Assembly: GCA_003161575.1 (NCBI GenBank)
Contig: PMOE01000022.1
Location: forward strand, 1 to 64,000
Origin: Acidimicrobiaceae bacterium
GTDB taxonomy: Bacteria > Actinomycetota > Acidimicrobiia > Acidimicrobiales > RAAP-2
DNA: 64,000 bases
Direction of reading: 5' to 3'
The notes under the pieces were generated by a model. That model ran no database searches. It was not told where the DNA came from and was given only the letters and a program-made list of their open reading frames with translations. The translations under genes and the position numbers were made by a program. Numbering within the stretch: position 1 is the first letter of the stretch; every line of letters begins with the position of its first letter. Positions 1-64,000 of the stretch are shown here, piece by piece.

Positions 1-510
1 CTAAAACGGCAACCCCTCAATATGTAAATCCTTCTCGGGCAGCTGTGCTCCCGTGACCAAGGGTGTCCAGCAGGTCTCTAATGGCATAACGAGCAACCCG
101 TCGGGTTGATCCGCCGTGACCGTCCCGCCTACGGACAGCCAACCCAGGCGCTCATAGAAAGCCAATCGCACCGGACGGCAGAACAAGATTGCGATTGATT
201 CGTCGAGTTCGCGCATCTTTTCCATTGCGCCTGAGACCAAGTTCCGACCGACACCTCGGCCACGGTAGTCGCGGTGAACCATCACTCCCCCGAATCCCAA
301 TGCGTTGAGGATCTGACCCGTCGCTCCCCGCACCTGGACCGAGACCCATCCCGCATGAGCGATGAGGCGTCCCTCTGCCGTTATCCCGACGTGACCGCTC
401 TTGTCTCGCCAGACGATCGCCAGATAGTCAGTACCGAAGGGATCTGACTCTCCGTCGACAATCTGTTGATAACGATCTGGGCCGAACTCTGGAAGGTCGA
501 TCAACTCCAT
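1..510 (-). CDS. GNAT-family N-acetyltransferase
   Basis: A 169-residue protein of the Gcn5-related acetyltransferase fold, which moves an acetyl group from acetyl-CoA to an amine; the substrate cannot be told. The acetyl-CoA pyrophosphate-binding loop is visible as DYRGRGVGRNLV, after a beta strand GVMVHRDYR, and the C-terminal FYERLGWLSVGG is the usual end of the fold. The frame stays open for 67 codons upstream, but that part is Arg/Cys/Trp-rich and unlike a GNAT, so I start at the ATG at 510 (MELIDLPEFG). The stop codon occupies the first three bases of the window, so the gene is complete. It is divergent from the next gene. Family call is firm; function is open. Confidence 0.85.
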   Translation of the reverse strand: MELIDLPEFGPDRYQQIVDGESDPFGTDYLAIVWRDKSGHVGITAEGRLIAHAGWVSVQVRGATGQILNALGFGGVMVHRDYRGRGVGRNLVSGAMEKMRELDESIAILFCRPVRLAFYERLGWLSVGGTVTADQPDGLLVMPLETCWTPLVTGAQLPEKDLHIEGLPF

Positions 511-605
511 GAATCCAAAGTAGTCAACCCCGGCCAGTTCGGAAGCGGGGGCGCGACCTGACGACCAGTTCTGATTGACCGACCTGCAATGATGTATCTG
601 GTCCC

Positions 606-857
606 ATGATCGACAACCTCGACAATCTGATCCTCGATCTCCTTGAGTGGTTAGGCTCCAGCCCGCGCCCTTATTCCGAGGTGCTCGATGCGTGGCGGAC
701 GTCGTGTCCACGATTTCCCGTTTGGGAGGACGCCAACGACCGAGGCTTTATCGAGCGTCATGACGCGCCGGGACGCGGCCAGTACATTTCGGTCTCCATT
801 GCCGGGGCCAGGCACCTACAGAAATGCCGCTCCGAGAGTTCGACTCCGGCGCCATGA
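606..857 (+). CDS. Small conserved hypothetical protein
   Basis: An 83-residue protein starting MIDNLDNLILDLLEWLG. The N-terminal half looks helical and Trp/Leu-rich, and the middle (RPYSEVLDAWRTSCPRFPVWEDA) resembles the winged-helix-like small proteins of unknown function found in many bacteria. No catalytic motif or membrane segment is visible. It is divergent from the GNAT gene, with under 100 bp between the two starts. I cannot name a function. The C-terminal 15 residues (Ser/Pro-rich) look poorly conserved. Confidence 0.6.
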   Translation: MIDNLDNLILDLLEWLGSSPRPYSEVLDAWRTSCPRFPVWEDANDRGFIERHDAPGRGQYISVSIAGARHLQKCRSESSTPAP

Positions 858-1016
858 GAGCCTGCACCCGGGTGACGACGAAGGACCGCCACACAACAAT
901 GAAGGATTCAGGCTGATGGCCTGAGGAGTGCCTCCTGTCACCGGGCCGGTTCAGACACGGCCCTATTGCCCTGTCGATAGTGTGGGCGGGCTAGCAGCGA
1001 GAAAGGCGAGACAGCC

Positions 1017-1643
1017 ATGAAGTCCAAAGAGACCTGGACATACATTCACTCCGAAAGAGCCCAGCTGGCCGATACCTGGGCTGACCTGTCTTCCGACCAG
1101 TGGGCCATTTCCTCGTGGTGCGACGGCTGGACAGTTAAAGACACCGCCGGCCACGTTCTCGCGGCGGCCGAGCAGACCCCTTTGAACTTCTACAAGGAGT
1201 TGATCGCCGCGGGTTTCAGATTCAATGTTTTTACGGATAAGGGCGCCAAGCGACTCGCTTCCGTCGGCCCAGACGACCTAGTTCGCCGGCTCCGTGCCCG
1301 GACTTCGACCACGAACCATCCACCAGCCCCGGTGATGGCAATGCTTGGTGAAATCATCGTCCACGGTGAGGACATCCGCCGGCCACTAGGTCTAAAGCAC
1401 AAGTCGCCAGAGGGAGCTTTGGTTGCGCTCGCCGACAGTTGGAAGAACACGAACCTCCTAATCGGGGCGAAAAGACGGATCGCCGGACTGACACTCCGGG
1501 CCACCGACGGAGACTGGTTGCATGGCGATGGCCCGGAAGTATCTGGTCCATTGATCTCGTTGATCCTCGCAATGACTGGGCGCAAAGGTGCACAGTCGGA
1601 TCTCACCGGTGAGGGTCTCCCCACCCTCGCAAGCCGATCCTGA
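1017..1643 (+). CDS. Maleylpyruvate isomerase family / DinB-like mycothiol-dependent protein
   Basis: A 208-residue protein of the TIGR03083/MDMPI type, a DinB-like four-helix bundle that in characterised members uses mycothiol and a metal bound by three histidines. Visible marks are the N-terminal WCDGWTVKDTAGHVLAAAEQ with the first metal His, and the second motif GEIIVHGEDIRRPLG. The C-terminal part (LRATDGDWLHGDGPEVSGP) matches the sterol-carrier-like tail often attached. A good ribosome site (AAAGGCGAG) precedes the ATG. Mycothiol use would fit an actinobacterial host. The substrate is unknown; maleylpyruvate is only the family's namesake. Confidence 0.8.
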   Translation: MKSKETWTYIHSERAQLADTWADLSSDQWAISSWCDGWTVKDTAGHVLAAAEQTPLNFYKELIAAGFRFNVFTDKGAKRLASVGPDDLVRRLRARTSTTNHPPAPVMAMLGEIIVHGEDIRRPLGLKHKSPEGALVALADSWKNTNLLIGAKRRIAGLTLRATDGDWLHGDGPEVSGPLISLILAMTGRKGAQSDLTGEGLPTLASRS

Positions 1644-1714
1644 ACTGGACAGCTGCCACCATCCCCGTAGGCCGGCTCGGTGAGCCGTGCTCCCCCCCAG
1701 CAGTTTTTGAGCCA

Positions 1715-2599
1715 ATGACCGAGTTCGCCAACTCGTCGGACTACTGCAAGACTCCCGGCCCTATGGGCGCTGTGGAGCGAATGTTCACCCGAAGAGCGCT
1801 GATCGGCGCCGCAGGAGCTTCAATGGGTGCGTTAGTTGGTGGGTACGCGACCACGAAGCATCTGGAGACGGGCGCGACTCCTGGACACCTAGTGTCAGGC
1901 AGTTTTAGGTCCCAGTATCGGCGCCAGATCGTGGGATGGACGATCTCGTACCCACCGCGGTACCGACCGGGGAGCCCACTCGACGTCGCCCTGGTGCTGC
2001 ACGGCTACGACTCAGACCATGCGGCTGCGTTCTCATCGCTGCGGTTGCCATACGCCCAGGCCCAGACAATCGGCGGCAAGCACCTCCCTCCGATCGCCCT
2101 CGCCGCGGTAGACGGCGGAAACGGCTACTGGCATCCAAGGGCCGACGGGGACAACCCCCAGGGCATGCTCGTCCACGAGTTCCTACCCTTGCTCGGTGCC
2201 AGAGGGCTGAAGGTCCAACCGATCGGTCTCCTCGGCTGGTCGATGGGGGGTTACGGAGCACTCCTGCTCGCTGAGACCTATCCGAAGTTGGTCCGTCGGG
2301 TGGCTGCCGAAAGTCCGGCCATCTGGCCTTCGTTCGCGGCATCCCAGGGGGCAAACCCCTCGGCCTTCGACTCGGCCAAGGATTGGCAGAATCATGACGT
2401 CATCAGCCACGTGGGCGCCCTGACCGGCATACCGATCCGGATCGACGAAGGCGAGGCTGATCCGTTTCTTTGGGCATCGCAACGGTTGCAGGAACTCTTG
2501 CCTCCCGGAAGTGTCCACTTCGAGCCTGGCGCCCACGACGCTGGGTTCTGGGCGGCGCGGGGCCCGGCCCAGCTTCGGTTCTTGACGACAGGGCTTTGA
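1715..2599 (+). CDS. Secreted alpha/beta-hydrolase, putative esterase
   Basis: A 294-residue predicted esterase of the alpha/beta-hydrolase fold (esterase D / PF00756-like). The nucleophile elbow is clear as GWSMGGYGALL, preceded by the LVLHGYDSDH oxyanion-type strand, with a late GAHDAGFW that can supply the catalytic His. The N-terminus carries a twin-arginine-like signal (TRRALIGAAGASMGALVGG), so it is probably exported. The annotated ATG is the most upstream; ATGs at 1763 and 1781 place the signal closer to the N-terminus, and 1781 (MFTRRALIG) is attractive. Substrate unknown. Confidence 0.75.
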   Translation: MTEFANSSDYCKTPGPMGAVERMFTRRALIGAAGASMGALVGGYATTKHLETGATPGHLVSGSFRSQYRRQIVGWTISYPPRYRPGSPLDVALVLHGYDSDHAAAFSSLRLPYAQAQTIGGKHLPPIALAAVDGGNGYWHPRADGDNPQGMLVHEFLPLLGARGLKVQPIGLLGWSMGGYGALLLAETYPKLVRRVAAESPAIWPSFAASQGANPSAFDSAKDWQNHDVISHVGALTGIPIRIDEGEADPFLWASQRLQELLPPGSVHFEPGAHDAGFWAARGPAQLRFLTTGL

Positions 2600-2779
2600 C
2601 GTTGCAGCTATCGAAGCCAGGTGATCCACTGCCCCCGATCACCGAATCGGGCATGGCTGACGAGCACTGAATTGACGAAAGACTCGATACACTTTTGGGT
2701 CGATGGACAAGCGTGACCTTGGCGGCGTCACGGCCCAACGGGTAAACCTGAGAGCGTTGATAGGAAGTAGAGACCAAGG

Positions 2780-2992
2780 ATGAGGAGAGCATCACAAACA
2801 AAATGGTTCCGATTGCGTGTGCTCTTCGCACTTGGGGTCCTGGCTCTTCTGGGTATCGAGCTTTCAGGCCGGAGGAACTGGCCCGTTGTCCTTGTACAGA
2901 CATTGCTTATCGTGGGCATCATCGTGACCAGTGCGTTGGATCTGAGAGACCTTCGACACAGGCCCGCAGAAGGATCGAAGAGCGCCTCCTAA
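2780..2992 (+). CDS. Small two-helix membrane protein
   Basis: A 70-residue basic protein with two hydrophobic stretches (VLFALGVLALLGIEL and VVLVQTLLIVGIIVTSAL) linked by a short charged loop, and a basic tail. A purine-rich AGACCAAGG sits just before the ATG. Nothing identifies its function; the hydrophobic pattern and charge distribution support a real inner-membrane protein. Confidence 0.5.
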   Translation: MRRASQTKWFRLRVLFALGVLALLGIELSGRRNWPVVLVQTLLIVGIIVTSALDLRDLRHRPAEGSKSAS

Positions 2993-3087
2993 CTCGGTCT
3001 AGTTTCAGGTTGTTGGGGGGGAAGGACGCGGCTCAGAAATGGAGGCCGTGGACGAACTAGCGGGCGAGCGTGTAGAAACGTCCTCCG

Positions 3088-3966
3088 ATGAATGCTCATC
3101 AAGCACTGACCCTGCTGTTCAATGCGGGCATCGCCATCTCAATCGGTGCAACCGTGGCGTCGTTGGGAATGACGTATACCGTTTCCCAGCTCGTCGCCCC
3201 GCTCCGGCGTGTCGGCCTGGTGATTGCGATGGTAGTAATGAACGCCTTGGTCATACCGGCTGCGGCCTGGGGCATCGCTAAGGCGTCTCCGATGTCGAGC
3301 GCCTTTGTGCCGGGCTTAGTTCTTGCGACTCTCGGCATGGGATCTGCCGGGGCGCTCAAGGCCGCTCAGCTCTCGAAGCGGGCCGATCTCGCCCTCGGCG
3401 TCTCGGTCGTGGTCGTCCTCCAGCTCGTCAATATCGTCGCCGTCCCGCTCTGGGCCGGGCACGTCGTATCGGGGGCTTCGCTCAGTGCCTGGGACATCGT
3501 GAAGAGCCTCCTGGCTATCGTCCTAGCCCCACTTGTCGTTGGCTTGCTCATCAAAGCCCGCTACAAGGATCATGCAGCCGAATGGCAACCGGCATTGGTT
3601 CGGATCGCAAACCTCGCACTGGTTATTGCCCTGGCCACCGGTATCGCCGCCAACTGGCAAACCATCATCTCGATGTTCTCGTCGTGGGTGATCTTCACCG
3701 TCATCGTCATCATCGCGATGGCACTCGGAGCGGGCGTGCTCTTGGGTGGCAGGAAGCCGGAGACACGGACCACGACGACCCTCGTCTCGGGCATGCGATT
3801 CGCTTCGCTCGGCCTCATCATCATCGGCACCCAGCTCCATGGAGATGCCAAATACCTGGGTCCCGCCATCACGTTTGCCTTGTTGGACTTCCTCTTACCG
3901 CTCGTACTCGCAGTCGAGTTCGGTCGCAAGGGCCGACCGGCCGCCGACGCTGCGTCCGCACACTGA
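3088..3966 (+). CDS. Bile acid:sodium symporter family transporter
   Basis: A 292-residue integral membrane protein with about nine to ten hydrophobic segments, resembling the bile acid:Na+ symporter (SBF/BASS, PF01758) family. The family-like features are the early GMTYTVSQLVAPLRR segment after TM1, the VMNALVIPAAAWG helix, the glycine-rich LATLGMGSAGALKAAQLSKRADLALGVS crossover region, and the later LVSGMRFASLGLIII helix. It probably moves an organic anion with sodium across the inner membrane; the substrate is unknown. It stands alone, with a 670-bp non-coding stretch behind it. Confidence 0.8.
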   Translation: MNAHQALTLLFNAGIAISIGATVASLGMTYTVSQLVAPLRRVGLVIAMVVMNALVIPAAAWGIAKASPMSSAFVPGLVLATLGMGSAGALKAAQLSKRADLALGVSVVVVLQLVNIVAVPLWAGHVVSGASLSAWDIVKSLLAIVLAPLVVGLLIKARYKDHAAEWQPALVRIANLALVIALATGIAANWQTIISMFSSWVIFTVIVIIAMALGAGVLLGGRKPETRTTTTLVSGMRFASLGLIIIGTQLHGDAKYLGPAITFALLDFLLPLVLAVEFGRKGRPAADAASAH

Positions 3967-4637
3967 CTGTTCATCGGTCTCCTCTATTCAGGGCCAAAGA
4001 GACAATCCACGTATCCCGGACCGCCGGGTCCGGGGCAACGCCTCCAGCTCTCGATGCAGGCTGTAGGCGCCAGATTAGAAGAGATGCCAACGACCGCAGC
4101 TTCCATCACACGGTTCGATGAAAGCACCAGTTCGGCCGATCCCCAGCCTCGGCTACGCCTGAGACAATCGTCGTGTACCGACCCGAACCGCCAGGTCGGC
4201 GAGACAGATCTCCCGTCCACCGGCCGGACTGCGGTGAAGGCTCCCCCGTGGTGGGTCATTGCTCCACCGCAAATGACATGGTTCTCAGGTGGTTTCATTT
4301 CCGGTCGTCGGTCTCCCCGGCTCCGACCAGTCCAAGGAGGTGCGTCGTGCACCTGAGCAGACTCAGCCGCACCACCTGATCAAGGCCGACGAGGAAATGG
4401 ATGTACTGCATGCGAGCCTGACCAGGGAAGTCGCGAATGAGGAAATGTCGGCCGCAATAGCAGGTCACGTCACATTGCTGGCTCGGTTCTATGTGGCTCG
4501 GTGACCACGCGGTCAATCTCGCCCGTCGCGTCGACCTATTGGCTGACCTTCGGCCGTAATCGCCTCGGAGAACCGTCCGTCAGCGTGTTGTTCCAGAACA
4601 CCAACGAGGCCTCCTAGCGCCAGAGATTTAGGGGCGT
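3967..4637. other. Gap without a convincing gene
   Basis: About 670 bp between the symporter and the convergent SDR gene. The open frames here have no recognisable domain. One point stands out: a strong Shine-Dalgarno AAGGAGGTG at 4334-4342, followed by a GTG at 4347 opening a frame of only ten codons (MHLSRLSRTT). A second GTG within the SD opens a 54-codon frame ending at 4504. I do not assign either as a gene. Confidence 0.4.
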
Positions 4638-5543
4638 TCAGCTCGCCGCCGGGGCCTCGAGGCTTGCAGCGATCTCCTGGGCGATTTGGTGCGCGGGCGG
4701 AAGTCCTGGCATGTCGGCCAAAGCGCTGGGGTTTTGTCCCTCGGCGATGGCATGCCAGCGGAGCTCGGCGACCTCCACGAACTCGGGATGAGGGAACACC
4801 CAGAAGCGTTTGCTCGACACGGCATCGGCCACAAGGTCGGCCACGACAGCCGGTGTCATGCCCTCATCGACAGCCCGGCGCACATGGGTCCCCACGACGT
4901 CGGCGCCGAATGCCTTTGGCGGGAGGTCACCCAGGTGCGTCGGCCAGTTCCTCTCGGCGTCCATGATGCCGGTGCGGACCCACCCCGGACAGAGGACACT
5001 GACGCCGACCGGCAGGCCAACGGCCCCGAGGGTCGTGTAGAGGTCCTCGGTCAGCGCCACTACGGCGTGCTTGGTGGCGTCGTAGGAGGGGCCTATGCCG
5101 GGCAGCAGGCCTGCGATGGAGGCGGTGTTCACGATGTGACCCTCTCCCTGCTCGACCAGTATTGGCAAGAAGGCGCGCACGCCGTGAATCACCCCCCACA
5201 GGTTGACCCCGACCACCCACTGCCAGGCCGATAGGGGCCCGAACCACGGGTCGGCCTGGGTGGCGACCCCTGCGTTGTTGCACACCAGGTGGGCCCCGCC
5301 GAACCGCTCCAGCGTGGCTGCGGCCAACGCCTGGACCGAGCCTTCGTCGCTCACATCGGTGGGAACGGCCAGCACCTCGGTGCCCACGGCCGCAACCTGT
5401 TGCGCTGCGCCGACGAGCCCGACCTCGTCCACGTCGGCCATGACTACGTGCAGACCGCTCTGGGCGAACCGCTGGGCCATTGCCAGACCGATCCCGCCGG
5501 CGGCTCCGGTAACGACCGCGACCCTTCCCGTTGACAGCTCCAT
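4638..5543 (-). CDS. Short-chain dehydrogenase/reductase (SDR)
   Basis: A 301-residue classical-type SDR, an NAD(P)H-dependent oxidoreductase. The nucleotide-binding TGAAGGIG is at residues 12-19, NNAG at 89-92, the catalytic Ser near 142 and the YxxxK pair at Y154/K158 (SYDATKHAVV). Asp at 37 after the second beta strand (VVMADVDE) suggests NAD(H) preference. The frame runs upstream for 65 codons, but the ATG at 5543 has a clear AGGGAGAG ribosome site and begins right at the Rossmann strand. The C-terminal 60 residues extend past the core, as in many actinobacterial SDRs. Substrate unknown. Confidence 0.88.
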   Translation of the reverse strand: MELSTGRVAVVTGAAGGIGLAMAQRFAQSGLHVVMADVDEVGLVGAAQQVAAVGTEVLAVPTDVSDEGSVQALAAATLERFGGAHLVCNNAGVATQADPWFGPLSAWQWVVGVNLWGVIHGVRAFLPILVEQGEGHIVNTASIAGLLPGIGPSYDATKHAVVALTEDLYTTLGAVGLPVGVSVLCPGWVRTGIMDAERNWPTHLGDLPPKAFGADVVGTHVRRAVDEGMTPAVVADLVADAVSSKRFWVFPHPEFVEVAELRWHAIAEGQNPSALADMPGLPPAHQIAQEIAASLEAPAAS

Positions 5544-5787
5544 TGCTCTCCCTGTCCTCTTCCGGGGATTCCCCCGCCTCGTGCGCGCAACCCTATGCCT
5601 CAGCAGCGTGGAGCGGGAGGGCGGCTGATTGGCAATCGCCGAGGCCGGGTCGGCCCCATATCCCATTCGGTTGGCAAGTCGACTACCTATGGCCGATTTG
5701 GGACCGAAGGAATCTGACGCTCCACGACATTGGCCCAACTGTTGTGCTGGGCAACCGCTGAAGTCCGGGACGGGGAGACGTTCCTGC

Positions 5788-6603
5788 CTAGGGACCTGGG
5801 AAGGCGCTTTGGAACGATTCTCCGAACCGAACGTCGCCCCCGATGAGCAATTCGCTATTGGTTGGCCGCCCGAGCAGAAGGGCCAGCAGATCTCGGCTCG
5901 ATCCCTGTACCACCGAGGTCGCTGCCGAGGAGCCGCTAACCGGCAGGGCTTGGACCGATGAGCCGGTGACAGATATCAACCATGTGGGACCATCAGTCGC
6001 CATCAAGAGCCACGATCCCTGGAGTGACTCGTCGACGTCTCGATGATTGGTTCGGCGTGTATTCAACCATTCAAGACGGCTCGGAAGCGCCATCTCGACA
6101 AACACATCACTCCAGTCTTTGAGGCCGAGGCCCAAGTCCGAGCCGTGAACCTCTACTTCGGTGAGCCTTGCGAGTGGAAGGCGAGTGAGGGGAACTGATC
6201 CAAGGTCGGGGTTTTCCGCGGGCTCGCGAACCGTGAGGTTCCATTCCGCACGTGTCGCCGATGCCCATGCCCGCTGCAGGTTCTCACTTTCAGCAACGAA
6301 TCCTTCGACGACATCAAACGGGGTCTCGCCAGCCCGGGGCGACAGTGTCCCAAGGCGCTCATCGGCTCGGCCGCCTGGGTAGTACGAGGTCACTTTGTCG
6401 GCCCGCGTGTCGAGAGTCATCCGGGTGAGCGCCTCAGCCCCGTACCTCAGATGACAAGCGATGGTGAGCCGGCTCCACCCGTCCAGTTGGCTGGGTGTGC
6501 CCAACCCCCGCTCGTCGAGGCCCCGCAACGAGGCGGCAATCTCACGGGTTCTGGCGGCTAGCGCATCTGCGAGCGCCGGCCCCCTTTCACTAAGAGTGGC
6601 CAC
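5788..6603 (-). CDS. Maleylpyruvate isomerase family mycothiol-dependent protein
   Basis: A 271-residue second member of the MDMPI group in this window. The N-terminal DinB-like domain shows LDGWSRLTIACHLRYGAEA with the first metal His, and the second motif LTEVEVHGSDLGLGL carries the later His; the C-terminal 80 residues form the usual appended domain. The start is a GTG (VATLSERGPALADALAARTREIA), as in many family members. It is closer to true mycothiol-dependent maleylpyruvate isomerase than the gene at 1017, but there are no gentisate-pathway genes nearby, so the isomerase role itself is not supported. Confidence 0.8.
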   Translation of the reverse strand: MATLSERGPALADALAARTREIAASLRGLDERGLGTPSQLDGWSRLTIACHLRYGAEALTRMTLDTRADKVTSYYPGGRADERLGTLSPRAGETPFDVVEGFVAESENLQRAWASATRAEWNLTVREPAENPDLGSVPLTRLPLARLTEVEVHGSDLGLGLKDWSDVFVEMALPSRLEWLNTRRTNHRDVDESLQGSWLLMATDGPTWLISVTGSSVQALPVSGSSAATSVVQGSSRDLLALLLGRPTNSELLIGGDVRFGESFQSAFPGP

Positions 6604-6714
6604 ACAGAAATGCTACGACCAAGGGCCGACGCTGCGTGCCGCGCAATGATCGACTCAGCGGGGCCATCAGGTATCCCAACTCGCCGGGTACGGTGAGGCG
6701 TAATGCTCTGATCG

Positions 6715-9012
6715 GTGACTCATTCGATTGGTTGCATCATGTCCCGGACCGCCGGCTCCGAGACGACGTTGTATGACGCTGCTAACGTCATGATGGTGGG
6801 GCAGGGCACCGCACGGAAACAAGTAAGAAATTCGGCGCCGAGGGTACGACGGTGGAGGAGTTGCGCGGGGTTGACAGCGACGTTGTCGCTCGTTTTCGGT
6901 CTGTGCGTCGGCCTGCAGCCAGGGGGCGCCGGCGCCTCGCAAGCGGTACCAACGCTGGCCCTTTACGCCGGCAACGGGACGGACACCGCACCGACGCCGG
7001 GGCCCGCCACCGGATCGAGCATCGGGGAACCCCTCTTCGGCATCGCGTTTGATACAGCGGGTAACGCGTATGTCGACGACATCGGTAACTATTACGTGTA
7101 CAAGATTACGCCTGCCGGAACGCTGTCGATCTTCGCCGGCAACGGGACGGACACCGCACCGACGCCGGGGCCTGCCACCGCCTCGAGCATTGGGGACCCA
7201 GAGGGCTTGGCGTTCGACTCGGCCGGGAACCTTTACATCGCCGACGACAATCATTACTACGTGTACAAGGTCACCCCTGGCGGCACACTGTCGATCTTCG
7301 CCGGGAACGGGACGGACACCGCACCGACGCCGGGGCCGGCCACGAGCAGCTCCATCGGACAAGTCGATGGCCTGTCGTTCGATTCCTCAAACGACCTCTA
7401 CATCGTCTCGTTCGACAACTACCAGGTCTACAAGGTCACCCCGGGCGGCACGCTGTCGATCTTCGCCGGGAACGGGACGGACACCGCACCGACGCCGGGG
7501 CCGGCCACGAGCAGTTCCATCGGGTTTCCCGAGGGCATCGCTACGGATCATTTTGGCGACGTCTTGATCACCGACCAAAGCCATTACTACGTGTACAAGG
7601 TCACCCCGGGCGGCACGCTGTCGATCTTCGCCGGAAACGGGACGGTGACCACCCCGACGCCGGGGCCGGCCACCAGCACCAGCGTCGGCCAGCCCCAGTA
7701 CCTCGCCTTCGATAGTGCCGGCGATGCCTTCCTCTCCGACGACCACAATGACCTCGTCTACCAGATCAAACCCGGCGGGTCGCTTTCCGTCTACGCCGGC
7801 AACGAGACCGACACAGCAGGAACGCCTGGGCCAGCCGCCAGTTCGGCGGTCGGCGAACCCGAAGCGATAGGCGTGAACGCCGTCAACGACGTCTTCGTCA
7901 TCGACGAGCAGAACTACTACGTGTACAAGATAACGCCCGCTACACCCGGGGCACCCCTCTCACCCACCGCGGCGTTCAGTAACGGGGCGGTCACTGCCTC
8001 GTGGCAGCCGCCCAGCACCGGTGGGGCGCTGGCGACGTACACGGTCACGCCGACGGTGAATACCGTCGCCCAAACCCCGGTCAGCGCGATCACGACGACC
8101 AGCTTCACCGTGGCCAACCCGACGCCGGGCGCCACCTACAGTTTCGCCGTCGAAGCGGTCAACGGGGGGGGTACGTCACCTCCGGCGTCGACCAATTCCG
8201 TCACGGTCCCCGGAGGGGGCTACGACCTGGCCGGCTCTGACGGCGGGGTCTTCGTCTTCCCGACGGGCCAGGCGAGCGGCTTCTTCGGCTCCCTTCCGGG
8301 GCTGGGTGTCAAAGTCAACAACGTTGTTGGCATCGTGCCGACCAACAACTTCAACGGCTACAACCTTGTGGGCTCTGACGGCGGGGTCTTCGTCTTCCCG
8401 ACGGGCCAGGCGAGCGGCTTCTTCGGCTCGCTCCCGGGTCTCGGGGTCAAGGTCTCCAACGTCGTCGGCATCGTGCCCACCAACAACGACCAGGGCTATG
8501 ACCTGGTGGGCTCTGACGGCGGGGTCTTCGTTTTCCCCGTCGGCCAGTCCGCTGGGTTCTTCGGCTCGCTCCCAGGTCTCGGCGTCCACGTGAACGACAT
8601 CGTGGGCATCGTGGCCAGCCCGGGTGGTGGGGGCTACTTCTTGGTCGGAAGAGACGGCGGGGTCTTCACCTTCGGGAACGCCCCGTTCTTCGGGTCCTTG
8701 CCGGGCATCGGGGTCTCGGTCAACAACATCACCGGGATCGCGTCCACACCCGATGGCCAGGGCTACTACCTGGTCGGGGCCGATGGGGCGGTCTACGCCT
8801 TCGGCGACGCCACCTCTCACGGCTCCCTCCCGGGTCTCGGGGTCAAGGTCTCCAACATCGTGAGCATCGTGCCCACCCCCGACGGCGGGGGCTACTGGCT
8901 CATCGGCTCTGACGGCGGGGTCTTCGCCTTCGGCGACGCCACCAGCCAGGGGTCACTCCCCGGGGTCGGCGTCCACGTGAACAACATCGTGGGGGCGGTG
9001 CCCACCAGCTAG
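6715..9012 (+). CDS. Secreted repeat protein: NHL-like propeller, Fn3, and GG-(Y)-D-LVGSDGG repeats
   Basis: A large exported protein of up to 765 residues. After a signal peptide (TATLSLVFGLCVGLQPGGAGA) come about six NHL-like repeats of about 55 residues, each with YYVYKVTPGGTLSIFAGNGT and a downstream AFDSAGNLYIAD strand. A fibronectin-III-like domain follows (PGAPLSPTAAFSNGAVTASW to about 490), then about seven copies of a 40-42-residue unit GYDLVGSDGGVFVFPTGQ / FFGSLPGLGVKVNNVVGIVPT. The DNA repeats are close to identical, implying recent amplification. The start is uncertain: ATGs at 6739, 6790 and 6793 are all usable. The C-terminal repeat type recurs at 58658 and 63835. Probably a surface or matrix protein; ligand unknown. 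Confidence 0.75.
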   Translation: MTHSIGCIMSRTAGSETTLYDAANVMMVGQGTARKQVRNSAPRVRRWRSCAGLTATLSLVFGLCVGLQPGGAGASQAVPTLALYAGNGTDTAPTPGPATGSSIGEPLFGIAFDTAGNAYVDDIGNYYVYKITPAGTLSIFAGNGTDTAPTPGPATASSIGDPEGLAFDSAGNLYIADDNHYYVYKVTPGGTLSIFAGNGTDTAPTPGPATSSSIGQVDGLSFDSSNDLYIVSFDNYQVYKVTPGGTLSIFAGNGTDTAPTPGPATSSSIGFPEGIATDHFGDVLITDQSHYYVYKVTPGGTLSIFAGNGTVTTPTPGPATSTSVGQPQYLAFDSAGDAFLSDDHNDLVYQIKPGGSLSVYAGNETDTAGTPGPAASSAVGEPEAIGVNAVNDVFVIDEQNYYVYKITPATPGAPLSPTAAFSNGAVTASWQPPSTGGALATYTVTPTVNTVAQTPVSAITTTSFTVANPTPGATYSFAVEAVNGGGTSPPASTNSVTVPGGGYDLAGSDGGVFVFPTGQASGFFGSLPGLGVKVNNVVGIVPTNNFNGYNLVGSDGGVFVFPTGQASGFFGSLPGLGVKVSNVVGIVPTNNDQGYDLVGSDGGVFVFPVGQSAGFFGSLPGLGVHVNDIVGIVASPGGGGYFLVGRDGGVFTFGNAPFFGSLPGIGVSVNNITGIASTPDGQGYYLVGADGAVYAFGDATSHGSLPGLGVKVSNIVSIVPTPDGGGYWLIGSDGGVFAFGDATSQGSLPGVGVHVNNIVGAVPTS

Positions 9013-9306
9013 GGGCGTCCCCCTACCAATCGTTCGTACCCCCTCCCGCACTTCGATCGTCTGGACCAGGCCGGAATCAAGAAGCGGCTTTGCGACCGTC
9101 TCTCGGTTCTCACGCACTGTCGGCCCATAGAACCCGATGGTCACCGGTCCCTTTCACTGGTCGCCGCCGCACCCTCTTTGTTGCTATCACCGGTGCTATC
9201 CAAAGAGCGAGAGAATCATTCGACAACTCAGGGAAAAGCGGCATCTTCCAGATACGGCACGACAGAAGTGGGTCCTCGCTCTAAGGACCACAATGCCCAC
9301 GATTCC

Positions 9307-9684
9307 CTACGGAACAGAAGTGACTGAAGGCTGTGATCTCACGGCCTGCTGTCGAGTGATCATGGGGTATTGGTGAGCGTCAAATGCGGCGACGAACCGA
9401 CGTACGGGCTTTGGGAGTTGGACCAACAACCAGCCAGCGGGGTGAAAGTCTGGCGGAGCTGCGGTGTCAATCAGCAGAGAGCAGTGTCCGACAGCAACAG
9501 AGCGAATCCGGGGATCCGATCCGGTCAATGCGGTTAGATAAAGTGCAACCGCACAAGCTCGATTGTCTTTTGGAACTCCTTGAACGCCGGCTTCGTGCAA
9601 CGACTCGGCGACCTCGGCTGGGTCGCGTCCCAGTTCAGCGAGAAGAGCGCTGGCTTGTTTCTTGAGCTGTCGATGGTCGCTCAT
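9307..9684 (-). CDS. Hypothetical small protein
   Basis: A 125-residue protein with an excellent ribosome site (GAGGAGG) six bases before the ATG. It begins MSDHRQLKKQASALLAEL and contains an alternating helical region (EVAESLHEAGVQGVPKDNRACAVALYLTAL) that suggests an all-alpha fold. It resembles small actinobacterial proteins of unknown function, and I recognise no motif. It is divergent from the GH25 pseudogene. Confidence 0.65.
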   Translation of the reverse strand: MSDHRQLKKQASALLAELGRDPAEVAESLHEAGVQGVPKDNRACAVALYLTALTGSDPRIRSVAVGHCSLLIDTAAPPDFHPAGWLLVQLPKPVRRFVAAFDAHQYPMITRQQAVRSQPSVTSVP

Positions 9685-9845
9685 CGGACCTCCTCTCGTT
9701 GTCCCCTCATCGTAACGATTCGGAGCGAACTTGTACTGTCAGGCGAGTCGTACGCAGACGGGGGACTCCCGCCTGGCATGCCACACCATCCCTGGTGGCC
9801 CAGTTCACCGCGTCGGTGGCGCCCTGGCCCTGGCAAAAGGGTCGG

Positions 9846-10527
9846 GTGCTCCCTGGACGACTCCTGGCTACAGCCCTCGTGGCACTTGGCCTGCTTGTGT
9901 CGACCGCTGGGTCATCCGGAGCGGCGATGAACGGTCGGCCGGAGCTCAAGACGGGGGAGGTCTACGGGATCGATGTTGCCTGCTTCCAGGGACAGGTCAA
10001 TTGGTTTCAGGTGGCCGGCGACGGCGTGTCATTTGCTTACATCAAGGCCACGCAAGGCACGACCTATGTCAATCCCTTTTTCAGCACGGACTGGAAAGAG
10101 GCGAAGGCCTACGGTGCCTACCAATTCTTCTCGCTGTGTTCCTCGGGTCTCGCCCAGGCTCAGCCTTTTCTTGCTGCAGTGCCCCGGGACCCTGCGGCCC
10201 TTCCCCCTGCAGTCGACCTCGGATTGAAGGGCATCTGCAACCTCCGGCCGTCTGCTTCGGCCGTCGCGGCCAATGGCCGCTTTCGTGACAGCGATCCAAC
10301 GTTCGACGGGGAAGGCGGCGGTCCTCTATGTAGGACTTGACTTTGCCGCCCGCTATAAGCTCTCGAACATCCGTATCCATCCTTTGTGGCTCCGGCGAGC
10401 GCAACGACCACCTAATCGGTCGGTCGTGATCTGGCAACCGAGGGCCTCGTTTCAGATAAACGGGATCGTAGGTGAGGTCGATCTCGACGTCGGGCGGCGA
10501 CCCACCCTGCGAGCGCTTCGATCATGA
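9846..10527 (+). pseudogene. GH25 lysozyme-like protein, frameshifted
   Basis: The two halves of a glycoside hydrolase family 25 (muramidase) protein lie in different frames. The first half has a signal peptide (LLATALVALGLLVSTAGSSGAA) and the typical GIDVACFQGQVNWFQVAGDGVSFAYIKATQG with the catalytic Asp of the DVS/DVA motif. It runs to LKGICNLRPSASAVAA near 10271, then becomes nonsense and stops at 10340. The continuation AAFVTAIQRSTGKAAVLYVG and WQPRASFQINGIVGEVDLDV, the usual GH25 ending, is in the frame beginning at 10273. One extra base (or two missing) around 10270-10273 explains this. I start at the GTG at 9846 before the signal peptide; the frame is open from 9699. Either a recent pseudogene or a sequencing error. 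Confidence 0.75.
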
Positions 10528-10661
10528 GCGGAATGCGAGAGTGGGGATGAGCGGTACTGCGATCGATCGAGTCCTATCTGTTTCTCCGATAGCGGTGGGC
10601 TTAGCGATTCCGACAAAACAGCACCTGCCCAAAGCGTTCGCCGTCCGGCCCGAAAGCCGCG

Positions 10662-10691
10662 GGTAGTGGCTCATGAAAACGAGCCACTACC
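10662..10691. terminator. Perfect 11-bp inverted repeat hairpin
   Basis: GGTAGTGGCTC is followed by an 8-base loop (ATGAAAAC) and its exact reverse complement GAGCCACTACC. It lies downstream of the GH25 pseudogene and upstream of the membrane-protein pair. It could end transcription or be an operator; there is no T-run. Its outer 8 bases match the ends of the IS1-type transposon at 25945. Confidence 0.45.
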
Positions 10692-10805
10692 AAGCCGTGC
10701 ACCACCCGGCCCCAGGGAATACGATTTCGCTGCCAGGCCTGGCGGGTGCGGGCCTCGAACCACGCCGCATCTTCCTCGATGCCAGGCAGGAAGGAAGGAG
10801 CCTCG

Positions 10806-11462
10806 ATGACCGACACCGTGCTCACGGACACCGGGCCCGACCCGGTCGTCCACTCCGCGGCCGGGCCGGGGGCCGGGACACCGCATGGCGCCCCGGGGCC
10901 GCCGGTGGTCCCCGAGTTCTCGATCGTTCCGGTGCGAGGCCTGCCAATCGTGGCTGCCCTCCTGGCCGGGCTGGTCGCGGCCATCGCCTCGAATTCGCTG
11001 TGGGCGCTGACCTTCTTCCACGTGGGCGGCGGCGGACTGTGGACCAGCATCGACCTGTTCCTCGGTTTGATCATCGGCCCGATCCTCGGGGGCCTCTCGG
11101 TGCAGGCCCGCATTGAGTTCACCACCCGATTCATGCCCAAGATGCTGCTGATCATGCCCACGCTGGTGGCAATGACGCTGGGGGCCGGGTTCCAGCTGGC
11201 CCGTCATGTCGGCAACCTCGACGCCTCGTACCCGCATCACGGATGGCTGGTCGCCTCGTACGTCATCGTCGGGGTCATGGCCGTGATCGCCCTCGGCCTG
11301 CTGGAGCCGGCCAACCTGGCCGTGCTTTTCGAGCTGAAGAAGCCCCGACCCAACGGCGAGCGGATCGGACGGCTGATGAAGATCTTCGTCTACACGGCCG
11401 GGATCACCGGGGTATTGCAGATCGCCACCATCGTGATCATGACCTTCCTGGCTAGTCGATGA
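10806..11462 (+). CDS. Integral membrane protein of unknown function
   Basis: A 218-residue protein with a Pro/Gly-rich N-terminal tail of about 40 residues and five to six hydrophobic segments (LPIVAALLAGLVAAIAS, IDLFLGLIIGPILGGLSV, MLLIMPTLVAMTLGAGF, ASYVIVGVMAVIALGLL, FVYTAGITGVLQIATIVIM). The ATG at 10806 has a strong AAGGAAGGAG site; the longer frame from 10746 is less likely. Its stop overlaps the start of the next gene (ATGA), so the two are translationally coupled and probably form a membrane complex or pathway pair. No family recognised. Confidence 0.7.
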   Translation: MTDTVLTDTGPDPVVHSAAGPGAGTPHGAPGPPVVPEFSIVPVRGLPIVAALLAGLVAAIASNSLWALTFFHVGGGGLWTSIDLFLGLIIGPILGGLSVQARIEFTTRFMPKMLLIMPTLVAMTLGAGFQLARHVGNLDASYPHHGWLVASYVIVGVMAVIALGLLEPANLAVLFELKKPRPNGERIGRLMKIFVYTAGITGVLQIATIVIMTFLASR

Positions 11463-11929
11463 GCACGGCCACCGAGACCACTCCCCCGGGCGCCGGCGGA
11501 TTCGGCGGCCCCGACGAGGCCGACCTCCACCAGGCCGACCTCCCCCCTGTGGCCCGCCTGGCCACACTCACCCTGGCCCTGACGGTGGCCGGTGGGGTCC
11601 TGATGGCCGCGCAGTACGGGAAGACGCACTCGTTCACGGCCCCGACCGTGCTGGCCGCGGCCGCGGGCGTGGTACTTGTGGTCAACGTGGCCCTGCTCGC
11701 CCGGGCAAAGGCCTTCGCCTGGGCGGTCTTCTTCCGGGTGTTCGGTTGGGCGTTGCTGGCCTACCTGGTGGTCGCCGGGATCCTCGAGTTCGTGTTCATC
11801 TACGACCACACCCCCTCCCACCCGCTGGCCCTCTTCAGCGCCATGCTCCTGTTGTTCGCGGTGGACGTGCCGTTGATCCTCGCCTTTTCGGTGGCGCGCT
11901 GGCAGCCGGCGCCAGACACGGCCGTCTGA
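11459..11929 (+). CDS. Four-helix membrane protein, coupled to the upstream gene
   Basis: A 156-residue protein with about four hydrophobic helices (LATLTLALTVAGGVLMAA, VLAAAAGVVLVVNVALLA, RVFGWALLAYLVVAGILEFVF, LFSAMLLLFAVDVPLILAF) after a 30-residue acidic N-terminus. The ATG overlaps the previous stop by four bases, a hallmark of a two-gene operon. No recognisable family; the pairing is the only clue to function. Confidence 0.7.
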   Translation: MSTATETTPPGAGGFGGPDEADLHQADLPPVARLATLTLALTVAGGVLMAAQYGKTHSFTAPTVLAAAAGVVLVVNVALLARAKAFAWAVFFRVFGWALLAYLVVAGILEFVFIYDHTPSHPLALFSAMLLLFAVDVPLILAFSVARWQPAPDTAV

Positions 11930-12419
11930 CCGTTCGACAGAGACTTCCGCTCGTTGGCGATTCACCGACCCTCGGGGCATTGGCTGGGGAATTCACGGCG
12001 GGATGGTAACACCGGACTGGTCAATCACGACTGAATGCAACGTCTGCAGACATTGCTCATGCCTGAGGCGCCGATGCCCCCGAAGTGGAGATCGCGGAGC
12101 CCAATGTAAATCGCCCCTCCCGGTGATCGGAAGCCTCCCGGGCCAACCGAGAGTGGGCTTCAGAGCGTCAGCGAGGCCGCCTATGCAACGGTTGCGCCCA
12201 GGGCTGCTGAGATGTCGTTGATTTCCGCCTGCTCGGATTCGCTGACTTCTTGACCCTGCTCACGGTGAGCCGATGCAACCTTGTGGGCCAGGGATGGGAG
12301 ACCGCGTCACTCTTCCGGCGGTAAGTGGCAGGGGGTCGCTGGTATTCGAGGACACCCTGGTCCGCTCGATGTCGGCATCACCTATGCGCCCAAACATTCG
12401 GACGAGTTCCGGCGCTCCA
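11930..12419. other. Gap without a convincing gene
   Basis: About 490 bp between the membrane-protein pair and a convergent membrane-protein gene. The frames here have atypical composition and no domain. I see no repeat or RNA gene. Confidence 0.4.
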
Positions 12420-12857
12420 TCAAAGCCCTCCCGGATCAAAATTGCCCAGCTGGGCACCGTGGAAAAGCACGAGACAGAGGACGACAAACCCGAACATGAC
12501 AATGGAAAGTGAGAGGACGAGGGTGACCGCCCATCGTCTGGGTGGCGCGGATGACCTCGACACCGCGTGGCGCTCACGAACGTATACCGCCCCGTCGATG
12601 ACACCGAGGACCAGGCTGTACGGCAAAAGCCAGAAGAGCAGTGCAGCCACAATGGATGGGAACACAAAGAAAAACCAGACCAGCGACGAAACATTCACGG
12701 CCAAGTTGAGGCCACCGATCCATGCCGCCCAGATCACCACCGGTCGAGGGCTTCGTAGACCGGGTATCGGTGCTGCATCCATGCGTCCCGGCCCGACGGT
12801 CACAAGACCGACGACGGAGAGCAGTAGGAAAGCGAGGATGAGGGCTGCCTGCACCAC
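12420..12857 (-). CDS. Small integral membrane protein
   Basis: A 145-residue protein with four hydrophobic segments (ALILAFLLLSVVGLVTVG, PVVIWAAWIGGLNLAVNVSSLVWFFFVF, ALLFWLLPYSLVLGVIDGAV and a C-terminal VTLVLSLSIVMFGFVVLCLVLF). GGAGG lies directly before two consecutive GTG codons (12857 and 12854); the second has the better spacing. Function unknown. Confidence 0.6.
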   Translation of the reverse strand: MVQAALILAFLLLSVVGLVTVGPGRMDAAPIPGLRSPRPVVIWAAWIGGLNLAVNVSSLVWFFFVFPSIVAALLFWLLPYSLVLGVIDGAVYVRERHAVSRSSAPPRRWAVTLVLSLSIVMFGFVVLCLVLFHGAQLGNFDPGGL

Positions 12858-12997
12858 GCCTCCAACGCTAGGGCGGAGACCAGTCAGAATGGCGCATATG
12901 CCGGAAACCGAGCGGTACCAAAAGATGCCCCGGTTCCAGTGTTTGCGCTACCGGGAAAGTGAGGTGCATCTGTCTCCTCTCGGATGAGAAATCCCCT

Positions 12998-13270
12998 GTG
13001 CTTCAGCCCACCCTTGTCGTCCTAACTGGCTTGCCAGGCTCCGGAAAGACGAGCCTCGCCCGCGAGATTGCATCCGATTTCGGTACTGCGGTCGTTGGCT
13101 ACGACTGGGTGATGGCAGGCCTCCGGAACTTCCCATCTGTATGCGCAGTAATGCGGCGGCTTGATCGGATCGAGTATCGATCGGTGGGTTGGACGAACAT
13201 GTGGAACCTTGCTCTCGCCCAGCTTCTAGATGGTCGCTCACCGGTCGTTACTTCACTGCTTCGAAGGTGA
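12998..13270 (+). pseudogene. Truncated P-loop kinase / AAA_33-type ATPase
   Basis: About 90 residues from a GTG start. They contain a textbook Walker A (VVLTGLPGSGKTSLAREIA) and the following GYDWVMAGL and QLLDGRSPVVTSLLRR segments of small zeta-toxin-like or nucleotide-kinase-like ATPases. Homologous proteins normally continue for another 70-100 residues with a lid and an Arg finger; this one stops just after the second strand. The truncation point is where the convergent CPT-like gene ends, so the tail was probably lost by rearrangement. An intact but very short protein is less likely. Confidence 0.6.
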
Positions 13271-13923
13271 GTCAGGATTCCACGGGGCGGCACCGATGCT
13301 CTCATGGCTCGGCCACGCTGAGAGTGGCGGAGGTGCCGGAGTTGCATCAGGTGCTCCTTTGATCTGAATCGACCATCGGTGAGCCACGGCATCCGCTATC
13401 AAGTTGGCCGCTGCCGGCAGATCGAGAACTCCCGAGTCGACCTCCACGTCGTACTTCACACCCTTATGTACCGAGGTCGCCTGCTGACGTGCGGTACCCC
13501 AGGATCGGTCGCCTCGCTCTATTTCCCTCGCCGCCGCGATGTCCGGAGCGCATCGCACTCCCACCCAGAACACATCGAGGTCCCGAAGCGCGGCATCCCA
13601 CCGTTCCTGATCCGCAGCACTTTCCAGAGTGACCTCGTCAAGGATGAGGTCAGCGCCGTTACGGGCCAGAGTAGCGACGGCCTCTTGGAAAGCCGAATAG
13701 AGGTCTACAAACCGACTTCCACGATTGATCACTCCTTCATGTACTGAAATGCCCTCAGGCTCCGAGACCATTCCGGCCGGCAACATCCAGAGAAACAAGT
13801 CGATCCCGAGGAGGAGCCAAGGTCCAGTGAGCATTGACTGGAGCTTCCGCCCCAATGTTGTCTGCCTGCACTCGAACCACCGTTGAGAATGAGGACACGA
13901 CCAGGCTGGCGGTTGCTCTGCAT
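13253..13923 (-). pseudogene. Chloramphenicol phosphotransferase-like protein, frameshifted in Walker A
   Basis: A CPT-like (PF07931) kinase split over two frames. The first part, from the ATG at 13923, reads MQSNRQPGRVLILNGGSSAG and then loses frame. The rest (TTLGRKLQSMLTGPWLLLGID, LILDEVTLES, LDVFWVGVRC, REIERGDR, VHKGVKYDVEVDSG) is typical CPT and is open to the stop at 13253. The break lies exactly in the lysine codon of the Walker A loop: AAG appears as AG near 13862-13863, so one inserted A restores GGSSAGKTTLGRKL. CPT enzymes phosphorylate the 3'-OH of chloramphenicol, but many relatives have unknown substrates. Either recently inactivated or a base-call error. Confidence 0.7.
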
Positions 13924-14131
13924 GCTCAACAGGATGCCAGGAACTCCCAGTATAGAGGTTGGCTCCAACCTGGTGGACGGGCATACCCCCTACACTGGCG
14001 GAAGCCGACGACGCGGGTCGCTGAGGCTCCCCCTCCGCGGCCGATGAGAAATCCGATCCCCCTTCGTCTAAGAAGTAACGGCTCCTCGACCAGGGCAATT
14101 GGAGCACGGGGAACCGGCAGGAAGGCTGACG

Positions 14132-14755
14132 ATGGAGAAACCTAGGATTGTACCCGCCGAGGTCTGGCAGCGAGCCCGGGACGAGCTCCTCGAAGCCGAA
14201 AAGGAAGCCACCCGCACGCTCGACGCGATCGCCGCTCAGCGCCGCCGGCTTCCGATGGTGAAGTTCGGGAACAAATACACCTTCGACACGCCGGCCGGCA
14301 AGAAGACCCTGCTCGATCTGTTCGGTGACCAGGTGCAGCTCGCCGTCTACCAGTTCATGGACCTCGGATCCGATGCGTACTGTCCGGGCTGCACCTGGTT
14401 CACGAACAACGTCGCCAACCTGCCTGGGCTGGTGATGTCGGGAGTGGCGTGGGTGACCGTGTCCAACATGCCGCTCGCGCAGATCGAAGAGTACAAGGCG
14501 CAGATGGGATGGACGCTGCCGTTCGTATCGTCGCACGGCATGTCCTTCTCGGAGGATTGCGGCGTCAGTGGGGGCTTCATGCTGAGCATGTTCCTACGGG
14601 ACGGCACCGACGTCTACCGCACTTACTCCGCGACCGCCCGTGGCGTTGACCGGCTCCTCTTCGTCAACAACATTCTCGACGTCGCCCCGTATGGTCGCCA
14701 GGAGGACTGGGAGGACTCCCCGCCCGGCTGGCCGCAGCACCCCACGTATGGGTAG
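14132..14755 (+). CDS. DUF899 family thioredoxin-like protein
   Basis: A 207-residue DUF899-type protein, a predicted thioredoxin-fold dithiol-disulfide oxidoreductase. Recognisable segments are the N-terminal IVPAEVWQRARDELLEAEKE, the R(R)LPMVKFGNKYTFDTPAGK strand, LFGDQVQLAVYQFM, and DAYCPGCTWFTNN with a CxxC pair in place of the thioredoxin active site. The late YSATARGVDRLLFVNNILDVAPYGRQEDWEDSP is strongly family-specific. The ATG at 14132 fits the family length; an upstream in-frame ATG at 14099 is unlikely. Physiological role unknown. Confidence 0.85.
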   Translation: MEKPRIVPAEVWQRARDELLEAEKEATRTLDAIAAQRRRLPMVKFGNKYTFDTPAGKKTLLDLFGDQVQLAVYQFMDLGSDAYCPGCTWFTNNVANLPGLVMSGVAWVTVSNMPLAQIEEYKAQMGWTLPFVSSHGMSFSEDCGVSGGFMLSMFLRDGTDVYRTYSATARGVDRLLFVNNILDVAPYGRQEDWEDSPPGWPQHPTYG

Positions 14756-14884
14756 GTGAGCCATGGCTGTCGCCGCCTCGCCGCAGGGGACGCGGAGGTC
14801 GCCTCATGAGGTGTCAACGGATCGCCCCCACTCGTTGAGAGGGTAGATACGAGAAGTGATCGTCCCCGCGGTGTGGCGGGGCTT

Positions 14885-15223
14885 CTACGAGCAAACCCGG
14901 ACCGGGACGGCACCTAGTCGCGGCGTGATTCGTCTTTCAACCTCGCGTCGGTTCTCGTCGATGGTTTTCGGCGCCCGGCCGCGAGCTTCGATGTGCGTCA
15001 GCCACGCGTCAAGGAGCTGGCCGAAGGTGCGCCCGGCTGCGTCACTCGCGACCGCGATCGGCGATTGACCGGCAAGATCGTGCAATACCTTCCGCGCAGC
15101 TCGTTGACCACCACGGAATATCCGCTCGACCTGGCCACGGTCGGTCATGACCCGCAGGCGCCAGACGCCGGGCACCCGTTCGGTCATGCTGCCGGCTCCG
15201 TAGGCGGCCCTGGACTTCGCCAC
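14885..15223 (-). pseudogene. Tyrosine integrase N-terminal stub
   Basis: A 112-residue fragment holding only the N-terminal DNA-binding parts of a phage-type tyrosine recombinase. It has an arm-like stretch (GVWRLRVMTDRGQVERIFRG) and the core-binding helices (TFGQLLDAWLTHIEARGRAPKTIDENRREVERRI). The catalytic R-H-R-Y domain is missing: the frame ends after PRLGAVPVRVCS. The GTG start has GGAGACC upstream. It sits about 100 bp from the 5' end of tRNA-Ser, a usual integration neighbourhood, so it is probably the relic of an integrated element. Confidence 0.7.
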
Positions 15224-15326
15224 GGCGGTCTCCCTGTAGGCTTTGGCTGCTCCGTTGGCCAGCGATCTAGTGCAACATTAGGGCTGGATTAGGGCGGATG
15301 GAGCCCTGGAATACAAAATACCAGGT

Positions 15327-15415
15327 GGAGAGGTGCGAGAGCGGCCGAATCGGACTCACTGCTAATGAGTTGACCGGGTTACACCGGTCCGAGGGTTCAA
15401 ATCCCTCCCTCTCCG
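15327..15415 (+). tRNA. tRNA-Ser (anticodon GCT)
   Basis: An 89-base class II tRNA. The acceptor GGAGAGG (15327-15333) pairs with CCTCTCC (15408-15414) and the discriminator is G. The anticodon stem ACTCA/TGAGT encloses the loop CTGCTAA with GCT at 15361-15363, reading AGC/AGT serine codons. A long variable arm (GACCGGGTTACACCGGTC) identifies the serine/leucine class, and the T arm is GAGGG-TTCAAAT-CCCTC. CCA is not encoded. Confidence 0.97.
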
Positions 15416-15527
15416 CTGTATGGCCGGCCACGGAACCGGTCGCCGGTATGCCCGGAGTGCCCGAGGATCTGACAGGTCTCGGCGTGCGCCGGCGACAGGC
15501 AGGGACCACCAAGGGGGACACCAACAC

Positions 15528-16913
15528 ATGGGGAACGGCCGGTACTGGCTCCAGACCCTGGGTTGCCCGAAGAATCAGGTCGATTCGGACAAGCTTGTCG
15601 GGCAGCTCGCGGCCGACGGTCTCGAGCCGGCCGGTGCCCCAGGCGAGGCCGACCTCGTCGTTGTCAATACGTGCGCGTTCATCGAGGCGGCCCGCCAGGA
15701 ATCCATCGACACCATTCTCGAGCTGGCCGACGCCCGGCGTCCGGGCGCTCGCTTGGTGGTGACGGGCTGTTTGGCCGAGCGTTCCGGTGCGGAGCTGGCC
15801 GCCGCCCTCCCTGAGATCGATCTCGTGGCGGGCTTTGGCGTGCCTTTGATTTCAGCCCCGGTCGGCGTGCCCGTCGTGTTGCGCACGGGCCGGTCCACCG
15901 ATCCCGCGCCCGGGTCCTCCTTCGATCTCCTCGAGTTAGCCCGCCCGGCGTCCGGCGCGCCGTGGGCGTATGTGAAGGTGGCCGAGGGGTGCGACCGGAT
16001 CTGCGGCTTCTGCGCCATCCCCTCGTTCCGGGGCAAGCAGCGGTCGCGGTCGGTGGCCGACGTGCTCGCCGAGGTGACCACTCTGGCCGAGGGCGACGGA
16101 TCGACGGGTGCCAAAGAAATTGTCCTCGTGGCTCAGGACCTCGCCTCCTACGGCCGCGACCGCTCGGGAGGTCCGGGCCGGCACTCGAGGGGGGGGCCTC
16201 AGCCCATCGTCGAGCTCACTCGGGCGGTGGCCCGCTTGGTCGAACGCACCCGGCTGCTGTATCTCTACCCCTCCGGGCTGACCGACGACCTGATCGACGC
16301 GGTGCTCGGTACCGGGGTGCCCTATTTCGACCTCTCCCTCCAGCACGTGTCCCGAGCACTGCTGGCCCGCATGCGCCGGTGGGGTGACGGCGAGCGCTTT
16401 CTTCACCGCATCGACGACATCCGGCGGGCCGAACCCACCGCGACCTTCCGGTCCTCGTTCATCCTCGGCTACCCCGGGGAGACCGAAGAGGACCAGGACC
16501 AGCTTCTGACATTCCTTCGGGATGCCGAACTCGACTGGGCCGGGTTCTTCTTATTCTCCCCCGAGACCGGGACCCACGCCGTCGGGTTGGACGATCAGGT
16601 GCCGGCTGGCCTCGCCATGGAGCGACTGCGCGAGTGCGCAGAATTGCAGGACCAGATCACCGCCACCCGGCGCGACGCCCTCGTCGGGTCGACCCGAGAG
16701 GTGCTGATCGATTCGAGGGGCGTCGCCCGCACGGTCCACGAGGCACCCGAGATCGACGGGGTCGTCCGTGTCCCCGACTCGATCGGGGTGGGCGAGCTCG
16801 TCGACGTGGTGATCACGGCCTCTCTCGGAACCGACCTTGAGGCGGTTCCGGTGTCTCAGCCAACGAGCCGGGCGGTCGCGGTGACCACGGCGGCTCAGCC
16901 GGGGCCGGGTTGA
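15528..16913 (+). CDS. rimO: Ribosomal protein S12 methylthiotransferase RimO
   Basis: A 461-residue methylthiotransferase of the MiaB/RimO radical-SAM family, which adds a methylthio group to an Asp of ribosomal protein S12. The N-terminal UPF0004 domain carries the auxiliary cluster cysteines C13 (LGCPKN), C49 (NTCAFIE) and C81 (TGCLAER). The radical SAM cluster is C155-x3-C159-x2-C162 (GCDRICGFC), and FILGYPGETEEDQ is also typical. GCPKN with NTCAFIEAARQESID favours RimO over MiaB. The C-terminal TRAM domain follows. ATG 15528 has GGGGGA upstream; the 36 preceding codons overlap the tRNA exit and look non-coding. The stop overlaps pgsA by four bases. Confidence 0.92.
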   Translation: MGNGRYWLQTLGCPKNQVDSDKLVGQLAADGLEPAGAPGEADLVVVNTCAFIEAARQESIDTILELADARRPGARLVVTGCLAERSGAELAAALPEIDLVAGFGVPLISAPVGVPVVLRTGRSTDPAPGSSFDLLELARPASGAPWAYVKVAEGCDRICGFCAIPSFRGKQRSRSVADVLAEVTTLAEGDGSTGAKEIVLVAQDLASYGRDRSGGPGRHSRGGPQPIVELTRAVARLVERTRLLYLYPSGLTDDLIDAVLGTGVPYFDLSLQHVSRALLARMRRWGDGERFLHRIDDIRRAEPTATFRSSFILGYPGETEEDQDQLLTFLRDAELDWAGFFLFSPETGTHAVGLDDQVPAGLAMERLRECAELQDQITATRRDALVGSTREVLIDSRGVARTVHEAPEIDGVVRVPDSIGVGELVDVVITASLGTDLEAVPVSQPTSRAVAVTTAAQPGPG

Positions 16914-17485
16914 TGACCGACATGGCTAAGACCACCACCTTTGGGCCCACGGCCCTTGCCACCCCGGCCAACGCGCTCACCGTGGCCCGTCTGCTGGCCA
17001 CGCCGGTGTTCGTGGCCATGATCGTGGTCCAGGGTGCGACCTGGTGGACCGTGGTGGTCGGTGTGGTGGTGGCGGGCAGTGACGGGGTCGACGGCTGGGT
17101 GGCTCGGCGCCAGGGCACGACCCGGTCGGGGGCCTTCCTTGATCCGCTGGCCGACAAAGCGGTAGTGCTTGGGGCCCTGGTGGCCCTGGCGGCCGAGCAC
17201 CACTTGCCCTGGTTGCCGGTCGGGCTCATCGCAACCCGCGAGGTCACTCTCGTGGCCTACCGTTCGTGGGCCGGTCGGCGCGGGGTCTCGATTCCGGCTC
17301 GGACCTCGGCCAAGGTCAAGACGCTGGTGCAAGACCTGGCCATCGCCACCTGCTTGGTTCCCCCTCTCGCCCACGACCACACCCTCCAACTGGTCGCTAT
17401 CTGGGTAGCCGCCGCGCTGACCGTTGGCACCGGGGCGCAGTATCTGCTCGATGGCCGCCGGGCGCTGCGCAAGGTTCTCCAGTGA
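16910..17485 (+). CDS. pgsA: CDP-diacylglycerol-glycerol-3-phosphate 3-phosphatidyltransferase
   Basis: A 191-residue membrane enzyme of phospholipid synthesis, making phosphatidylglycerol phosphate from CDP-diacylglycerol and glycerol-3-phosphate. The CDP-alcohol phosphotransferase signature is complete: DGVDGWVARRQGTTRSGAFLDPLADK, with its four metal-binding Asp positions. Four or so transmembrane segments surround it. The ATG at 16910 overlaps the rimO stop (ATGA); an alternative ATG lies at 16922. Its own stop overlaps the cinA GTG, so the three genes form one operon. PgsA is preferred over other CDP-alcohol transferases because of the rimO-pgsA-cinA order common in actinobacteria. Confidence 0.9.
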   Translation: MMTDMAKTTTFGPTALATPANALTVARLLATPVFVAMIVVQGATWWTVVVGVVVAGSDGVDGWVARRQGTTRSGAFLDPLADKAVVLGALVALAAEHHLPWLPVGLIATREVTLVAYRSWAGRRGVSIPARTSAKVKTLVQDLAIATCLVPPLAHDHTLQLVAIWVAAALTVGTGAQYLLDGRRALRKVLQ

Positions 17486-18750
17486 GGGTGGAGATCGTGG
17501 CTGTCGGCACCGAGCTGTTGCTCGGCCAGATCGCCGATACCAACTCAGCGTGGTTGGGTGAACAGCTGGCGGCAGCCGGTGTCGGCTCGCATTTCCACCA
17601 AGCGGTCGGTGACAACCATGCGCGCATCGTCCTGACCCTGCGGACCGCACTCGCCCGAGGTGATGGGGTCATCGTCTGCGGCGGGCTTGGCCCGACCCAA
17701 GATGACATCACTCGGGAGGCGATCGCCGAAGTCATGAACGCCCCCCTCGTTCGAGACGGAGCCATCGTGGCTCGCATCGCTTCTTTCTTCGAGTCCCGGA
17801 ACCGGACCATGTCGGAGAACAACGCCCGCCAGGGCGATGTCCCCGTCGGTGCCACGATCATCGAACAGACCCAAGGCACTGCCCCGGGCCTCATCTGCCC
17901 GCTCGGGAACAAGGTGATCTACGCCGTGCCCGGTGTCCCGTACGAAATGGCCGAGATGTTCGAGCGGGGAATCCTCCCCGACCTGCGACGCCGCATGGCC
18001 GAAGCGGGAGAGGAGGCGATCATCGTGAGCCGGGTACTGCGGACCTGGGGGACCAGCGAGTCGGCCCTGGCCGAAGCCCTCCAAGAGCGGATCGACGCGC
18101 TCGACGCAGCCAGTCTCGAGGGCTCGGTGACCATCGCCTTTCTCGCCAGCGGGATCGAGGGTCTCAAGGTACGCCTGACCGGGCGGGCCCGTACCGAGGC
18201 CGCCGTGCTGGCGCTCCTCGATGCTGAAGAGCATGCCGTGCGGTCCGTGCTCACCGAGAAACTTGGCGACATCGTCTTTGGCGTCGACGACGAGTCCATG
18301 GAGCAGGGCGTTGCCACCGTGCTCCTCGCTCGTGGCCTCTCGCTCGGGGTGGCCGAGTCCCTGACCGGCGGGCTGATCGCCTCGCGCCTGGTCGACGTAC
18401 CCGGCGCCAGCCGCTGGTTCCGAGGCGGGGTCGTGGCCTACGACTCGGCGGTCAAGCATCGCGTCCTCGGTGTCCCCGAGGGTCCGGTGGTCACCGAAGC
18501 GGCGGCCGGCGCCATGGCCGAAGGTGCGTGCGCCGTGCTCGGTGCCGATGTTGGTCTGGGGATCACCGGGGTGGCCGGACCCGATGATCAAGAGGGGGTG
18601 ACCCCCGGGACGGTCTTTGTCGGGCTCGCCCTGCCCTCGCACCAGCCGGTCACCCGCCGGCTCCGGCTCCCCGGCGACCGGGTCCGGGTGCGCCAGTACG
18701 CAGCGATCTCTGCTCTCGATCTTTTGCGCCGAGCCCTCTTGGAGTCTTGA
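17482..18750 (+). CDS. cinA: CinA-family protein (competence/damage-inducible protein A)
   Basis: A 422-residue CinA. The N-terminal MoCF/molybdopterin-binding-like domain (VEIVAVGTELLLGQIADTN, VIVCGGLGPTQDDITREA, YAVPGVPYEMAEMF) has been tied to ADP-ribose pyrophosphatase activity. The C-terminal domain (SLGVAESLTGGLIASRLVDV, VVAYDSAVKHRVLGV, GITGVAGPDDQEG) is the nicotinamide-mononucleotide amidase of NAD salvage. The frame is open from 17266, but the GTG at 17482 overlaps the pgsA stop (GTGA) and starts exactly at the domain. In relatives cinA is followed by an RNA ligase gene and recA; here these lie about 15 kb further on. Confidence 0.93.
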   Translation: MRVEIVAVGTELLLGQIADTNSAWLGEQLAAAGVGSHFHQAVGDNHARIVLTLRTALARGDGVIVCGGLGPTQDDITREAIAEVMNAPLVRDGAIVARIASFFESRNRTMSENNARQGDVPVGATIIEQTQGTAPGLICPLGNKVIYAVPGVPYEMAEMFERGILPDLRRRMAEAGEEAIIVSRVLRTWGTSESALAEALQERIDALDAASLEGSVTIAFLASGIEGLKVRLTGRARTEAAVLALLDAEEHAVRSVLTEKLGDIVFGVDDESMEQGVATVLLARGLSLGVAESLTGGLIASRLVDVPGASRWFRGGVVAYDSAVKHRVLGVPEGPVVTEAAAGAMAEGACAVLGADVGLGITGVAGPDDQEGVTPGTVFVGLALPSHQPVTRRLRLPGDRVRVRQYAAISALDLLRRALLES

Positions 18751-19106
18751 GGACCCGAGCGGTCCCGGCAGTCTTGGGTGCGCCTTCGGCCGGCGGCGAT
18801 CAGCGCACCGGCTCACCCCGGGGTGACTGGAACGGCCGCGGGTACGGCAGCACTCGGCCTGATGGGGCAACGAACGACCTCCCCCCTCTGCCTTGCCGTG
18901 CGTCAACGCCGGAAGCGCCTCGAGGTCGGGTCGGGTGGCCGCCGGAGTCTCCGGGCTCGATGTTGGCGTTGGTCTGGATGAGCCCGGTCAACTGCTCGGA
19001 GGAGCCGCCGCTTTCGTCGCTCGCCGTGATCGACTGGCTGAGGGCGGTGACGCTCCCCGCCGCGGCGCTCGGGGTGCCCCCGCCTGTGAGGGTGCCATCC
19101 TTATTG
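18751..19106. other. Intergenic stretch holding a duplicated protease fragment
   Basis: No gene of its own. It lies between the convergent cinA and the giant repeat gene and contains a 145-bp copy of part of the HtrA-like protease gene. The reading frame of that copy is closed on both sides by unrelated sequence. Confidence 0.7.
18937..19081. repeat. 145-bp perfect direct repeat, copy 1 (protease active-site fragment)
   Basis: Base-for-base identical to 31968-32112, in the same orientation. On the minus strand it encodes residues equivalent to 323-371 of the HtrA-like protease, including IEPGDSGG with the catalytic serine. It is not part of any complete gene here. The flanking bases differ at both ends from those of copy 2. 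Confidence 0.95.
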
Positions 19107-22100
19107 CTATTGCAGGTTTGCCGAGCCGATGACCGTGTTGGGCCGGTCGACGACGGAACCGGTGTTGCCAGTCACAGTGAGCGATCCCAAGACACCATTG
19201 CCGGTGACAGTGGCGCCCCCGCTGTTCTGCTTGACCGAGACGGCGCCCACCCAGGCGCTGTTCGAGAAGGTGACCCCTCCGCTGTTGGATTGGATGGACA
19301 AGCTTCCAGCTGCGATCGCCTTCTGGACGGAGACGCCAGCGGTGTTAGACGACAGCGCAAGTGACCCCACGATCGCACTTCCCAGACAGGATGAGGTTCC
19401 GTCCCCGAAGACCACCGGCTTGTTCGCCAGGGTCGCCGTTAGGCCACCGGCGAGGGCAGTGCTGCAGATTCGAAGAACCACCCCGCCGTTGGAGCTGATC
19501 GAACCGATGATGATGGCTCCTTGCGCTTCAAGGGAACCGCCGGGCTGGACACTCACCGGGCCCACTTGGACACAGCCAGGTGGAATCATGACGGACTCAC
19601 CGGCCGTGACCACGACCGAACCGATGTGATCACAGACTTCGACGGTAGTGAAGGTCACGGTGAGGGTGCCGGCCACGAACGTAAACTTGTAGTTGCTCGC
19701 CGCCAAGCTGCCTGTTGAGCACGTGATCGGGTAGGACCCGCCCGGACTCGATGCGGTGGCGGTGGTCGCGCAGACCGGTTGCCCAGTCACTCCGGACGTA
19801 GCCAAGGTCTGACCATTCACGTAGCCCGAGATCGTCGCTGTAAGCGTCGGGTTGGCTGCCCCGAACGCCCTCGTCTGGCTATTGGCGGTTACCGTGAGGG
19901 CTGCTGGGGTGACCGTCACCATGCCGGAGACGTAGTTCAACGTGTAATTGGAGTCAGATGCTCCGCTACAGGTCGACACGTACGAGCCGACGTTGCTGGT
20001 AGCGGACGCCACCGTCGAGCAGGTGAGGGTATTTCCGAGGGCCGAGGAGGAGTCTCCGTTTTCGAATCCGCTGAAACTCGCGGCAATGGCCGGCGCCGAA
20101 CCGCCGTAGGTTATCGTGGCTGAGGAGGCGGTGATTGTGAGCGGCGCAGGGCTCACTTGGATCGTACCGGGGACGTAGACGATCGAGTAGTTGGGGTCCA
20201 CTGCACCCGAGCAAGTGGTGGCGACGGCGCCCACCCCGCTGGCCAAGGTGGCTGAAGTCATACAGGTGGGAGCGGTCGTAAGCGACGACGCATGGTCACC
20301 GTTCACGAATCCCGCATACGACGCAGTCACGGACGGAACTGAATGTCCATAGGTCGTCGAGGCCGAAGAGGCGGTAATCACCAACGTCGCCGAGCCGATC
20401 GCGGTAACTCCCGAGACGTAGGTCGCCGTGTAGTTCGGATCGGTTGCCCCGGTGCACGTGTCGGGATAGGTGCCGACCGGGCTGGCCGAGGTGGCGGTTG
20501 TCGAGCACGTGGCCTCGGTCGTCAACGAACCGGCCGTGTCGCTGTTCACAAATCCCGAATACGACGCGGTGACGGCTGGAGCTGAGCCGCCATAGGTCAT
20601 CGAGGCGGACGACGCCGATACGACGAGGGGAGCCGGGCCGACGACGGTAGATCCCGCTTGGTAGGTCACGGTGTAGTTGGGATCTGCCGCGCCGGCGCAC
20701 GTGGCGGGATAGGTGCCGACAGCGATGGCCGACGTGGCGGTGGTCGAGCACGTGGCCTCGGTCGTCAACGAACCGGCCGTGTCGCTGTTCACAAAGCCCG
20801 AATACGACGCGGTGACGGCTGGAGCTGAGCCGCCATAGGTCATCGAGGCCGACGACGCCGCCACGACGAGGGGAGCCGGGCCGACCTGGAGATCGCCAGC
20901 GACGTAGCCGATCGAATAGTTGGAATCGATCGCACCCGAGCACAGAGTCGGGTACGTCCCTGTTGGACTCGTCGAGACAGCCGACGTACTGCAAGTGGGG
21001 TCAGTTGCCAATGAGGCCGGCGTTTCATCATTCACCAATCCCGAATACGACGCCGTAACAATCGGTAGTGCACCCCCGTAGGCCATGGAAGGGGAGGACG
21101 CTGTAATGGTAAGGGCCGTCGGGCCGACGATCTCTGAGCCCGCGATGTAGGTGATGGAATAATTCGCGTCCGATGCTCCGCCACATGAAGAGGAGTACGT
21201 CCCGATGGGAGACACGGACGTTACGACCGTGGAGCAGGTCGGCTGAGTTGTGAGTGAGGTCGCTGAATCTCCAGTGACGAACCCAGAGTACGACGCAGTC
21301 ACAGTGGGTGAGGCGCCACCGTAGGTGATCGATGACGAAGACGCCGTAACCGTCAATGGCGCCGGCAGCACGGTCACGGCTCCATCCGAGTAGGTGATGG
21401 TGTAGTTCGCCGCAGTAGCCCCGGCGCACGATGTCGGGTAGTTCCCGACTGGGCTTGAAGAGTTTGCCGAAGTGGAACAGACGGGCGCCGTGCTGAGCGA
21501 GGCTGCCGTGTCTCCGTTGACGAAACCTGAGTAGGACGCCACGATCGGTGGCACGGTGTCCGCGTACGTGATTGAAGGCGACGACGCGCTGATCGTCAGG
21601 CTCGCCGAGTCGACCTGAAGCGATCCCTGCACATCCGTGATGGTGTAGTTCGAATCGACCGCTCCAGTGCAGCTGGTGGGGTACGTCCCCACCGAGCTCG
21701 ATGAGGTTGCGGAGGTGTCACACGTTGAAGGCGTGGTGAGGGAGGTGGGGGAGTCACCGTTGACAAATCCAGCATACGAGGCGCTAAGGGCTGGCACTGC
21801 ACCGCCATAGGTCATGAACGTCGAGGAGGCAGTGGCAGTCAACGGTGCGGGACTGACAGACACGGCACCGTTCACGTAAGCGATTGAATAGTTGCTGTCA
21901 ACCGCGCCGGAGCAGTTGCTGGCGTAACTTCCGACCGGACTCGTACTGGAGGCCGATGTGCTGCACGTTGGTTGCGTTGTGAGCGACGCGGCATTGTCAC
22001 CGTTCACGAACCCCGAATAGGTTGGGACGATCTCCGGTCCAGCGCTGCCGTATGTCATCGAGGCCGAGTTCGCGCTGACGACAAGAACGGCGGAGCCGAC

Positions 22101-25100
22101 GACCACGGCTCCATTCGTGTAGCTGATGGAGTAATTCGAATCGGCTGCCCCGCTGCAGCTGGTCGGGTAGGTCCCAACTGGGCTCGAAGCGCTCGCCGCG
22201 GTGTCGCACGTAGGTTGAGTTGTAAGCGACGAAGCAGTGTCGCCATTTACGAAGCCCGAGTAGGTGGGAGAAACTTCGCTGGGTGCGCTTCCGTAGGTGG
22301 CCGCTTGAGATGTAGCGGCAATGGTCAACGGTGCGGGGTCAACCTGCAACGAACCTGGGACGTAGTCGAAGGAATAGTTCGGATCCACCACCCCACTGCA
22401 ATTGGTGGGGTAACTCCCAATCGGGCTCGAAGTACTCGCCGCGGTGCCGCACGTAGGCTGGGTTGTGAGCGAGGCGGCGGTGTCGCCGTTTACGAACCCA
22501 GAAATCGTCGCCGTGATGGCTGGCTGGCTCCCGCCGTAGGTCGCGGAGGCCGACGAAGCGGTGATCGTCAACTGTGCAGTAACGACTTGGGCCGTGCCGT
22601 CGGCGTAGGTGAACGAGTAGTTCGGATCGGCCGCCCCGCTGCAGCTAGTCGGGTAGGTCCCAACTGGGCTCGAAGCGTTCGCCGCGGTGCCGCACGTCGG
22701 TTGGGTGGTGAGCGAAGCGGCGGTGTCGCCGTTGACAAGGCCAGAGTAGGAGGGGGAGATGATGCCTGGGCCGGCCCCATAAGGAACTGAGGGGGATGAC
22801 GCAGTCACGACCAGGTTGGCCGGGTCAACCGTGACCGTGCCTGGGAGGTAGGTGATCGAGTAGTTGCTGCTCTCGGCGCCGGCGCACCCGGTGGCGAAAC
22901 TCCCCACGTCACTGGAGCTACTGGCTGCGGTGCCGCAGTCCAACGCATCACCCAATGCAGAAACAGCATCGCCGTTCACCAAACCCGAGACGACGGGTGT
23001 GATGGGGGGAACCACACCGCCATAGGCCATCGAATCCGATGATCCGGTGATAGTCAGTGGTGCAGCTGTTACGCCAACTGAGCCGTCCACATAGGTGATG
23101 GCATAGTTGTTATCAGTGGCTCCGACGCAGCTGCTCATGTAGGTGCCTACGGGGCTCGAGTCCATCGCCGTCGTCGCACAGGCCAAGGGACCGAGAACCC
23201 CGATGTCCTCACCATTTTGCAATCCACTCACGGTCGGGGTGGTGGTTGGTACCCCACCGCCGTAAGTAAACGATCCAGAAGAGGCGGTGATGGTAAGTGG
23301 GGAAGGGGTCACCGTGATCGTGCCGCTTACATAAGTGATTGCGTAGTTGGGATCAACCGCACCAGTGCAGCTGCTGGAGTAGGTGCCGACTGGACTCGAT
23401 GACGTGGCTGAAGTGACGCACACCAGTGCGGATCCGAGAACCCCCGCGTTTTCCCCATTCTGAAGCCCAGAGACGATAGGGCTGATCGCCGAGGGCGACG
23501 TCCCGTACATTTCCATCCCCGAAGAAGCGCTGACGGCGATGGGAGCGGGATCGACCGTGTCAGTGCCGCCCTGGTAGCTGATCGAGTAATTGGGGTCGCC
23601 AGCACCTGAACACGATGTCGCATATGAGCCGACGCTGCTCGAGGAAGTGGCAGTGGTGGAGCAGGTGGGCTCGGTGGTGAGCGAAGTGACGCTGTCGCCG
23701 TTCACAAAGCCCGAGTACGAAGCCGTTACCATCGGAACATCATTTCCGTATGTGGTTGAAGCAGATGAGGCCGTAACAACGAGGGGAGCCCCACCAATCG
23801 CCACAACTCCGTTCGCATAACTGATCGAGTAGTTCGGATCGATTGCACCTACGCAGCTGCTCGGATAGCTCCCAACCGCGCTCGACGAAGTGGCAGGAGT
23901 GGAACAGGTTGGCTGAGTTGTGAGCGAAGCAGCCGTGTCACCGTCCACGAACCCAACATACGTCGCGGCGATGTTTGGCGGTGCACTGCCGTAGGTCCCG
24001 GTTCCCGAGGAGGCAGTGACGGTCAGCGGCGCCGGGCCAACCGTGGTGCTTCCGTTTTGGTAGGTGATCGAATAGTTGGAGTCCACCGCGCCCGAGCAGC
24101 TGGCGCTGTAGCTGCCAACGGCGCTATTGGCCGATGCGGTCGTGGAGCAGGTGGGTTTCGTGGTCAGAGTGGACGCAGTGTCGCCATTCACGAAGCCTGC
24201 ATATGAAGCCGAGACGGTCGTTGGCGACGTCCCATAGGTGGTCGATTGGGAAGAGGCCGTGACGACAAGTGGTGCCGGACTGACCGTCAGGGGAGCCGGC
24301 ACAGAGGTACTCGCCGCGTAGCCTGTGTCACCGCTGTAGGTGGAACTGAGAGCGTACGAGCCGGGAGTGAGCGAGGGAACCGAGCAGTGCGCCTGATATG
24401 AGCTGCCCACGAGGCTCAACGGCACTGAGGTGCAATTTGAAATTGCATTGGCTCCGTTCCGGAAATTGACCGAGCCGCCACCGTCGCTCGGGCTCACCGT
24501 GGCGGTGACAGTGACCGACTGACCATAGGTGATGGTGGAGGCTGAAAGGCCAACCACGGTCGATGTCGGGGTGACAGCCGGTGGCCCGATTGCAAGGCTT
24601 GCGTTGGCAGACGATCCCGAGAACACCGCAGTCGGCGCGGAGGGGAGATTGACCTCAACCGGGGTGGGCGAGTTCGTTGTTGTCCCGTTACCGAGCTGAC
24701 CGTTGCCGTTGTAGCCCCAGGCGTAGAGATTGCCATTGGAGCCGAGGGCCAGACTGTGGAATTCACCGGCGGCGATTGCGGTGGCACTAACCCCGGCAGG
24801 GAGCGACACCTTAACGGGGGCCTTTTTGTTGGTCGTGGTCCCGTTACCGAGCTGACCGTCTTCGTTATCTCCCGTAGCATAGAGGTTTCCGTCGGAGCCG
24901 AGAATCAATGTATGTGCGGCACCTTCGGCGACGAGAAGGGGTTGAACCCCCGCTGGTAGCGACACTTTGACCGGTGTCGACGAGTCGACCGCCGTGCCGT
25001 TGCCGATCTGTCCAAACGCGTTGGCACCCCACGCGTATGCGTTGCCATCTGAACCGATCACGATACCGGTACGCATCCCAGCAGAGATCGCTAATGCGGT

Positions 25101-25820
25101 AACACCCGCCGGAAGCGACACGGGATTCGGGGTCTTCTTGTTAGCGACCCCTCCGTCACCGAGGGCACCGTTAGTTCCCTCGCCAAACGCGTAAACTTGG
25201 CCATTCGATCCCAGAGCGAGGCTGAAGTAGGTCCCAGCTGAGATCGCGGTTGCCGACACCCCCGCGGGTAATGACGCCAGGACTGGTATCGAAGAGGTGG
25301 TGGTTGTGCCATTGCCGAGCTGACCGAAGCCGTTGTAGCCCCAGGCATAGATGTTTCCGTCAGAACCAATGGCAAGGCTGTGATTCATTCCGGCCGAGAT
25401 TGCCGTGGCCGTAATCCCTGTGGGGAGGAGCACATGCACCGGAGTCGAGGAGTTCGTTGTCGTTCCGTTTCCCAACTGGCCGTCATTGTTGAGTCCCCAG
25501 GCATAGACGTTTCCGTCAGAACCGATGATCAAGCTGTGATCGCCGCCGGCGGCGGCATCAGTGGCAGTGACGCCGTTTGGGAGGGTGACCGACAGGGGTG
25601 ATGGGGAATCGGTAGTCGATCCGTTCCCTAACTGGCCGTCGGCATTTGCTCCCCACGCGTACAGAGCACTCGACGCAGCGCTCGCCGGAGAGGCGCCGAT
25701 GACACTGACCGCTACCGACGCCGTGAGGGCCAGCACGGATAAGCCGACACTCGCGATCCTGATAGAAACAGGGCGGGAACCCGTCGACTCTGGTGACCGC
25801 GTGAACGGACCGAAGGACAT
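19107..25820 (-). CDS. Giant secreted RCC1-repeat / MBG-repeat protein
   Basis: A 2237-residue exported protein. The signal peptide (IRIASVGLSVLALTASVAVSVIG..ASA) is followed by seven RCC1-type repeats of about 50 residues (YAWGYNGNGQLGNGTTTN / HSLALGSNGNL), a predicted seven-bladed propeller, encoded at about 24600-25670. Then comes one bacterial Ig-like domain (TVVGLSASTITYGQSVTVTATVSPSDGG). Next are nineteen MBG-type repeats of about 75-80 residues (about 19680-24290), each with ASSxSxTYG, YSGFVNGD, LTTxPTCST and DPNYSITY. The C-terminus is a beta-helix-like region of short repeats (GSLALSSNTAGVSVQKAIAAGSL). No LPxTG, S-layer or lipid anchor is visible. GGGGGGGTGG precedes the ATG. Repeats 15 and 16 are almost identical. 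Probably a long surface adhesin or stalk. Confidence 0.85.
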   Translation of the reverse strand: MSFGPFTRSPESTGSRPVSIRIASVGLSVLALTASVAVSVIGASPASAASSALYAWGANADGQLGNGSTTDSPSPLSVTLPNGVTATDAAAGGDHSLIIGSDGNVYAWGLNNDGQLGNGTTTNSSTPVHVLLPTGITATAISAGMNHSLAIGSDGNIYAWGYNGFGQLGNGTTTTSSIPVLASLPAGVSATAISAGTYFSLALGSNGQVYAFGEGTNGALGDGGVANKKTPNPVSLPAGVTALAISAGMRTGIVIGSDGNAYAWGANAFGQIGNGTAVDSSTPVKVSLPAGVQPLLVAEGAAHTLILGSDGNLYATGDNEDGQLGNGTTTNKKAPVKVSLPAGVSATAIAAGEFHSLALGSNGNLYAWGYNGNGQLGNGTTTNSPTPVEVNLPSAPTAVFSGSSANASLAIGPPAVTPTSTVVGLSASTITYGQSVTVTATVSPSDGGGSVNFRNGANAISNCTSVPLSLVGSSYQAHCSVPSLTPGSYALSSTYSGDTGYAASTSVPAPLTVSPAPLVVTASSQSTTYGTSPTTVSASYAGFVNGDTASTLTTKPTCSTTASANSAVGSYSASCSGAVDSNYSITYQNGSTTVGPAPLTVTASSGTGTYGSAPPNIAATYVGFVDGDTAASLTTQPTCSTPATSSSAVGSYPSSCVGAIDPNYSISYANGVVAIGGAPLVVTASSASTTYGNDVPMVTASYSGFVNGDSVTSLTTEPTCSTTATSSSSVGSYATSCSGAGDPNYSISYQGGTDTVDPAPIAVSASSGMEMYGTSPSAISPIVSGLQNGENAGVLGSALVCVTSATSSSPVGTYSSSCTGAVDPNYAITYVSGTITVTPSPLTITASSGSFTYGGGVPTTTPTVSGLQNGEDIGVLGPLACATTAMDSSPVGTYMSSCVGATDNNYAITYVDGSVGVTAAPLTITGSSDSMAYGGVVPPITPVVSGLVNGDAVSALGDALDCGTAASSSSDVGSFATGCAGAESSNYSITYLPGTVTVDPANLVVTASSPSVPYGAGPGIISPSYSGLVNGDTAASLTTQPTCGTAANASSPVGTYPTSCSGAADPNYSFTYADGTAQVVTAQLTITASSASATYGGSQPAITATISGFVNGDTAASLTTQPTCGTAASTSSPIGSYPTNCSGVVDPNYSFDYVPGSLQVDPAPLTIAATSQAATYGSAPSEVSPTYSGFVNGDTASSLTTQPTCDTAASASSPVGTYPTSCSGAADSNYSISYTNGAVVVGSAVLVVSANSASMTYGSAGPEIVPTYSGFVNGDNAASLTTQPTCSTSASSTSPVGSYASNCSGAVDSNYSIAYVNGAVSVSPAPLTATASSTFMTYGGAVPALSASYAGFVNGDSPTSLTTPSTCDTSATSSSSVGTYPTSCTGAVDSNYTITDVQGSLQVDSASLTISASSPSITYADTVPPIVASYSGFVNGDTAASLSTAPVCSTSANSSSPVGNYPTSCAGATAANYTITYSDGAVTVLPAPLTVTASSSSITYGGASPTVTASYSGFVTGDSATSLTTQPTCSTVVTSVSPIGTYSSSCGGASDANYSITYIAGSEIVGPTALTITASSPSMAYGGALPIVTASYSGLVNDETPASLATDPTCSTSAVSTSPTGTYPTLCSGAIDSNYSIGYVAGDLQVGPAPLVVAASSASMTYGGSAPAVTASYSGFVNSDTAGSLTTEATCSTTATSAIAVGTYPATCAGAADPNYTVTYQAGSTVVGPAPLVVSASSASMTYGGSAPAVTASYSGFVNSDTAGSLTTEATCSTTATSASPVGTYPDTCTGATDPNYTATYVSGVTAIGSATLVITASSASTTYGHSVPSVTASYAGFVNGDHASSLTTAPTCMTSATLASGVGAVATTCSGAVDPNYSIVYVPGTIQVSPAPLTITASSATITYGGSAPAIAASFSGFENGDSSSALGNTLTCSTVASATSNVGSYVSTCSGASDSNYTLNYVSGMVTVTPAALTVTANSQTRAFGAANPTLTATISGYVNGQTLATSGVTGQPVCATTATASSPGGSYPITCSTGSLAASNYKFTFVAGTLTVTFTTVEVCDHIGSVVVTAGESVMIPPGCVQVGPVSVQPGGSLEAQGAIIIGSISSNGGVVLRICSTALAGGLTATLANKPVVFGDGTSSCLGSAIVGSLALSSNTAGVSVQKAIAAGSLSIQSNSGGVTFSNSAWVGAVSVKQNSGGATVTGNGVLGSLTVTGNTGSVVDRPNTVIGSANLQ

Positions 25821-25936
25821 TTACGCCACCCCCCCTTGTGGCCACGCAATTGCGTTGACCGATGCCCCGCCTAGGTCATGGCGACTTGGGCAACGTCGCC
25901 ACCGAGCGAGAGGTTATTGAGGGTTGAAGGACGTGT

Positions 25937-25944
25937 CAACCGCT
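25937..25944. repeat. 8-bp target-site duplication, left copy
   Basis: CAACCGCT directly abuts the left inverted repeat; the same 8 bases abut the right end at 28992-28999. This length fits IS1-family insertion. Confidence 0.85.
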
Positions 25945-25965
25945 GGTAGTGGGTCAGTTTCAATC
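25945..25965 (+). repeat. Left terminal inverted repeat of the IS1-type transposon
   Basis: 21 bases beginning GGTAGTGGGTCAGTTT, the exact reverse complement of 28971-28991. The transposase stop codon is 15 bp inside this end. Confidence 0.92.
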
Positions 25966-26817
25966 TGACTCCAAGAGCGCGGCGATTTCCCAGACTGACC
26001 AGACATGATCCGCCTTTCCCGCCTGCATGGCTGGGGTGGTCGGGCAGCGGTTGCGCTTGGTGAGCGTCTGGTGGGGCCGAGCAAAATTGTAATGCATGAA
26101 GTGGAGGCTCACGGCGTGGGCGTGGTTCTCGACCTTCTTGCTGAACGCGTTGGTCAATCGGGTGAACCGGCGCATCCCCATGCGCATCGTGAGATTCTGA
26201 CGCTCGACGTAAGAGGTCGAAATCAAGGCTCGGTCGGGGCGCCCCACCTGGGGGCGCTTCTCGATCCCGGTGCACGCTGCGGGGCTGTAGGTGTGCTCTG
26301 GGCTGTCATTTCCGCCCGCTCCGTACATCTTGATGAGCTGGGCGAAGTCGATCCCATCGGCACCGAACAGGGGCTCGATGACCCGCAGGTACGGCGCGTG
26401 ACCGTCTGACGTGAGCTGCACCCGATTGCGGAGCCGGGACTTGAGATCGGCCAGGAAGTAGTAGCAGTCCCGAGAGTCCCGCAGACCGACCAGCCAAGAC
26501 GGGACCAACTTGGAATCGGCGTCGATGCAAGTCCAGGTCCACACGTCGCCATAGCCGAACTCGCCCTCGTGTTCTTCGGGGACGTTCCTTTGCTTGCTGT
26601 GGCAGAAACTCCAGATTTCGTCGCACTCGACGCGGGTGGTCGGCAGGTCCCGCAGGGTCGCGTTCTGGTAGTCCGAGCAGGCATCCCCGAGGTCGGCCAG
26701 AAGCTTGACGATCGTGTTCTTGGCGACCCCGGTTACCCGGACCGTGGCCCGGATGCTCATACCCTCAACCAGGCACGAAATGACCTGGCCCCGGCGCTCT
26801 GTGCTCAACCTGTTCAT
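25960..26817 (-). CDS. IS1-family transposase, full length
   Basis: A 285-residue DDE-type transposase. The N-terminal helix-turn-helix region (MNRLSTERRGQVISCLVEG, SIRATVRVTGVAKNTIVKLL) is followed by catalytic-domain motifs VECDEIWSFCHSKQRNVPEE, DVWTWTCIDADSKLVPSWLVG, VQLTSDGHAPYL and SYVERQNLTMRMGMRRFTR. It ends in KADHVWSVWEIAALLESD. All are intact, so the enzyme may be active. The frame extends to 26847, but the ATG at 26817 matches the usual family start. The gene begins 67 bp from the divergent cargo gene, so one spacer may drive both. Confidence 0.92.
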   Translation of the reverse strand: MNRLSTERRGQVISCLVEGMSIRATVRVTGVAKNTIVKLLADLGDACSDYQNATLRDLPTTRVECDEIWSFCHSKQRNVPEEHEGEFGYGDVWTWTCIDADSKLVPSWLVGLRDSRDCYYFLADLKSRLRNRVQLTSDGHAPYLRVIEPLFGADGIDFAQLIKMYGAGGNDSPEHTYSPAACTGIEKRPQVGRPDRALISTSYVERQNLTMRMGMRRFTRLTNAFSKKVENHAHAVSLHFMHYNFARPHQTLTKRNRCPTTPAMQAGKADHVWSVWEIAALLESD

Positions 26818-26883
26818 ACTGACTATGGTACGCCCAGGGTGTGACAAAAGGGTCAGTTTGACGGGGAAAGGCCAGGTCAGGCT

Positions 26884-27279
26884 ATGCGAATCGAATGGGT
26901 GGCTATCTGCCGCTATGCAGAATCAACCGACGCCGCCGGGACCACCGCCGTTGGCCTACATGCCTGGTTGAGCCCGCCTGTCGAGCTGCCCTGGGAGGTC
27001 AGTCTGGCTCTGGTGGTGTCGTTTACGGACCTGACCGACCTCCCGGGCCTGGACGGCCTGTCCTGCCGGGTGGCAGACCCGAGCGGAGCGACCGTCTACG
27101 ACGAATCCTGGCCGCTCGCAATGGAGGCGATACTGCCCGACCTGGCGGGAGCGGAACCCCGGCACGCGATCTCGCTGGGCGTGCCGTTCACTGCGCATGT
27201 CCCCGGCCGGTATGAGATCACCCTGACTGGCGGCGAGGGTGCTGCGACAGTCGGATATGTGGTGCAGGTTAGGGAGTGA
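26884..27279 (+). CDS. Transposon cargo: DUF6941-like small protein
   Basis: A 131-residue protein predicted as one beta-sandwich. It begins MRIEWVAICRYAESTDAAG and has LPWEVSLALVVSFTDL and GRYEITLTGGEGAATVGYVV strands, the pattern of the short DUF6941-type proteins that open with a 'CRYA/CDYA' strand. Function unknown. AGGTCAGG precedes the ATG. It is divergent from the transposase inside the transposon, so it is cargo rather than transposition machinery. Confidence 0.6.
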   Translation: MRIEWVAICRYAESTDAAGTTAVGLHAWLSPPVELPWEVSLALVVSFTDLTDLPGLDGLSCRVADPSGATVYDESWPLAMEAILPDLAGAEPRHAISLGVPFTAHVPGRYEITLTGGEGAATVGYVVQVRE

Positions 27280-27448
27280 CGGGGCGCGTCGAACGACGGG
27301 GCAGAGGGGGCCCAGTGTGTGCCTCTCGGGTGACCCTGACGTAGATGGTGCGATCCTCTTCCGGCTCGGCCGTCGCCTTATCCACCACGGACTTCGCCCG
27401 TTGGTTCGGATCCCGCGGCATCTTGTCCTGCTGCGTCACAAGACCCAC
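27269..27448 (-). CDS. Transposon cargo: small RDPNQ-motif protein
   Basis: A 59-residue ORF. From the GTG at 27448 it reads VGLVTQQDKMPRDPNQRAK and SVVDKATAEPEED; an internal ATG at 27421 would give 50 residues with AGGACAAG before it. The RDPNQ.AK..VD.AT segment resembles the N-terminus of a widespread small bacterial family, but the Gly/Lys/Ala-rich tail of that family is absent. The first six residues match those of the small ORF at 28794-28946. Its 3' end overlaps the convergent cargo gene by 11 bp. Function unknown. Confidence 0.45.
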   Translation of the reverse strand: MGLVTQQDKMPRDPNQRAKSVVDKATAEPEEDRTIYVRVTREAHTGPPLPRRSTRPVTP

Positions 27449-27485
27449 CGTACACCCCGAATTAAGCCGTCGCTACGACCCCTCT

Positions 27486-28208
27486 CTAGGGCTGGACAAC
27501 GGTGACAGTCCAGTTGCACTCGGAGTTGACCGACAGGTTGAACGTCCCACTGTCGTAGTAGTGCTCGTCGCCGCTCGATCCGGTTCCCAACTCGTTCACG
27601 CCCGCGTCGCTCGTGCCCGATGCGCCGCCGTAGCCGTTCACGGTCACGATGAAATTGCCCGAACTCCCGAACGACGAGCAGTCGTAAGACCATTGGAGTT
27701 GCCACGAACTCCTGGTAACCGTGAACTGAGCGGTGTCACCTATTCCTGATCCAGACTGCGTGAAGAGCGTGGCCGGAGCAGGCGCCGCTGTAGTCGTGGG
27801 TGGAGGGGCGGTCGTGGTCGTGGGTGGCGGTGCGGGGGCAGTGGTTGTCGTCGTGGTCGGAGGGGATGTCGTCGTGGTGGTTCGGGGTCTGGTGGTGGTT
27901 GTTGGCGCTTGCGTCGTCGTCGTGGCGGGGGGAGCCGCCTTGACCGTCTTGGGCGGGTTGACTGCGTTCGCGATGCCCCCGATAACGAACAGGACGATAA
28001 ACACCGCGAGAATCGTCCACCAGACCGGGTGGCGCCGCCATCTGGCCACCAGGCGGTCCTTGGTCGACGCAGGTGCTTCGGGTGGCACCATTGGCGGCGG
28101 CGGGGGTATTTGGGGCTGAGGCGGTCGGTAGTCGGGGTGGGTCTCGGGGGCGTACCACTTCCCGTCCGTCGCCTGCCACCAGCCGGGGCCCTGGCCTACG
28201 TCGCTCAT
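27486..28208 (-). CDS. Transposon cargo: membrane-anchored Thr/Pro-rich protein
   Basis: A 240-residue protein. It opens MSDVGQGPGWWQATDGKWYAPE, a motif typical of Acidimicrobiia membrane proteins, followed by a Pro-rich stretch, one transmembrane helix (VWWTILAVFIVLFVIGGIA), a Thr/Pro linker (about 60 residues of TTTT/APPP runs) and a C-terminal beta-rich domain (SSWQLQWSYDCSS, GNFIVTVNGYGG, GTFNLSVNSECNWTVTVV) with two cysteines. Topology suggests the C-terminal domain lies outside the cell. The ATG at 28208 is chosen because the motif starts there; the 36 upstream codons overlap the XRE gene. Function unknown. Confidence 0.75.
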   Translation of the reverse strand: MSDVGQGPGWWQATDGKWYAPETHPDYRPPQPQIPPPPPMVPPEAPASTKDRLVARWRRHPVWWTILAVFIVLFVIGGIANAVNPPKTVKAAPPATTTTQAPTTTTRPRTTTTTSPPTTTTTTAPAPPPTTTTAPPPTTTAAPAPATLFTQSGSGIGDTAQFTVTRSSWQLQWSYDCSSFGSSGNFIVTVNGYGGASGTSDAGVNELGTGSSGDEHYYDSGTFNLSVNSECNWTVTVVQP

Positions 28209-28285
28209 TTCGCCGCCCTCTGGTGGTCCGCCTTTAGCGTCAGGGACTCTAGCTCCCTGGGCGAATCGCTTCTCGACTGGTGCCC

Positions 28286-28540
28286 ATGGGAAGGACGGCG
28301 CGGAGACCCCCGGCACAGATGGAGTTGGGGCGCCGTGCCCGGGGGCGGCGCACCGAGCTAGGCCTGAGCCAGATGGCCTTGGCCGACCGGATAGGACTGC
28401 ACTTCACCTTTGTCAGCTCAGTCGAGCGCGGGGAGCGGAATCTCAGCCTGTCGAGCATCCTGCGGCTGGCTGAGGGCCTGGAAATGAACGCCGCGGATCT
28501 AGTGGAGGATCTGCGGTGGGATGCCGATTCGCCCACCTGA
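28286..28540 (+). CDS. Transposon cargo: XRE-family HTH regulator
   Basis: An 84-residue single-domain repressor-like protein. The HTH is ELGRRARGRRTELGLSQMALADRIGLHFTFVSSVERGERNLSLSSILRLAEGLEM, close to the XRE/Cro type common in mobile elements. It is divergent from the Thr/Pro-rich gene with about 80 bp between them, so it may regulate that promoter or its own. Start uncertain: GTG 28280, ATG 28286 or ATG 28319. Confidence 0.8.
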   Translation: MGRTARRPPAQMELGRRARGRRTELGLSQMALADRIGLHFTFVSSVERGERNLSLSSILRLAEGLEMNAADLVEDLRWDADSPT

Positions 28541-28793
28541 GCACTTCCGCCGTCGTGGTGAAAGCATCGAGCAATGCCTCAGAACTCACACCCACGCCGC
28601 CCTCTTGCAAACCGAGTAGCGGAGCACATCAATACGGCGGGGGATTGGAAGCGATTTCGCTCTCCGAGACAGATATACGGGGATAGCACGGGAGCCCGAC
28701 GAGTTAAGCCGCTCCGAGCACGACCAACTTCTGAGGGCGATGCTCGTGGCGGTACTCAAGTCAGTACAGGAGATAGCGGCCGATGTGGACGAG

Positions 28794-28946
28794 CTATTCG
28801 ACCGCTTCCGGTAAGGGGTCCTCCATGACGCAGACCATCCAGGCCCTAGCCAACTCGGGATCGTCCCTGGGCAGGTCCTCGTTACTGACCATCTCGGCCG
28901 CCCATTTCTGCTCAGCCTTGGTGGCTCGCTGCGTGACAAGGCCCAT
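28794..28946 (-). CDS. Transposon cargo: small ORF of unknown function
   Basis: A 50-residue acidic ORF near the right end of the transposon (MGLVTQRATKAEQKWAAEM ... DPELARAWMVCVMEDPLPE). Its first six residues and the DNA around them resemble the start of the ORF at 27269-27448, the main reason to list it. No ribosome site is obvious. A plus-strand frame ending at 28814 (SEHDQLLRAMLVAVLK..) overlaps it slightly and has no good start; it may be a decayed gene. Confidence 0.35.
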   Translation of the reverse strand: MGLVTQRATKAEQKWAAEMVSNEDLPRDDPELARAWMVCVMEDPLPEAVE

Positions 28947-28970
28947 GCGGGGTCATATTAGCCAGGCCCG

Positions 28971-28991
28971 GATTGAAACTGACCCACTACC
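28971..28991 (-). repeat. Right terminal inverted repeat of the IS1-type transposon
   Basis: Exact reverse complement of 25945-25965; directly followed by the 8-bp target duplication. Confidence 0.92.
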
Positions 28992-28999
28992 CAACCGCT
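28992..28999. repeat. 8-bp target-site duplication, right copy
   Basis: CAACCGCT, identical to 25937-25944. Confidence 0.85.
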
Positions 29000-29003
29000 G
29001 TTG

Positions 29004-29258
29004 TCATGACCGCAGGTTTGAGGCCCCACAAAGGGCGGACCAGATTGATTCCACGCCTGAGACCAAGGCTCGGCGGAAATTGCTCTCGTTGGCCTGGGGA
29101 TCCCAACCCACCAAGACCGAACGTATCGGACCGGCAATCGCAGTTTTCAGGGTCTTCTTGGGGGAGGCAGCAGTCTGAGCCTCGATCCACCGATCGGCGA
29201 CCTGGCGTTCTACCACAGCCCCCTTACGAGTAAGTAGCCTTCGCCGAGCGAAGTTCAC
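29004..29258 (-). CDS. Hypothetical short ORF beside insertion remnants
   Basis: An 84-codon frame (MNFARRRLLTRKGAVVERQV ... ) between the transposon's right end and the IS110 remnant. It is basic with no recognisable domain. It may be a leftover of a larger element rather than a functional gene. Confidence 0.25.
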   Translation of the reverse strand: MNFARRRLLTRKGAVVERQVADRWIEAQTAASPKKTLKTAIAGPIRSVLVGWDPQANESNFRRALVSGVESIWSALCGASNLRS

Positions 29259-29281
29259 GGCGACTCTGATGCGAAGATTCG

Positions 29282-29761
29282 TTATCCGGCCGCGAGAAGT
29301 GGCTCCAAGCTGACGACGTATCCCAAGCCTCGTAGCTGGTCAATGGCTCTGTTTTTGGCCTTGTCAGGGTTGCGCTGGGTGTAGAAGTCGGCACCGGGGT
29401 CTGTGTAGAAGGCTCCGGTGTTGAGCATGTTCCAGTAGCGATGAGCATGGCGTGCTCTATGGCCACAAGGGCCTTGATGGGTCCCCGGCGTGAGGCGATG
29501 CGGCGGTACTTCCACCTCGAAGGGACCGTCCTCGAACACGTAGTAGAAGGGCTTCCAGTAGTCACTGGTGGCTTCCATCACGACCAGGGTGACACCCTCG
29601 TCGACCAAATGGTCACGCAGGGCGAGGATCCGAGGGGTCGTCGCACCCCAGGTCGTCACCGCGGAGGCAGCCCGGGCACGTCCCGGGTCCTGTATTCGCA
29701 CGCGGACCTTGGCGTCTCTCTTCGAGACGTCGAGGCCCGGCACATCGGGGATGCATGACAT
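29282..29761 (-). pseudogene. IS110-family transposase, internally deleted
   Basis: The N-terminal RuvC-like DEDD start is present (GLDVSKRDAKVRVRI, RILALRDHLVDEGVTLVVMEATSDYWKPFYYVFED), as is the extreme C-terminus (YWNMLNTGAFYTDPGADFYTQRNPDKAKNRAI). The roughly 250 residues between them are missing. Around the join the coding sense hops frame: IKALVAIEHAMLIA, which normally precedes the C-terminal motif, is read in a neighbouring frame. So there was one large deletion plus a frame slip. Not functional. No terminal repeats recognised. Confidence 0.8.
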
Positions 29762-29800
29762 CCATGATTCTCGCTCCCTTCTCAGGTCGGATCGCTTCAA

Positions 29801-30202
29801 GGCGCCCAGCCCGGGGAGGGCGAGAAACTTCAGAAGTCTGATGCGTGCTCAAGGCAACAATCCACGGTTCTCGTGGGTGCCCTCCACCACCATGCTGACC
29901 TACCGGCTCAACAGGCACTACAGAGGGTTCGGTGTCCAACCGGGCCGGACGCCCAAGTCTCACCGATTCGGGCGCCGCCGCTCGGTCTATGGACAACCGG
30001 GGAGGCCAGCAACCGTGAGCATCGCCATCTTCCACGACCCCGGCGTGCCCACCGACTCTGTGCTGCTGACCTGCTGTAAGCGTCCAAAGATCACCGGGGT
30101 AGGCACCGCCTCGGTAACTTTGAGCCGGTGTGATTCCGGCTCATCGCGTTAGACCCCCGCGTGTTCGATGGCGGGCTTGATACACGACGTCGGAGACCGT
30201 CG
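29801..30202. other. Gap; contains a hairpin at 30121-30143
   Basis: About 400 bp without a supported gene. TGAGCCGG (30121-30128), a 7-base loop and CCGGCTCA (30136-30143) form a stable stem just beyond the 3' end of the methyltransferase gene. It could act as a terminator although no T-run follows. Confidence 0.4.
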
Positions 30203-31054
30203 TCAAGACGAGAGACGCCATAGGACGGCGTTTCTGTCGATCGTCTCCAACGGTTCGGTGATCGAGCGTGAGAGCCGGAACTCGTCGACCGCCTCTCGGC
30301 AACTTGCGATGCTGTAGTCGTCGACGATGACGAATCCGCCCGGAGACAGCTTGTCGTAGAGAGCACCGAGGGCGTCTATGGTCGATTCGTACATGTCACC
30401 ATCAAGGCGCATCACGGCCAGGGTCTCGATCGGTGCAATCGGAAGAGTGTCCTTGAACCAGCCCACGAGGAAGCGGACCTGGTCGTCGAGCAACTGATAG
30501 CGAGCGAAGTTGCTTTTTACATCGTCTAACGACACGGCGAGTTGTTTGTCCTTGTGGAATCTTGCGCCCGCATCAGCGGAATATTTCTCGACGTCCGGTG
30601 CCGGTAGGCCTTCAAATGAGTCGGCTACCCACACCGTTCGATCGGTGACACCGTATGCCGACAGCACACCCCGCATGAAGATGCTCGCTCCGCCCCGCCA
30701 CACGCCGGTCTCAATGAAATCGCCTGGCACGCCGTCGGCAATGACGGTCTCTACGCAAGACTGCAAGCTGTCCAACCTTGCCATCCCCGCCATTGTCTCG
30801 GCGTCCGAGGGCCAGTCGTCGCCTTTTGCTCTTAAGGCATCGTTTCGCTTCACGACGAGGTAGTAGCCCCTGCTCAAGAGATAACGCTGCATCATCGAGA
30901 AAACCAGATGCCGTGGAGCCAGCCGCCATGGACGGAGATGCACGAGGCTGTGACTAGTGGGAAAGTCGGTTCGAGTGAGGATCCGCTTTAGCAGCTGGAG
31001 GTACTGAACTCGAACGGCATCGATCTCAGGAGTCACGTTGGCGGGAGTGGTCAT
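30203..31054 (-). CDS. TylF/MycF-type O-methyltransferase family protein
   Basis: A 283-residue class I SAM-dependent methyltransferase of the TylF (macrocin O-methyltransferase) family. Typical segments are GVPGDFIETGVWRGGASIFMRG (SAM-binding loop), VWVADSFEGLPAPD, the metal-site region LAVMRLDGDMYESTIDALGALYDKL and GGFVIVDDYSIASCREAVDEF. Relatives methylate sugar hydroxyls of natural products or surface glycans, so a role in glycan decoration is plausible. ATG 31054 is preferred; an in-frame start at 31093 adds 13 residues. It stands alone between the IS110 remnant and the protease. Confidence 0.87.
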   Translation of the reverse strand: MTTPANVTPEIDAVRVQYLQLLKRILTRTDFPTSHSLVHLRPWRLAPRHLVFSMMQRYLLSRGYYLVVKRNDALRAKGDDWPSDAETMAGMARLDSLQSCVETVIADGVPGDFIETGVWRGGASIFMRGVLSAYGVTDRTVWVADSFEGLPAPDVEKYSADAGARFHKDKQLAVSLDDVKSNFARYQLLDDQVRFLVGWFKDTLPIAPIETLAVMRLDGDMYESTIDALGALYDKLSPGGFVIVDDYSIASCREAVDEFRLSRSITEPLETIDRNAVLWRLSS

Positions 31055-31425
31055 CGGGGGGTCAAGGGTCGGCTCGCCGTGGCACAATACCAAAGCCCAG
31101 TGCCTTTCGGGTTGCGTGGCCCAAGGCAGCGGGAGAGGCGGTGTCGGACTCGAGCGCGGTGGTGGCCACAGGTCTTCCTCGCGGATCTACGACCTTCTAG
31201 TGGCGGAGAAGTCCAGGACCTCTTCGTGACCCAACACGGCGGAGCTGCGTCGTCGGCCCCGTTGCGCGTGCGCGTACTTTTGCCGAGACGACCAGGCGCT
31301 CGCGCCTTCGGTTTCCTGTCGAACTGTGACCTTTTTGTGAGGACCAAGGGACGGGGCCAAGATGGGCTGCCTGGACAGAAGGCGACGGCACCGGCCACTA
31401 TGGCCGGTACGGCGCTGGTACTCGA
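31055..31425. other. Intergenic region before the methyltransferase
   Basis: About 370 bp with no supported gene. It probably contains the methyltransferase promoter and, near 31390-31408, the 3' hairpin of the protease gene. Confidence 0.4.
31390..31408 (-). terminator. Putative terminator hairpin of the protease gene
   Basis: ACCGGCC, a 5-base loop (ACTAT) and GGCCGGT form a perfect 7-bp GC-rich stem 18 bp past the protease stop codon. No T-run, so only a tentative terminator. Confidence 0.4.
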
Positions 31426-33078
31426 TCAGCTCGGCGGCCCGCTCGTCACCTGGACTCGGGCCGTCTGCGACTGGCCCGACTGGTCCACCCAGCCCAGCGT
31501 GACAGTGTCACCGGGGTGCTCGCTCAGCATCAGTGTGCTAATAGTCGTCGGCGAATCGACAGTCTGGCCGTTGAGCGACACGATCGTGTCGCCCTGGGTC
31601 AGGCCGGCCTTATCGGACGGGGACCCCGACACCACGCCGGCCACCAGGGCGCCCGAGGTGGAGCCGCTCTGGTTGCCCGAGCCGCTCTGGTTGCCCAGGC
31701 CACCCTGGTTACCGAAGCCCCCGGCTCCCAAGCCGTTCCCGTTCTGATCGGTGTTCTGGCTGTTGGTCGACTCGACCTGGACGCCGAGCAATCCGGTTGC
31801 CCCGATGTGCACCGTCGATGACGCGTCGCCTGCCGTGATCTGCTGGCTGAGGGGGATCGCTCGGCCGATGGGGATGGCGAAACCGGTGGTGTTCGAGTCG
31901 GAGAATTGGTACCCGGACGATGCTGCGGTGTCTATGCCGATCACCTGGCCCGAGCTGTTGACCAGTGGGCCGCCGGAGTCTCCGGGCTCGATGTTGGCGT
32001 TGGTCTGGATGAGCCCGGTCAACTGCTCGGAGGAGCCGCCGCTTTCGTCGCTCGCCGTGATCGACTGGCTGAGGGCGGTGACGCTCCCCGCCGCGGCGCT
32101 CGGGGTGCCCCCGGTGCCTCCGGCGTTGCCGATGCCGACCACGGAGTCCCCGACCGACACACTGGAAGAACTGCCGATCGATACCGTGTGCAGACCGGAT
32201 GCGTTTTTGAGCTGGAGGACAGCGATGTCTTGGCTCGGGTCGTAGCCCACGACGCTTGCCGAGTAAGTGTGCCCGTTCCCGATGTCGGTCACGCTGAGGC
32301 TCGTCTCACCGTCGATGACGTGGTTGTTCGTCAGCACCTCCCCATTCGAGGTCACGACGATGCCGGTACCGGCCGCCTGGGCACCCTCGTAACTCAAGGT
32401 GGTGTTGATGTCGACCAGCCCGGGGTCCACCTGGTTGGAGATCGCGGTGTTCGCCGAGCTGCCCGAACTTCCGGAGCTGCCTGAACCTCCCGCGCTGCCA
32501 GCACTTCCCGAGTTACCCGAGCCGCCGAAGGACGGCGAGCCCGATGAGCCGCCGAAGGACGGGGAGCCCGATGAGCCGCCGAAGGACGGCGAGCCCGATG
32601 AGCCGCCATTGCCGCCATTGCCGCCACCACTTTGTGCGGGTGCGGGTGCGGTGGCCTGGCCGCCATTGGTGGTTCCCGAAAAGGCCGAATTTGCTGACGG
32701 CCGACCGATCCGGCCAATGCCAACCCCCGCACCCAGCGCGACGACGACAGCCACCGAAGTGATGACCAGGGTGCGCAGACCATGGCGGGCCGGCTTGGCC
32801 GGCGGCGGTGGGAGCGTCGCCCAATAGGGGTTGGGCTGTGGCCAGCCGGGGGGGTTGTCATGGTTCGGAGGTTGCCAACCGCCGCCACCGTGGCTCTGAG
32901 TCATCGGGTGGGTCGGCGCCACCGGATTGTTCGGCGCCATCGGGTGGGTCGGCGCCATCGGGTGGGTCGGCGCCACGGGGTCGGTCGGCGCCACGGGGTT
33001 GGGTGCCACCGGTTGTGCGATCGGTCCGCCGACGTAGACGCCTGGCGTCGGTTCTGCGGGGGGGAAAATCTCGCTCAT
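31426..33078 (-). CDS. HtrA/DegQ-like S1C serine protease with PDZ domain
   Basis: A 550-residue membrane-anchored trypsin-like protease, probably acting in envelope protein quality control. Order: Pro-rich cytoplasmic tail with PVAPTHPMAP-type repeats (about 25-60); one transmembrane helix (about 103-122); a flexible linker with three GSSGSPSFG units; the protease domain with H253 (NNHVIDG), D284 (DPSQDIAVLQL) and S368 (PGDSGGP); and a C-terminal PDZ domain (GALVAGVVSGSPSDKAGLTQGDTIVSLNGQTV). AAAGGGCAGAG precedes the ATG. Residues 323-371 are encoded by DNA repeated exactly at 18937-19081. Confidence 0.93.
   Translation of the reverse strand: MSEIFPPAEPTPGVYVGGPIAQPVAPNPVAPTDPVAPTHPMAPTHPMAPNNPVAPTHPMTQSHGGGGWQPPNHDNPPGWPQPNPYWATLPPPPAKPARHGLRTLVITSVAVVVALGAGVGIGRIGRPSANSAFSGTTNGGQATAPAPAQSGGGNGGNGGSSGSPSFGGSSGSPSFGGSSGSPSFGGSGNSGSAGSAGGSGSSGSSGSSANTAISNQVDPGLVDINTTLSYEGAQAAGTGIVVTSNGEVLTNNHVIDGETSLSVTDIGNGHTYSASVVGYDPSQDIAVLQLKNASGLHTVSIGSSSSVSVGDSVVGIGNAGGTGGTPSAAAGSVTALSQSITASDESGGSSEQLTGLIQTNANIEPGDSGGPLVNSSGQVIGIDTAASSGYQFSDSNTTGFAIPIGRAIPLSQQITAGDASSTVHIGATGLLGVQVESTNSQNTDQNGNGLGAGGFGNQGGLGNQSGSGNQSGSTSGALVAGVVSGSPSDKAGLTQGDTIVSLNGQTVDSPTTISTLMLSEHPGDTVTLGWVDQSGQSQTARVQVTSGPPS
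31968..32112. repeat. 145-bp perfect direct repeat, copy 2 (inside the protease gene)
   Basis: Within the intact protease gene; identical to 18937-19081. This is presumably the source copy because it is in frame in a complete gene. Confidence 0.95.
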
Positions 33079-33302
33079 ATCTCTGCCCTTTCACGGGAGG
33101 TCCCGGTCTTCGGCTTTCGGTCTTGGTTCCAGTGGACTCCGGCTATCTAAGGAACTCGTTAACGCCAACCATGAGCGGCATAAGTTTCGAGGGGACGAAG
33201 GGCTGAACAGGATCGACACAATGGCGGGATCGGAGAACCTCTGCGCTGGGCGATGCTCGGACCCGCGACCGCGCCCAGGCGTATAGGCGCCAGGGTCGAG
33301 GA

Positions 33303-33860
33303 TCAGGGGACGATGTCCCCGCAGCTCCGCGCGGACCGTCCGAGAGCGTGGAGCAGCTCGCGTTCGTAGAGGTCGAGTGTCGCCTGATCGAAGGCCACAA
33401 GGCGCACCAGCCCAACCGCGGTGCCGGCGTCGAAGACGGTTCGCACTGCGACGGCTGCGGCCAGATCGGCGGGGTACCCGTAGACGCCGGTCGAGATGGC
33501 CGGGAAGGCAATCGACTCGGCACCCAGCTCGTCGCCCACCCGTAGCGATTGTCGGTAGCACGATGCGAGTGTCTGGGCTTCGCCCGCCGACCCACCTCGC
33601 CAGATCGGACCCACCGTGTGAATGACCCAACGAGCCCGGAGTGCGAATCCCCCGGTCGCCTTGGCGTCGCCCGGTTCACACGAACCGAGTTCGGCGCACG
33701 CGGCGTGGAGCTCGGCCGCCCCCGCGGCCCGGTGAATCGCTCCGTCGACCCCGGCCCCGCCGCCAAGGTGTCGGTTGGCCGCGTTCACGATGGCGTCGAC
33801 CCCCTCGGCCGTGATGTCACCGAGGACCGCCTCAATCCTTGGGCCGCTGCGCCGCATCAA
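33303..33860 (-). CDS. Macrodomain protein (O-acetyl-ADP-ribose deacetylase-like)
   Basis: A 185-residue stand-alone macrodomain that binds ADP-ribose. Signature segments are [49 protein letters not shown] and [17 protein letters not shown]. The close match to the MacroD/YmdB type supports hydrolysis of O-acetyl-ADP-ribose or removal of ADP-ribose from proteins. Start may be the first or second Met. It is divergent from the RNA ligase gene, with about 50 bp between starts. Confidence 0.9.
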
Positions 33861-33912
33861 CTCTGGACGCTACCGCCGGGTCCGACCCAAAGGGCTGGGC
33901 CACACTGGCCCG

Positions 33913-34431
33913 ATGAGGTGCTTTGTCGCGGTATGGCCCACCGACCCTGTCCGGGCGGTACTCCGCGCGCTGCCGCGTCCGGTGGTCCCTGGGGTGCGCT
34001 GGAGCACCGAGGACCAGTGGCACGTCACGCTGGACTTCTTGGGCGACGTGCCTATCGGCCAGCTGGCAGAGGTGACCGAGGTGCTCGGCGCGGTCGCCAC
34101 CGGATTGGGCGGCCCCCTCACCGTATCGCTGGGTCCTCGGACCGAGATCCTCGGTCCGAGGGTGTTGTGTGTGGCGGCTTCTGGGCTCGATCAACCGGCC
34201 CGGGCCGTGCGCCTCGCCACCGCCGGCCTGGGTGACCACGCCGAAAGGGAGCCGTTCTTTGGCCACCTGAGCGTGGCCCGGGGCCGATGGGGGATCCCGC
34301 GAGGCCTGATAGGCCGGGCCCTCTCGGCCAGTTGGGTGGCAGAGGAACTCTGTCTGGTGGGCTCCACCCTCGGACCGGCCGGAGCGAGGTACGAAACGGT
34401 GTCCCGGTTCTTCGCGGGCCGGGCCATCTGA
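33913..34431 (+). CDS. thpR: RNA 2',3'-cyclic phosphodiesterase (2'-5' RNA ligase family)
   Basis: A 172-residue 2H phosphoesterase. The paired catalytic HxT/S motifs are WHVTLDFLG and FGHLSVARG, and the start MRCFVAVWPTDPVR matches the family opening. ThpR opens 2',3'-cyclic phosphates on RNA ends. The frame is open upstream to 33775, but ATG 33913 is where the domain starts. In actinobacteria this gene often lies between cinA and recA; here it directly precedes recA, which supports orthology. Confidence 0.85.
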   Translation: MRCFVAVWPTDPVRAVLRALPRPVVPGVRWSTEDQWHVTLDFLGDVPIGQLAEVTEVLGAVATGLGGPLTVSLGPRTEILGPRVLCVAASGLDQPARAVRLATAGLGDHAEREPFFGHLSVARGRWGIPRGLIGRALSASWVAEELCLVGSTLGPAGARYETVSRFFAGRAI

Positions 34432-34486
34432 GGGTGGGCCGACGGGAGAGGTGCTGGATGGTTGGTCGGTCGGGACCATCCCCACG

Positions 34487-34502
34487 GCGAACACGCGTTC
34501 GC
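34487..34502. promoter_or_regulatory. LexA (SOS) box upstream of recA
   Basis: GCGAACACGCGTTCGC is a 16-bp perfect palindrome with the GAAC-N4-GTTC core of the gram-positive/actinobacterial LexA operator. It lies 122 bp before the recA ATG, with a possible -10 element (TACTAGAGT) just downstream. It implies DNA-damage induction of recA. Confidence 0.85.
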
Positions 34503-34623
34503 TACTAGAGTACCTCCAGGCGTCCGGGGAACGTCGACACCCGGTGTTACACCCCCTCCATAGGGTCGCCCTCGACAACGAAACCACGATCGCTAGATCA
34601 GGACACGAGGAGAAGGAACAGCG

Positions 34624-35697
34624 ATGGCAGAGGAGCGAACCAAGGCGCTCGAGATGGCGCTCGGACAGATCGACAAGCAGTTCGGCAAGGGCTCGGTCAT
34701 GCGGATGGGCGACAACATCAGCATGGGAATCGAGTCGATCCCGACCGGTGCGCTGGCCCTCGATCTTGCTCTCGGCATCGGCGGCCTGCCCCGTGGCCGG
34801 ATCGTGGAGATCTTCGGTCCCGAATCCTCGGGTAAGTCCACCTTGGCCATGCATTGTGTGGCCGAGGCCCAACGCAACGGCGGTATCTGCGCCTACATCG
34901 ATGCCGAACACGCCATGGATCCGGTCTACGCCAAAGCGATCGGTGTCAACATTGACGACCTGCTGATCTCCCAACCCGACACTGGCGAGCAGGCACTCGA
35001 GATCTCCGAAATGTTGATTCGTTCTGGTGCGCTCGACGTGCTGGTCATCGACTCAGTGGCCGCACTCACCCCCCGGGCCGAGATCGAAGGCGAGATGGGC
35101 GACACCCACGTCGGCCTGCAGGCTCGACTGATGTCCCAGGCGTTGCGCAAGCTGACCGGGACTCTCAGCAAGTCCGACACCATCGCCATCTTCATCAACC
35201 AACTCCGCGAGAAGATCGGTGTGATGTACGGCTCACCGGAGACCACTCCGGGCGGCCGGGCTCTCAAGTTCTATGCGTCGGTGCGGCTCGACATCCGCCG
35301 GATCGAGACCATCAAGGACGGGGCCGAGATGATCGGCAGCCGCACCCGGGTCAAGGTCGTGAAGAACAAGTGCGCATCTCCGTTCAAGCAAGCAGAGTTC
35401 GACATCATGTACGGCACCGGCATCAGCCGCGAGGGGTCCCTACTCGATGTGGCCGTGGACCTCGACTTCATCAAGAAGTCGGGTGCGTGGTTCACCTACG
35501 AGGGCGAGCAGCTCGGCCAGGGGCGTGAGAACGGCAAGACGTTCCTGCGGGAAAACCCACAGCTCATGGCCGAGATCGACGAACGGGTGCGTGAGCGTCT
35601 GGCCCCTGTCGTCCCGGTCGACGACGCTGCAACCGATGGGTCGGAGCCCGCGACGTCGATCCCCAATCCCGACGATCAGCCGATCTCCCTCGACTGA
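34624..35697 (+). CDS. recA: Recombinase RecA
   Basis: A 357-residue RecA, the ATP-dependent strand-exchange protein and LexA co-protease. Walker A is GPESSGKST at residues 65-73. The Walker B strand ([24 protein letters not shown]), the DNA-binding loop 2 region ([36 protein letters not shown]) and the acidic C-terminal tail are all intact. AGGAGAAGG precedes the ATG. A LexA box lies upstream. recX, which often follows recA, is not here: the next gene is convergent. No sign of an intein. Confidence 0.98.
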
Positions 35698-35711
35698 CGT
35701 CGACCCGATCT

Positions 35712-35751
35712 GGACGGGCGTCGCCGAGAACCCCCCTCGGCACGCCCGTCC
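35712..35751 (+). terminator. recA terminator hairpin
   Basis: GGACGGGCG..CGCCGAG pairs with CTCGG..CGCCCGTCC around a C-rich loop, 15 bp past the recA stop. The stem is long and GC-rich; only TT follows. Confidence 0.65.
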
Positions 35752-35847
35752 TTGGCGCTCAGCTGCAACGGGCGTGTGACGTGTTCGGGGTCAGTGACGG
35801 CGCGATTACGACACTCCGCATCTCCTTAGCGCTGGCCCCCCGGCGAG

Positions 35848-37044
35848 CTAGCCCCGGGTGGTCGTGGTCGCTCCGAAGGTAGGAGTGCCCGTCGTGTTGG
35901 ATCCGGTCCCCGAGGTCGACGGCGCCGGCAGCGTGGTGGTGACCGTGACGGTGTTCGGGACGAGTTCTACCCAGGTCTGGCCCGGCTGCAGGGTGATCGG
36001 CGTCCCGTCGGCCGCGGTGAACTGGGTCGGCTGGCCGAGCGAGGATCGTGACCACGTGCCACCAACCTCGACCCCGCTCCGAAAGACCTCGGCCGGCCCA
36101 CTGGCGTTGCCGTAGAGGTTGGCCTGGACTTCGAGGCCGCCTTGTGAGTTTTCGGCCCAGGGTCCGTAGGTGATCTGGACGAACTGGACGACGACGTTGG
36201 CGGCCATGTTCTGTGTGCCGTCGGCCAGCACGTCGGGCGTCAGGCCGTAGAAGCGGAGGAAGGCATGGGTCCGCGGGTCGTAGTGCCACACGACATTGGA
36301 GTTGCCCGAGAACGGGATCGACACCGAGGCGACCGGGAATCCCTTGGGCGTGGTGTCCGAGTAAGCGAAGATCGGGGCCGGTGGCGTGGTGTCGGTGGGC
36401 TTGAGCGCCCACAGGGCCGCTGTCGACGCGTAGGTATCGTACGGCGCGACCCGGCCGGCGGGGTGCTGGTCTACGGCCGCGTACGCGCCGAGGTCGAGAT
36501 TGACGATGGGCGAGGCGTCGATGTTGGCGATCACCGGGTTGATCCCGCCCACATGGGCTTCGAGGGGTGCCCCGAACTGTCCCAGGATGCCGATGTCGAT
36601 GTTTCGGGCGGAGCGGACCGGGCCGACCAGCGGAGGCTGCTGACACTGGAACACCGCGGCGTATCGGGTGATACCCCCCTCGACGGGCTCTTCAAAGATG
36701 ATGTCGGCCTTGTCGAGACCCGTCTGAGGACGAGCGGCGGCGTAGTTGTCAACCTTGACAGCCAGGGCTGGTCGTTGAGGGACCCCACCCCCACCGGGGA
36801 CCGCGGCACCGGTCAGCGGGCAAAACGAAACCGGGGCGGCCGCCACGGTGGTCGAGGTGGTCGTCGTCGTCTGCTTGTGGGCGTTCTTCGTGGGCGAGGA
36901 CGAAGCGCATCCGGCCAGTACCAACGCGCCGAGCGCTCCGATCGTCAACCACCAGCGTGCGGTACTCGACGCAGGCGAAGGTCGCGGCGTCGGCTGCGGG
37001 AGGTGGCGGGGAGGTGTGGTGTCGGACAGTGGGATGTGGTGCAT
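35848..37044 (-). CDS. DUF3048 domain lipoprotein
   Basis: A 398-residue predicted lipoprotein. The lipobox LVLAGC sits about 47 residues in, after a basic/Pro-rich tail, and a Thr-rich spacer follows. The body matches the DUF3048 (YerB-like) family: PLTGAAV, RPALAVKVDNYAAARPQTGLDKADIIFEEPVEGGITRY, VGPVRSARNIDIGILGQFGAPLEAHVGG, and the second half VQFVQITYGPWAENSQGG with AADGTPITLQPGQTWVELVP. Function unknown; such proteins are tethered outside the membrane. The Thr-rich C-terminus is probably disordered. Confidence 0.88.
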   Translation of the reverse strand: MHHIPLSDTTPPRHLPQPTPRPSPASSTARWWLTIGALGALVLAGCASSSPTKNAHKQTTTTTSTTVAAAPVSFCPLTGAAVPGGGGVPQRPALAVKVDNYAAARPQTGLDKADIIFEEPVEGGITRYAAVFQCQQPPLVGPVRSARNIDIGILGQFGAPLEAHVGGINPVIANIDASPIVNLDLGAYAAVDQHPAGRVAPYDTYASTAALWALKPTDTTPPAPIFAYSDTTPKGFPVASVSIPFSGNSNVVWHYDPRTHAFLRFYGLTPDVLADGTQNMAANVVVQFVQITYGPWAENSQGGLEVQANLYGNASGPAEVFRSGVEVGGTWSRSSLGQPTQFTAADGTPITLQPGQTWVELVPNTVTVTTTLPAPSTSGTGSNTTGTPTFGATTTTRG

Positions 37045-37074
37045 GCGGTGGGGTCTGGATCCGGTTCGTAGGCG

Positions 37075-38802
37075 TCAGGCTGCGTTGGTTGCCGGCGCGC
37101 TACCCGCTTCCGTCGCTGGCCCCTGGTACACGGCCGTCCAGTTGCCACCCGATGGTTGCGTTGCCGACGCGGGGCCGTTTGCGAACAGACCGTAGACGTT
37201 CTGCATTGCCCGGAGGAGGATATCGGTGACACCGGGGATGCCGGCGGGGACGACGTTGGATGGGAAGGCAGTCGTGTTCGCCAACTTGTTGACGAACGAC
37301 GCCATACCCGCCGCCAGTACACCGCCGCCTCCTGGCACCGTGTAATAGGTGAGGTCGGACCAGTTGTTCTGGCCCCCCACCGGGGAGTGTCCCATGACGT
37401 CGACGTTGCGAGGACCCGGGAGAGGGGGCACGTAGCGGTCGTATTCGCCTTGGACGACCTTGGGCAGGTGCTGACCGTCGGTCAGTCCGCAACCGTCGAA
37501 GAGCCACGAGGAGGCGTCGGTGATGACGAGGTCGTCGTTGGCCCGCACCGACTGGTACATGCTGCCGATGAGCTGGCTCTCGGGCCACAACGTGGGCGCC
37601 GAGGCCCAGTTGGGGGCGGTAACCAACTCGTTGTTCACTCCAGACATGGGGTCGGCCGCCGCGTCCTTGTAGCAGACCTCTAGGCGGTTGGGTCCGACAG
37701 GGGACGATTCCAAGCGGATCTGGCGATAGCAGGCGTTGGCGCCGAGAAAGGCAAGGTTCGTTCCTCGAGCAAGTGCGCTCACTGCGCCGTTGCGCATGGG
37801 GAGGGACCAGTACTCGTCATGGCCCATGGAAAAGAGGGCCCGGTGGCCTGCCAGCAGTCCGGGCCGCTCATGAAGGTCAATATCGGTCCAGTAGGTGAGG
37901 TCGATGCCGAGCCGTTCGAGGTCGTAGAGCAACGGGAATTCGTTGCCGAGAAAGTCGGCGGACCCCTGGGCCCAGGTCTGGGGGTAGGGACGGTCAAAAG
38001 AGACAACGCGGGACCGGTTCTCGAAATCGCTTCCACCGCCCGGCTTTTTGCCGTAGTAGAGGGAGTATTCGCCCCACAGGTTGTAGGCCTGCCATGTGGT
38101 CACGCTGTTTTGGAGCACGAAGGCGGCGGCGGAGGAATCGTCGCGGATGGTCAGCGGCACGTATTGCTGCTCGCCCCCCTCACCTTGGAGTTTCAAGAGG
38201 TAATTTCCCGGAGGCCACGAACTGTCCACATTGAATGTGAGGGTCGGATTCCACTGACACGACACCGTGTTCACACCGGCGCCTACCGTGGGGGGCGGCT
38301 GGGCTTTGCTGGACACCGGATCGGTCTGGAAAACCAGCCGACCGCCGAGACCTTGGTAGTAGCCCATCCGAAAGGCCTGCAGGGCCACGGTCTTCGCCGT
38401 GGTGTTGACGAACACGGAGATCTCATCACCGGCTACAGCGCTCACTTGGCTCGCGTAGCCCTCCATTGAGTGGGGAATCTGTCGACCGGTCACTATCCAG
38501 TCGATCGTGCCGGGCTTGCTGTTCTCGAGCACCAGCCAGCGGGCAACGGGCACCACCACGCCGCTGTCCAGGGTGACCAGGCTGACCGGCGGCACCACGG
38601 CCCGGGGCGGCCGTTTGGGGTGCGCCGGGGGACGGCTGTGCCGCGGCCGAGCAGCACCGGCGTCGCTTTCGGATCCGAGGGCGAACGCGGCCAAGCCGCT
38701 CACCCCGATCGAGGCACCCGCCAAAAACCGCCGCCGGTCAAACTGTTGGCCCGAGTCCGAGGGCCTCTCGCCCGCCCCACCCGGTACGTACGCCTCGGGC
38801 AT
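37075..38802 (-). CDS. Tat-exported N,N-dimethylformamidase beta-subunit-like protein
   Basis: A 575-residue protein with a clear twin-arginine signal (DRRRFLAGASIGVSGLAAFALG). The body resembles the large-subunit C-terminal domain of N,N-dimethylformamidase and related DUF proteins: IPHSMEGYASQVSAVAGDEISVFVNT, FRMGYYQGLGGRLV, VLQNSVTTWQAYNLWGEYSLYY, RVVSFDRPY, LDLTYWTDIDLHERPGLL and LFSMGHDEYWSLPMRNG. Whether it has amidase activity is unknown; most actinobacterial relatives are uncharacterised secreted proteins. It lies head-to-tail behind the DUF3048 gene with a 30-bp gap, so the two may be cotranscribed. Confidence 0.8.
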   Translation of the reverse strand: MPEAYVPGGAGERPSDSGQQFDRRRFLAGASIGVSGLAAFALGSESDAGAARPRHSRPPAHPKRPPRAVVPPVSLVTLDSGVVVPVARWLVLENSKPGTIDWIVTGRQIPHSMEGYASQVSAVAGDEISVFVNTTAKTVALQAFRMGYYQGLGGRLVFQTDPVSSKAQPPPTVGAGVNTVSCQWNPTLTFNVDSSWPPGNYLLKLQGEGGEQQYVPLTIRDDSSAAAFVLQNSVTTWQAYNLWGEYSLYYGKKPGGGSDFENRSRVVSFDRPYPQTWAQGSADFLGNEFPLLYDLERLGIDLTYWTDIDLHERPGLLAGHRALFSMGHDEYWSLPMRNGAVSALARGTNLAFLGANACYRQIRLESSPVGPNRLEVCYKDAAADPMSGVNNELVTAPNWASAPTLWPESQLIGSMYQSVRANDDLVITDASSWLFDGCGLTDGQHLPKVVQGEYDRYVPPLPGPRNVDVMGHSPVGGQNNWSDLTYYTVPGGGGVLAAGMASFVNKLANTTAFPSNVVPAGIPGVTDILLRAMQNVYGLFANGPASATQPSGGNWTAVYQGPATEAGSAPATNAA

Positions 38803-38883
38803 GGCGCCAATGATACCGGCGCCGGCTGCGGCCCGATTGCCAGGCCAGGCGCTCGGTCGTTCTCATTGGGTAGCGTCCGTCAG

Positions 38884-39546
38884 ATGACCTGGGCCCGTGC
38901 GCTGCCTCCCCCGCTGCGCCGCTGCGCCGCCGCCGCCGTGCACTGGGCCTGGCAGTGGGCGGCCGAAGCGGGCGCCATTGGTCCGAACGACGACCGAGGT
39001 CGGCGCTTCGGGGCCTTCGGGCGGGGGAGTCTCGTCGCCTTCCCGCAAGGGGCCATTTACAACGAGCATTACATCTGTATCGGGGAGGGGACCATGGTGG
39101 GTCCCTATGCCAGTGTGACCGCCGGTATGGCGCCGGGCCAGGTGATGGCGACCGACCCGGTGGTCACAATCGGCGACCGTTGCGTAATCGGCCGTGGCAG
39201 TCACATTATCGGCCACTGGAGTATCGAGATCGGCGACGACATCCAGACCGGTCCCTACGTCTATATCACCGACCAGAACCATTCCTATCAGGATCCCGAC
39301 CAACCAGTGGGCCGCCAGTGGCCGGTGGAAGCCAGTGTCCGCATCGGATCGGGCAGCTGGCTCGGAGCCAACGTCGTGGTGCTGCCCGGTACCGACATTG
39401 GTGAACACGTCATCGTTGCTGCCGGCGCGGTTGTGCGCGGTGTGATCCCCGACCGCTGTGTCGTGGCTGGAGTGCCCGCCCGCGTCGTCCGGCGGTGGCT
39501 GCCCGGGCGCGGCTGGGTCGATGAGCGAGACGTCGCTGCCACCTGA
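38884..39546 (+). CDS. Left-handed beta-helix acyltransferase
   Basis: A 220-residue hexapeptide-repeat acyltransferase. Imperfect [LIV]-G-x4 turns run through TMVGPYASVTAG, VVTIGDRCVIGRGSHIIGHWSIEIGDDIQTGPYVYITDQNH, RIGSGSWLGANVVVLPGTDIGEHVIVAAGAVVRGVIPDRCVVAGVPARVV, the last being the standard end of maltose/galactoside-type acetyltransferases. His in TDQNH is a likely catalytic base. The frame is open upstream to 38470, antisense to the previous gene, but ATG 38884 fits the family. Acceptor unknown; glycan modification is plausible. Its 3' end overlaps the next gene by 26 bp. Confidence 0.85.
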   Translation: MTWARALPPPLRRCAAAAVHWAWQWAAEAGAIGPNDDRGRRFGAFGRGSLVAFPQGAIYNEHYICIGEGTMVGPYASVTAGMAPGQVMATDPVVTIGDRCVIGRGSHIIGHWSIEIGDDIQTGPYVYITDQNHSYQDPDQPVGRQWPVEASVRIGSGSWLGANVVVLPGTDIGEHVIVAAGAVVRGVIPDRCVVAGVPARVVRRWLPGRGWVDERDVAAT

Positions 39547-40171
39547 GGGCGCACTGGGGCGCAGAGATGACCGCGTCGTGGTCGGGGTGGTGGGACCGGG
39601 TACCGCGGACCCGGCGAGAGACGCCATCGCCGAGGAGGTCGGCGTGCTGTTGGCCCGGGCCCGGGCTGTCGTGGTTTGCGGCGGCCTGGGTGGGGTGATG
39701 GCCGCCGCCTGCCGCGGCGCGGCGAATGCCGGTGGCCTGACGGTGGGGATACTGCCCGGCGAAGACCCGCGGGCGGCCAACGAGTGGGTTGCGGTCCCGA
39801 TTCCGACCGGTCTCGGGGAGTTGCGCAACGGACTTGTCGTCCGCTCGTCGAACGTGCTGGTGGCGATCGGCGGCGGTTATGGCACCCTCTCGGAGGTGGC
39901 GTTCGCGTTGAAGGTGGGGTGTCCCGTGGTCGGTCTCGGCACGTGGACACTGGTCCGCCCTGACGGCCGGACCGACCCGGGGGTGTGCCCGGTCGCTGAC
40001 CCCGCGGAGGCGGTTGCCCGAGCACTGGGCTGGCACGGTCCTCCCTGCCCTCCCCACCCTCCTGATCTTCGGACGTGGTGGCAAAGTACACTTGAGCAAC
40101 GTGGCCTGTTCCCTTGCGGGGCGAGGGCCGCTCGCAACATGAAGACGGAGGTGATCCCATCAGCGACGTAG
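39521..40171 (+). CDS. TIGR00725/LOG-like Rossmann protein
   Basis: A 216-residue protein of the SLOG/lysine-decarboxylase-like Rossmann group (TIGR00725). The pattern VVVCGGLGGVMAAACRGAANAGGLTVGILPGEDPRAANEW, GLGELRNGLVVRSSNVLVAIGGGYGTLSEVAFALK is characteristic, with the GG.GT..E motif present. LOG relatives release cytokinin-type bases or bind nucleotides; the role of this subgroup is unknown. It is coupled to the acyltransferase by a 26-bp overlap, and its 3' end overlaps the ribosome site of the following gene. Confidence 0.82.
   Translation: MSETSLPPEGALGRRDDRVVVGVVGPGTADPARDAIAEEVGVLLARARAVVVCGGLGGVMAAACRGAANAGGLTVGILPGEDPRAANEWVAVPIPTGLGELRNGLVVRSSNVLVAIGGGYGTLSEVAFALKVGCPVVGLGTWTLVRPDGRTDPGVCPVADPAEAVARALGWHGPPCPPHPPDLRTWWQSTLEQRGLFPCGARAARNMKTEVIPSAT
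40147..40157 (+). promoter_or_regulatory. Full-length Shine-Dalgarno before an ATC start
   Basis: GGAGGTGATCC can pair with the 16S rRNA 3' end over all 11 bases. It is seven bases (from the GGAGG) before ATC 40159, which is exactly where a paralogous protein (28208) has its ATG. This decides the start of the next gene. Confidence 0.75.
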
Positions 40172-41052
40172 CGCAGGGACCCGGGTGGTGGCAGGCATCC
40201 GACGCCAAGTGGTATCCGCCTGAGTCCCATCCGTCTCGAGCGGCACCGGCGGCCGTGCCCCCCCTGATCCCGACCCAGATTCCGCGCGCTGCGGTCCCGG
40301 CCGCCTCCACCGAGGTTTTCACGGTGGGCGCCTCGGCGGCGCCCAAGTTCCATGTACCGCCCATCGCCGTCGAGGTCGACCAATCGGCGGCCGAGCCCCT
40401 CACGTACTCGCCACCTTCGCCGGCTCCCCCGTTGAACACGGTGTTCCCAACTCTCTCCGGGGCCGGGTCGTGGTCGGTGGCGTCGAGCCCGTCATTTCCG
40501 TCCTCCGGCACCCCGACACCCCCAGGCCATACGGCCCGACCGTGGGGGGATGCGGATTTCAGCGAAGGTTCCCCGCTCATCGTGAGCCAGCAGTCGACGT
40601 CTTCGGGTGTGTTGAAGGCCAAGGTCGACCCACGGGGAGGATTTGCGGCGGTTCTCAGCCTTCTCCTGGTGGGTGCATGCTTCCTTCCCTATTACATGTT
40701 CACGCCCTCTGCGGTCAACCTCCCCGTCACCAACGCCACCGTGCTCGACCATGCCTTCGGTCCGTGGCGCATCGTCATCCTGGTTGTGGCCGTGCTCTGC
40801 GTGCTCGTCGGGATCGTGAACTCGGTGCTGCGGGTCGGGGTGCGTGGAGCGGTCGGGGTCTTTTTCGCGTTGCGCGTGCTTGCGCTCGCCCAACTCGCGC
40901 TGTGGGTCGTCGCACTCATCGACCGCAGCTGGTCGGGCGTCGTCCCGCTCGCCCCCGGCGCCAGCGTCTCGGTCACCTGGGTGGCATATGTGGCCGTGTT
41001 GGTGGCGTTCGCTACCCTCGGAGGGTCTGTCGCCTCGCTCGGGAAGCATTAG
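40159..41052 (+). CDS. Membrane protein with GPGWWQ N-terminal motif (apparent ATC start)
   Basis: About 297 residues. The N-terminus (I/M)SDVAQGPGWWQASDAKWYPPE matches the start of the cargo protein at 28208 residue by residue, with its ATG replaced by ATC. A Pro/Ala/Ser-rich region of about 130 residues follows, then four transmembrane helices (GGFAAVLSLLLVGACFLPYY, WRIVILVVAVLCVLVGIVNSVL, GVFFALRVLALAQLALWVVALI, VTWVAYVAVLVAFATLGGSVA). The only upstream in-frame alternative lies at 40114 and would ignore the excellent ribosome site. Function unknown; such proteins are frequent in Acidimicrobiia. Confidence 0.75.
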   Translation: MSDVAQGPGWWQASDAKWYPPESHPSRAAPAAVPPLIPTQIPRAAVPAASTEVFTVGASAAPKFHVPPIAVEVDQSAAEPLTYSPPSPAPPLNTVFPTLSGAGSWSVASSPSFPSSGTPTPPGHTARPWGDADFSEGSPLIVSQQSTSSGVLKAKVDPRGGFAAVLSLLLVGACFLPYYMFTPSAVNLPVTNATVLDHAFGPWRIVILVVAVLCVLVGIVNSVLRVGVRGAVGVFFALRVLALAQLALWVVALIDRSWSGVVPLAPGASVSVTWVAYVAVLVAFATLGGSVASLGKH

Positions 41053-41079
41053 CCGGTCGGGCGGGATTGCTCGGCGGCT

Positions 41080-42309
41080 GTGCGCACCTCGCGTACGGTG
41101 TGGCCGGTGGGCGACACGAGCACCCAGCTGGTCACGGTCAGTGGACCCGACCATCCCGGAATCGCCGGTCGGCTGTTCGCCGCCCTGGCATCCCTGGATT
41201 CTGTGATTCTGGACGTTGAACAGGTCCATGTCCATGGTCGGCTGTTGCTCTGCGTCGAGATCGACCGCTGGCAGGGTGAACCCGGTGACCTCAGCGCGGT
41301 GTTGATCGACGCCCTTGGTCCCCTCGGTGCCGGACTCGATGTCGCAGCCAGTGCTCTCGACGCCACCGCGGACAACCCCGGCGGCGCCGGCCACCTAGTG
41401 ACCCTGCTCGCCCCACAGCTCAAGACCGAGGACCTGGCCGGCGTGTGCGCCCGCATCGCGGCGAGTGGGGCCAACATCGACCGAATCGTCCGGCTCTCGA
41501 GCTATCCGGTCAACAGCTACGAGCTCGCGGTCTCTGGTGGTGATCCGGCCCTGCTGCGATCGAACCTGGTCGAAGAAGCAGCCCGGCGGGGTGTCGACGT
41601 GGCGGTCCAGCAGGCCGGACTCCATCGGCGGGCCAAGCACCTGATCGTCCTTGACGCCGACTCGACCCTGTTGCAGGGTGAAGTCATCGACCAACTGGCC
41701 GAGCGGGCCGGCTGTGGTGAACACGTCGCCTCGATCACTGCCAGCGCCATGGCTGGCGCGCTCGATTTCGGCGACGCGTTGGAAGCGCGCGTGGCACTTT
41801 TGGGCGGGTTGAACGCCTCGGTGCTCGATGAGGTTGCCGCAGACCTGGTGCTCGCCCCCGGTGCCCGCACGCTCGTGCGCACCCTAAAGCGGCTCGGCTA
41901 CGTGACGGCGATCGTGACCGGCGGCTTCGTCCAGGTGATCGACCGGCTGGCCAACGAGCTCGGGATCGACCATGTGGCGGCGAATGAACTTGAAATTGCA
42001 CACGGCCGCCTGACCGGCCGCCTGGTCGGGCCACGGGTCGATCGGGCCGGAAAGGCCGCCGCCCTGGTGCGTTTCGCCGAATTGGCCGGCGTTCCCCTCG
42101 CCCAAACTATCGCCGTCGGTGACGGGGCCAACGACCTGGACATGCTGGCAACCGCCGGGTTGGGCATCGCTTACAACGCCAAACCCGTGGTCCGGCGGGC
42201 CGCTGATACCGCCCTGAACGTGCCCTACCTCGACGCCATTTTATTCATGCTCGGGATATCGAGAGAGGAGATAGAGGCCGCCGACGAGGCGTCGAAGACG
42301 GGTGACTGA
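41080..42309 (+). CDS. serB: Phosphoserine phosphatase with ACT domains
   Basis: A 409-residue SerB, the last step of serine synthesis (phosphoserine to serine). The N-terminal half has two ACT-like regulatory domains (STQLVTVSGPDHPGIAGRLFAAL; HLVTLLAPQLKTEDLAGVCARIAASGANID). The HAD phosphatase half has the nucleophile loop LDADSTLLQGE starting at D192, the second motif AIVTGGFVQ, the conserved Lys (RAGKAAAL) and the Mg-binding GDGANDLDML. The start is GTG at 41080, with later GTGs at 41098 and 41107 possible. Long actinobacterial SerB proteins have this layout. Confidence 0.93.
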   Translation: MRTSRTVWPVGDTSTQLVTVSGPDHPGIAGRLFAALASLDSVILDVEQVHVHGRLLLCVEIDRWQGEPGDLSAVLIDALGPLGAGLDVAASALDATADNPGGAGHLVTLLAPQLKTEDLAGVCARIAASGANIDRIVRLSSYPVNSYELAVSGGDPALLRSNLVEEAARRGVDVAVQQAGLHRRAKHLIVLDADSTLLQGEVIDQLAERAGCGEHVASITASAMAGALDFGDALEARVALLGGLNASVLDEVAADLVLAPGARTLVRTLKRLGYVTAIVTGGFVQVIDRLANELGIDHVAANELEIAHGRLTGRLVGPRVDRAGKAAALVRFAELAGVPLAQTIAVGDGANDLDMLATAGLGIAYNAKPVVRRAADTALNVPYLDAILFMLGISREEIEAADEASKTGD

Positions 42310-42434
42310 GTCGCTCGGAGGCGGGCCTTGCGGCCCGGAGAGGTCCAGTGGCCGTGGGGGTCGCGGCATAGAGCGAGGGTCAGCGCGTTCTGCCAAGGTG
42401 GGGACCAGTCCGGTTGAGACCCTGGGAGGGAATC

Positions 42435-43982
42435 GTGCGCGTACCACTCACCATCGGCGATTTTTTGGAGCGGGCTGCCCTGGTCCACGGGGAGAGGACG
42501 GCCCTGGTCGATGAGCCCGGCGTCGCCGGCTCGCTGGGCTCGATCACCTACACCGAGCTGCACGACCGGGCCCGTGGGATGGCGCTCACGTTGGACTCGA
42601 TGGGGGTCGGGCCCGGCGAACGGGTGGCCATTGTCAGTCCCAACTCCGGGAGGTTCTTGACCTCGTATTTCGGGGTCAGCGGGTTTGGCCGGGTCCTCGT
42701 GCCCATCAACTTCCGCCTGAACGCCGACGAGGTGGGCTACATCGTCGAGGACTCGAGCGCCTCGGTGCTCCTCTACGACCCCGAGCTGGAAGGCGAGCTC
42801 GCCGCGGTCAGCGCGAAGCACCGCATCATGCTCGACGGCGTGTCCGACGCCGAGTTGTTCGCGCCGGCCCCAAAGGGCGTGGTGCCCGCCCGCTGGGAGG
42901 CCGACGAGGACGCCACGTGTTCGATCAATTACACCTCGGGAACCACGGCGCGACCCAAGGGAGTCCAGCTGACACACCGGACATGCTGGCTGAATGCTGT
43001 GACCTTCGGGTGGCATACGACCGTGAGCGACCGAGACGTCTTCTTGCACACGCTACCCATGTTCCACTGCAACGGCTGGGGCATGCCCTATGCGCTGACC
43101 GCGATGGGCGCGCGTCACATTGTCCAGCGCAAGATCGACGGGGAAGTCATCCTCTCGCGTATCGGCGCTGACGGCGTCACCCTGCTGTGCGGGGCCCCGG
43201 CCGTAGTCGCTGCCATCTTGAAGGCCGCCGAGGCCCGACGCGAGCGGGGAGAACCGGTGCCCGGAGCAGGCCGGGTTCGCATGGTCGTGGCCGGGGCGCC
43301 CCCGCCGTCGAGGACCATCGAGCGTATGGAGACCGAGCTTGGTTGGGAGTTCATCCAGATCTACGGCCTGACCGAGACGGCGCCGCTGCTGACCGTGAAC
43401 CGGGCCCCAAGGGAATGGGACGAGCTCGACGTGCCCGAGCGGGCCCGGCGTCTGAGCCGGGCTGGTGTTCCCGCCACCGGGGTGCGGGTCCGGGTCGATG
43501 AGCAAGGCGAGGTGCTGGCCCGCTCCAACCACGTCTTCGCCGGCTATTGGAACCAGCCCGAGGAGTCGGGCCGTGCCCTTCGAGAGGGCTGGTTCCACAC
43601 CGGTGACGGGGGATTCTTCGACGGCCCCTCGTTGGTGATCTCTGATCGCAAGAAGGACGTGATTATCACCGGTGGGGAGAACGTATCGTCCATTGAAGTC
43701 GAAGACTGCCTCTACCAGCACCCGGCGGTCGACGAGGTCGCGGTGATCGGCGTGCCAGACGAGACGTGGGGCGAGACGATCAAAGCTTTGGTGGTCGTCC
43801 GCGATGGAGAGACGGTGACCGAGGGGGAGCTCATCGTCCATTGCCGCGACCGGCTGGCGCACTTTAAGGCGCCGACCAGTGTGGAGTTCCCCGAGTCGCT
43901 CGTCCGCACAGCCTCGGGCAAGCTACAAAAGTACAAGCTGCGCCAGCCTTTTTGGGAGGGACGTGAGCGCTTCGTGAACTGA
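42435..43982 (+). CDS. AMP-forming acyl-CoA synthetase
   Basis: A 515-residue member of the acyl-adenylate ligase family, activating a carboxylic acid with ATP and CoA. Core motifs are YTSGTTARPKGVQLTHR (phosphate-binding loop), QIYGLTETAPLLTVN, GWFHTGDGGFF, the hinge ISDRKKDVIITGGENVSSIEVED, and the catalytic Lys near the C-terminus (RTASGKLQKYKLRQPFW). Length and the C-terminal layout fit medium/long-chain acyl-CoA ligases. GGGAGGGA precedes GTG 42435; the frame is open to 42414. Substrate not deducible. Confidence 0.9.
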   Translation: MRVPLTIGDFLERAALVHGERTALVDEPGVAGSLGSITYTELHDRARGMALTLDSMGVGPGERVAIVSPNSGRFLTSYFGVSGFGRVLVPINFRLNADEVGYIVEDSSASVLLYDPELEGELAAVSAKHRIMLDGVSDAELFAPAPKGVVPARWEADEDATCSINYTSGTTARPKGVQLTHRTCWLNAVTFGWHTTVSDRDVFLHTLPMFHCNGWGMPYALTAMGARHIVQRKIDGEVILSRIGADGVTLLCGAPAVVAAILKAAEARRERGEPVPGAGRVRMVVAGAPPPSRTIERMETELGWEFIQIYGLTETAPLLTVNRAPREWDELDVPERARRLSRAGVPATGVRVRVDEQGEVLARSNHVFAGYWNQPEESGRALREGWFHTGDGGFFDGPSLVISDRKKDVIITGGENVSSIEVEDCLYQHPAVDEVAVIGVPDETWGETIKALVVVRDGETVTEGELIVHCRDRLAHFKAPTSVEFPESLVRTASGKLQKYKLRQPFWEGRERFVN

Positions 43983-44300
43983 AGGACGGAATGGCCCAGT
44001 CGTTGCCGCCTCTGGCGCCCGCTGTGAGCTGGTCCGCAAGGGCCACTTGGCTCGTTGCCCCCGACGGGGGGATCTTCTCTTGCAGCGGCGCAAAATTCGA
44101 CGGCTCAACGGAGAGCCAATGGCGCCGTCTTCGCGCTGACCGCCAGCTCTCCGACCGCCAGCTCTCCGACCGCCTGGCGAACCACCGGGTCGGACGGGGC
44201 CACGCCCAACCGGAGCGCCGACGGGGTAGCGGCCGCCTGAGAGGAATCTCAACAACCCGGCCCGAACGTCTGGCCGCCATCTTGTATACATGAAGGCCAC
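43983..44300. other. Gap with a short tandem repeat
   Basis: About 320 bp with no supported gene. It contains 2.4 copies of a 15-bp unit ACCGCCAGCTCTCCG (44139-44174). Confidence 0.45.
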
Positions 44301-44966
44301 ATGGAACATTTCCTGGCCACCTGGGGCTATTTGGCCCTGTTCGTCGCCACATTCTTGTCTTCGATGGGGATCCCGGTGGGTTCTGAGGTGGCGATCGCGT
44401 TCGCCGGTGCTCTGGCCAGCGGTCAGGTGATCAGCACGGGGGGTCACGACCATCTGAATCTGGTCCTCGTGATAGTGGTAGCCGTCATTGGAGAGGTCGT
44501 GGGGTCCATAGCGGGCTACGCCATAGGCTTCTACGGCGGCCGCCCACTCGTTGACCGTTTCGGCAAGTACGTGTTGTTAACCCACAAGGACCTCGATCGG
44601 GCCGAAGCGTGGTTTGACGGGCGCGGGGAGTCGGTCGTGCTGTTCGCTCGGCTCATACCGCTCGTCCGTTCGTTTATATCCTTGGCGGCGGGGCTGGCTG
44701 AGATGGCCTTCGCGAAGTTCCTCGTGTACACGGTCATCGGGTCCGCGGCGTGGTGCGTGGCGTTGGCGAGCCTCGGCTACAGCCTGGGCGCCAGCTGGCA
44801 CCATTTCATCAAGGCCTTCAGTTACGCCGGTTATGTGGCGGGCGCGCTCGTGGTGATTGCGTTCGTCCTCGTCATCGGTCATCGGATTCGCACGCTGCGA
44901 CTCGAGAGAGATGCGAGTCCACCGGACGAAACGCAGGTGGATTCTTCAGCTCGCTCTGTCGACTAG
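44301..44966 (+). CDS. DedA-family membrane protein
   Basis: A 221-residue VTT/DedA protein, an inner-membrane family linked to membrane homeostasis and, in recent work, lipid-carrier recycling. Typical parts are the N-terminal hydrophobic hairpin FLSSMGIPVGSEVAIAFAGAL, the EVVGSIAGYAIGFYGGRPLVDRFGKY motif, the FARLIPLVRSFISLAAGLAEM signature with its conserved Arg, and terminal helices. The basic/acidic tail after residue 195 is cytosolic. Carrier recycling would suit the glycan genes downstream, but that is inference. Confidence 0.9.
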   Translation: MEHFLATWGYLALFVATFLSSMGIPVGSEVAIAFAGALASGQVISTGGHDHLNLVLVIVVAVIGEVVGSIAGYAIGFYGGRPLVDRFGKYVLLTHKDLDRAEAWFDGRGESVVLFARLIPLVRSFISLAAGLAEMAFAKFLVYTVIGSAAWCVALASLGYSLGASWHHFIKAFSYAGYVAGALVVIAFVLVIGHRIRTLRLERDASPPDETQVDSSARSVD

Positions 44967-45076
44967 GCCTCGAGCGCTGGCAGCGTGCTCAGCGGACCGA
45001 ACTGATCAAGGCCGTGCTGCGAAGCTCCCGAGTCTCTACAGCAGAGGCTCTGCATTAATTGCGCTCGACGGGCCCT

Positions 45077-47182
45077 TCACCGCTGGCCAATCCCCGGACG
45101 TTCTTGGGCCACGATGCAGTCGCTCACGAGGGCGACGGCGCGCCATTGCCCCGCTGTGTGGCTCAGTAACGTGCGGCAGTTTCTCAGCGCGAGAGCCGAG
45201 CGGCTCGGGTTTGTCGATATGCCCGGTGCGGATTCGGGATTGCCGACGGCACCGGCCGAGCCCGTCACGCGCCACGTCCATGCGCCAGAAGAAAAAGACG
45301 GGGCGCGTCCGAGCACCGCAGCGAATAACTCGGCGGCATAGCTTGGCGCCCGCCCACGGTCAGTAATGGCGACATACGTGACGGCAAACTCGGACACTGC
45401 GGAGCGAAGGGTGGCAATCTGCCAGGGTGCACCGGAGGGGAAGGGGCCGGCGATCTCCGCCGAGAGGGCTGCGAGGACCCGTTCAGCCGAACGAGCCGGA
45501 CCGAGTTGCAGAGCTCTGCCATTCGGACCGGGCACCTTGGCGTAGCCACCAGCGAGCCTGAAGCTGATGCCACTCATGCTCTGCCAGACCATCGGCGCGG
45601 AGAAGGCGGTGGCGGACATCGAAAAGGGATAGGTGAGGACCACTGGACTCTTGCCAGCGGTGTGTCCCGTGCGGACAATGCCCTCCAGCCAGCGTGGCTC
45701 AGACACCGACCGGGTAGTGAGCGGCGCGTGGTAGGCGGCCCAGATCGGTATCAGTGCCGCAGCGCTGAGCGCGACCAGACAACCTGCCGCCACGAGTCCG
45801 CGGGCTTTGCCGGGTCGCCAGATGCCGGGCGACGCAAGTGCCCGTCGCCACTGGCTTGTCCGTAGCCAACAGGCGTCGACCCCCAGAGCGACGATGACAG
45901 CGATGAACAGGTCGGCGAGCGCGCTGAAGCGTTGCGGGCCGATCGCATCGAGCACCGGCAGGGAGCCGAGCGCTCGCCAGGGCAACCACACGGTCGCCGC
46001 TCCGCCTGTCGTCCAGAACAGGGCACCCAAGGAGAGCACCACAGTGACCACCGCCGTGGTGCTCAGAACCCTGGTGGATCGGCGCCGCCAGGAGACCAAC
46101 GCGCCAACGACAGCCAGGGCCACCACCGCGTACCCGAGGTACGCAGACGGGGGTCCGGCTGGTCCTTCGTAGCCACCGAGTTGCAACAACGGATTGGGAA
46201 TCCCAGTCTGCCCCGGAGCGAGGATGTCGATGAACCTGTTCCCCTGAATCTGGATCGCTGGCCACGGCGCGCCGACGATGTGGCGGGGCCCGAACAGCGC
46301 GATCCATGCGGGAACGGCCAGGACGATCGCGGTCAGGCACATGGCCACCACGGTCCCTCTTGCGGCGAACCTCCAGGAGTGTCGGATCAACCTTGGCACC
46401 CACGCGGCGGTACTCAAGAGCCCGATCACCCCGACCACGACGGTGATGGCCAGAATTTCTGTCGAGATCATAAATTGCGCCACGACCAGCAGCCCCAGCC
46501 CGATCCCCAAGCGCGTCGCGTCTCCCTGGCCAGCGAGCATCTTGCGGCCGACGAGCATCATGAGGGGTGGCACGACGAGCAACGCCAGTCCGATGTGTCC
46601 GGTCGCGTCGTTGTCGATCACGAACGGGGAGTAGCCGAACACGAATCCGGCGATCCACGCCGCCGGTGACCAGCCGACCATTCGTCGGCAGGCGATCCAG
46701 CATCCCCAGGCGCTGAGCGCAGGAGCCAGTGTGAGAGCGATGTTGGTAGAGGCGATCGGTCCGGCGATCCACGTGACCGGTGCCAAGACCATCCCGACGA
46801 GGGGAAAGCTGGCGTTCGACAGTAGGTTTACCCCTTTTGGTGCCCACAGGGAACCACTGAAAAAGGGGTTCAGACCGTGCTGGAGAGCGTAGGCGGGCCA
46901 CGCGATGAACCACACCTGCTGCCCGGAGTCCCCGCACGTGCAGGCGAGGGTGGACCCGAGGTGCCCGTCCCAGGCGTGCCACCACAAGAAGATCGCCGGC
47001 AGGCAGAAGACAGCGATCACCCCGAGGTTTTTTGCCACGGCGCGCAGCGACCGATCTCGTGTGCTTTTCCAACACCGCCTGCTCGGTGACGGAGCCGGCG
47101 AAGCGCGGTCAACGATGCTCTCCCCCTTCACCTCCGACCGGTGTCCGGGAGCGCTAGGGAGCTGTTCGATCGTGATGGTCAC
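45077..47182 (-). CDS. Polytopic membrane glycosyltransferase-like protein
   Basis: Up to 701 residues with about 12 hydrophobic helices and a large C-terminal extracytoplasmic domain. The layout (a first helix, then an external loop with acidic/aromatic residues LACTCGDSGQQVWFIAWPAYALQHGLNPFFSG, then a long helical array) resembles GT-C-type or YfhO-like membrane glycosyltransferases that use lipid-linked sugars. The GT-C acidic motif is not textbook, so the call is structural analogy only. Start uncertain: GTG 47182 has AGGG upstream, while the frame is open to 47257. It is divergent from the polymerase gene. Confidence 0.6.
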   Translation of the reverse strand: MTITIEQLPSAPGHRSEVKGESIVDRASPAPSPSRRCWKSTRDRSLRAVAKNLGVIAVFCLPAIFLWWHAWDGHLGSTLACTCGDSGQQVWFIAWPAYALQHGLNPFFSGSLWAPKGVNLLSNASFPLVGMVLAPVTWIAGPIASTNIALTLAPALSAWGCWIACRRMVGWSPAAWIAGFVFGYSPFVIDNDATGHIGLALLVVPPLMMLVGRKMLAGQGDATRLGIGLGLLVVAQFMISTEILAITVVVGVIGLLSTAAWVPRLIRHSWRFAARGTVVAMCLTAIVLAVPAWIALFGPRHIVGAPWPAIQIQGNRFIDILAPGQTGIPNPLLQLGGYEGPAGPPSAYLGYAVVALAVVGALVSWRRRSTRVLSTTAVVTVVLSLGALFWTTGGAATVWLPWRALGSLPVLDAIGPQRFSALADLFIAVIVALGVDACWLRTSQWRRALASPGIWRPGKARGLVAAGCLVALSAAALIPIWAAYHAPLTTRSVSEPRWLEGIVRTGHTAGKSPVVLTYPFSMSATAFSAPMVWQSMSGISFRLAGGYAKVPGPNGRALQLGPARSAERVLAALSAEIAGPFPSGAPWQIATLRSAVSEFAVTYVAITDRGRAPSYAAELFAAVLGRAPSFSSGAWTWRVTGSAGAVGNPESAPGISTNPSRSALALRNCRTLLSHTAGQWRAVALVSDCIVAQERPGIGQR

Positions 47183-47862
47183 AACCCTACGAGGGGTAGG
47201 TGAGAACCATGTGAATGCCGTATTGCAAGTGTGCGATTCGCCTCTAGCCCAGCGCAAAGAGATTCCCGGCGCGCTGGGTTTCGCGAGGTCGGATTACGTT
47301 GTGGCTGGGAAGCGGGTCGCCTGGGTCTCAATCCAACCATGCAGGGTTCGGACCAATCGCTGCTTCATTGCCGATGTCAGCCTCGCACCGCCGTGCGCCA
47401 CGGCGCCCCTGCAATCGTCGGGGGCGATCCCCGGATATCGGTGGGCGATTGTCGCCCAGGCCGACGGACCGTCCGTTCTGGAGGGTGCTTTTCCGATACG
47501 ACGGCCGAAGTGCGGTGCCGGTCGCACCCTCATCGAGTCCGGCGAAGCACTCTCAGGATTTCCGAGCATGGGAGGATCGCCCCCAGGAAGCAATTACGCC
47601 GATCGATCCGGACCGAGATTGTGCACAGTCCGGTGGGTCTCGATTCCCGGACTCGGGGGCCCACCCGATCGGGTCGGTGGCCACCAGTCACCGGTGAGCT
47701 GGCCAGATCGGTTCTCACGCCTTCCGGGGACAATCGTCCACCGGTAGTATGCGCCCGTCACCACGACAAGACACGCTTCTTCCTACCGGATCCACGGGGT
47801 GGGGCCGTAATTGTTCGTCCGACGGCCCCGATACGGGGTCTCGAATGTTCCGGGGGCACCCG
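47183..47862. other. Divergent intergenic region
   Basis: About 680 bp between two divergently transcribed membrane-protein genes. The open frames here lack recognisable features. It probably contains the promoters of both directions; I see no clear operator or riboswitch. Confidence 0.4.
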
Positions 47863-50109
47863 ATGGAAAAGCAGCCAATCAGCGGAAGGGACCAACCCGC
47901 GAAAAGCCGTGCCCCGACCGGTTCGGGTGGCGCGGGGAAAAAATCGACGACGCCCCCCGGCGGGGCCAAGTCGTCACCACCCGGCGCCAAGCCCACATCC
48001 AAGTCCACGTCCAAGTCCCCGTCCAAGTCCCCGGCAGAAAGGAGTGGAGCCGGACAGCCGGGCAAGGGATCCCCTTCCGCCCAACCGAGCGGCGCTCGGA
48101 GGACCGCCACCAAGGGCCGACTCCCAGGCCAGGCCGCCGCGGCAGGAAAGACAGCGGCTCCTCCGACCGGGCAAGGAAACCAGGCGAGGCGTTCGGTGCA
48201 ACGGCAGTCGACCGGTCGCCGGGTGCGAAGTCCGGCGACGTTCACGGGACGGGCCGGCCAAGCGGTAGCCATAGGGGCCTTTGTCCTGACCATCGTGGAC
48301 ATTCCGAAGCTCCAGTACTCCGTCTTTGCCCCAGAAGCCGCCGTGTTCTTGGCAATGGGGGCCGCCGGGCTTCCCTTGCTGGTCGCACGTGCCGTAGGGC
48401 ATCGGGGATCCCGGCGAGCGACGAGCGAGCTCTGGGCGGCGCGTCTGGCCATCGCGTTCGTTGTCTCCGGCCTGATCTCGGTGGCGATGGCCGCCCGCCC
48501 GACCCTGGCTTTGGTGGGACTGTACCAACACGGCACCGGTTGGCTCTTCATTGCGGGCGTCGCCGGGTTCTGGGCCCTCGGGACCGGCCTTGGGGACACC
48601 GAACGCCGACTGCTCGAGCTGGCGCTGATCTTTGGAGCACTCGCCAACTCGGTGCTCACCGTGTTCCAGCAGCTCTTCGGCCTTGGGGGCATCGGTCTCG
48701 AGGGGCTCGCCGGCCAGCCTGATGGCGTCCTTGGGAACCCGGTCCTCTACGGCGGCCTGGCTGCGGCCGCCTTGGTCTTGATCACACCACGTTTCATCGC
48801 ACAACCGCGACGGTGGTGGGCCGGTGTCGTCATCATCGGCGTGGGAATCGGTCTTAGTGGTGAACGCCTCCCGGCATTGTTGGCGCTGATTGTGGTGGGT
48901 TTCTACGCCGGCTCACGGTGGCGTCAGCGGAGCCAATCCATTGACCAGTTGGGCTGGCGTCGCAGCCTTGAGAACGCCGGTATCACCATCGCCGCCATCC
49001 TCGTCGGGTCGCTGGTTGCCAAACTGAAAGGCGGCCTCGGCGTCGTGAGTCACGCCGCGGGTTCCACCACCAGCGAGACGTTTGGCCAGCGCCTCGACGC
49101 CTGGCGCAACGGCCTCCACGCCTTTGCGTCCCACCCGATCTTTGGATCGGGCCCGGGGCAGTTCCGAGCGGCGACCTCCCCGTACTACAGCGTTTCGGAC
49201 TTCAGGGTGGACGGTGGAGTCACAATCACTTTCCCCGACGCGCACAACATAATCATCGAGTACGCCGTCACAACTGGCATCATCGGACTTGGACTCCTCG
49301 CCGCGTGGTTCGTCTACGCCGTCCTGCACCGCAGCGGCCCACTGATCGGGTTCGGGCTGGTGATCCTGGCCCTCCAGATGGCCGAGCCGTTGAACATCGT
49401 CCTCACCCCGTTGGCCTTCTTGGCCATTGGTGCGGCAGCCCTTACCTCTCGAGCCAACCCTGATTCCCCCGACGAAACCGGTACGCGAGCCAGTCCGGCC
49501 GCCAGGGTGCCCGCGTGGATCGGGCCGACTTCCCTCGCCCTGGCGGTGGTGGCCGGCGTAGTGGGAATCCTGATAGTGGTCGGCGATGTGAACTTCGAGA
49601 CCACGAGAGCCGACAACATTGCCAACAACAACCAAGCGGCGCTCGGCCCGGGCGCAACCGCCAACTCGCTCATTGGTTTTTGGCCTGATCCCGCGTCGCT
49701 GCTCGGCACCATCCACCTCGCCCTCGGCAAATCCGGCCAGCCAGGTCAGTACACCCAAGCCATCTTATGGGCTCAGCAGGCAGTCGATAAGGACCCCACC
49801 AACTCCCACCTGCTGACGACCCTGGCCCGATACCAGGGAAGTGTGGGCGACAATGCCGGAGCCACGCGAAGCGCACTCGAGGCTTTGAAATATGAAATGA
49901 CTGATCCCGACGCCGAATCGGTCCTCGGAATCCTCGACACTATCGGTCACGAACCGGAAGCGGCGAAGAAATACTTGGAGGAGTCCCTCAATCTTGTCCC
50001 CGACCAAACAAGCTTGAGGAAGGTACTTGCGGCGCTCAATCGCGGTTGCACTGCCCTGCCGGTCACTCCGAGCCATCCCAACCTTCGGTTCCACTGCCCG
50101 CCCTCGTGA
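47863..50109 (+). CDS. O-antigen ligase/polymerase-like (Wzy_C) protein with TPR tail
   Basis: A 748-residue membrane protein. The first about 120 residues are a low-complexity Ser/Pro/Gly/Lys tail (SKSTSKSPSKSP etc.), followed by about 11-12 transmembrane helices. The Wzy_C/O-antigen-ligase signature is in the large external loop: RLDAWRNGLHAFASHPIFGSGPGQFRAATSPYYS ... FPDAHNIIIEYAVTTGIIGLGLLAAW, with the conserved RxxxW and H residues. Two or three tetratricopeptide-like helices end the protein (AILWAQQAVDKDPTNSHLLTTLARYQ). It probably polymerises or transfers a lipid-linked glycan outside the membrane. ATG 47863 is preferred over 47749. Confidence 0.85.
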   Translation: MEKQPISGRDQPAKSRAPTGSGGAGKKSTTPPGGAKSSPPGAKPTSKSTSKSPSKSPAERSGAGQPGKGSPSAQPSGARRTATKGRLPGQAAAAGKTAAPPTGQGNQARRSVQRQSTGRRVRSPATFTGRAGQAVAIGAFVLTIVDIPKLQYSVFAPEAAVFLAMGAAGLPLLVARAVGHRGSRRATSELWAARLAIAFVVSGLISVAMAARPTLALVGLYQHGTGWLFIAGVAGFWALGTGLGDTERRLLELALIFGALANSVLTVFQQLFGLGGIGLEGLAGQPDGVLGNPVLYGGLAAAALVLITPRFIAQPRRWWAGVVIIGVGIGLSGERLPALLALIVVGFYAGSRWRQRSQSIDQLGWRRSLENAGITIAAILVGSLVAKLKGGLGVVSHAAGSTTSETFGQRLDAWRNGLHAFASHPIFGSGPGQFRAATSPYYSVSDFRVDGGVTITFPDAHNIIIEYAVTTGIIGLGLLAAWFVYAVLHRSGPLIGFGLVILALQMAEPLNIVLTPLAFLAIGAAALTSRANPDSPDETGTRASPAARVPAWIGPTSLALAVVAGVVGILIVVGDVNFETTRADNIANNNQAALGPGATANSLIGFWPDPASLLGTIHLALGKSGQPGQYTQAILWAQQAVDKDPTNSHLLTTLARYQGSVGDNAGATRSALEALKYEMTDPDAESVLGILDTIGHEPEAAKKYLEESLNLVPDQTSLRKVLAALNRGCTALPVTPSHPNLRFHCPPS

Positions 50110-50208
50110 TCAGATGAACCCAAAATGGACCGTGGTTCGAAAGGCCGGCCAGGGTCTCATCGCAACGGCAACCGCCTTCTGGGCATCGAAGCCCGAAGTT
50201 CGCTGTCG

Positions 50209-51354
50209 ATGAGAATTAGCTTGCTCATCAATTCGCTCGACGAGGGCGGCGCGCAACGACAGCTTTCCAATCTGGCGATGGGACTGCACCGCCGGGGTGA
50301 CGACGTGCTCGTGCTGTCGGCAATTCCCGGGGGGAAGTTCTCCGAAGAGCTGTCCGCTCACGGGATACGCGTCAGCTCGTGCAACAAGATCACCAGGAAC
50401 GACCTGCGTTACCTTTATCGGCTCGCCGAGATGCTGCGCCAAGAGGCCCCTGACGTGTTGTCGTGCTCTCTCATCGATTCCAACGTCATCGGAATGGTGT
50501 ACAAAGCCATCTCACCCAAGACTCCCGTGGTGATGGGAATTCGCAATGACTCGCCCAATCGGTGGCCCGAGACCCGCGTCGCACGGATCCTCCCCTTTCT
50601 CGAGCAACGATTGTCGCGTTTCGCGGATGCGATCGTCGTCAACTCCGTCCGAGGCCAGATCCATGCACAGGTCCGGGGTATCCCGATCGAACGGATCCGC
50701 CAGGTTGACAACGGTATCGATACCGATTTGTTCCGACCCGACGAGGGGAAGCGGGCGGCTACACGTTCGGAGTGGGGTATTGCTGAGGACGAGGTGCTCA
50801 TCGGGTTCGTCGGTCGTCAGCATCCGCAAAAGGGCATTCCGGTCTTCCTCGAGGCCGCCCGGCAAGTCGCCGACTGTTGTCCGTCCGCACGGTTCGTGAT
50901 CATTGGGAGAAGCCTTCGCGCTGACTATTCCGCGGAGTTGCGGACCATTGCTGACGCGTTGGACCTGCGGTCACCGCTGCTGCGCTGGTCCTCGTCCTAC
51001 CCGGACATGCAGGCTGTGAACAACGCCTTCGATTTGCTCGTGAGTTCGTCCTTCACTGAGGGATTTCCCAACAATGTCGCCGAGGCTCTGGCTTGCGGGA
51101 CACCTTGTGTTGTCGCCGATGTTGGCGACTCTGCGCGGATCGTCGCCGATCCCAGACGGGTCGTTCCTCCGGGTGATCCGAAACAACTTGCCCACGCTTG
51201 TCTGCAGGTGGTCGGTGACACGTCGGCCGACGGGGGAGCGAATCTCCGAGCACTGGTGCTGGGCTTTGATATCGACTCCATGGTGGAACGCACACGAGCT
51301 GTCTATGTCGATGTCCTGACCCGACGCGCCAACTCGCGTCTCGTCGCTACCTAG
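50209..51354 (+). CDS. GT4-family glycosyltransferase
   Basis: A 382-residue GT-B glycosyltransferase. It opens MRISLLINSLDEGGAQRQLSNLAMGLHRRGDDV, the standard GT4 start with the Gly-rich acceptor loop. The C-terminal donor domain has LIGFVGRQHPQKGIPVFLEAA and the EX7E-like SSSFTEGFPNNVAEALACGTPCVVADVGD, which binds the nucleotide sugar. It sits between the polymerase and the GT39-like gene, consistent with one glycan pathway. ATG 50209 begins the first beta strand; 28 upstream codons are not family-like. Sugar unknown. Confidence 0.92.
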   Translation: MRISLLINSLDEGGAQRQLSNLAMGLHRRGDDVLVLSAIPGGKFSEELSAHGIRVSSCNKITRNDLRYLYRLAEMLRQEAPDVLSCSLIDSNVIGMVYKAISPKTPVVMGIRNDSPNRWPETRVARILPFLEQRLSRFADAIVVNSVRGQIHAQVRGIPIERIRQVDNGIDTDLFRPDEGKRAATRSEWGIAEDEVLIGFVGRQHPQKGIPVFLEAARQVADCCPSARFVIIGRSLRADYSAELRTIADALDLRSPLLRWSSSYPDMQAVNNAFDLLVSSSFTEGFPNNVAEALACGTPCVVADVGDSARIVADPRRVVPPGDPKQLAHACLQVVGDTSADGGANLRALVLGFDIDSMVERTRAVYVDVLTRRANSRLVAT

Positions 51355-51368
51355 GACGCCCGGATCTG

Positions 51369-53198
51369 ATGGCCCGTCACGCCTTGATCAGCCCCGAGCA
51401 TCCCGTTGAGGAGGGAACCCGTGCGGTCCCCCCGGCCCCCCTGCGGGCCGCTGCCAGCCACGTCAGGCGTCGCGTTGCGTCGATCCCCCTCGCATTGGTC
51501 CTCGGTCTCGGCGCGATACTGGCCATCGATGCTTGGTGGCTCGAGCGGTTCCGGGTGGGGTATCCGGTCCAGGTGGACGAGGCCGGGTACCTCACAATGG
51601 GTCTTGTGGACGCCGGCGGTCTGCGGCATGGTGGCATCAGTGGTCTGTGGCATGCAGTGCTGTCTTCGAAGCTGCAGGCGCCATTCGGGCCTCTCCTGAC
51701 ACTGCCGTTCCACGTTATTTTCGGGTGGAGTCTCGCCGACGGATTCGCCTTGTCGCTCGTACTCGCAGTTGTCCTTGCGGTGCTCACTTACGCAATCGCG
51801 CGACGGTTGATGCCTCGTTCGTGGTCGGTGCTCGCAGCTCTCACCGTGGCTGCGGCGCCCGAGGTGACGGACAACGCCAGGGATTTCCTGCTCGCCCTTC
51901 CGCTCGCCGTCATGTTCACCGCGGCCATCTGGGCGCTCGGCCGATCAGAGAGTCTCGTCCGAACCGGCTGGACGGTAGCTGCAGGGGCTCTGTTGGGCTT
52001 GGCGACGGTGAGCCGCACGATGGGACTCGCATTCGTCGCCGGGCCGATTCTCGCCGCGGTGCTGCAGACGGCGGTGTTGCGGCCGGCGCGGCGCAGACTC
52101 GCCAATCTGACCGTCCTGTTGATGACGGCTCTCGTCGTCGCCTTCCCGTGGTACGTAGGAAGCATCAGCACCGTGCTGCCCTACCTGGAAGGGCACAGCC
52201 CATACTTTCGCGGAGCCCACCATTCCGGTTCCAGGCCAGCGCCGGAGCTCTGGCAAACAGCTCTCCGTGACCTGTTTGTCCACGGCCTGTTCGTCCCGTT
52301 GGGTCTCGGCTTCGCCGCCTGTTTCGTCATTGGTGCTGTCACCGTCATCGACAAGTGGAGTGCCAAGACGGCCGATCAGGAAGGACCGCCTCGGGTGTCG
52401 AGGACCGCCCGGCTCCGGGAATTGACCGCCGCCCCTGGTTTCGTGCCGGCTGTGTCCCTGGGCGAAGGCTCGTTGGTCCTCTTGGTCTCTCACCAGTCGG
52501 TGGGCCAATGGCTTCCCCTGATCCCGGTCCTGACCGTATGTGCGATCGGCTGCGCGGCAATGGCTCGGTGGGTGACCGTCCGCCGAGTCATCGCCGGCTA
52601 TCTTGCCGTGCTGATCGTGCTCAACACCGTGATGATGAGTGACACAGTGCCGTGGTTGAGCCAAAGAGTTTTCGTCTCCGTCCCGGTTCTCGGATCTTTA
52701 CCGTTCGTAGACGGCCAGGGTGACATTCAAGGAGAGGTGTACAACGCGCACCAGCCCGACGGGACCGCAACGGCCCCACTGCCGGCGCGCGACAGCGAGT
52801 GGTTACCCCTGAGCAGGCAGGTGGCGGGCTGGGTGTTGTGTCTTGCCGCAAACGGGCACGTCACGCTGGTGGTTGCGTTCTCCTCGACGGATCGGCTGTT
52901 CAACACCAACACGGTGCAGTTGGAGGGAGAACTCGGGTTTCACCAGGACATTCCCATGGCCCAACTGGCCCCGAATATAAGCGGCGATACCGTGGCCGCC
53001 TATCACAAGCAATTGGTCGATCCGATTTACGGCCAACCGAACGTGCTGATCAGCGTCGATCCGGGACCCGGAGAGTTCAAGCCGGTGGTCAACCAGCGAT
53101 TCGCGCAACAGGCTGCGAGGTTCGCCGGTTTCGTACTGGTCCGAAGATTTCGCTTGCCCGACGGGCGGCAGGGCCGGATCTGGTGGCGTTCTCGCTGA
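51369..53198 (+). CDS. GT39-like membrane glycosyltransferase
   Basis: A 609-residue polytopic protein resembling the dolichol-phosphate-mannose/ArnT-like (PMT_2) superfamily. After the first helix (IPLALVLGLGAILAIDAWWL) the loop contains VDEAGYLTMG, the acidic DE pair expected of GT-C enzymes. About ten further helices follow (ALVLAVVLAVLTYAIARRL, LTVAAAPEVTDNARDFLLALPLAVMF and so on), then a soluble 180-residue C-terminal domain. It starts 15 bp after the GT4 gene, so they are cotranscribed. Likely moves a sugar from a polyprenyl phosphate to an external acceptor. Confidence 0.75.
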   Translation: MARHALISPEHPVEEGTRAVPPAPLRAAASHVRRRVASIPLALVLGLGAILAIDAWWLERFRVGYPVQVDEAGYLTMGLVDAGGLRHGGISGLWHAVLSSKLQAPFGPLLTLPFHVIFGWSLADGFALSLVLAVVLAVLTYAIARRLMPRSWSVLAALTVAAAPEVTDNARDFLLALPLAVMFTAAIWALGRSESLVRTGWTVAAGALLGLATVSRTMGLAFVAGPILAAVLQTAVLRPARRRLANLTVLLMTALVVAFPWYVGSISTVLPYLEGHSPYFRGAHHSGSRPAPELWQTALRDLFVHGLFVPLGLGFAACFVIGAVTVIDKWSAKTADQEGPPRVSRTARLRELTAAPGFVPAVSLGEGSLVLLVSHQSVGQWLPLIPVLTVCAIGCAAMARWVTVRRVIAGYLAVLIVLNTVMMSDTVPWLSQRVFVSVPVLGSLPFVDGQGDIQGEVYNAHQPDGTATAPLPARDSEWLPLSRQVAGWVLCLAANGHVTLVVAFSSTDRLFNTNTVQLEGELGFHQDIPMAQLAPNISGDTVAAYHKQLVDPIYGQPNVLISVDPGPGEFKPVVNQRFAQQAARFAGFVLVRRFRLPDGRQGRIWWRSR

Positions 53199-53307
53199 GG
53201 ATGGGCTCTCGGGGGAGTGTCATGCGGGGGCGAGATCCGTGGCCTCTATCTTCGCCCCCTCTCCAAGGAGTGCGGGGAGCCACGTCATTGATACGTGACC
53301 TGCGAAC

Positions 53308-53652
53308 ATGGAACGGCCGGGAGACCATCTGTTGACGATCCCGCAATCCGATACCAGACTCTCCCTCGTGAAAACCTACCGGACTGCCGAGGGTGCTCTT
53401 TTTGAGGTTCTTGACGGTAGGGCGGCGATCGTGAATCCCGAAGGAACCGAACTCGTCACGCTCAACCAAGTCGGGTCACTCATTTGGAGTGCCCTTGAAC
53501 AACGACCGGGCAGCGGTGTCGAGTACCTTGTCGGCGAAGTTGTCGCCGCGACCGATGCTCCGATCAAGTCTGAAGTGGAGAGTGATGCACGTAAGTTCCT
53601 CAGTCAGCTTGTCGACCGTGGCCTGGTGATCGCCGAGCCTGACGGTCGATAG
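53308..53652 (+). CDS. Stand-alone PqqD-like RiPP recognition element protein
   Basis: A 114-residue protein with the PqqD/RRE winged-helix pattern: three strands (FEVLDGRAAIVNPEGTELVTLNQVGSLIWSAL) and a helix pair ending DARKFLSQLVDRGLVIAEP. PqqD-like proteins bind the leader of a ribosomal precursor peptide and hand it to modifying enzymes; in lasso systems the B1 protein reads a YxxP motif, which is present in the small peptides at 56785-57201. It heads the run of modification genes. PqqD-like proteins also occur in some glycan loci, an alternative reading here because glycan genes precede it. Start not certain; GTG/ATG alternatives lie a few codons on. Confidence 0.82.
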   Translation: MERPGDHLLTIPQSDTRLSLVKTYRTAEGALFEVLDGRAAIVNPEGTELVTLNQVGSLIWSALEQRPGSGVEYLVGEVVAATDAPIKSEVESDARKFLSQLVDRGLVIAEPDGR

Positions 53653-53666
53653 TCGAGGCGTTGTTC

Positions 53667-54518
53667 ATGGCAGTTGAGCCCCTCCAACTCGAAGGATCGG
53701 ACCGCTGGCCTCGGCGCCCCCGGACGTTCACCCATGACCTTGCTGGTCACCCACTTTTGTCACTTGACAGAGTCAGCGACTGGGTGGGGGCGATTTCGCC
53801 AAAGCGGATCCAACAGCACCAGGGGGATCTGCCGGTGCTCCACCCCTCGGGAACTGTGCGAACAATCAAAGAACCCACTTCGACGGTGATCGGCGAGTTG
53901 AATGAGCGCAATGCGTGGGTACTGATCCAAGGGCTTAGCGCCGTACGCGAAGTCGACGAGCTGGCCCAATCGGTCGAGCGAGCTTGGTTAGAGGCCTCGG
54001 CATCTCTCGAAGGCGGGTTCGTCCGGCGTGCCGCCCAACTCCTCGTGGCATCTCCGAAAGCAGCAGTCCCGGCCCACTTTGACCGCCAACACATTCTTCT
54101 GCACCAAGTGACTGGGACCAAGGAGGTGTTCATCGGTGGTTCCACATCGGGCTCGGGACTCGACCCAGAGATCGAGTCCGAAGTTGCGGTGTCGATGGCG
54201 CACCGGAGCCACAACCTCTACGAGATGCCCCAGACAGCGACGAGGTACTTGCTCCAGCCTGGGACCGGGCTCTATATCCCGCCACGCAACCCTCACTGGG
54301 TGCTCGGCGGCACCGATACCTCTGTCACCCTTTCGTGTGGATGGGACACCCGATGGAGTGACTCGGAGTACTTGACGTACTACTGGAACGAGCGCCTTCG
54401 CCGCGTCAAAGTGCCAGCCGGCCCTGTCGTTCCGGGTAAATGGAGCAACCGATGCAAGGCGATTGCTGTTGATCGATTTGGGCGAATCGTCCGGTTTTCC
54501 AAGCGCGAGAGCAATTGA
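53667..54518 (+). CDS. JmjC/cupin-like Fe(II) oxygenase family protein 1
   Basis: A 283-residue protein resembling the cupin-like JmjC hydroxylases. A metal-site H-x-D is visible at H137/D139 (PAHFDRQHILLHQVTGTKEVFIG) with a Lys 13 residues later, and the distal His is H210 in GTGLYIPPRNPHWVLGG. Such enzymes use Fe(II) and 2-oxoglutarate to hydroxylate protein or peptide side chains. It sits 15 bp after the PqqD gene and overlaps the nucleotidyltransferase start by four bases (TTGA), so all three share an operon. The ATG at 53667 is preferred to the TTG two codons before. Peptide hydroxylation is inference from context. Confidence 0.72.
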   Translation: MAVEPLQLEGSDRWPRRPRTFTHDLAGHPLLSLDRVSDWVGAISPKRIQQHQGDLPVLHPSGTVRTIKEPTSTVIGELNERNAWVLIQGLSAVREVDELAQSVERAWLEASASLEGGFVRRAAQLLVASPKAAVPAHFDRQHILLHQVTGTKEVFIGGSTSGSGLDPEIESEVAVSMAHRSHNLYEMPQTATRYLLQPGTGLYIPPRNPHWVLGGTDTSVTLSCGWDTRWSDSEYLTYYWNERLRRVKVPAGPVVPGKWSNRCKAIAVDRFGRIVRFSKRESN

Positions 54519-55687
54519 ACCGACAAGTCCGTACAAGGCTCCCTGACCAACCGTCGCGGGCTGGGCGACCACTTCGACGCTATTTGGGTCGTTGGGGCGC
54601 GATCCACCTGCTGGGTCCCGCCATGGCGGGGCGCGCTCGTGGAGTCGACTCTCAAACATGGGATCAGATCGCCGATTTGGCAATCTCCAACAACCTCGGT
54701 CCAGCGCTGTGGCTTGCAATCCGCGGCCAGTCCCCGAAATCACAAGAGACGACCGACCGCCTGCGATCTGCGTACCACGTAAACCTCGGCGTGATGATTC
54801 GCGTGCGCCATCAGCTCCATGAGGCTTTGGCAGTGTTTCATGAGTACGGCGTCTCGCCTGTTCCGATCAAAGGCGCGCTGTATCTCCTCGACGGGACCTT
54901 CGCTGATCTCGGCGAGCGGATGCTGAGTGATATCGACGTCTTGGTGGAACCCGATGCCATCGAGGTGGCGGTGACTGCTCTCCGGTCGGTCGGCTACACG
55001 CGAGTCGACAAGCCGTTCGACCGAGGGCACGAGGTCGTCATGGTCCATCGCCGTCGCCCGGTACCCATTGAACTCCATTTCGAATTGGGCGATGACTCGC
55101 TCACAACGGTCCTCGGGATCTCAGAAGTGCTGTCTGGGGCATCGCCGACTTCGGGTGATGCCGCAGACGAAGGATGGCGGACACCATCGTCGACGCACAT
55201 CGCCCTCCACCATGTCCTGCACGCCCAGGTACAAGATCGGAGTTGGCGGGCGTTTGCCGTTCCACTCCGTCAACTCCAGACATTTCACGCAGTGGTTAGG
55301 CGCCACGGCAATGACATCGATTGGCTTGAGGTTGGAGCGAGGCTCCGGTACCACGGCCACGGTGACGCGTATGAGAGCTATCTTCGCCTTGCTCGGTTCT
55401 TCTTCGACACCCCGCTGCCACCCAGTGAATCGTTGTCCGTCGGTGGCGCCCTGGACGCGGGGCGCCTTCACGATTCCATCGCACTGGCCAACCTGGCCAT
55501 TGGCAATCGGCCGGGCAATGTGTACCGAAACCTTTCGTGGGCTCTTGATGGCCAATACCTGCGCGACCGTTACTCGTCGTCGATCGTCGGCGATCTCCCG
55601 CTCGCTGTGCTGCGCGCCTGGCATGTGGCCGTACTTTGCCGCCGTGGTGTTCCGGTATTCAGCGACGTGACAACTGATCATTGGTGA
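54515..55687 (+). CDS. NTP_transf_5-type nucleotidyltransferase family protein
   Basis: A 390-residue protein of the uncharacterised nucleotidyltransferase family PF14907. The key stretch is VPIKGALYLLDGTFADLGERMLSDIDVLVEPDAIEVAV, with the invariant KG and the D-x-D metal pair, then PIELHFELGDD with the second acidic site. Relatives are found in several lasso-peptide clusters beside HprK-like kinases, where they act on phosphorylated peptides, and in exopolysaccharide loci. The start is TTG overlapping the previous stop. Its 3' end overlaps the convergent kinase gene by 29 bp. Confidence 0.82.
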   Translation: MNRQVRTRLPDQPSRAGRPLRRYLGRWGAIHLLGPAMAGRARGVDSQTWDQIADLAISNNLGPALWLAIRGQSPKSQETTDRLRSAYHVNLGVMIRVRHQLHEALAVFHEYGVSPVPIKGALYLLDGTFADLGERMLSDIDVLVEPDAIEVAVTALRSVGYTRVDKPFDRGHEVVMVHRRRPVPIELHFELGDDSLTTVLGISEVLSGASPTSGDAADEGWRTPSSTHIALHHVLHAQVQDRSWRAFAVPLRQLQTFHAVVRRHGNDIDWLEVGARLRYHGHGDAYESYLRLARFFFDTPLPPSESLSVGGALDAGRLHDSIALANLAIGNRPGNVYRNLSWALDGQYLRDRYSSSIVGDLPLAVLRAWHVAVLCRRGVPVFSDVTTDHW

Positions 55688-56669
55688 ACTGAGCCTCAAC
55701 GATCGTCGCGATGACGGCCAAGGCGTCGACCGTCGAGGTCATGCGGGTGTCAGAGTCGGTACCAAGATTCAGGCGGAAAGATGGAAGACGAGACAAGCCT
55801 GCCGCACGCGGAAACCACCGACGAAGTCGGGCCCCGCCCATCGCGCCGAACATGGCTGGCCACAGGGATTGCACCGCTTGACTGCCGCTCATCGGTGTTG
55901 CTGCCCCCGATGCCTGATCACCGTGTCCGACGACAGCGACTGCGCCGATAGCCCACCACCTCGGGTCCAGGGGGACCGAGCCGGGCCGGCCGATAACCCG
56001 CCGACCCCGGGGATCGTTGGCAAGCGGCGGAGCGTGCGCCGCCACACCTGTCAGCTCACCGGGTGCTGACAGGGGTAGCAGGATGCCTCGCACTTCGAAC
56101 CCACCGGTGTTGGGCCGTACCGTCACCATGTCGTCGGCCAACACCAACCAACCGGCGTTGAGAGCGGCTACCGCACTCGTCGATTTGCCGGTTCCGGTGG
56201 GACCTGTGATCAGGATGGCCGTGTTGCCGCCAGGGGTAGATGCTGGCGGGATCACGGCGGCGGCGTGCAGAAGCCACTCATCATGGCTGGCCAGTATCCA
56301 GGCCAGCGCGTGCGGAATCATCAACTGTCCTACGTGTGATGGCGAGTACTCCGGATCATTGTCAATGATCACAGTCGTTGAACTCGGGAAGCTGGCTCGA
56401 CCAGAAGGCGAATCCACGATTGGTTGGCCGGCGTTGGTCCACAGCGAGACGCCGCTGACCTGGTCGACGACATCGGGTGGGGAATCGGGAAGCGTGACAG
56501 TCGCACCGCAGGTAATCGTTCCGCAGGCCGGCTCTCGGCCAGCCGGTCCGAGGCACGCCACGAAGCGTCCGACCACTTGTGCCCATGGACCCTCGCCTGG
56601 GGCGTCGATGGTCAGGTTGATTGATCCAGCGGACACCCGATGGGCCCGGCGACCTTCGCTGGTTTCCAT
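55659..56669 (-). CDS. HprK-like serine kinase family protein
   Basis: A 336-residue protein of the HPr-kinase C-terminal fold. The P-loop is GPTGTGKST at residues 156-164, preceded by the EWLLHAAAVI strand with H135 and followed by LVLADDMVTV with D179/D180, the phosphorylation-site acid of the family. A roughly 120-residue N-terminal domain lacks the HPr-sensor sequence, so this is not true HprK. Homologous kinases in lasso-peptide clusters phosphorylate the peptide's C-terminal serine; others sit in exopolysaccharide systems. It is divergent from the peptide ORFs with a 116-bp spacer, so one control region may serve both. Confidence 0.85.
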   Translation of the reverse strand: METSEGRRAHRVSAGSINLTIDAPGEGPWAQVVGRFVACLGPAGREPACGTITCGATVTLPDSPPDVVDQVSGVSLWTNAGQPIVDSPSGRASFPSSTTVIIDNDPEYSPSHVGQLMIPHALAWILASHDEWLLHAAAVIPPASTPGGNTAILITGPTGTGKSTSAVAALNAGWLVLADDMVTVRPNTGGFEVRGILLPLSAPGELTGVAAHAPPLANDPRGRRVIGRPGSVPLDPRWWAIGAVAVVGHGDQASGAATPMSGSQAVQSLWPAMFGAMGGARLRRWFPRAAGLSRLPSFRLNLGTDSDTRMTSTVDALAVIATIVEAQFTNDQLSRR

Positions 56670-56784
56670 GCCTCGACAGAGTAATGTGGCGAAAGCGGGT
56701 CAGTCAGGCTCACTGTGCGCACCGCCCAGATCCTGTGAGCGACCTGAAACGCCGGAATCGTGGAATAAGGCGGGAGGCCACACT

Positions 56785-56931
56785 ATGAACTACGAGAAAC
56801 CTGAGATCGAGCACTCTGAGCGGATCGACCATCCGTTGGTTGTGGGAACCGTCGTGCTCGGCATGACCGTTGCCGAGGACTCCACCAATGAGTCACTCAC
56901 TAGGGGGCCGGATGATCTACGAGACGCCTGA
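56785..56931 (+). CDS. Candidate RiPP precursor peptide A1
   Basis: A 48-residue peptide, MNYEKPEIEHSERIDHPLVV followed by a variable tail ending GPDDLRDA. The Y-E-K-P-E-I stretch fits the Y-x-x-P-x-[IL] recognition motif known from lasso-type leaders. GGGAGG sits eight bases before the ATG. The last 20 codons overlap the start of A2 in another frame, so the two are coupled. The AEDS(T) motif near residue 33 aligns with TEDP in A2 and A3. No Cys. It is too short for standard gene finders; conservation across neighbouring copies is the main evidence. Confidence 0.8.
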   Translation: MNYEKPEIEHSERIDHPLVVGTVVLGMTVAEDSTNESLTRGPDDLRDA

Positions 56932-57034
56932 GATCGAGCACTCCGAGCGCATTGACGTACCTTTGGTACTTGGGGTGACCAGCCTGCCACCCGGTTTGAC
57001 CGTGACAGAGGACCCCACCGAGAAATCGAACTAG
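56912..57034 (+). CDS. Candidate RiPP precursor peptide A2
   Basis: A 40-residue peptide, MIYETPEIEHSERIDVPLVL, then GVTSLPPGL and TVTEDPTEKSN. The first 15 residues differ from A1 at only two positions, while the second half is different apart from the TEDP motif. AGGGGG lies five bases before the ATG. It begins inside the end of A1. The C-terminus ends Ser-Asn, so a terminal-region Ser is available to the kinase. No Cys. Confidence 0.8.
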   Translation: MIYETPEIEHSERIDVPLVLGVTSLPPGLTVTEDPTEKSN

Positions 57035-57078
57035 TTTTCAACCCGAGGTAGGCCGGGCAATTCACTGATGGAGGCACT

Positions 57079-57201
57079 GTGAACTACGAGAAGCCTGAGA
57101 TCGAGCACTCCGAGCGGATCGACCATCCGTTGGTGGTGGGCACTCAATTGCCCTGCGGTCCGACAACTGCGTCGTTTACCGAGGATCCTCCAGAAGAGTA
57201 A
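57079..57201 (+). CDS. Candidate RiPP precursor peptide A3
   Basis: A 40-residue peptide from a GTG start, VNYEKPEIEHSERIDHPLVV, then GTQLPCGPTTAS and FTEDPPEE. Residues 2-21 are identical to A1. The DNA of the shared part differs from A1 by only a few bases, while the 3' halves are unrelated, the mark of a constant leader with a diversified core. One Cys is present. GGAGG sits four bases before the GTG. Confidence 0.8.
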   Translation: MNYEKPEIEHSERIDHPLVVGTQLPCGPTTASFTEDPPEE

Positions 57202-57283
57202 CCCAGAGGCCGGCTGCTCGACAGTGCCAGACCAAGAACGAGTGTCGTCGTGACGAACAGGATCGCTCCCACTGGGTTTCGGC

Positions 57284-57302
57284 TTCACGGTACGTGAAGT
57301 GT
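57284..57302. terminator. Hairpin between the peptide genes
   Basis: CTTCAC-GGTAC-GTGAAG forms a 6-bp stem with a 5-base loop between A3 and A4. It could be an attenuator or partial terminator that separates the peptide genes from the oxygenase gene. No T-run follows. Confidence 0.3.
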
Positions 57303-57347
57303 GTAATTTGAGATGGGCGGGGCATTGAGCGCGGAGGGCGTCGGCTC

Positions 57348-57434
57348 ATGGCCGGTGACAAGATCGAGATCGAGCGTTCTGCCAGGATCGGCGGCCCGGC
57401 AACGGTGGGCAGCGGTCCGGAATCCGTGAGCTAG
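57348..57434 (+). CDS. Candidate RiPP precursor peptide A4 (divergent)
   Basis: A 28-residue peptide, MAGDKIEIERSARIGGPATV then GSGPESVS. It keeps the I-E-x-S-x-R-I core of the other three leaders (EIERSARI against EIEHSERI) but lacks Tyr and Pro of the YxxP motif and the TEDP motif. It ends in Ser. GGAGGG is upstream with long spacing, and AGGAGAGG of the following gene overlaps its stop codon. It may be a decayed or functionally distinct member. Confidence 0.55.
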   Translation: MAGDKIEIERSARIGGPATVGSGPESVS

Positions 57435-57444
57435 GAGAGGTCTG

Positions 57445-58269
57445 GTGCCGCTCCGCCACTCAGAGCCGATGGTCGGAACGGAGTTCGAACTCTCGACATG
57501 TGGAGTGGTCCAAACCACCCACCGTCTGGCCGCCCTGCTCCCCTGGACCGATCACGACATACGTGAACTCGCGGCAAAAGTACCGGTCGGTTGGCTTGAT
57601 GCATACGACGCGGGTCCATCCTCAAGGGTGCACGGTGTCACGCCCCTACAAGCGATCGAGCGTTTGCAAGAGACGGCCGGAGTCGTGCGACTGCTCCATC
57701 TCGAGCATGTACCCGGTCTCCGATCAACGGTGGCAGCCGTGGTGACTGAAGCACAGGCATTCTTCACAAGGACACAGCCCGTAGTCAGTTCCAGCTCCGT
57801 TCTGTATGTTGGCTCGGGCCGATCGAGCGCTCCGGCTCACGTCGACCACCATCCGAACTTCTTCGCGCAGCTTCGAGGGACAAAGCGGTTCTTCGTCGCT
57901 CGACATGCCAGCGAGGACCTCCAGCAAGAGGAAATCGCCCGACACTTCGCTTCCCGGGTCGCCGGACCCAGGTGCATTCCTGATACAGACGTCACGGTGC
58001 ACGAACTGGGACCGGGAGACGCTCTCTACGTACCTCCGTACACATTCCACTGGGTCGAGAGCGATGCAACGACGGTGTCCGCTGCGGTTTCATGGAGCAC
58101 TGCGTCGTCCCTCGAGCAAGAGGCCGTCTACGAATTCAATGCCGGACTGCGTCGAATCGGAGTGCGCTCGGCGCCCCCCGGCATCCGTCCGCGACTCGAT
58201 CACGTGAAGGCAACGGTGTATCGCTCTCCCGCAGCACAACGTGTGATGAGGTTGCGCCGGCCGACTTAA
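57445..58269 (+). CDS. JmjC/cupin-like Fe(II) oxygenase family protein 2
   Basis: A 274-residue protein of the JmjC-type cupin group. H132 and D134 are in APAHVDHHPNFFAQLRGTKRFFV, with the 2-oxoglutarate-binding Lys candidate at K147; the distal His is H202 in GPGDALYVPPYTFHWVES. The metal site is thus complete. It differs strongly in sequence from the oxygenase at 53667, so the pair probably acts on different residues or peptides. The GTG start follows AGGAGAGG, 10 bp after peptide A4, placing it directly in the precursor transcription unit. Confidence 0.75.
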   Translation: MPLRHSEPMVGTEFELSTCGVVQTTHRLAALLPWTDHDIRELAAKVPVGWLDAYDAGPSSRVHGVTPLQAIERLQETAGVVRLLHLEHVPGLRSTVAAVVTEAQAFFTRTQPVVSSSSVLYVGSGRSSAPAHVDHHPNFFAQLRGTKRFFVARHASEDLQQEEIARHFASRVAGPRCIPDTDVTVHELGPGDALYVPPYTFHWVESDATTVSAAVSWSTASSLEQEAVYEFNAGLRRIGVRSAPPGIRPRLDHVKATVYRSPAAQRVMRLRRPT

Positions 58270-58657
58270 CGGTCAGCCCTCCGATGACCTGCCCAGTCTC
58301 GTTCGCCCTTTTCATCGTGTTGGCATCGTCGGGCCGGCCGGGGCGGGTCATCTAGCCAGCGTCATCGGCGACTGGCCGCCATCGATCCCAGTTCCCCGGT
58401 ACCACAATCCAAGGACGAGCACACTCGGACTGAGCCCGGAGACGCCGACGTTCCGATTCTGACTGACCTTGGGATTGACTGTCTGCTCAAGCTGTCGCAA
58501 TGCTGCTTTGCCGGGACCCGACGTCTCAACGCTGCACGTCAGCGGACCGATCGCGAGACCTGGGCAGAGAAGACCGGAGACCCGCTGGCACATGGAACGA
58601 CGCACGTTTTGAGGCGGTACCTGAGGGGGCCGAGGGGGACCGCGTAAACTGGCGGAC
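58270..58657. other. Gap without a convincing gene
   Basis: About 390 bp between the second oxygenase and the propeller gene. A minus-strand frame of 142 codons covers it but has no recognisable domain. Probable promoter of the following gene near its end. Confidence 0.35.
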
Positions 58658-60892
58658 ATGATCACTCGCCGCAATGCACCCGGACGAACGCGCACCGTCT
58701 CCGGCCGGCTGGCGGGGGGCGCATTCGGGCTCCTCCTCGTGGCGGGGCCTCTGGCACTGCCCGCCGCCGCCGGCACGACGCGGGTCGTCTCCTACGCGGG
58801 CTCGGCCGCCGACTGGACCGTGTACCACCACGACTCCTTGGGCTCAGGGGTCGACACCTCGGGGACTTCGTTGTCCCCGGTCAGTGCGGCGTGGACCTCG
58901 TCAGCCCTTGACGGCCAGATTTACGGCGAGCCGCTTGAGGCCACCGGCCGGGTATACGTAGCCACCGAGGCCGATACGGTGTACGCCCTGGCGGCAAATA
59001 CCGGGACCGTGCTGTGGAGTACCACTGTCGGAACCCCGGTTCCGAGCGGCGCCCTGCCCTGTGGGAACATCAATCCCACGGTCGGGATCACCTCCACGCC
59101 GGTGCTCGACCCCTCCCTCGGCGAGATCTTCGTGGTCGATGACGAGTTCGACAACGGTGTGCCGGCCCACGTCATGGTCGCTCTCAACATGTACAACGGA
59201 GCGGTCGTGCTGCGCCAGGACGTGGACCCTCCGGGGGCCACTACCAAAGCCCTCCTCCAGCGGACCGCGTTGACCTTGGACCAGGGCAACGTCGTCTTCG
59301 GCTACGGCGGGAACGATGGAGACTGCCAGCCCTACCACGGGTGGGTGGCCTCAGTGCCCGAGGTCGGCGGCCCCATGGCCACCTTCGAGGTGGACAGCGG
59401 CCCCGGCGAGAGCCAGGGCGCCGTGTGGATGGGCGGGGCGGCCCCGATCGTCGATGCTTCGGGCAACGTCTGGCTGGCGGCGGGCAACGGATCGGTCAGC
59501 TCGTCCGCCGGCCCCTACGATCACAGCGACTCGGTGCTCGAGCTCACCCCTTCTTTGGCTCTCAAGCAGTACTTCGCCCCCGCGGACTGGTACAACGACA
59601 ACGGCCACGACCGGGACCTCGGGTCGTCATCGCCCGCTCTTTTGCCCAACGGGACGATTGTTCAAGCCGGCAAGTCCCAGACCGCCTATCTGTTGAATCA
59701 GTCCCCTCTCGGCGGGATCGGGGGCCAGGAAAGCCAGATGTCGATCTGCGGGGGGGATGTCGACGGGGGCAATGCCGTCTCGGGCAACGTCGTCTACGAG
59801 CCGTGTGAGAGCGGCGTGGTGGCGGTGTCGGTATCGGCGAGTCCGCCGACGATGACCCAGCTCTGGCAGACCCCCACCGGATCGGGGGGACCCCCGATTG
59901 TGGCCGGAGGGCTCATCTGGACGATCAGCCAGGATGGCAAGCTTTTCGGCCTCAGCCCGGCGAGCGGGACCGTCGTGGTGCAGTTCTCCATCGGCTCTGT
60001 GGCCAATCACTTCCCAACGCCATCGGTTGGAGATGGTCTCCTTCTCGCCCCGGCTTCTGACCAGGTCGCGGCCTTCCAAGGACCGGCCGGTCTCCCCGGG
60101 CCGCCCGCACCGGCGCCGGCCGCGCCGCCGCGGTCGTCGTACTGGACCGTGGCCTCTGACGGGGGGATCTTCAGCTTCGGCAACGCCCGGTTCTTCGGCT
60201 CGACCGGCGCCATGCCCCTGAATCAACCAATCGTGGGCATGGCGCCTACCGCCGACGGAGGGGGCTACTGGTTGGTGGCCGCCGACGGGGGAATCTTCGC
60301 CTTCGGCGACGCCGGGTTCGTCGGCTCGACCGGCGCCATGCGCCTGAACCAACCCATTGTGGGTATGGCACCCACCCCCGACGGCGGGGGCTACTGGCTG
60401 GTGGCCGCCGACGGGGGGATCTTCGCCTTCGGTGACGCCACGTTCTTCGGCTCGACCGGCGCCATGCGCCTGAACCAACCCATCGTGGGCATGGCGCCTA
60501 CCGCCGACGGCGGCGGCTATTGGCTGGTGGCCGCCGACGGGGGGATCTTCGCCTTCGGTGACGCCACGTTCTCGGGTTCGATGGGTGGGGTCGCGCTCAC
60601 CCGACCGGTCGTCGGGATTGCCACCACTGCCGACGGCGGGGGCTACTGGCTGGTGGCCTCCGACGGTGGCATCTTCAGCTTCGGTGACGCCACGTTCTTG
60701 GGCTCGATGGGTGGTCGACCCCTCAACGAGCCCATTGTGGGCATGGCGACGACATCGGACGGCGCTGGGTATTGGCTGGTGGCGTCCGACGGGGGGATCT
60801 TCAGCTTCGGCGACGCCAAGTTCTCCGGTTCGGAGGGGGGAGTCCCGCTCAACAAGCCCATGGTTGGCGTGGCCGACGTGCCCAACAGCTAG
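58658..60892 (+). CDS. Secreted PQQ-type propeller protein with GGGYWLV repeats
   Basis: A 744-residue exported protein. A signal peptide ([17 protein letters not shown]) leads into a PQQ-like beta-propeller of about 430 residues ([51 protein letters not shown]). After a Pro/Ala linker come about six copies of a 42-residue unit, [40 protein letters not shown], nearly identical at DNA level with a period of 126 bp. The same unit ends the protein at 6715 and appears at 63835. Likely binds something at the cell surface or in the matrix. Ligand unknown; enzymatic quinone binding is not supported. Confidence 0.85.
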
Positions 60893-61330
60893 TTCCGGGG
60901 CTCTAGCGCTCGGGAATCGCCGGGCCGGGTGAGTCGGTGTTTGCGTGCACACTCGATCTTCCCGCGTCGGGTCCAATCGTCGGCTACCCCGCGCCGATGA
61001 CAAACGGGACGTTGGTCAGAGGGGACCAGGCCGGGTGGCTCTACGCCATCGGTTGAGATGGACGGGACCACGGCTGGATCATGATCCTCTGCAGCACATC
61101 GAGATGGAGAGATTCACCCCGGGGCAGATCCAGCGGGCGGCGGCGAGGACACCGCCGGAGACCGCGGGACGGTGCGCACCTCCGCTGAAGCACGATGCTC
61201 CCGCCGTGAAGATGACTCGATCGAGGTGGCCGGCGAGGCCCCACTCACCTTCAGTGTTGCGAATCATGGAGCGTTCCCGACGGTGTGGAGTTCCTTGGTC
61301 CCTTCAAATAAAGGCGAGGGCCCCGATCGG
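60893..61330. other. Gap without a convincing gene
   Basis: About 440 bp between the propeller gene and the convergent TSUP transporter gene. No domain, RNA gene or strong hairpin recognised. Confidence 0.35.
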
Positions 61331-62263
61331 CTACCCGGTCGGCTCCGACGCCTCCTCTTCTTCGGCCGGCGACACACCCAACGGGGCCCCCTTCTGCCCG
61401 GGCCTGACGTAGAACAGCCAAGCTATTGCCGCGGCCAGCAGGACGGTGCACAGGATCCAGCCGAGGGCGGTCGTCCCAACGCCCACATATTTTAGCCCGG
61501 AGGCGAAGATCACAAAGGTGATGACAGGACGCACATAGCGGTCGGGAGCCCGAGACGAGATCAGCGAACCCACGAACACCGCCGGCACGCTGCCGATGAC
61601 GAGCGATGCGGTCACCGGCAGCTCCACGTGGCCGAAGGCGAGGGCCCCGAGGGCGGCGGCGACGGTGAGCGGCACCGCCTGCGTGAGGTCGGTACCCACG
61701 AGTTGGTTGGCCCCGATCACCGGGTAGGCGAACAGCAGGAGCACGATCATGAGCGACCCCGAGCCCACTGAGGTCATGCCCACGATGATGCCGCCGATCA
61801 TGCCGATCACCACGGTCAGGACGGGCCGCACAGAGACGCCGTGGACCACTCCCGGGCGGGTGTTGCCCTTCCGGCGGTCGAGGTAGAACCGAAGCACCAT
61901 GGCGGCTGCCCCGACTAAGAGGGCCGCACCCAGCGCGAACTCAATGTTGTTCTGGGCCGAGGTGGTGTGGCCCAAGAGATGCAGAAGGTACGCGCCCAGG
62001 AAAGCCATGGGGACGGATCCGAGGACCATCCAGCCGACGAGCTTGAGGTTGACCGTCCCCTTGCGGAGGTGCACCAAGGCTCCAATCGGACGCATGACGA
62101 CTGCGGCAACCAGGTCGCTCGAGATGGCGGTAGAGGGCTTAACTCCGAAGAGCAGGATCAACATCGGAGTCATCAGGGCGCCACCACCGGCTCCGGTCAT
62201 GCCCACCAGAAATCCGATGACGGCGCTCCCCAGCACGATGTACGGATCGATACCCACTCGCAC
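61331..62263 (-). CDS. TSUP-family (TauE/SafE) membrane transporter
   Basis: A 310-residue, roughly eight-helix protein of the sulfite/organosulfonate exporter family. The two pseudo-repeats are visible: GFLVGMTGAGGGALMTPMLILLFGVKPSTAISSDLVAA and GMIGGIIVGMTSVGSGSLMIVLLLFAYPVIGANQLVGTDLTQA, each with the family's Gly-rich and G-T/S-D motifs. Substrate probably a sulfur-containing or small organic anion. GAGAGGAG precedes two possible GTG starts (62263, 62257). The C-terminus is acidic and cytosolic. Confidence 0.9.
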   Translation of the reverse strand: MRVGIDPYIVLGSAVIGFLVGMTGAGGGALMTPMLILLFGVKPSTAISSDLVAAVVMRPIGALVHLRKGTVNLKLVGWMVLGSVPMAFLGAYLLHLLGHTTSAQNNIEFALGAALLVGAAAMVLRFYLDRRKGNTRPGVVHGVSVRPVLTVVIGMIGGIIVGMTSVGSGSLMIVLLLFAYPVIGANQLVGTDLTQAVPLTVAAALGALAFGHVELPVTASLVIGSVPAVFVGSLISSRAPDRYVRPVITFVIFASGLKYVGVGTTALGWILCTVLLAAAIAWLFYVRPGQKGAPLGVSPAEEEEASEPTG

Positions 62264-62799
62264 TCCTCTCGACGGTCGATCGAATCGGCCCTACCAATCG
62301 ACCGGGGCTGCGGATCAACCTAATCGGCAACTAGCCGGCTGATTGAGCCCGTTACTACCTGTGCGGCCAGGAAGTCGTCATGTTTCAGGTCGCATAGCCA
62401 AGCCTGTGGCTGAACACCAACGGGCCGCGCCGTCTAACCCGATCCATCAATCAGACTCAGGCGCCAGTTGGACCCTTCCGAACCGTGAGTACCCTCAGAT
62501 TCTACGATTTCGGAAATCCCGCGATCATTTCGGCTCCTGGGATAGGTCCGTTCGTCCCCGTAGTTGACGCCTCGACTGCCTGGAGCGGACAGAGGCTGTT
62601 TCTTCTTGCCGGTTGGTCGACCGAACCTGGCCCCGATCACCGATGATGCTGCTGAGGTTCCCCCGTCGAGAGGTTGGTCCTCAGTGAGGAATGGCGCAAA
62701 GTGTCTCCGTTCACCGGCTGCGAGAACCGTCGACGATGCTCCTTCGTCAGCCGCCTCCTCTAGGAGAAGCCGCGGGGTGCAGAACCGATGGTTCTCTCC
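62264..62799. other. Gap without a convincing gene
   Basis: About 535 bp between the TSUP gene and the glycosyltransferase gene, both on the minus strand. Short frames only, no recognisable domain; likely promoter of the TSUP gene near 62270-62340. Confidence 0.35.
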
Positions 62800-63795
62800 T
62801 CAGCCCCAGCGCCGCCCAATGAGGCTTGGCCGGACGCTGCTCACGGCGTAGGCCAGCCCCTCGAGGGCCCGCATGGGAACGCTAGCTAGCCATAGCCAGG
62901 GCACAATGTTCCAGCTGAGTCCGAGGTCGCGGCGCGAGCGCACGGTGCGGACCATGTCGCCCCGGACGCGACCCGCCACGATGATGGGGGCGCCGAACAA
63001 CCCCAGCCGGGAGAGCCACTGGTGCGGCAGCACGCCACCGTCATCGAAACGTCGCAGGTTCACGGCGTCGTGCCCGTTCCGCATGCGGTGGTTCAACCAG
63101 CCCATACGGCGGTAGGACGCACCGTGGGTGCAGGTCATGTCCCGGTTGAAAGCGAGACGGCAACCGTCGGCCTTCAAGCGCCTGGTAAGGAGGAAGCAGC
63201 CCCCGCTGCGCCGGATCCTGGCATCGAACGGATGGGCCAGGAGGACTTCACGTCGGAAGGCCACATTGTTGGCGAACAGGTTCGTGGCTTCGCCGTTCCT
63301 GTCATCGACCACGCCGCCGAAGTCGAAGTAGCTCATGGTGCGGCTGAAGAACCCCCGGGGGTAGGTGACCGGCCCGGTCACCGCGTCCGCGCCCCCTTCG
63401 AGCGATCCGAGCGCCGACGACGCCCAGTCGTGCCCCGGCATGCAGTCCCCGTCAATGAACGCGACAAACGGGCCTCTGGTATCGAGGACGGCGTCGTTCT
63501 TCTGGGAGTAGTAGGTCGGTCCGTCAGAGGCCACCACCCGGACCCCGGGGCGCCCAGCCAGCCGCTCTCCCAGGCACGCGGCGGTCCCGGCCCCGGCGAC
63601 GACGACGATCTCGTAGCGCGAACCGGCCAGCTGTCCGGAGACCGCCTCGACCGTCGCGACCGGATCGGGAACGGCCAAGCCCCGGGCGGCGTGTTCGCCG
63701 GGCGTGAAGCTCTCGATCACGACGGAGATCTGCGGCCAGTCGCCCGACCTGGCCGGCACCGCCGTCGGATCATCCGTTACCGGGTCAGCTCGCAC
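62800..63795 (-). CDS. GT2-family glycosyltransferase
   Basis: A 331-residue glycosyltransferase of the GT-A fold. Visible are the opening strand ISVVIESFTPGE, the nucleotide-sugar metal motif FVAFIDGDCMPGHDWASSAL (DGD), the acceptor-side NNVAFRREVLLAHPFDARIRRSGGCFLLTRRL and a C-terminal amphipathic region. The DGD and FRRE motifs are intact. Sugar and acceptor unknown; it may contribute to the surface glycan with the genes at 45-53 kb, though it stands apart. Confidence 0.85.
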   Translation of the reverse strand: MRADPVTDDPTAVPARSGDWPQISVVIESFTPGEHAARGLAVPDPVATVEAVSGQLAGSRYEIVVVAGAGTAACLGERLAGRPGVRVVASDGPTYYSQKNDAVLDTRGPFVAFIDGDCMPGHDWASSALGSLEGGADAVTGPVTYPRGFFSRTMSYFDFGGVVDDRNGEATNLFANNVAFRREVLLAHPFDARIRRSGGCFLLTRRLKADGCRLAFNRDMTCTHGASYRRMGWLNHRMRNGHDAVNLRRFDDGGVLPHQWLSRLGLFGAPIIVAGRVRGDMVRTVRSRRDLGLSWNIVPWLWLASVPMRALEGLAYAVSSVRPSLIGRRWG

Positions 63796-63834
63796 GCGGT
63801 CACCCTACCGATTCGCGAGAGGAGCGACGGTCCC

Positions 63835-64000
63835 ATGGTCTGGACCGTACGTCAGCGACAGCTTGCGACGCGGAACGGCGGCGGCTACTGGCTGGTGGGA
63901 GACCGCGATGGCGTCTTAGCCTCCGGGATGCCGGCTCGGTACGCGTGCTGGTGGGGGATGAGGACTCTATGCCCCTGGCATTCCCGCCTGAGCGGCAGCC
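63835..64000 (+). CDS. Partial ORF carrying a GGGYWLV repeat
   Basis: An open frame running off the window end. From ATG 63835 it reads MVWTVRQRQLATRNGGGYW, then LVGDRDGVLASGMPARYACWW. The GGGYWLV.D.DGV core matches the C-terminal repeats of the proteins at 6715 and 58658. GAGAGGAG lies upstream. There is no signal peptide, so this could be the beginning of a short repeat protein or a degraded fragment of one. Confidence 0.4.
   Translation, partial: MVWTVRQRQLATRNGGGYWLVGDRDGVLASGMPARYACWWGMRTLCPWHSRLSGS

Follow-up and report, generated by a model that had tools for sequence, protein, structure and literature searches.

A candidate LPP-like RiPP gene cluster with paired JmjC oxygenases in Acidimicrobiia

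The window, i.e. the whole 64 kb stretch of DNA that was analysed, carries at 53308-58269 a gene cluster encoding a PqqD-type RRE, two JmjC/cupin oxygenases, a PF14907 nucleotidyltransferase, an HprK-like kinase and a set of peptides. Three of the peptide genes are clear and one is degenerate, with near-identical leaders and diverged tails. A sequence-only reading of this DNA had claimed this gene set, multiple precursors included. Every gene lies at the position then given, and family matches, structure models and the peptide alignment confirm the assignments:

53308..53652, + strand, discrete RRE of the PqqD family (PF05402)
53661..54518, + strand, oxygenase 1 (Ox1), JmjC_2/cupin (PF08007; H139-x-D141...H212)
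54515..55687, + strand, nucleotidyltransferase NTP_transf_5 (NTP) (PF14907; KG...R...DxDxLV)
55659..56669, - strand, HprK-like kinase (weak family scores, conserved motifs, fold match to PEPCK)
56785..56931, + strand, precursor peptide 1 (MNYEKPEIEHSERIDHPLVVGTVVLGMTVAEDSTNES...)
56912..57034, + strand, precursor peptide 2 (MIYETPEIEHSERIDVPLVLGVTSLPPGLTVTEDPTEKSN)
57079..57201, + strand, precursor peptide 3, GTG start (MNYEKPEIEHSERIDHPLVVGTQLPCGPTTASFTEDPPEE)
57348..57434, + strand, degenerate fourth precursor lacking YxxP, aligned to the other three (MAGDKIEIERSARIGGPATVGSGPESVS)
57445..58269, + strand, oxygenase 2 (Ox2), JmjC_2/cupin_8 (PF13621, PF08007; H132-x-D134...H202)

The Ox1 and NTP genes overlap by 4 nt, while the NTP and HprK-like genes are convergent and their 3' ends overlap by 29 nt. 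Purine-rich, Shine-Dalgarno-like stretches precede precursor peptides 1-3. The neighbours of the cluster in the window encode Wzy_C, GT4 and PMT_2 proteins (Pfam of the flanking genes).

JmjC hydroxylases have been described chiefly for ribosomal proteins and FIH, to which biphenomycin was added in 2025. Ox1 matches PF08007 (JmjC_2) at 6e-7, over the cut-off, and Ox2 matches both PF13621 (Cupin_8, 9.5e-12) and PF08007 (6.6e-10). As the sequence-only reading had stated, the HxD...H metal site of the JmjC_2/cupin fold is intact in both, and we predict on this ground that they are JmjC/cupin 2OG oxygenases. The P, HxD, K and distal H are invariant across 14 homologues. Ox1 and Ox2 sort into two paralogous groups, with the Ox1 of the window on the Ox1 side. 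The best PDB folds for the Ox2 model (pLDDT 86.5) are YxbC/1vrb, FIH, NO66 and YcfD-like hydroxylases. Searching for relatives with Ox2 alone gave a single match, a divergent lone homologue beside GNAT/FemAB-like genes, and a contig scan with a tighter oxygenase alignment as profile matched only contigs of G264 (Acidimicrobiia bacterium isolate BS_bin.037). In G036 and G192, JmjC relatives occur alone, next to GNAT/FemAB-like genes and without peptides.

The NTP protein matches PF14907 at 2.2e-31 and its KG...R...DxDxLV motif is invariant among cassette homologues; no PDB relative of the NTP profile was found by sequence. The kinase matches TIGR04352 (5e-7) and PF07475 (7e-4) below their cut-offs. 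H135, GxxGxGKST and DD are invariant in six kinase homologues, the PDB HprK 1jb1 is matched at 4e-5, and the AlphaFold model (pLDDT 82, pTM 0.85) has the PEPCK/HPrK fold. The HPr-rel-A and SynChlorMet (ScmC/ScmD) cassettes of NCBIfam also combine a PqqD-like protein with an HprK-like kinase, but our cluster scores far below the equivalog cut-offs (for HPr-rel-A, TIGR04352/TIGR04353, 29.1 against 200 bits for the kinase and 13.2 against 35 bits for the PqqD), and membership was dropped for this reason.

The product of 53308-53652 matches PF05402 at E 1.1e-12, over the cut-off, and its gene is the only one of this family found in the window genome. Its true start is probably the GTG at 53368, since the relatives begin MTYRRADG.... 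A profile built from six cassette PqqDs matches leader-bound B1-type structures (TbiB1, 5v1u, 5e-10; LppB, 9x8z, 1e-7; PbaB1, 9x90, 2e-6), and the closest RRE relatives are lasso B1 proteins. In LppB the leader is contacted by N33, D70 and F74 (PMC13381572). The equivalents in the cassette RREs are N53, D93 and F97, all three of these checked residues being invariant. This likeness, at the level of sequence, fits a candidate leader binder.

Between peptides 1 and 3, codons 2-21 differ by four synonymous and no non-synonymous changes, whereas 17 of the next 19 codons change the amino acid; hence the leaders look constrained. The fourth precursor has 46% identity to the first. The window and its relatives have in common a leader of about 20 residues with the consensus YxxPx[IV]xxRxxVxxxL, and within the 64 kb the leader profile matches only peptides 1-3. 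Seven genomes hold 42 leader-core units, a count that leaves out two false regex units on the opposite strand of locus L026. Several relatives have tandem leader-core repeats, with up to three units per peptide and eight precursor genes in one cluster. A Ser occurs at L+4 to L+7 in 38 of the 39 units of relatives (29 exactly at L+6), against 17.6±3.0 in shuffles, and an aliphatic-aromatic motif in 33 of the 39, against 5.1±2.0. Divergence is greatest in the window cores, and in two of these four the proposed phosphosite region carries Thr in place of Ser; Thr was rejected by LppK (PMC13381572). As in RiPPs generally, a conserved leader precedes a variable core and the precursor genes lie beside modifying enzymes. 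Chance ORFs were dropped as an explanation, given the codon pattern and the recurrence in other genomes.

This recurrence was seen among 395 genomes of the class, all draft assemblies. A search with the oxygenases only found a homologue in 10 of them, and the cassette loci among these carry PqqD and/or HprK-like genes, often NTP too, together with peptide arrays preceded by the same leader. Every cassette includes at least one JmjC enzyme. A genome-wide search with the leader gave matches at E<=1e-6 only in the window genome (G000), G087, G091, G120, G170 and G264, all of them oxygenase carriers (hypergeometric 4e-11, a value that ignores relatedness and comes from a leader profile derived from peptides adjoining the enzymes). 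Since leader matches are confined to three peptides in the window and to oxygenase-carrying genomes, the peptide genes are not a matter of chance. Weak matches elsewhere (E 1e-3 to 1e-2) were taken as chance; one of them, in G132:C230 ('MSMRYERPSI...'), is ambiguous and its genome has no oxygenase. In a 397-genome sample of the phylum the leader search gave no match beyond the window genome. Full five-enzyme sets with peptides occur in three families, those of G000, G120 (L026) and G091 (L029). In the 12-genome family of G120, oxygenases and peptides are present or absent together, with G103 borderline; both G103 and G087 have some members of the set on other contigs. Enzyme sets without peptides, or peptides without enzymes, had been named beforehand as observations that would speak against a RiPP system. 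All complete sets carry peptides, and strong leader matches stay within oxygenase carriers. The proposal of a new RiPP system thus gains support from the recurrence of the cassette and from the likeness of its RRE to solved leader complexes.

We consider it highly probable that this is a RiPP biosynthetic cluster with RRE-guided hydroxylation, phosphorylation, NTP capping, an unlinked protease and a probable surface destination. The stand-alone PqqD-type RRE would bind the leader of about 20 residues via Y-x-x-P-x-I and pass the core to the two JmjC-type Fe(II)/2-oxoglutarate oxygenases for side-chain hydroxylation. The HprK-like kinase would phosphorylate a hydroxyl residue about 4-7 positions past the last leader Leu, and NTP_transf_5 might then add a sugar or nucleotide to the phosphate as a cap or extension, as PsmN appears to do in pseudomycoidin; LppK, PadeK and PsmN are precedents for the kinase and NTP steps (PMC13381572, PMC9266682). 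An unlinked protease would cut off the leader of a presumably linear product. Because the cluster adjoins an O-antigen-ligase-like protein and glycosyltransferases, this product is probably bound for the cell surface.

Phosphorylated lasso peptides of the paeninodin/pseudomycoidin type resemble the cluster in the RRE (B1), the HprK-like kinase, the NTP protein decorating phosphorylated Ser and the aromatic-xxP leader (PMC9266682). Yet the cluster lacks a B2 protease and, in the window and most relatives, a lasso cyclase; it adds oxygenases, and its proposed phosphosite is internal instead of a C-terminal Ser. One might speculate that it is lasso-derived, kinase, NTP and oxygenases tailoring macrolactam or lasso products whose cyclase and protease lie elsewhere. 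The RRE is nearest to lasso B1 proteins, YxxPx[IV] leaders are lasso-like (PMC13381572), and G264 alone has a linked divergent PF00733 (Asn_synthase-domain) protein, without GATase domain, adjoining the precursors (L028:2979-4172). But against the NCBIfam lasso cyclase model this protein scores only 12 bits, where the cut-off is 525, searches of G120, G087 and G103 gave no PF00733 gene, those of G000, G091 and G170 gave no linked one, and no B2 protease (Transglut_core3, PF13471) scored above cut-off in the seven genomes. Hence we regard this origin as unlikely. The absence of B2 and of a linked cyclase from the window genome, already claimed for this stretch from its sequence, led us to drop lasso identity for the window. 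The linear peptides proposed at the same time agree with this absence, but given the G264 gene linearity may not extend to every member.

Alternatively, this might be a polysaccharide or cell-envelope modification locus, in which the substrate of the enzymes is a carrier or a glycan and in which the small ORFs play an incidental or regulatory part. The Wzy_C, GT4 and PMT_2 neighbours and the peptide-free JmjC relatives of G036 and G192 would fit, but this is at odds with two leaders diverging only synonymously ahead of diverged cores, with multi-unit precursors and with peptide-enzyme co-occurrence across families, and we find it very improbable.

For the RiPP cluster that we favour, the closest described system is that of the linear polyphosphorylated peptides (LPP) of Bacillota (2026), with RRE, HprK-like kinase, NTP transferase and YxxP leader and no lasso cyclase required (PMC13381572). 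The cluster has the LPP enzyme core of discrete RRE, HprK-like kinase and uncharacterised NTP transferase, and also a YxxPx leader, one or more precursors and a polysaccharide-locus location. LPP carry, however, a SipW-like leader peptidase and an MsbA-like exporter and were reported as restricted to Bacillota (PMC13381572), whereas this cluster of Acidimicrobiia has two JmjC oxygenases, none being reported in LPP, and several relatives have tandem repeats. The leaders have YxxPx[IV] in common and differ in the rest (YxxPxVLxHQxIxFETxxS in LPP). No SipW-like signal peptidase I was found in the cluster, the SpI-like TIGR02228 matches of all seven genomes lying on other contigs, and no MsbA-like exporter among the window's flanking genes (Pfam). 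The only transporter-like genes near cassettes are an amino-acid-type ABC fusion (G091) and an ABC_tran/cNMP protein (G087); no leader protease or exporter gene was identified for the cluster. A true actinobacterial LPP member, with JmjC enzymes as secondary tailoring only, would account for the common core and YxxP leader (PMC13381572), but the missing peptidase, exporter and remainder of the leader motif, and the JmjC enzyme of every cassette, make this scarcely credible.

Oxygenases acting on RiPP precursors are described, in the passages concerned, for canucin (CanE, a 2-oxoglutarate oxygenase aided by the RRE CanB1; PMC9266682) and biphenomycin (BipG, a JmjC-domain hydroxylase; PMC12707348). 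There, the primary modifications are others (lasso; radical SAM/MNIO cross-link), and those passages describe no pair of HprK-like kinase and NTP. We found no published PqqD + JmjC + nucleotidyltransferase, or HPr kinase + PqqD + cupin, in the open-licence PMC literature. Set against LPP, what is new is the pairing of JmjC oxygenases, the occurrence of precursors with leader and core in tandem, and the lineage. In these respects the claim that no described class has this combination stands; it does not for the RRE, kinase, NTP transferase and YxxP leader without lasso cyclase, which LPP already use (PMC13381572).

We interpret the cluster as an LPP-like hydroxylating pathway of Acidimicrobiia, as predicted from its enzymes, and possibly a new RiPP class. 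We put at about even the chances of a distinct Acidimicrobiia class in which paired JmjC oxygenases, HprK-like kinase, NTP_transf_5 and discrete RRE act on precursors, tandemly repeated in several relatives, to give families of hydroxylated, phosphate-linked short peptides. If true, modification of non-lasso RiPPs by HprK-like kinase and NTP transferase would reach beyond Bacillota, and JmjC hydroxylases would become core RiPP enzymes. In several relatives each core has its own recognition sequence before it, and such precursors would be natural core libraries for RRE-guided hydroxylation and phosphorylation, making the role of NTP_transf_5 directly testable.

The gene set and tight packing that the sequence-only reading described at 53308-58269 are borne out: a close-set series of PqqD-family protein (the RiPP recognition element, RRE), oxygenase (Ox1) and nucleotidyltransferase (NTP) is followed by an HprK-like kinase convergent with it, then by small peptide ORFs and another oxygenase (Ox2). 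The contig that holds the window, C91, is 78 kb long and belongs to a draft genome of 3.5 Mb. Domain searches gave:

PqqD-family protein: PF05402, 1e-12
Ox1: PF08007, 6e-7
NTP: PF14907, 2e-31
HprK-like kinase, convergent: PF07475 at just 7e-4 and TIGR04352 at 5e-7, both under cut-offs
Ox2: PF13621, 1e-11; PF08007, 7e-10

The AlphaFold model of the kinase (pLDDT 82, pTM 0.85) has PEP carboxykinases as best fold match; these and HPr kinase have a nucleotide-binding core in common. A profile of six cassette kinases reached HprK (1jb1) with E 4e-5, the match falling around the H...GxSGxGKS...ADD core. Fold matches of the Ox2 model (pLDDT 86.5) are YxbC, FIH, NO66 and YcfD-like hydroxylases. The window also holds a 744 aa protein in which repeats follow a PQQ_2 propeller (58658-60892) and a very long ORF of 2237 aa (19107-25820, minus strand).

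Three window ORFs of 40-48 aa have the leader M-[NI]-Y-E-[KT]-P-E-I-E-H-S-E-R-I-D-[HV]-P-L-V-[VL]-G and differing tails; a fourth (57348-57434, 28 aa) is a degenerate relative. Between peptides 1 and 3, leader codons 2-21 show four synonymous and no non-synonymous differences, and the amino acid differs in 17 of the next 19 codons. Such synonymous-only leader change with diverged tails is a conserved-leader, free-core pattern, which argues that these ORFs are translated.

An oxygenase-only profile search of 395 genomes of the class found homologues in 10, and at the cassette loci among these, arrays with the same leader motif adjoin the enzymes.

Cassettes in relatives (G, genome; C, contig; L, locus; a unit is one leader-core)
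G120:C36 (L026): NTP (+), two oxygenases, eight precursor genes (six of eight two-unit), HprK-like (+), PqqD (-)
G091:C33 (L029): NTP, two precursors (two and three units), Ox2, HprK-like (+), Ox1, PqqD
G170:C54 (L031): Ox2, several precursors, Ox1, PqqD, HprK-like; remainder hidden by contig edge
G087:C38 (L032): Ox2, one precursor, Ox1, PqqD
G087 (L104): kinase at contig end, with two further precursors
G264:C421 and C215 jointly (identical precursor at the ends of both): Asn_synthase-like protein, oxygenase, four precursors, kinase
G264:C321: NTP, oxygenase, one precursor
G103: PqqD and Ox1 at C16; kinase and weak precursor at C2

On the question whether leaders always neighbour all five enzyme families, the complete set accompanies peptides in three families (f1, f54, f56), and four more genomes have partial sets, several of these limited by contig ends. 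Across the 395 genomes, leader-profile matches at E<=1e-6 occurred only in G000 (the window genome), G087, G091, G120, G170 and G264, all oxygenase genomes (hypergeometric 4e-11, ignoring relatedness); every one lies on a cassette-enzyme contig except that at G264:C419. A 397-genome phylum sample gave no leader match outside the window genome. Of the 12 genomes in G120's family, G120, G170 and G087 have both peptides and oxygenases and eight, congeners included, have neither; G103 has the oxygenase but only a weak precursor.

The cassette oxygenases form an Ox1-side and an Ox2-side tree group (moderate support, 84/89), so the pair is probably old. Lone JmjC relatives in G036 (L004:8697-9557) and G192 (L030:1097-1957) group apart, and the stretches examined around them contain no PqqD and no peptides. 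They adjoin GNAT/FemAB-like acyltransferases, so this oxygenase family also occurs in another setting.

G091:C30, apart from the main cassette, carries a minimal satellite copy: one oxygenase and, directly downstream, a short ORF with a leader (YEPPCIESRARIDTPLIG...) (L072:2791-3637). The other end of G091:C33 carries a second PqqD and HprK-like pair, a DDE_3 transposase between, with no precursor recognised (L101:1177-4321). A PP-loop-like protein of ~400 aa (FSGGVD...NCGRCxKCMxT), without Pfam or NCBIfam match and 44% identical between G103 (L076:3246-4487) and G091 (L101:1-1180), adjoins HprK-like kinases in both, in G103 with a precursor alongside, and is possibly an extra enzyme of a sister pathway. 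In G264, an Asn_synthase-domain protein lacking a GATase domain (L028:2979-4172) adjoins an oxygenase and four precursors having SGxxGD in common, possibly a cyclised variant.

The cassette PqqD is the sole PF05402 gene found in G000, G120, G087 and G103, and hence the single visible RRE partner for leaders there. A profile built from six cassette PqqDs picks up TbiB1 (5v1u, 5e-10), LppB (9x8z, 1e-7) and PbaB1 (9x90, 2e-6). In LppB, the RRE of the linear polyphosphorylated peptides (LPP) of Bacillota, D70 is reported to form a hydrogen bond with the leader Tyr, F74 to sandwich its Pro and N33 to hold the kink in place (Popov et al., PMC13381572). With the register set from the V35/C39 spacing (offset 18 in the deposited chain), these align to D93, F97 and N53 of the window PqqD, invariant in all six cassette PqqDs; the leader Tyr, Pro and final Leu are invariant in 21/21 aligned units.

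Counting from that Leu, Ser stands at L+4 to L+7 in 38 of 39 relatives' units, versus 17.6+-3.0 in within-unit shuffles, and exactly at L+6 in 29/39. An aliphatic-aromatic motif (e.g. AVFRP, PAWRS, PIWRS) occurs in 33/39, versus 5.1+-2.0 when shuffled. The LPP kinase LppK phosphorylates core Ser3 several times and does not accept Thr (PMC13381572). By analogy, the Ser at L+4 to L+7 would be the kinase target, and the aromatic motif or adjacent Arg/Asn may be that of the oxygenases. The window cores are outliers, with Ser at L+6 in peptide 2 and L+4 in degenerate peptide 4, and Thr at L+4 in peptides 1 and 3.

Searches of the open literature turned up no description of the enzyme combination, and to that extent the claim that no described class has it stands; but LPP already provides an RRE, HprK-like kinase and NTP transferase system that modifies a YxxP-leader peptide outside the lasso class, although the NTP step was silent in the host used (PMC13381572). 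LPP membership itself is unlikely: the SipW-like peptidase and MsbA-like exporter of LPP are absent from the cluster, and the LPP leader motif beyond YxxPx[IV] from its leaders. A lasso peptide is made unlikely by the lack of the leader protease B2, above cut-off, in seven genomes and of a linked cyclase outside G264, whose divergent Asn_synthase-like protein is the one exception. In pseudomycoidin, the hexoses on phosphorylated Ser depend on PsmN; CanE is a 2OG hydroxylase aided by an RRE (PMC9266682), and BipG is a JmjC ornithine hydroxylase of biphenomycin (PMC12707348). Fusions of an RRE to a JmjC domain have been reported from algae and fish, and JmjC relatives in bacteria occur in RiPP-like contexts (PMC12710340).

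Given Wzy_C, GT4 and PMT_2 proteins among the flanking genes (Pfam), the product may plausibly be destined for the cell surface, as has been speculated for LPP (PMC13381572). Since it matches neither LPP nor lasso peptides, we regard the cassette as a putative new variation on phosphorylated RiPP pathways that stands a fair chance of forming its own class.
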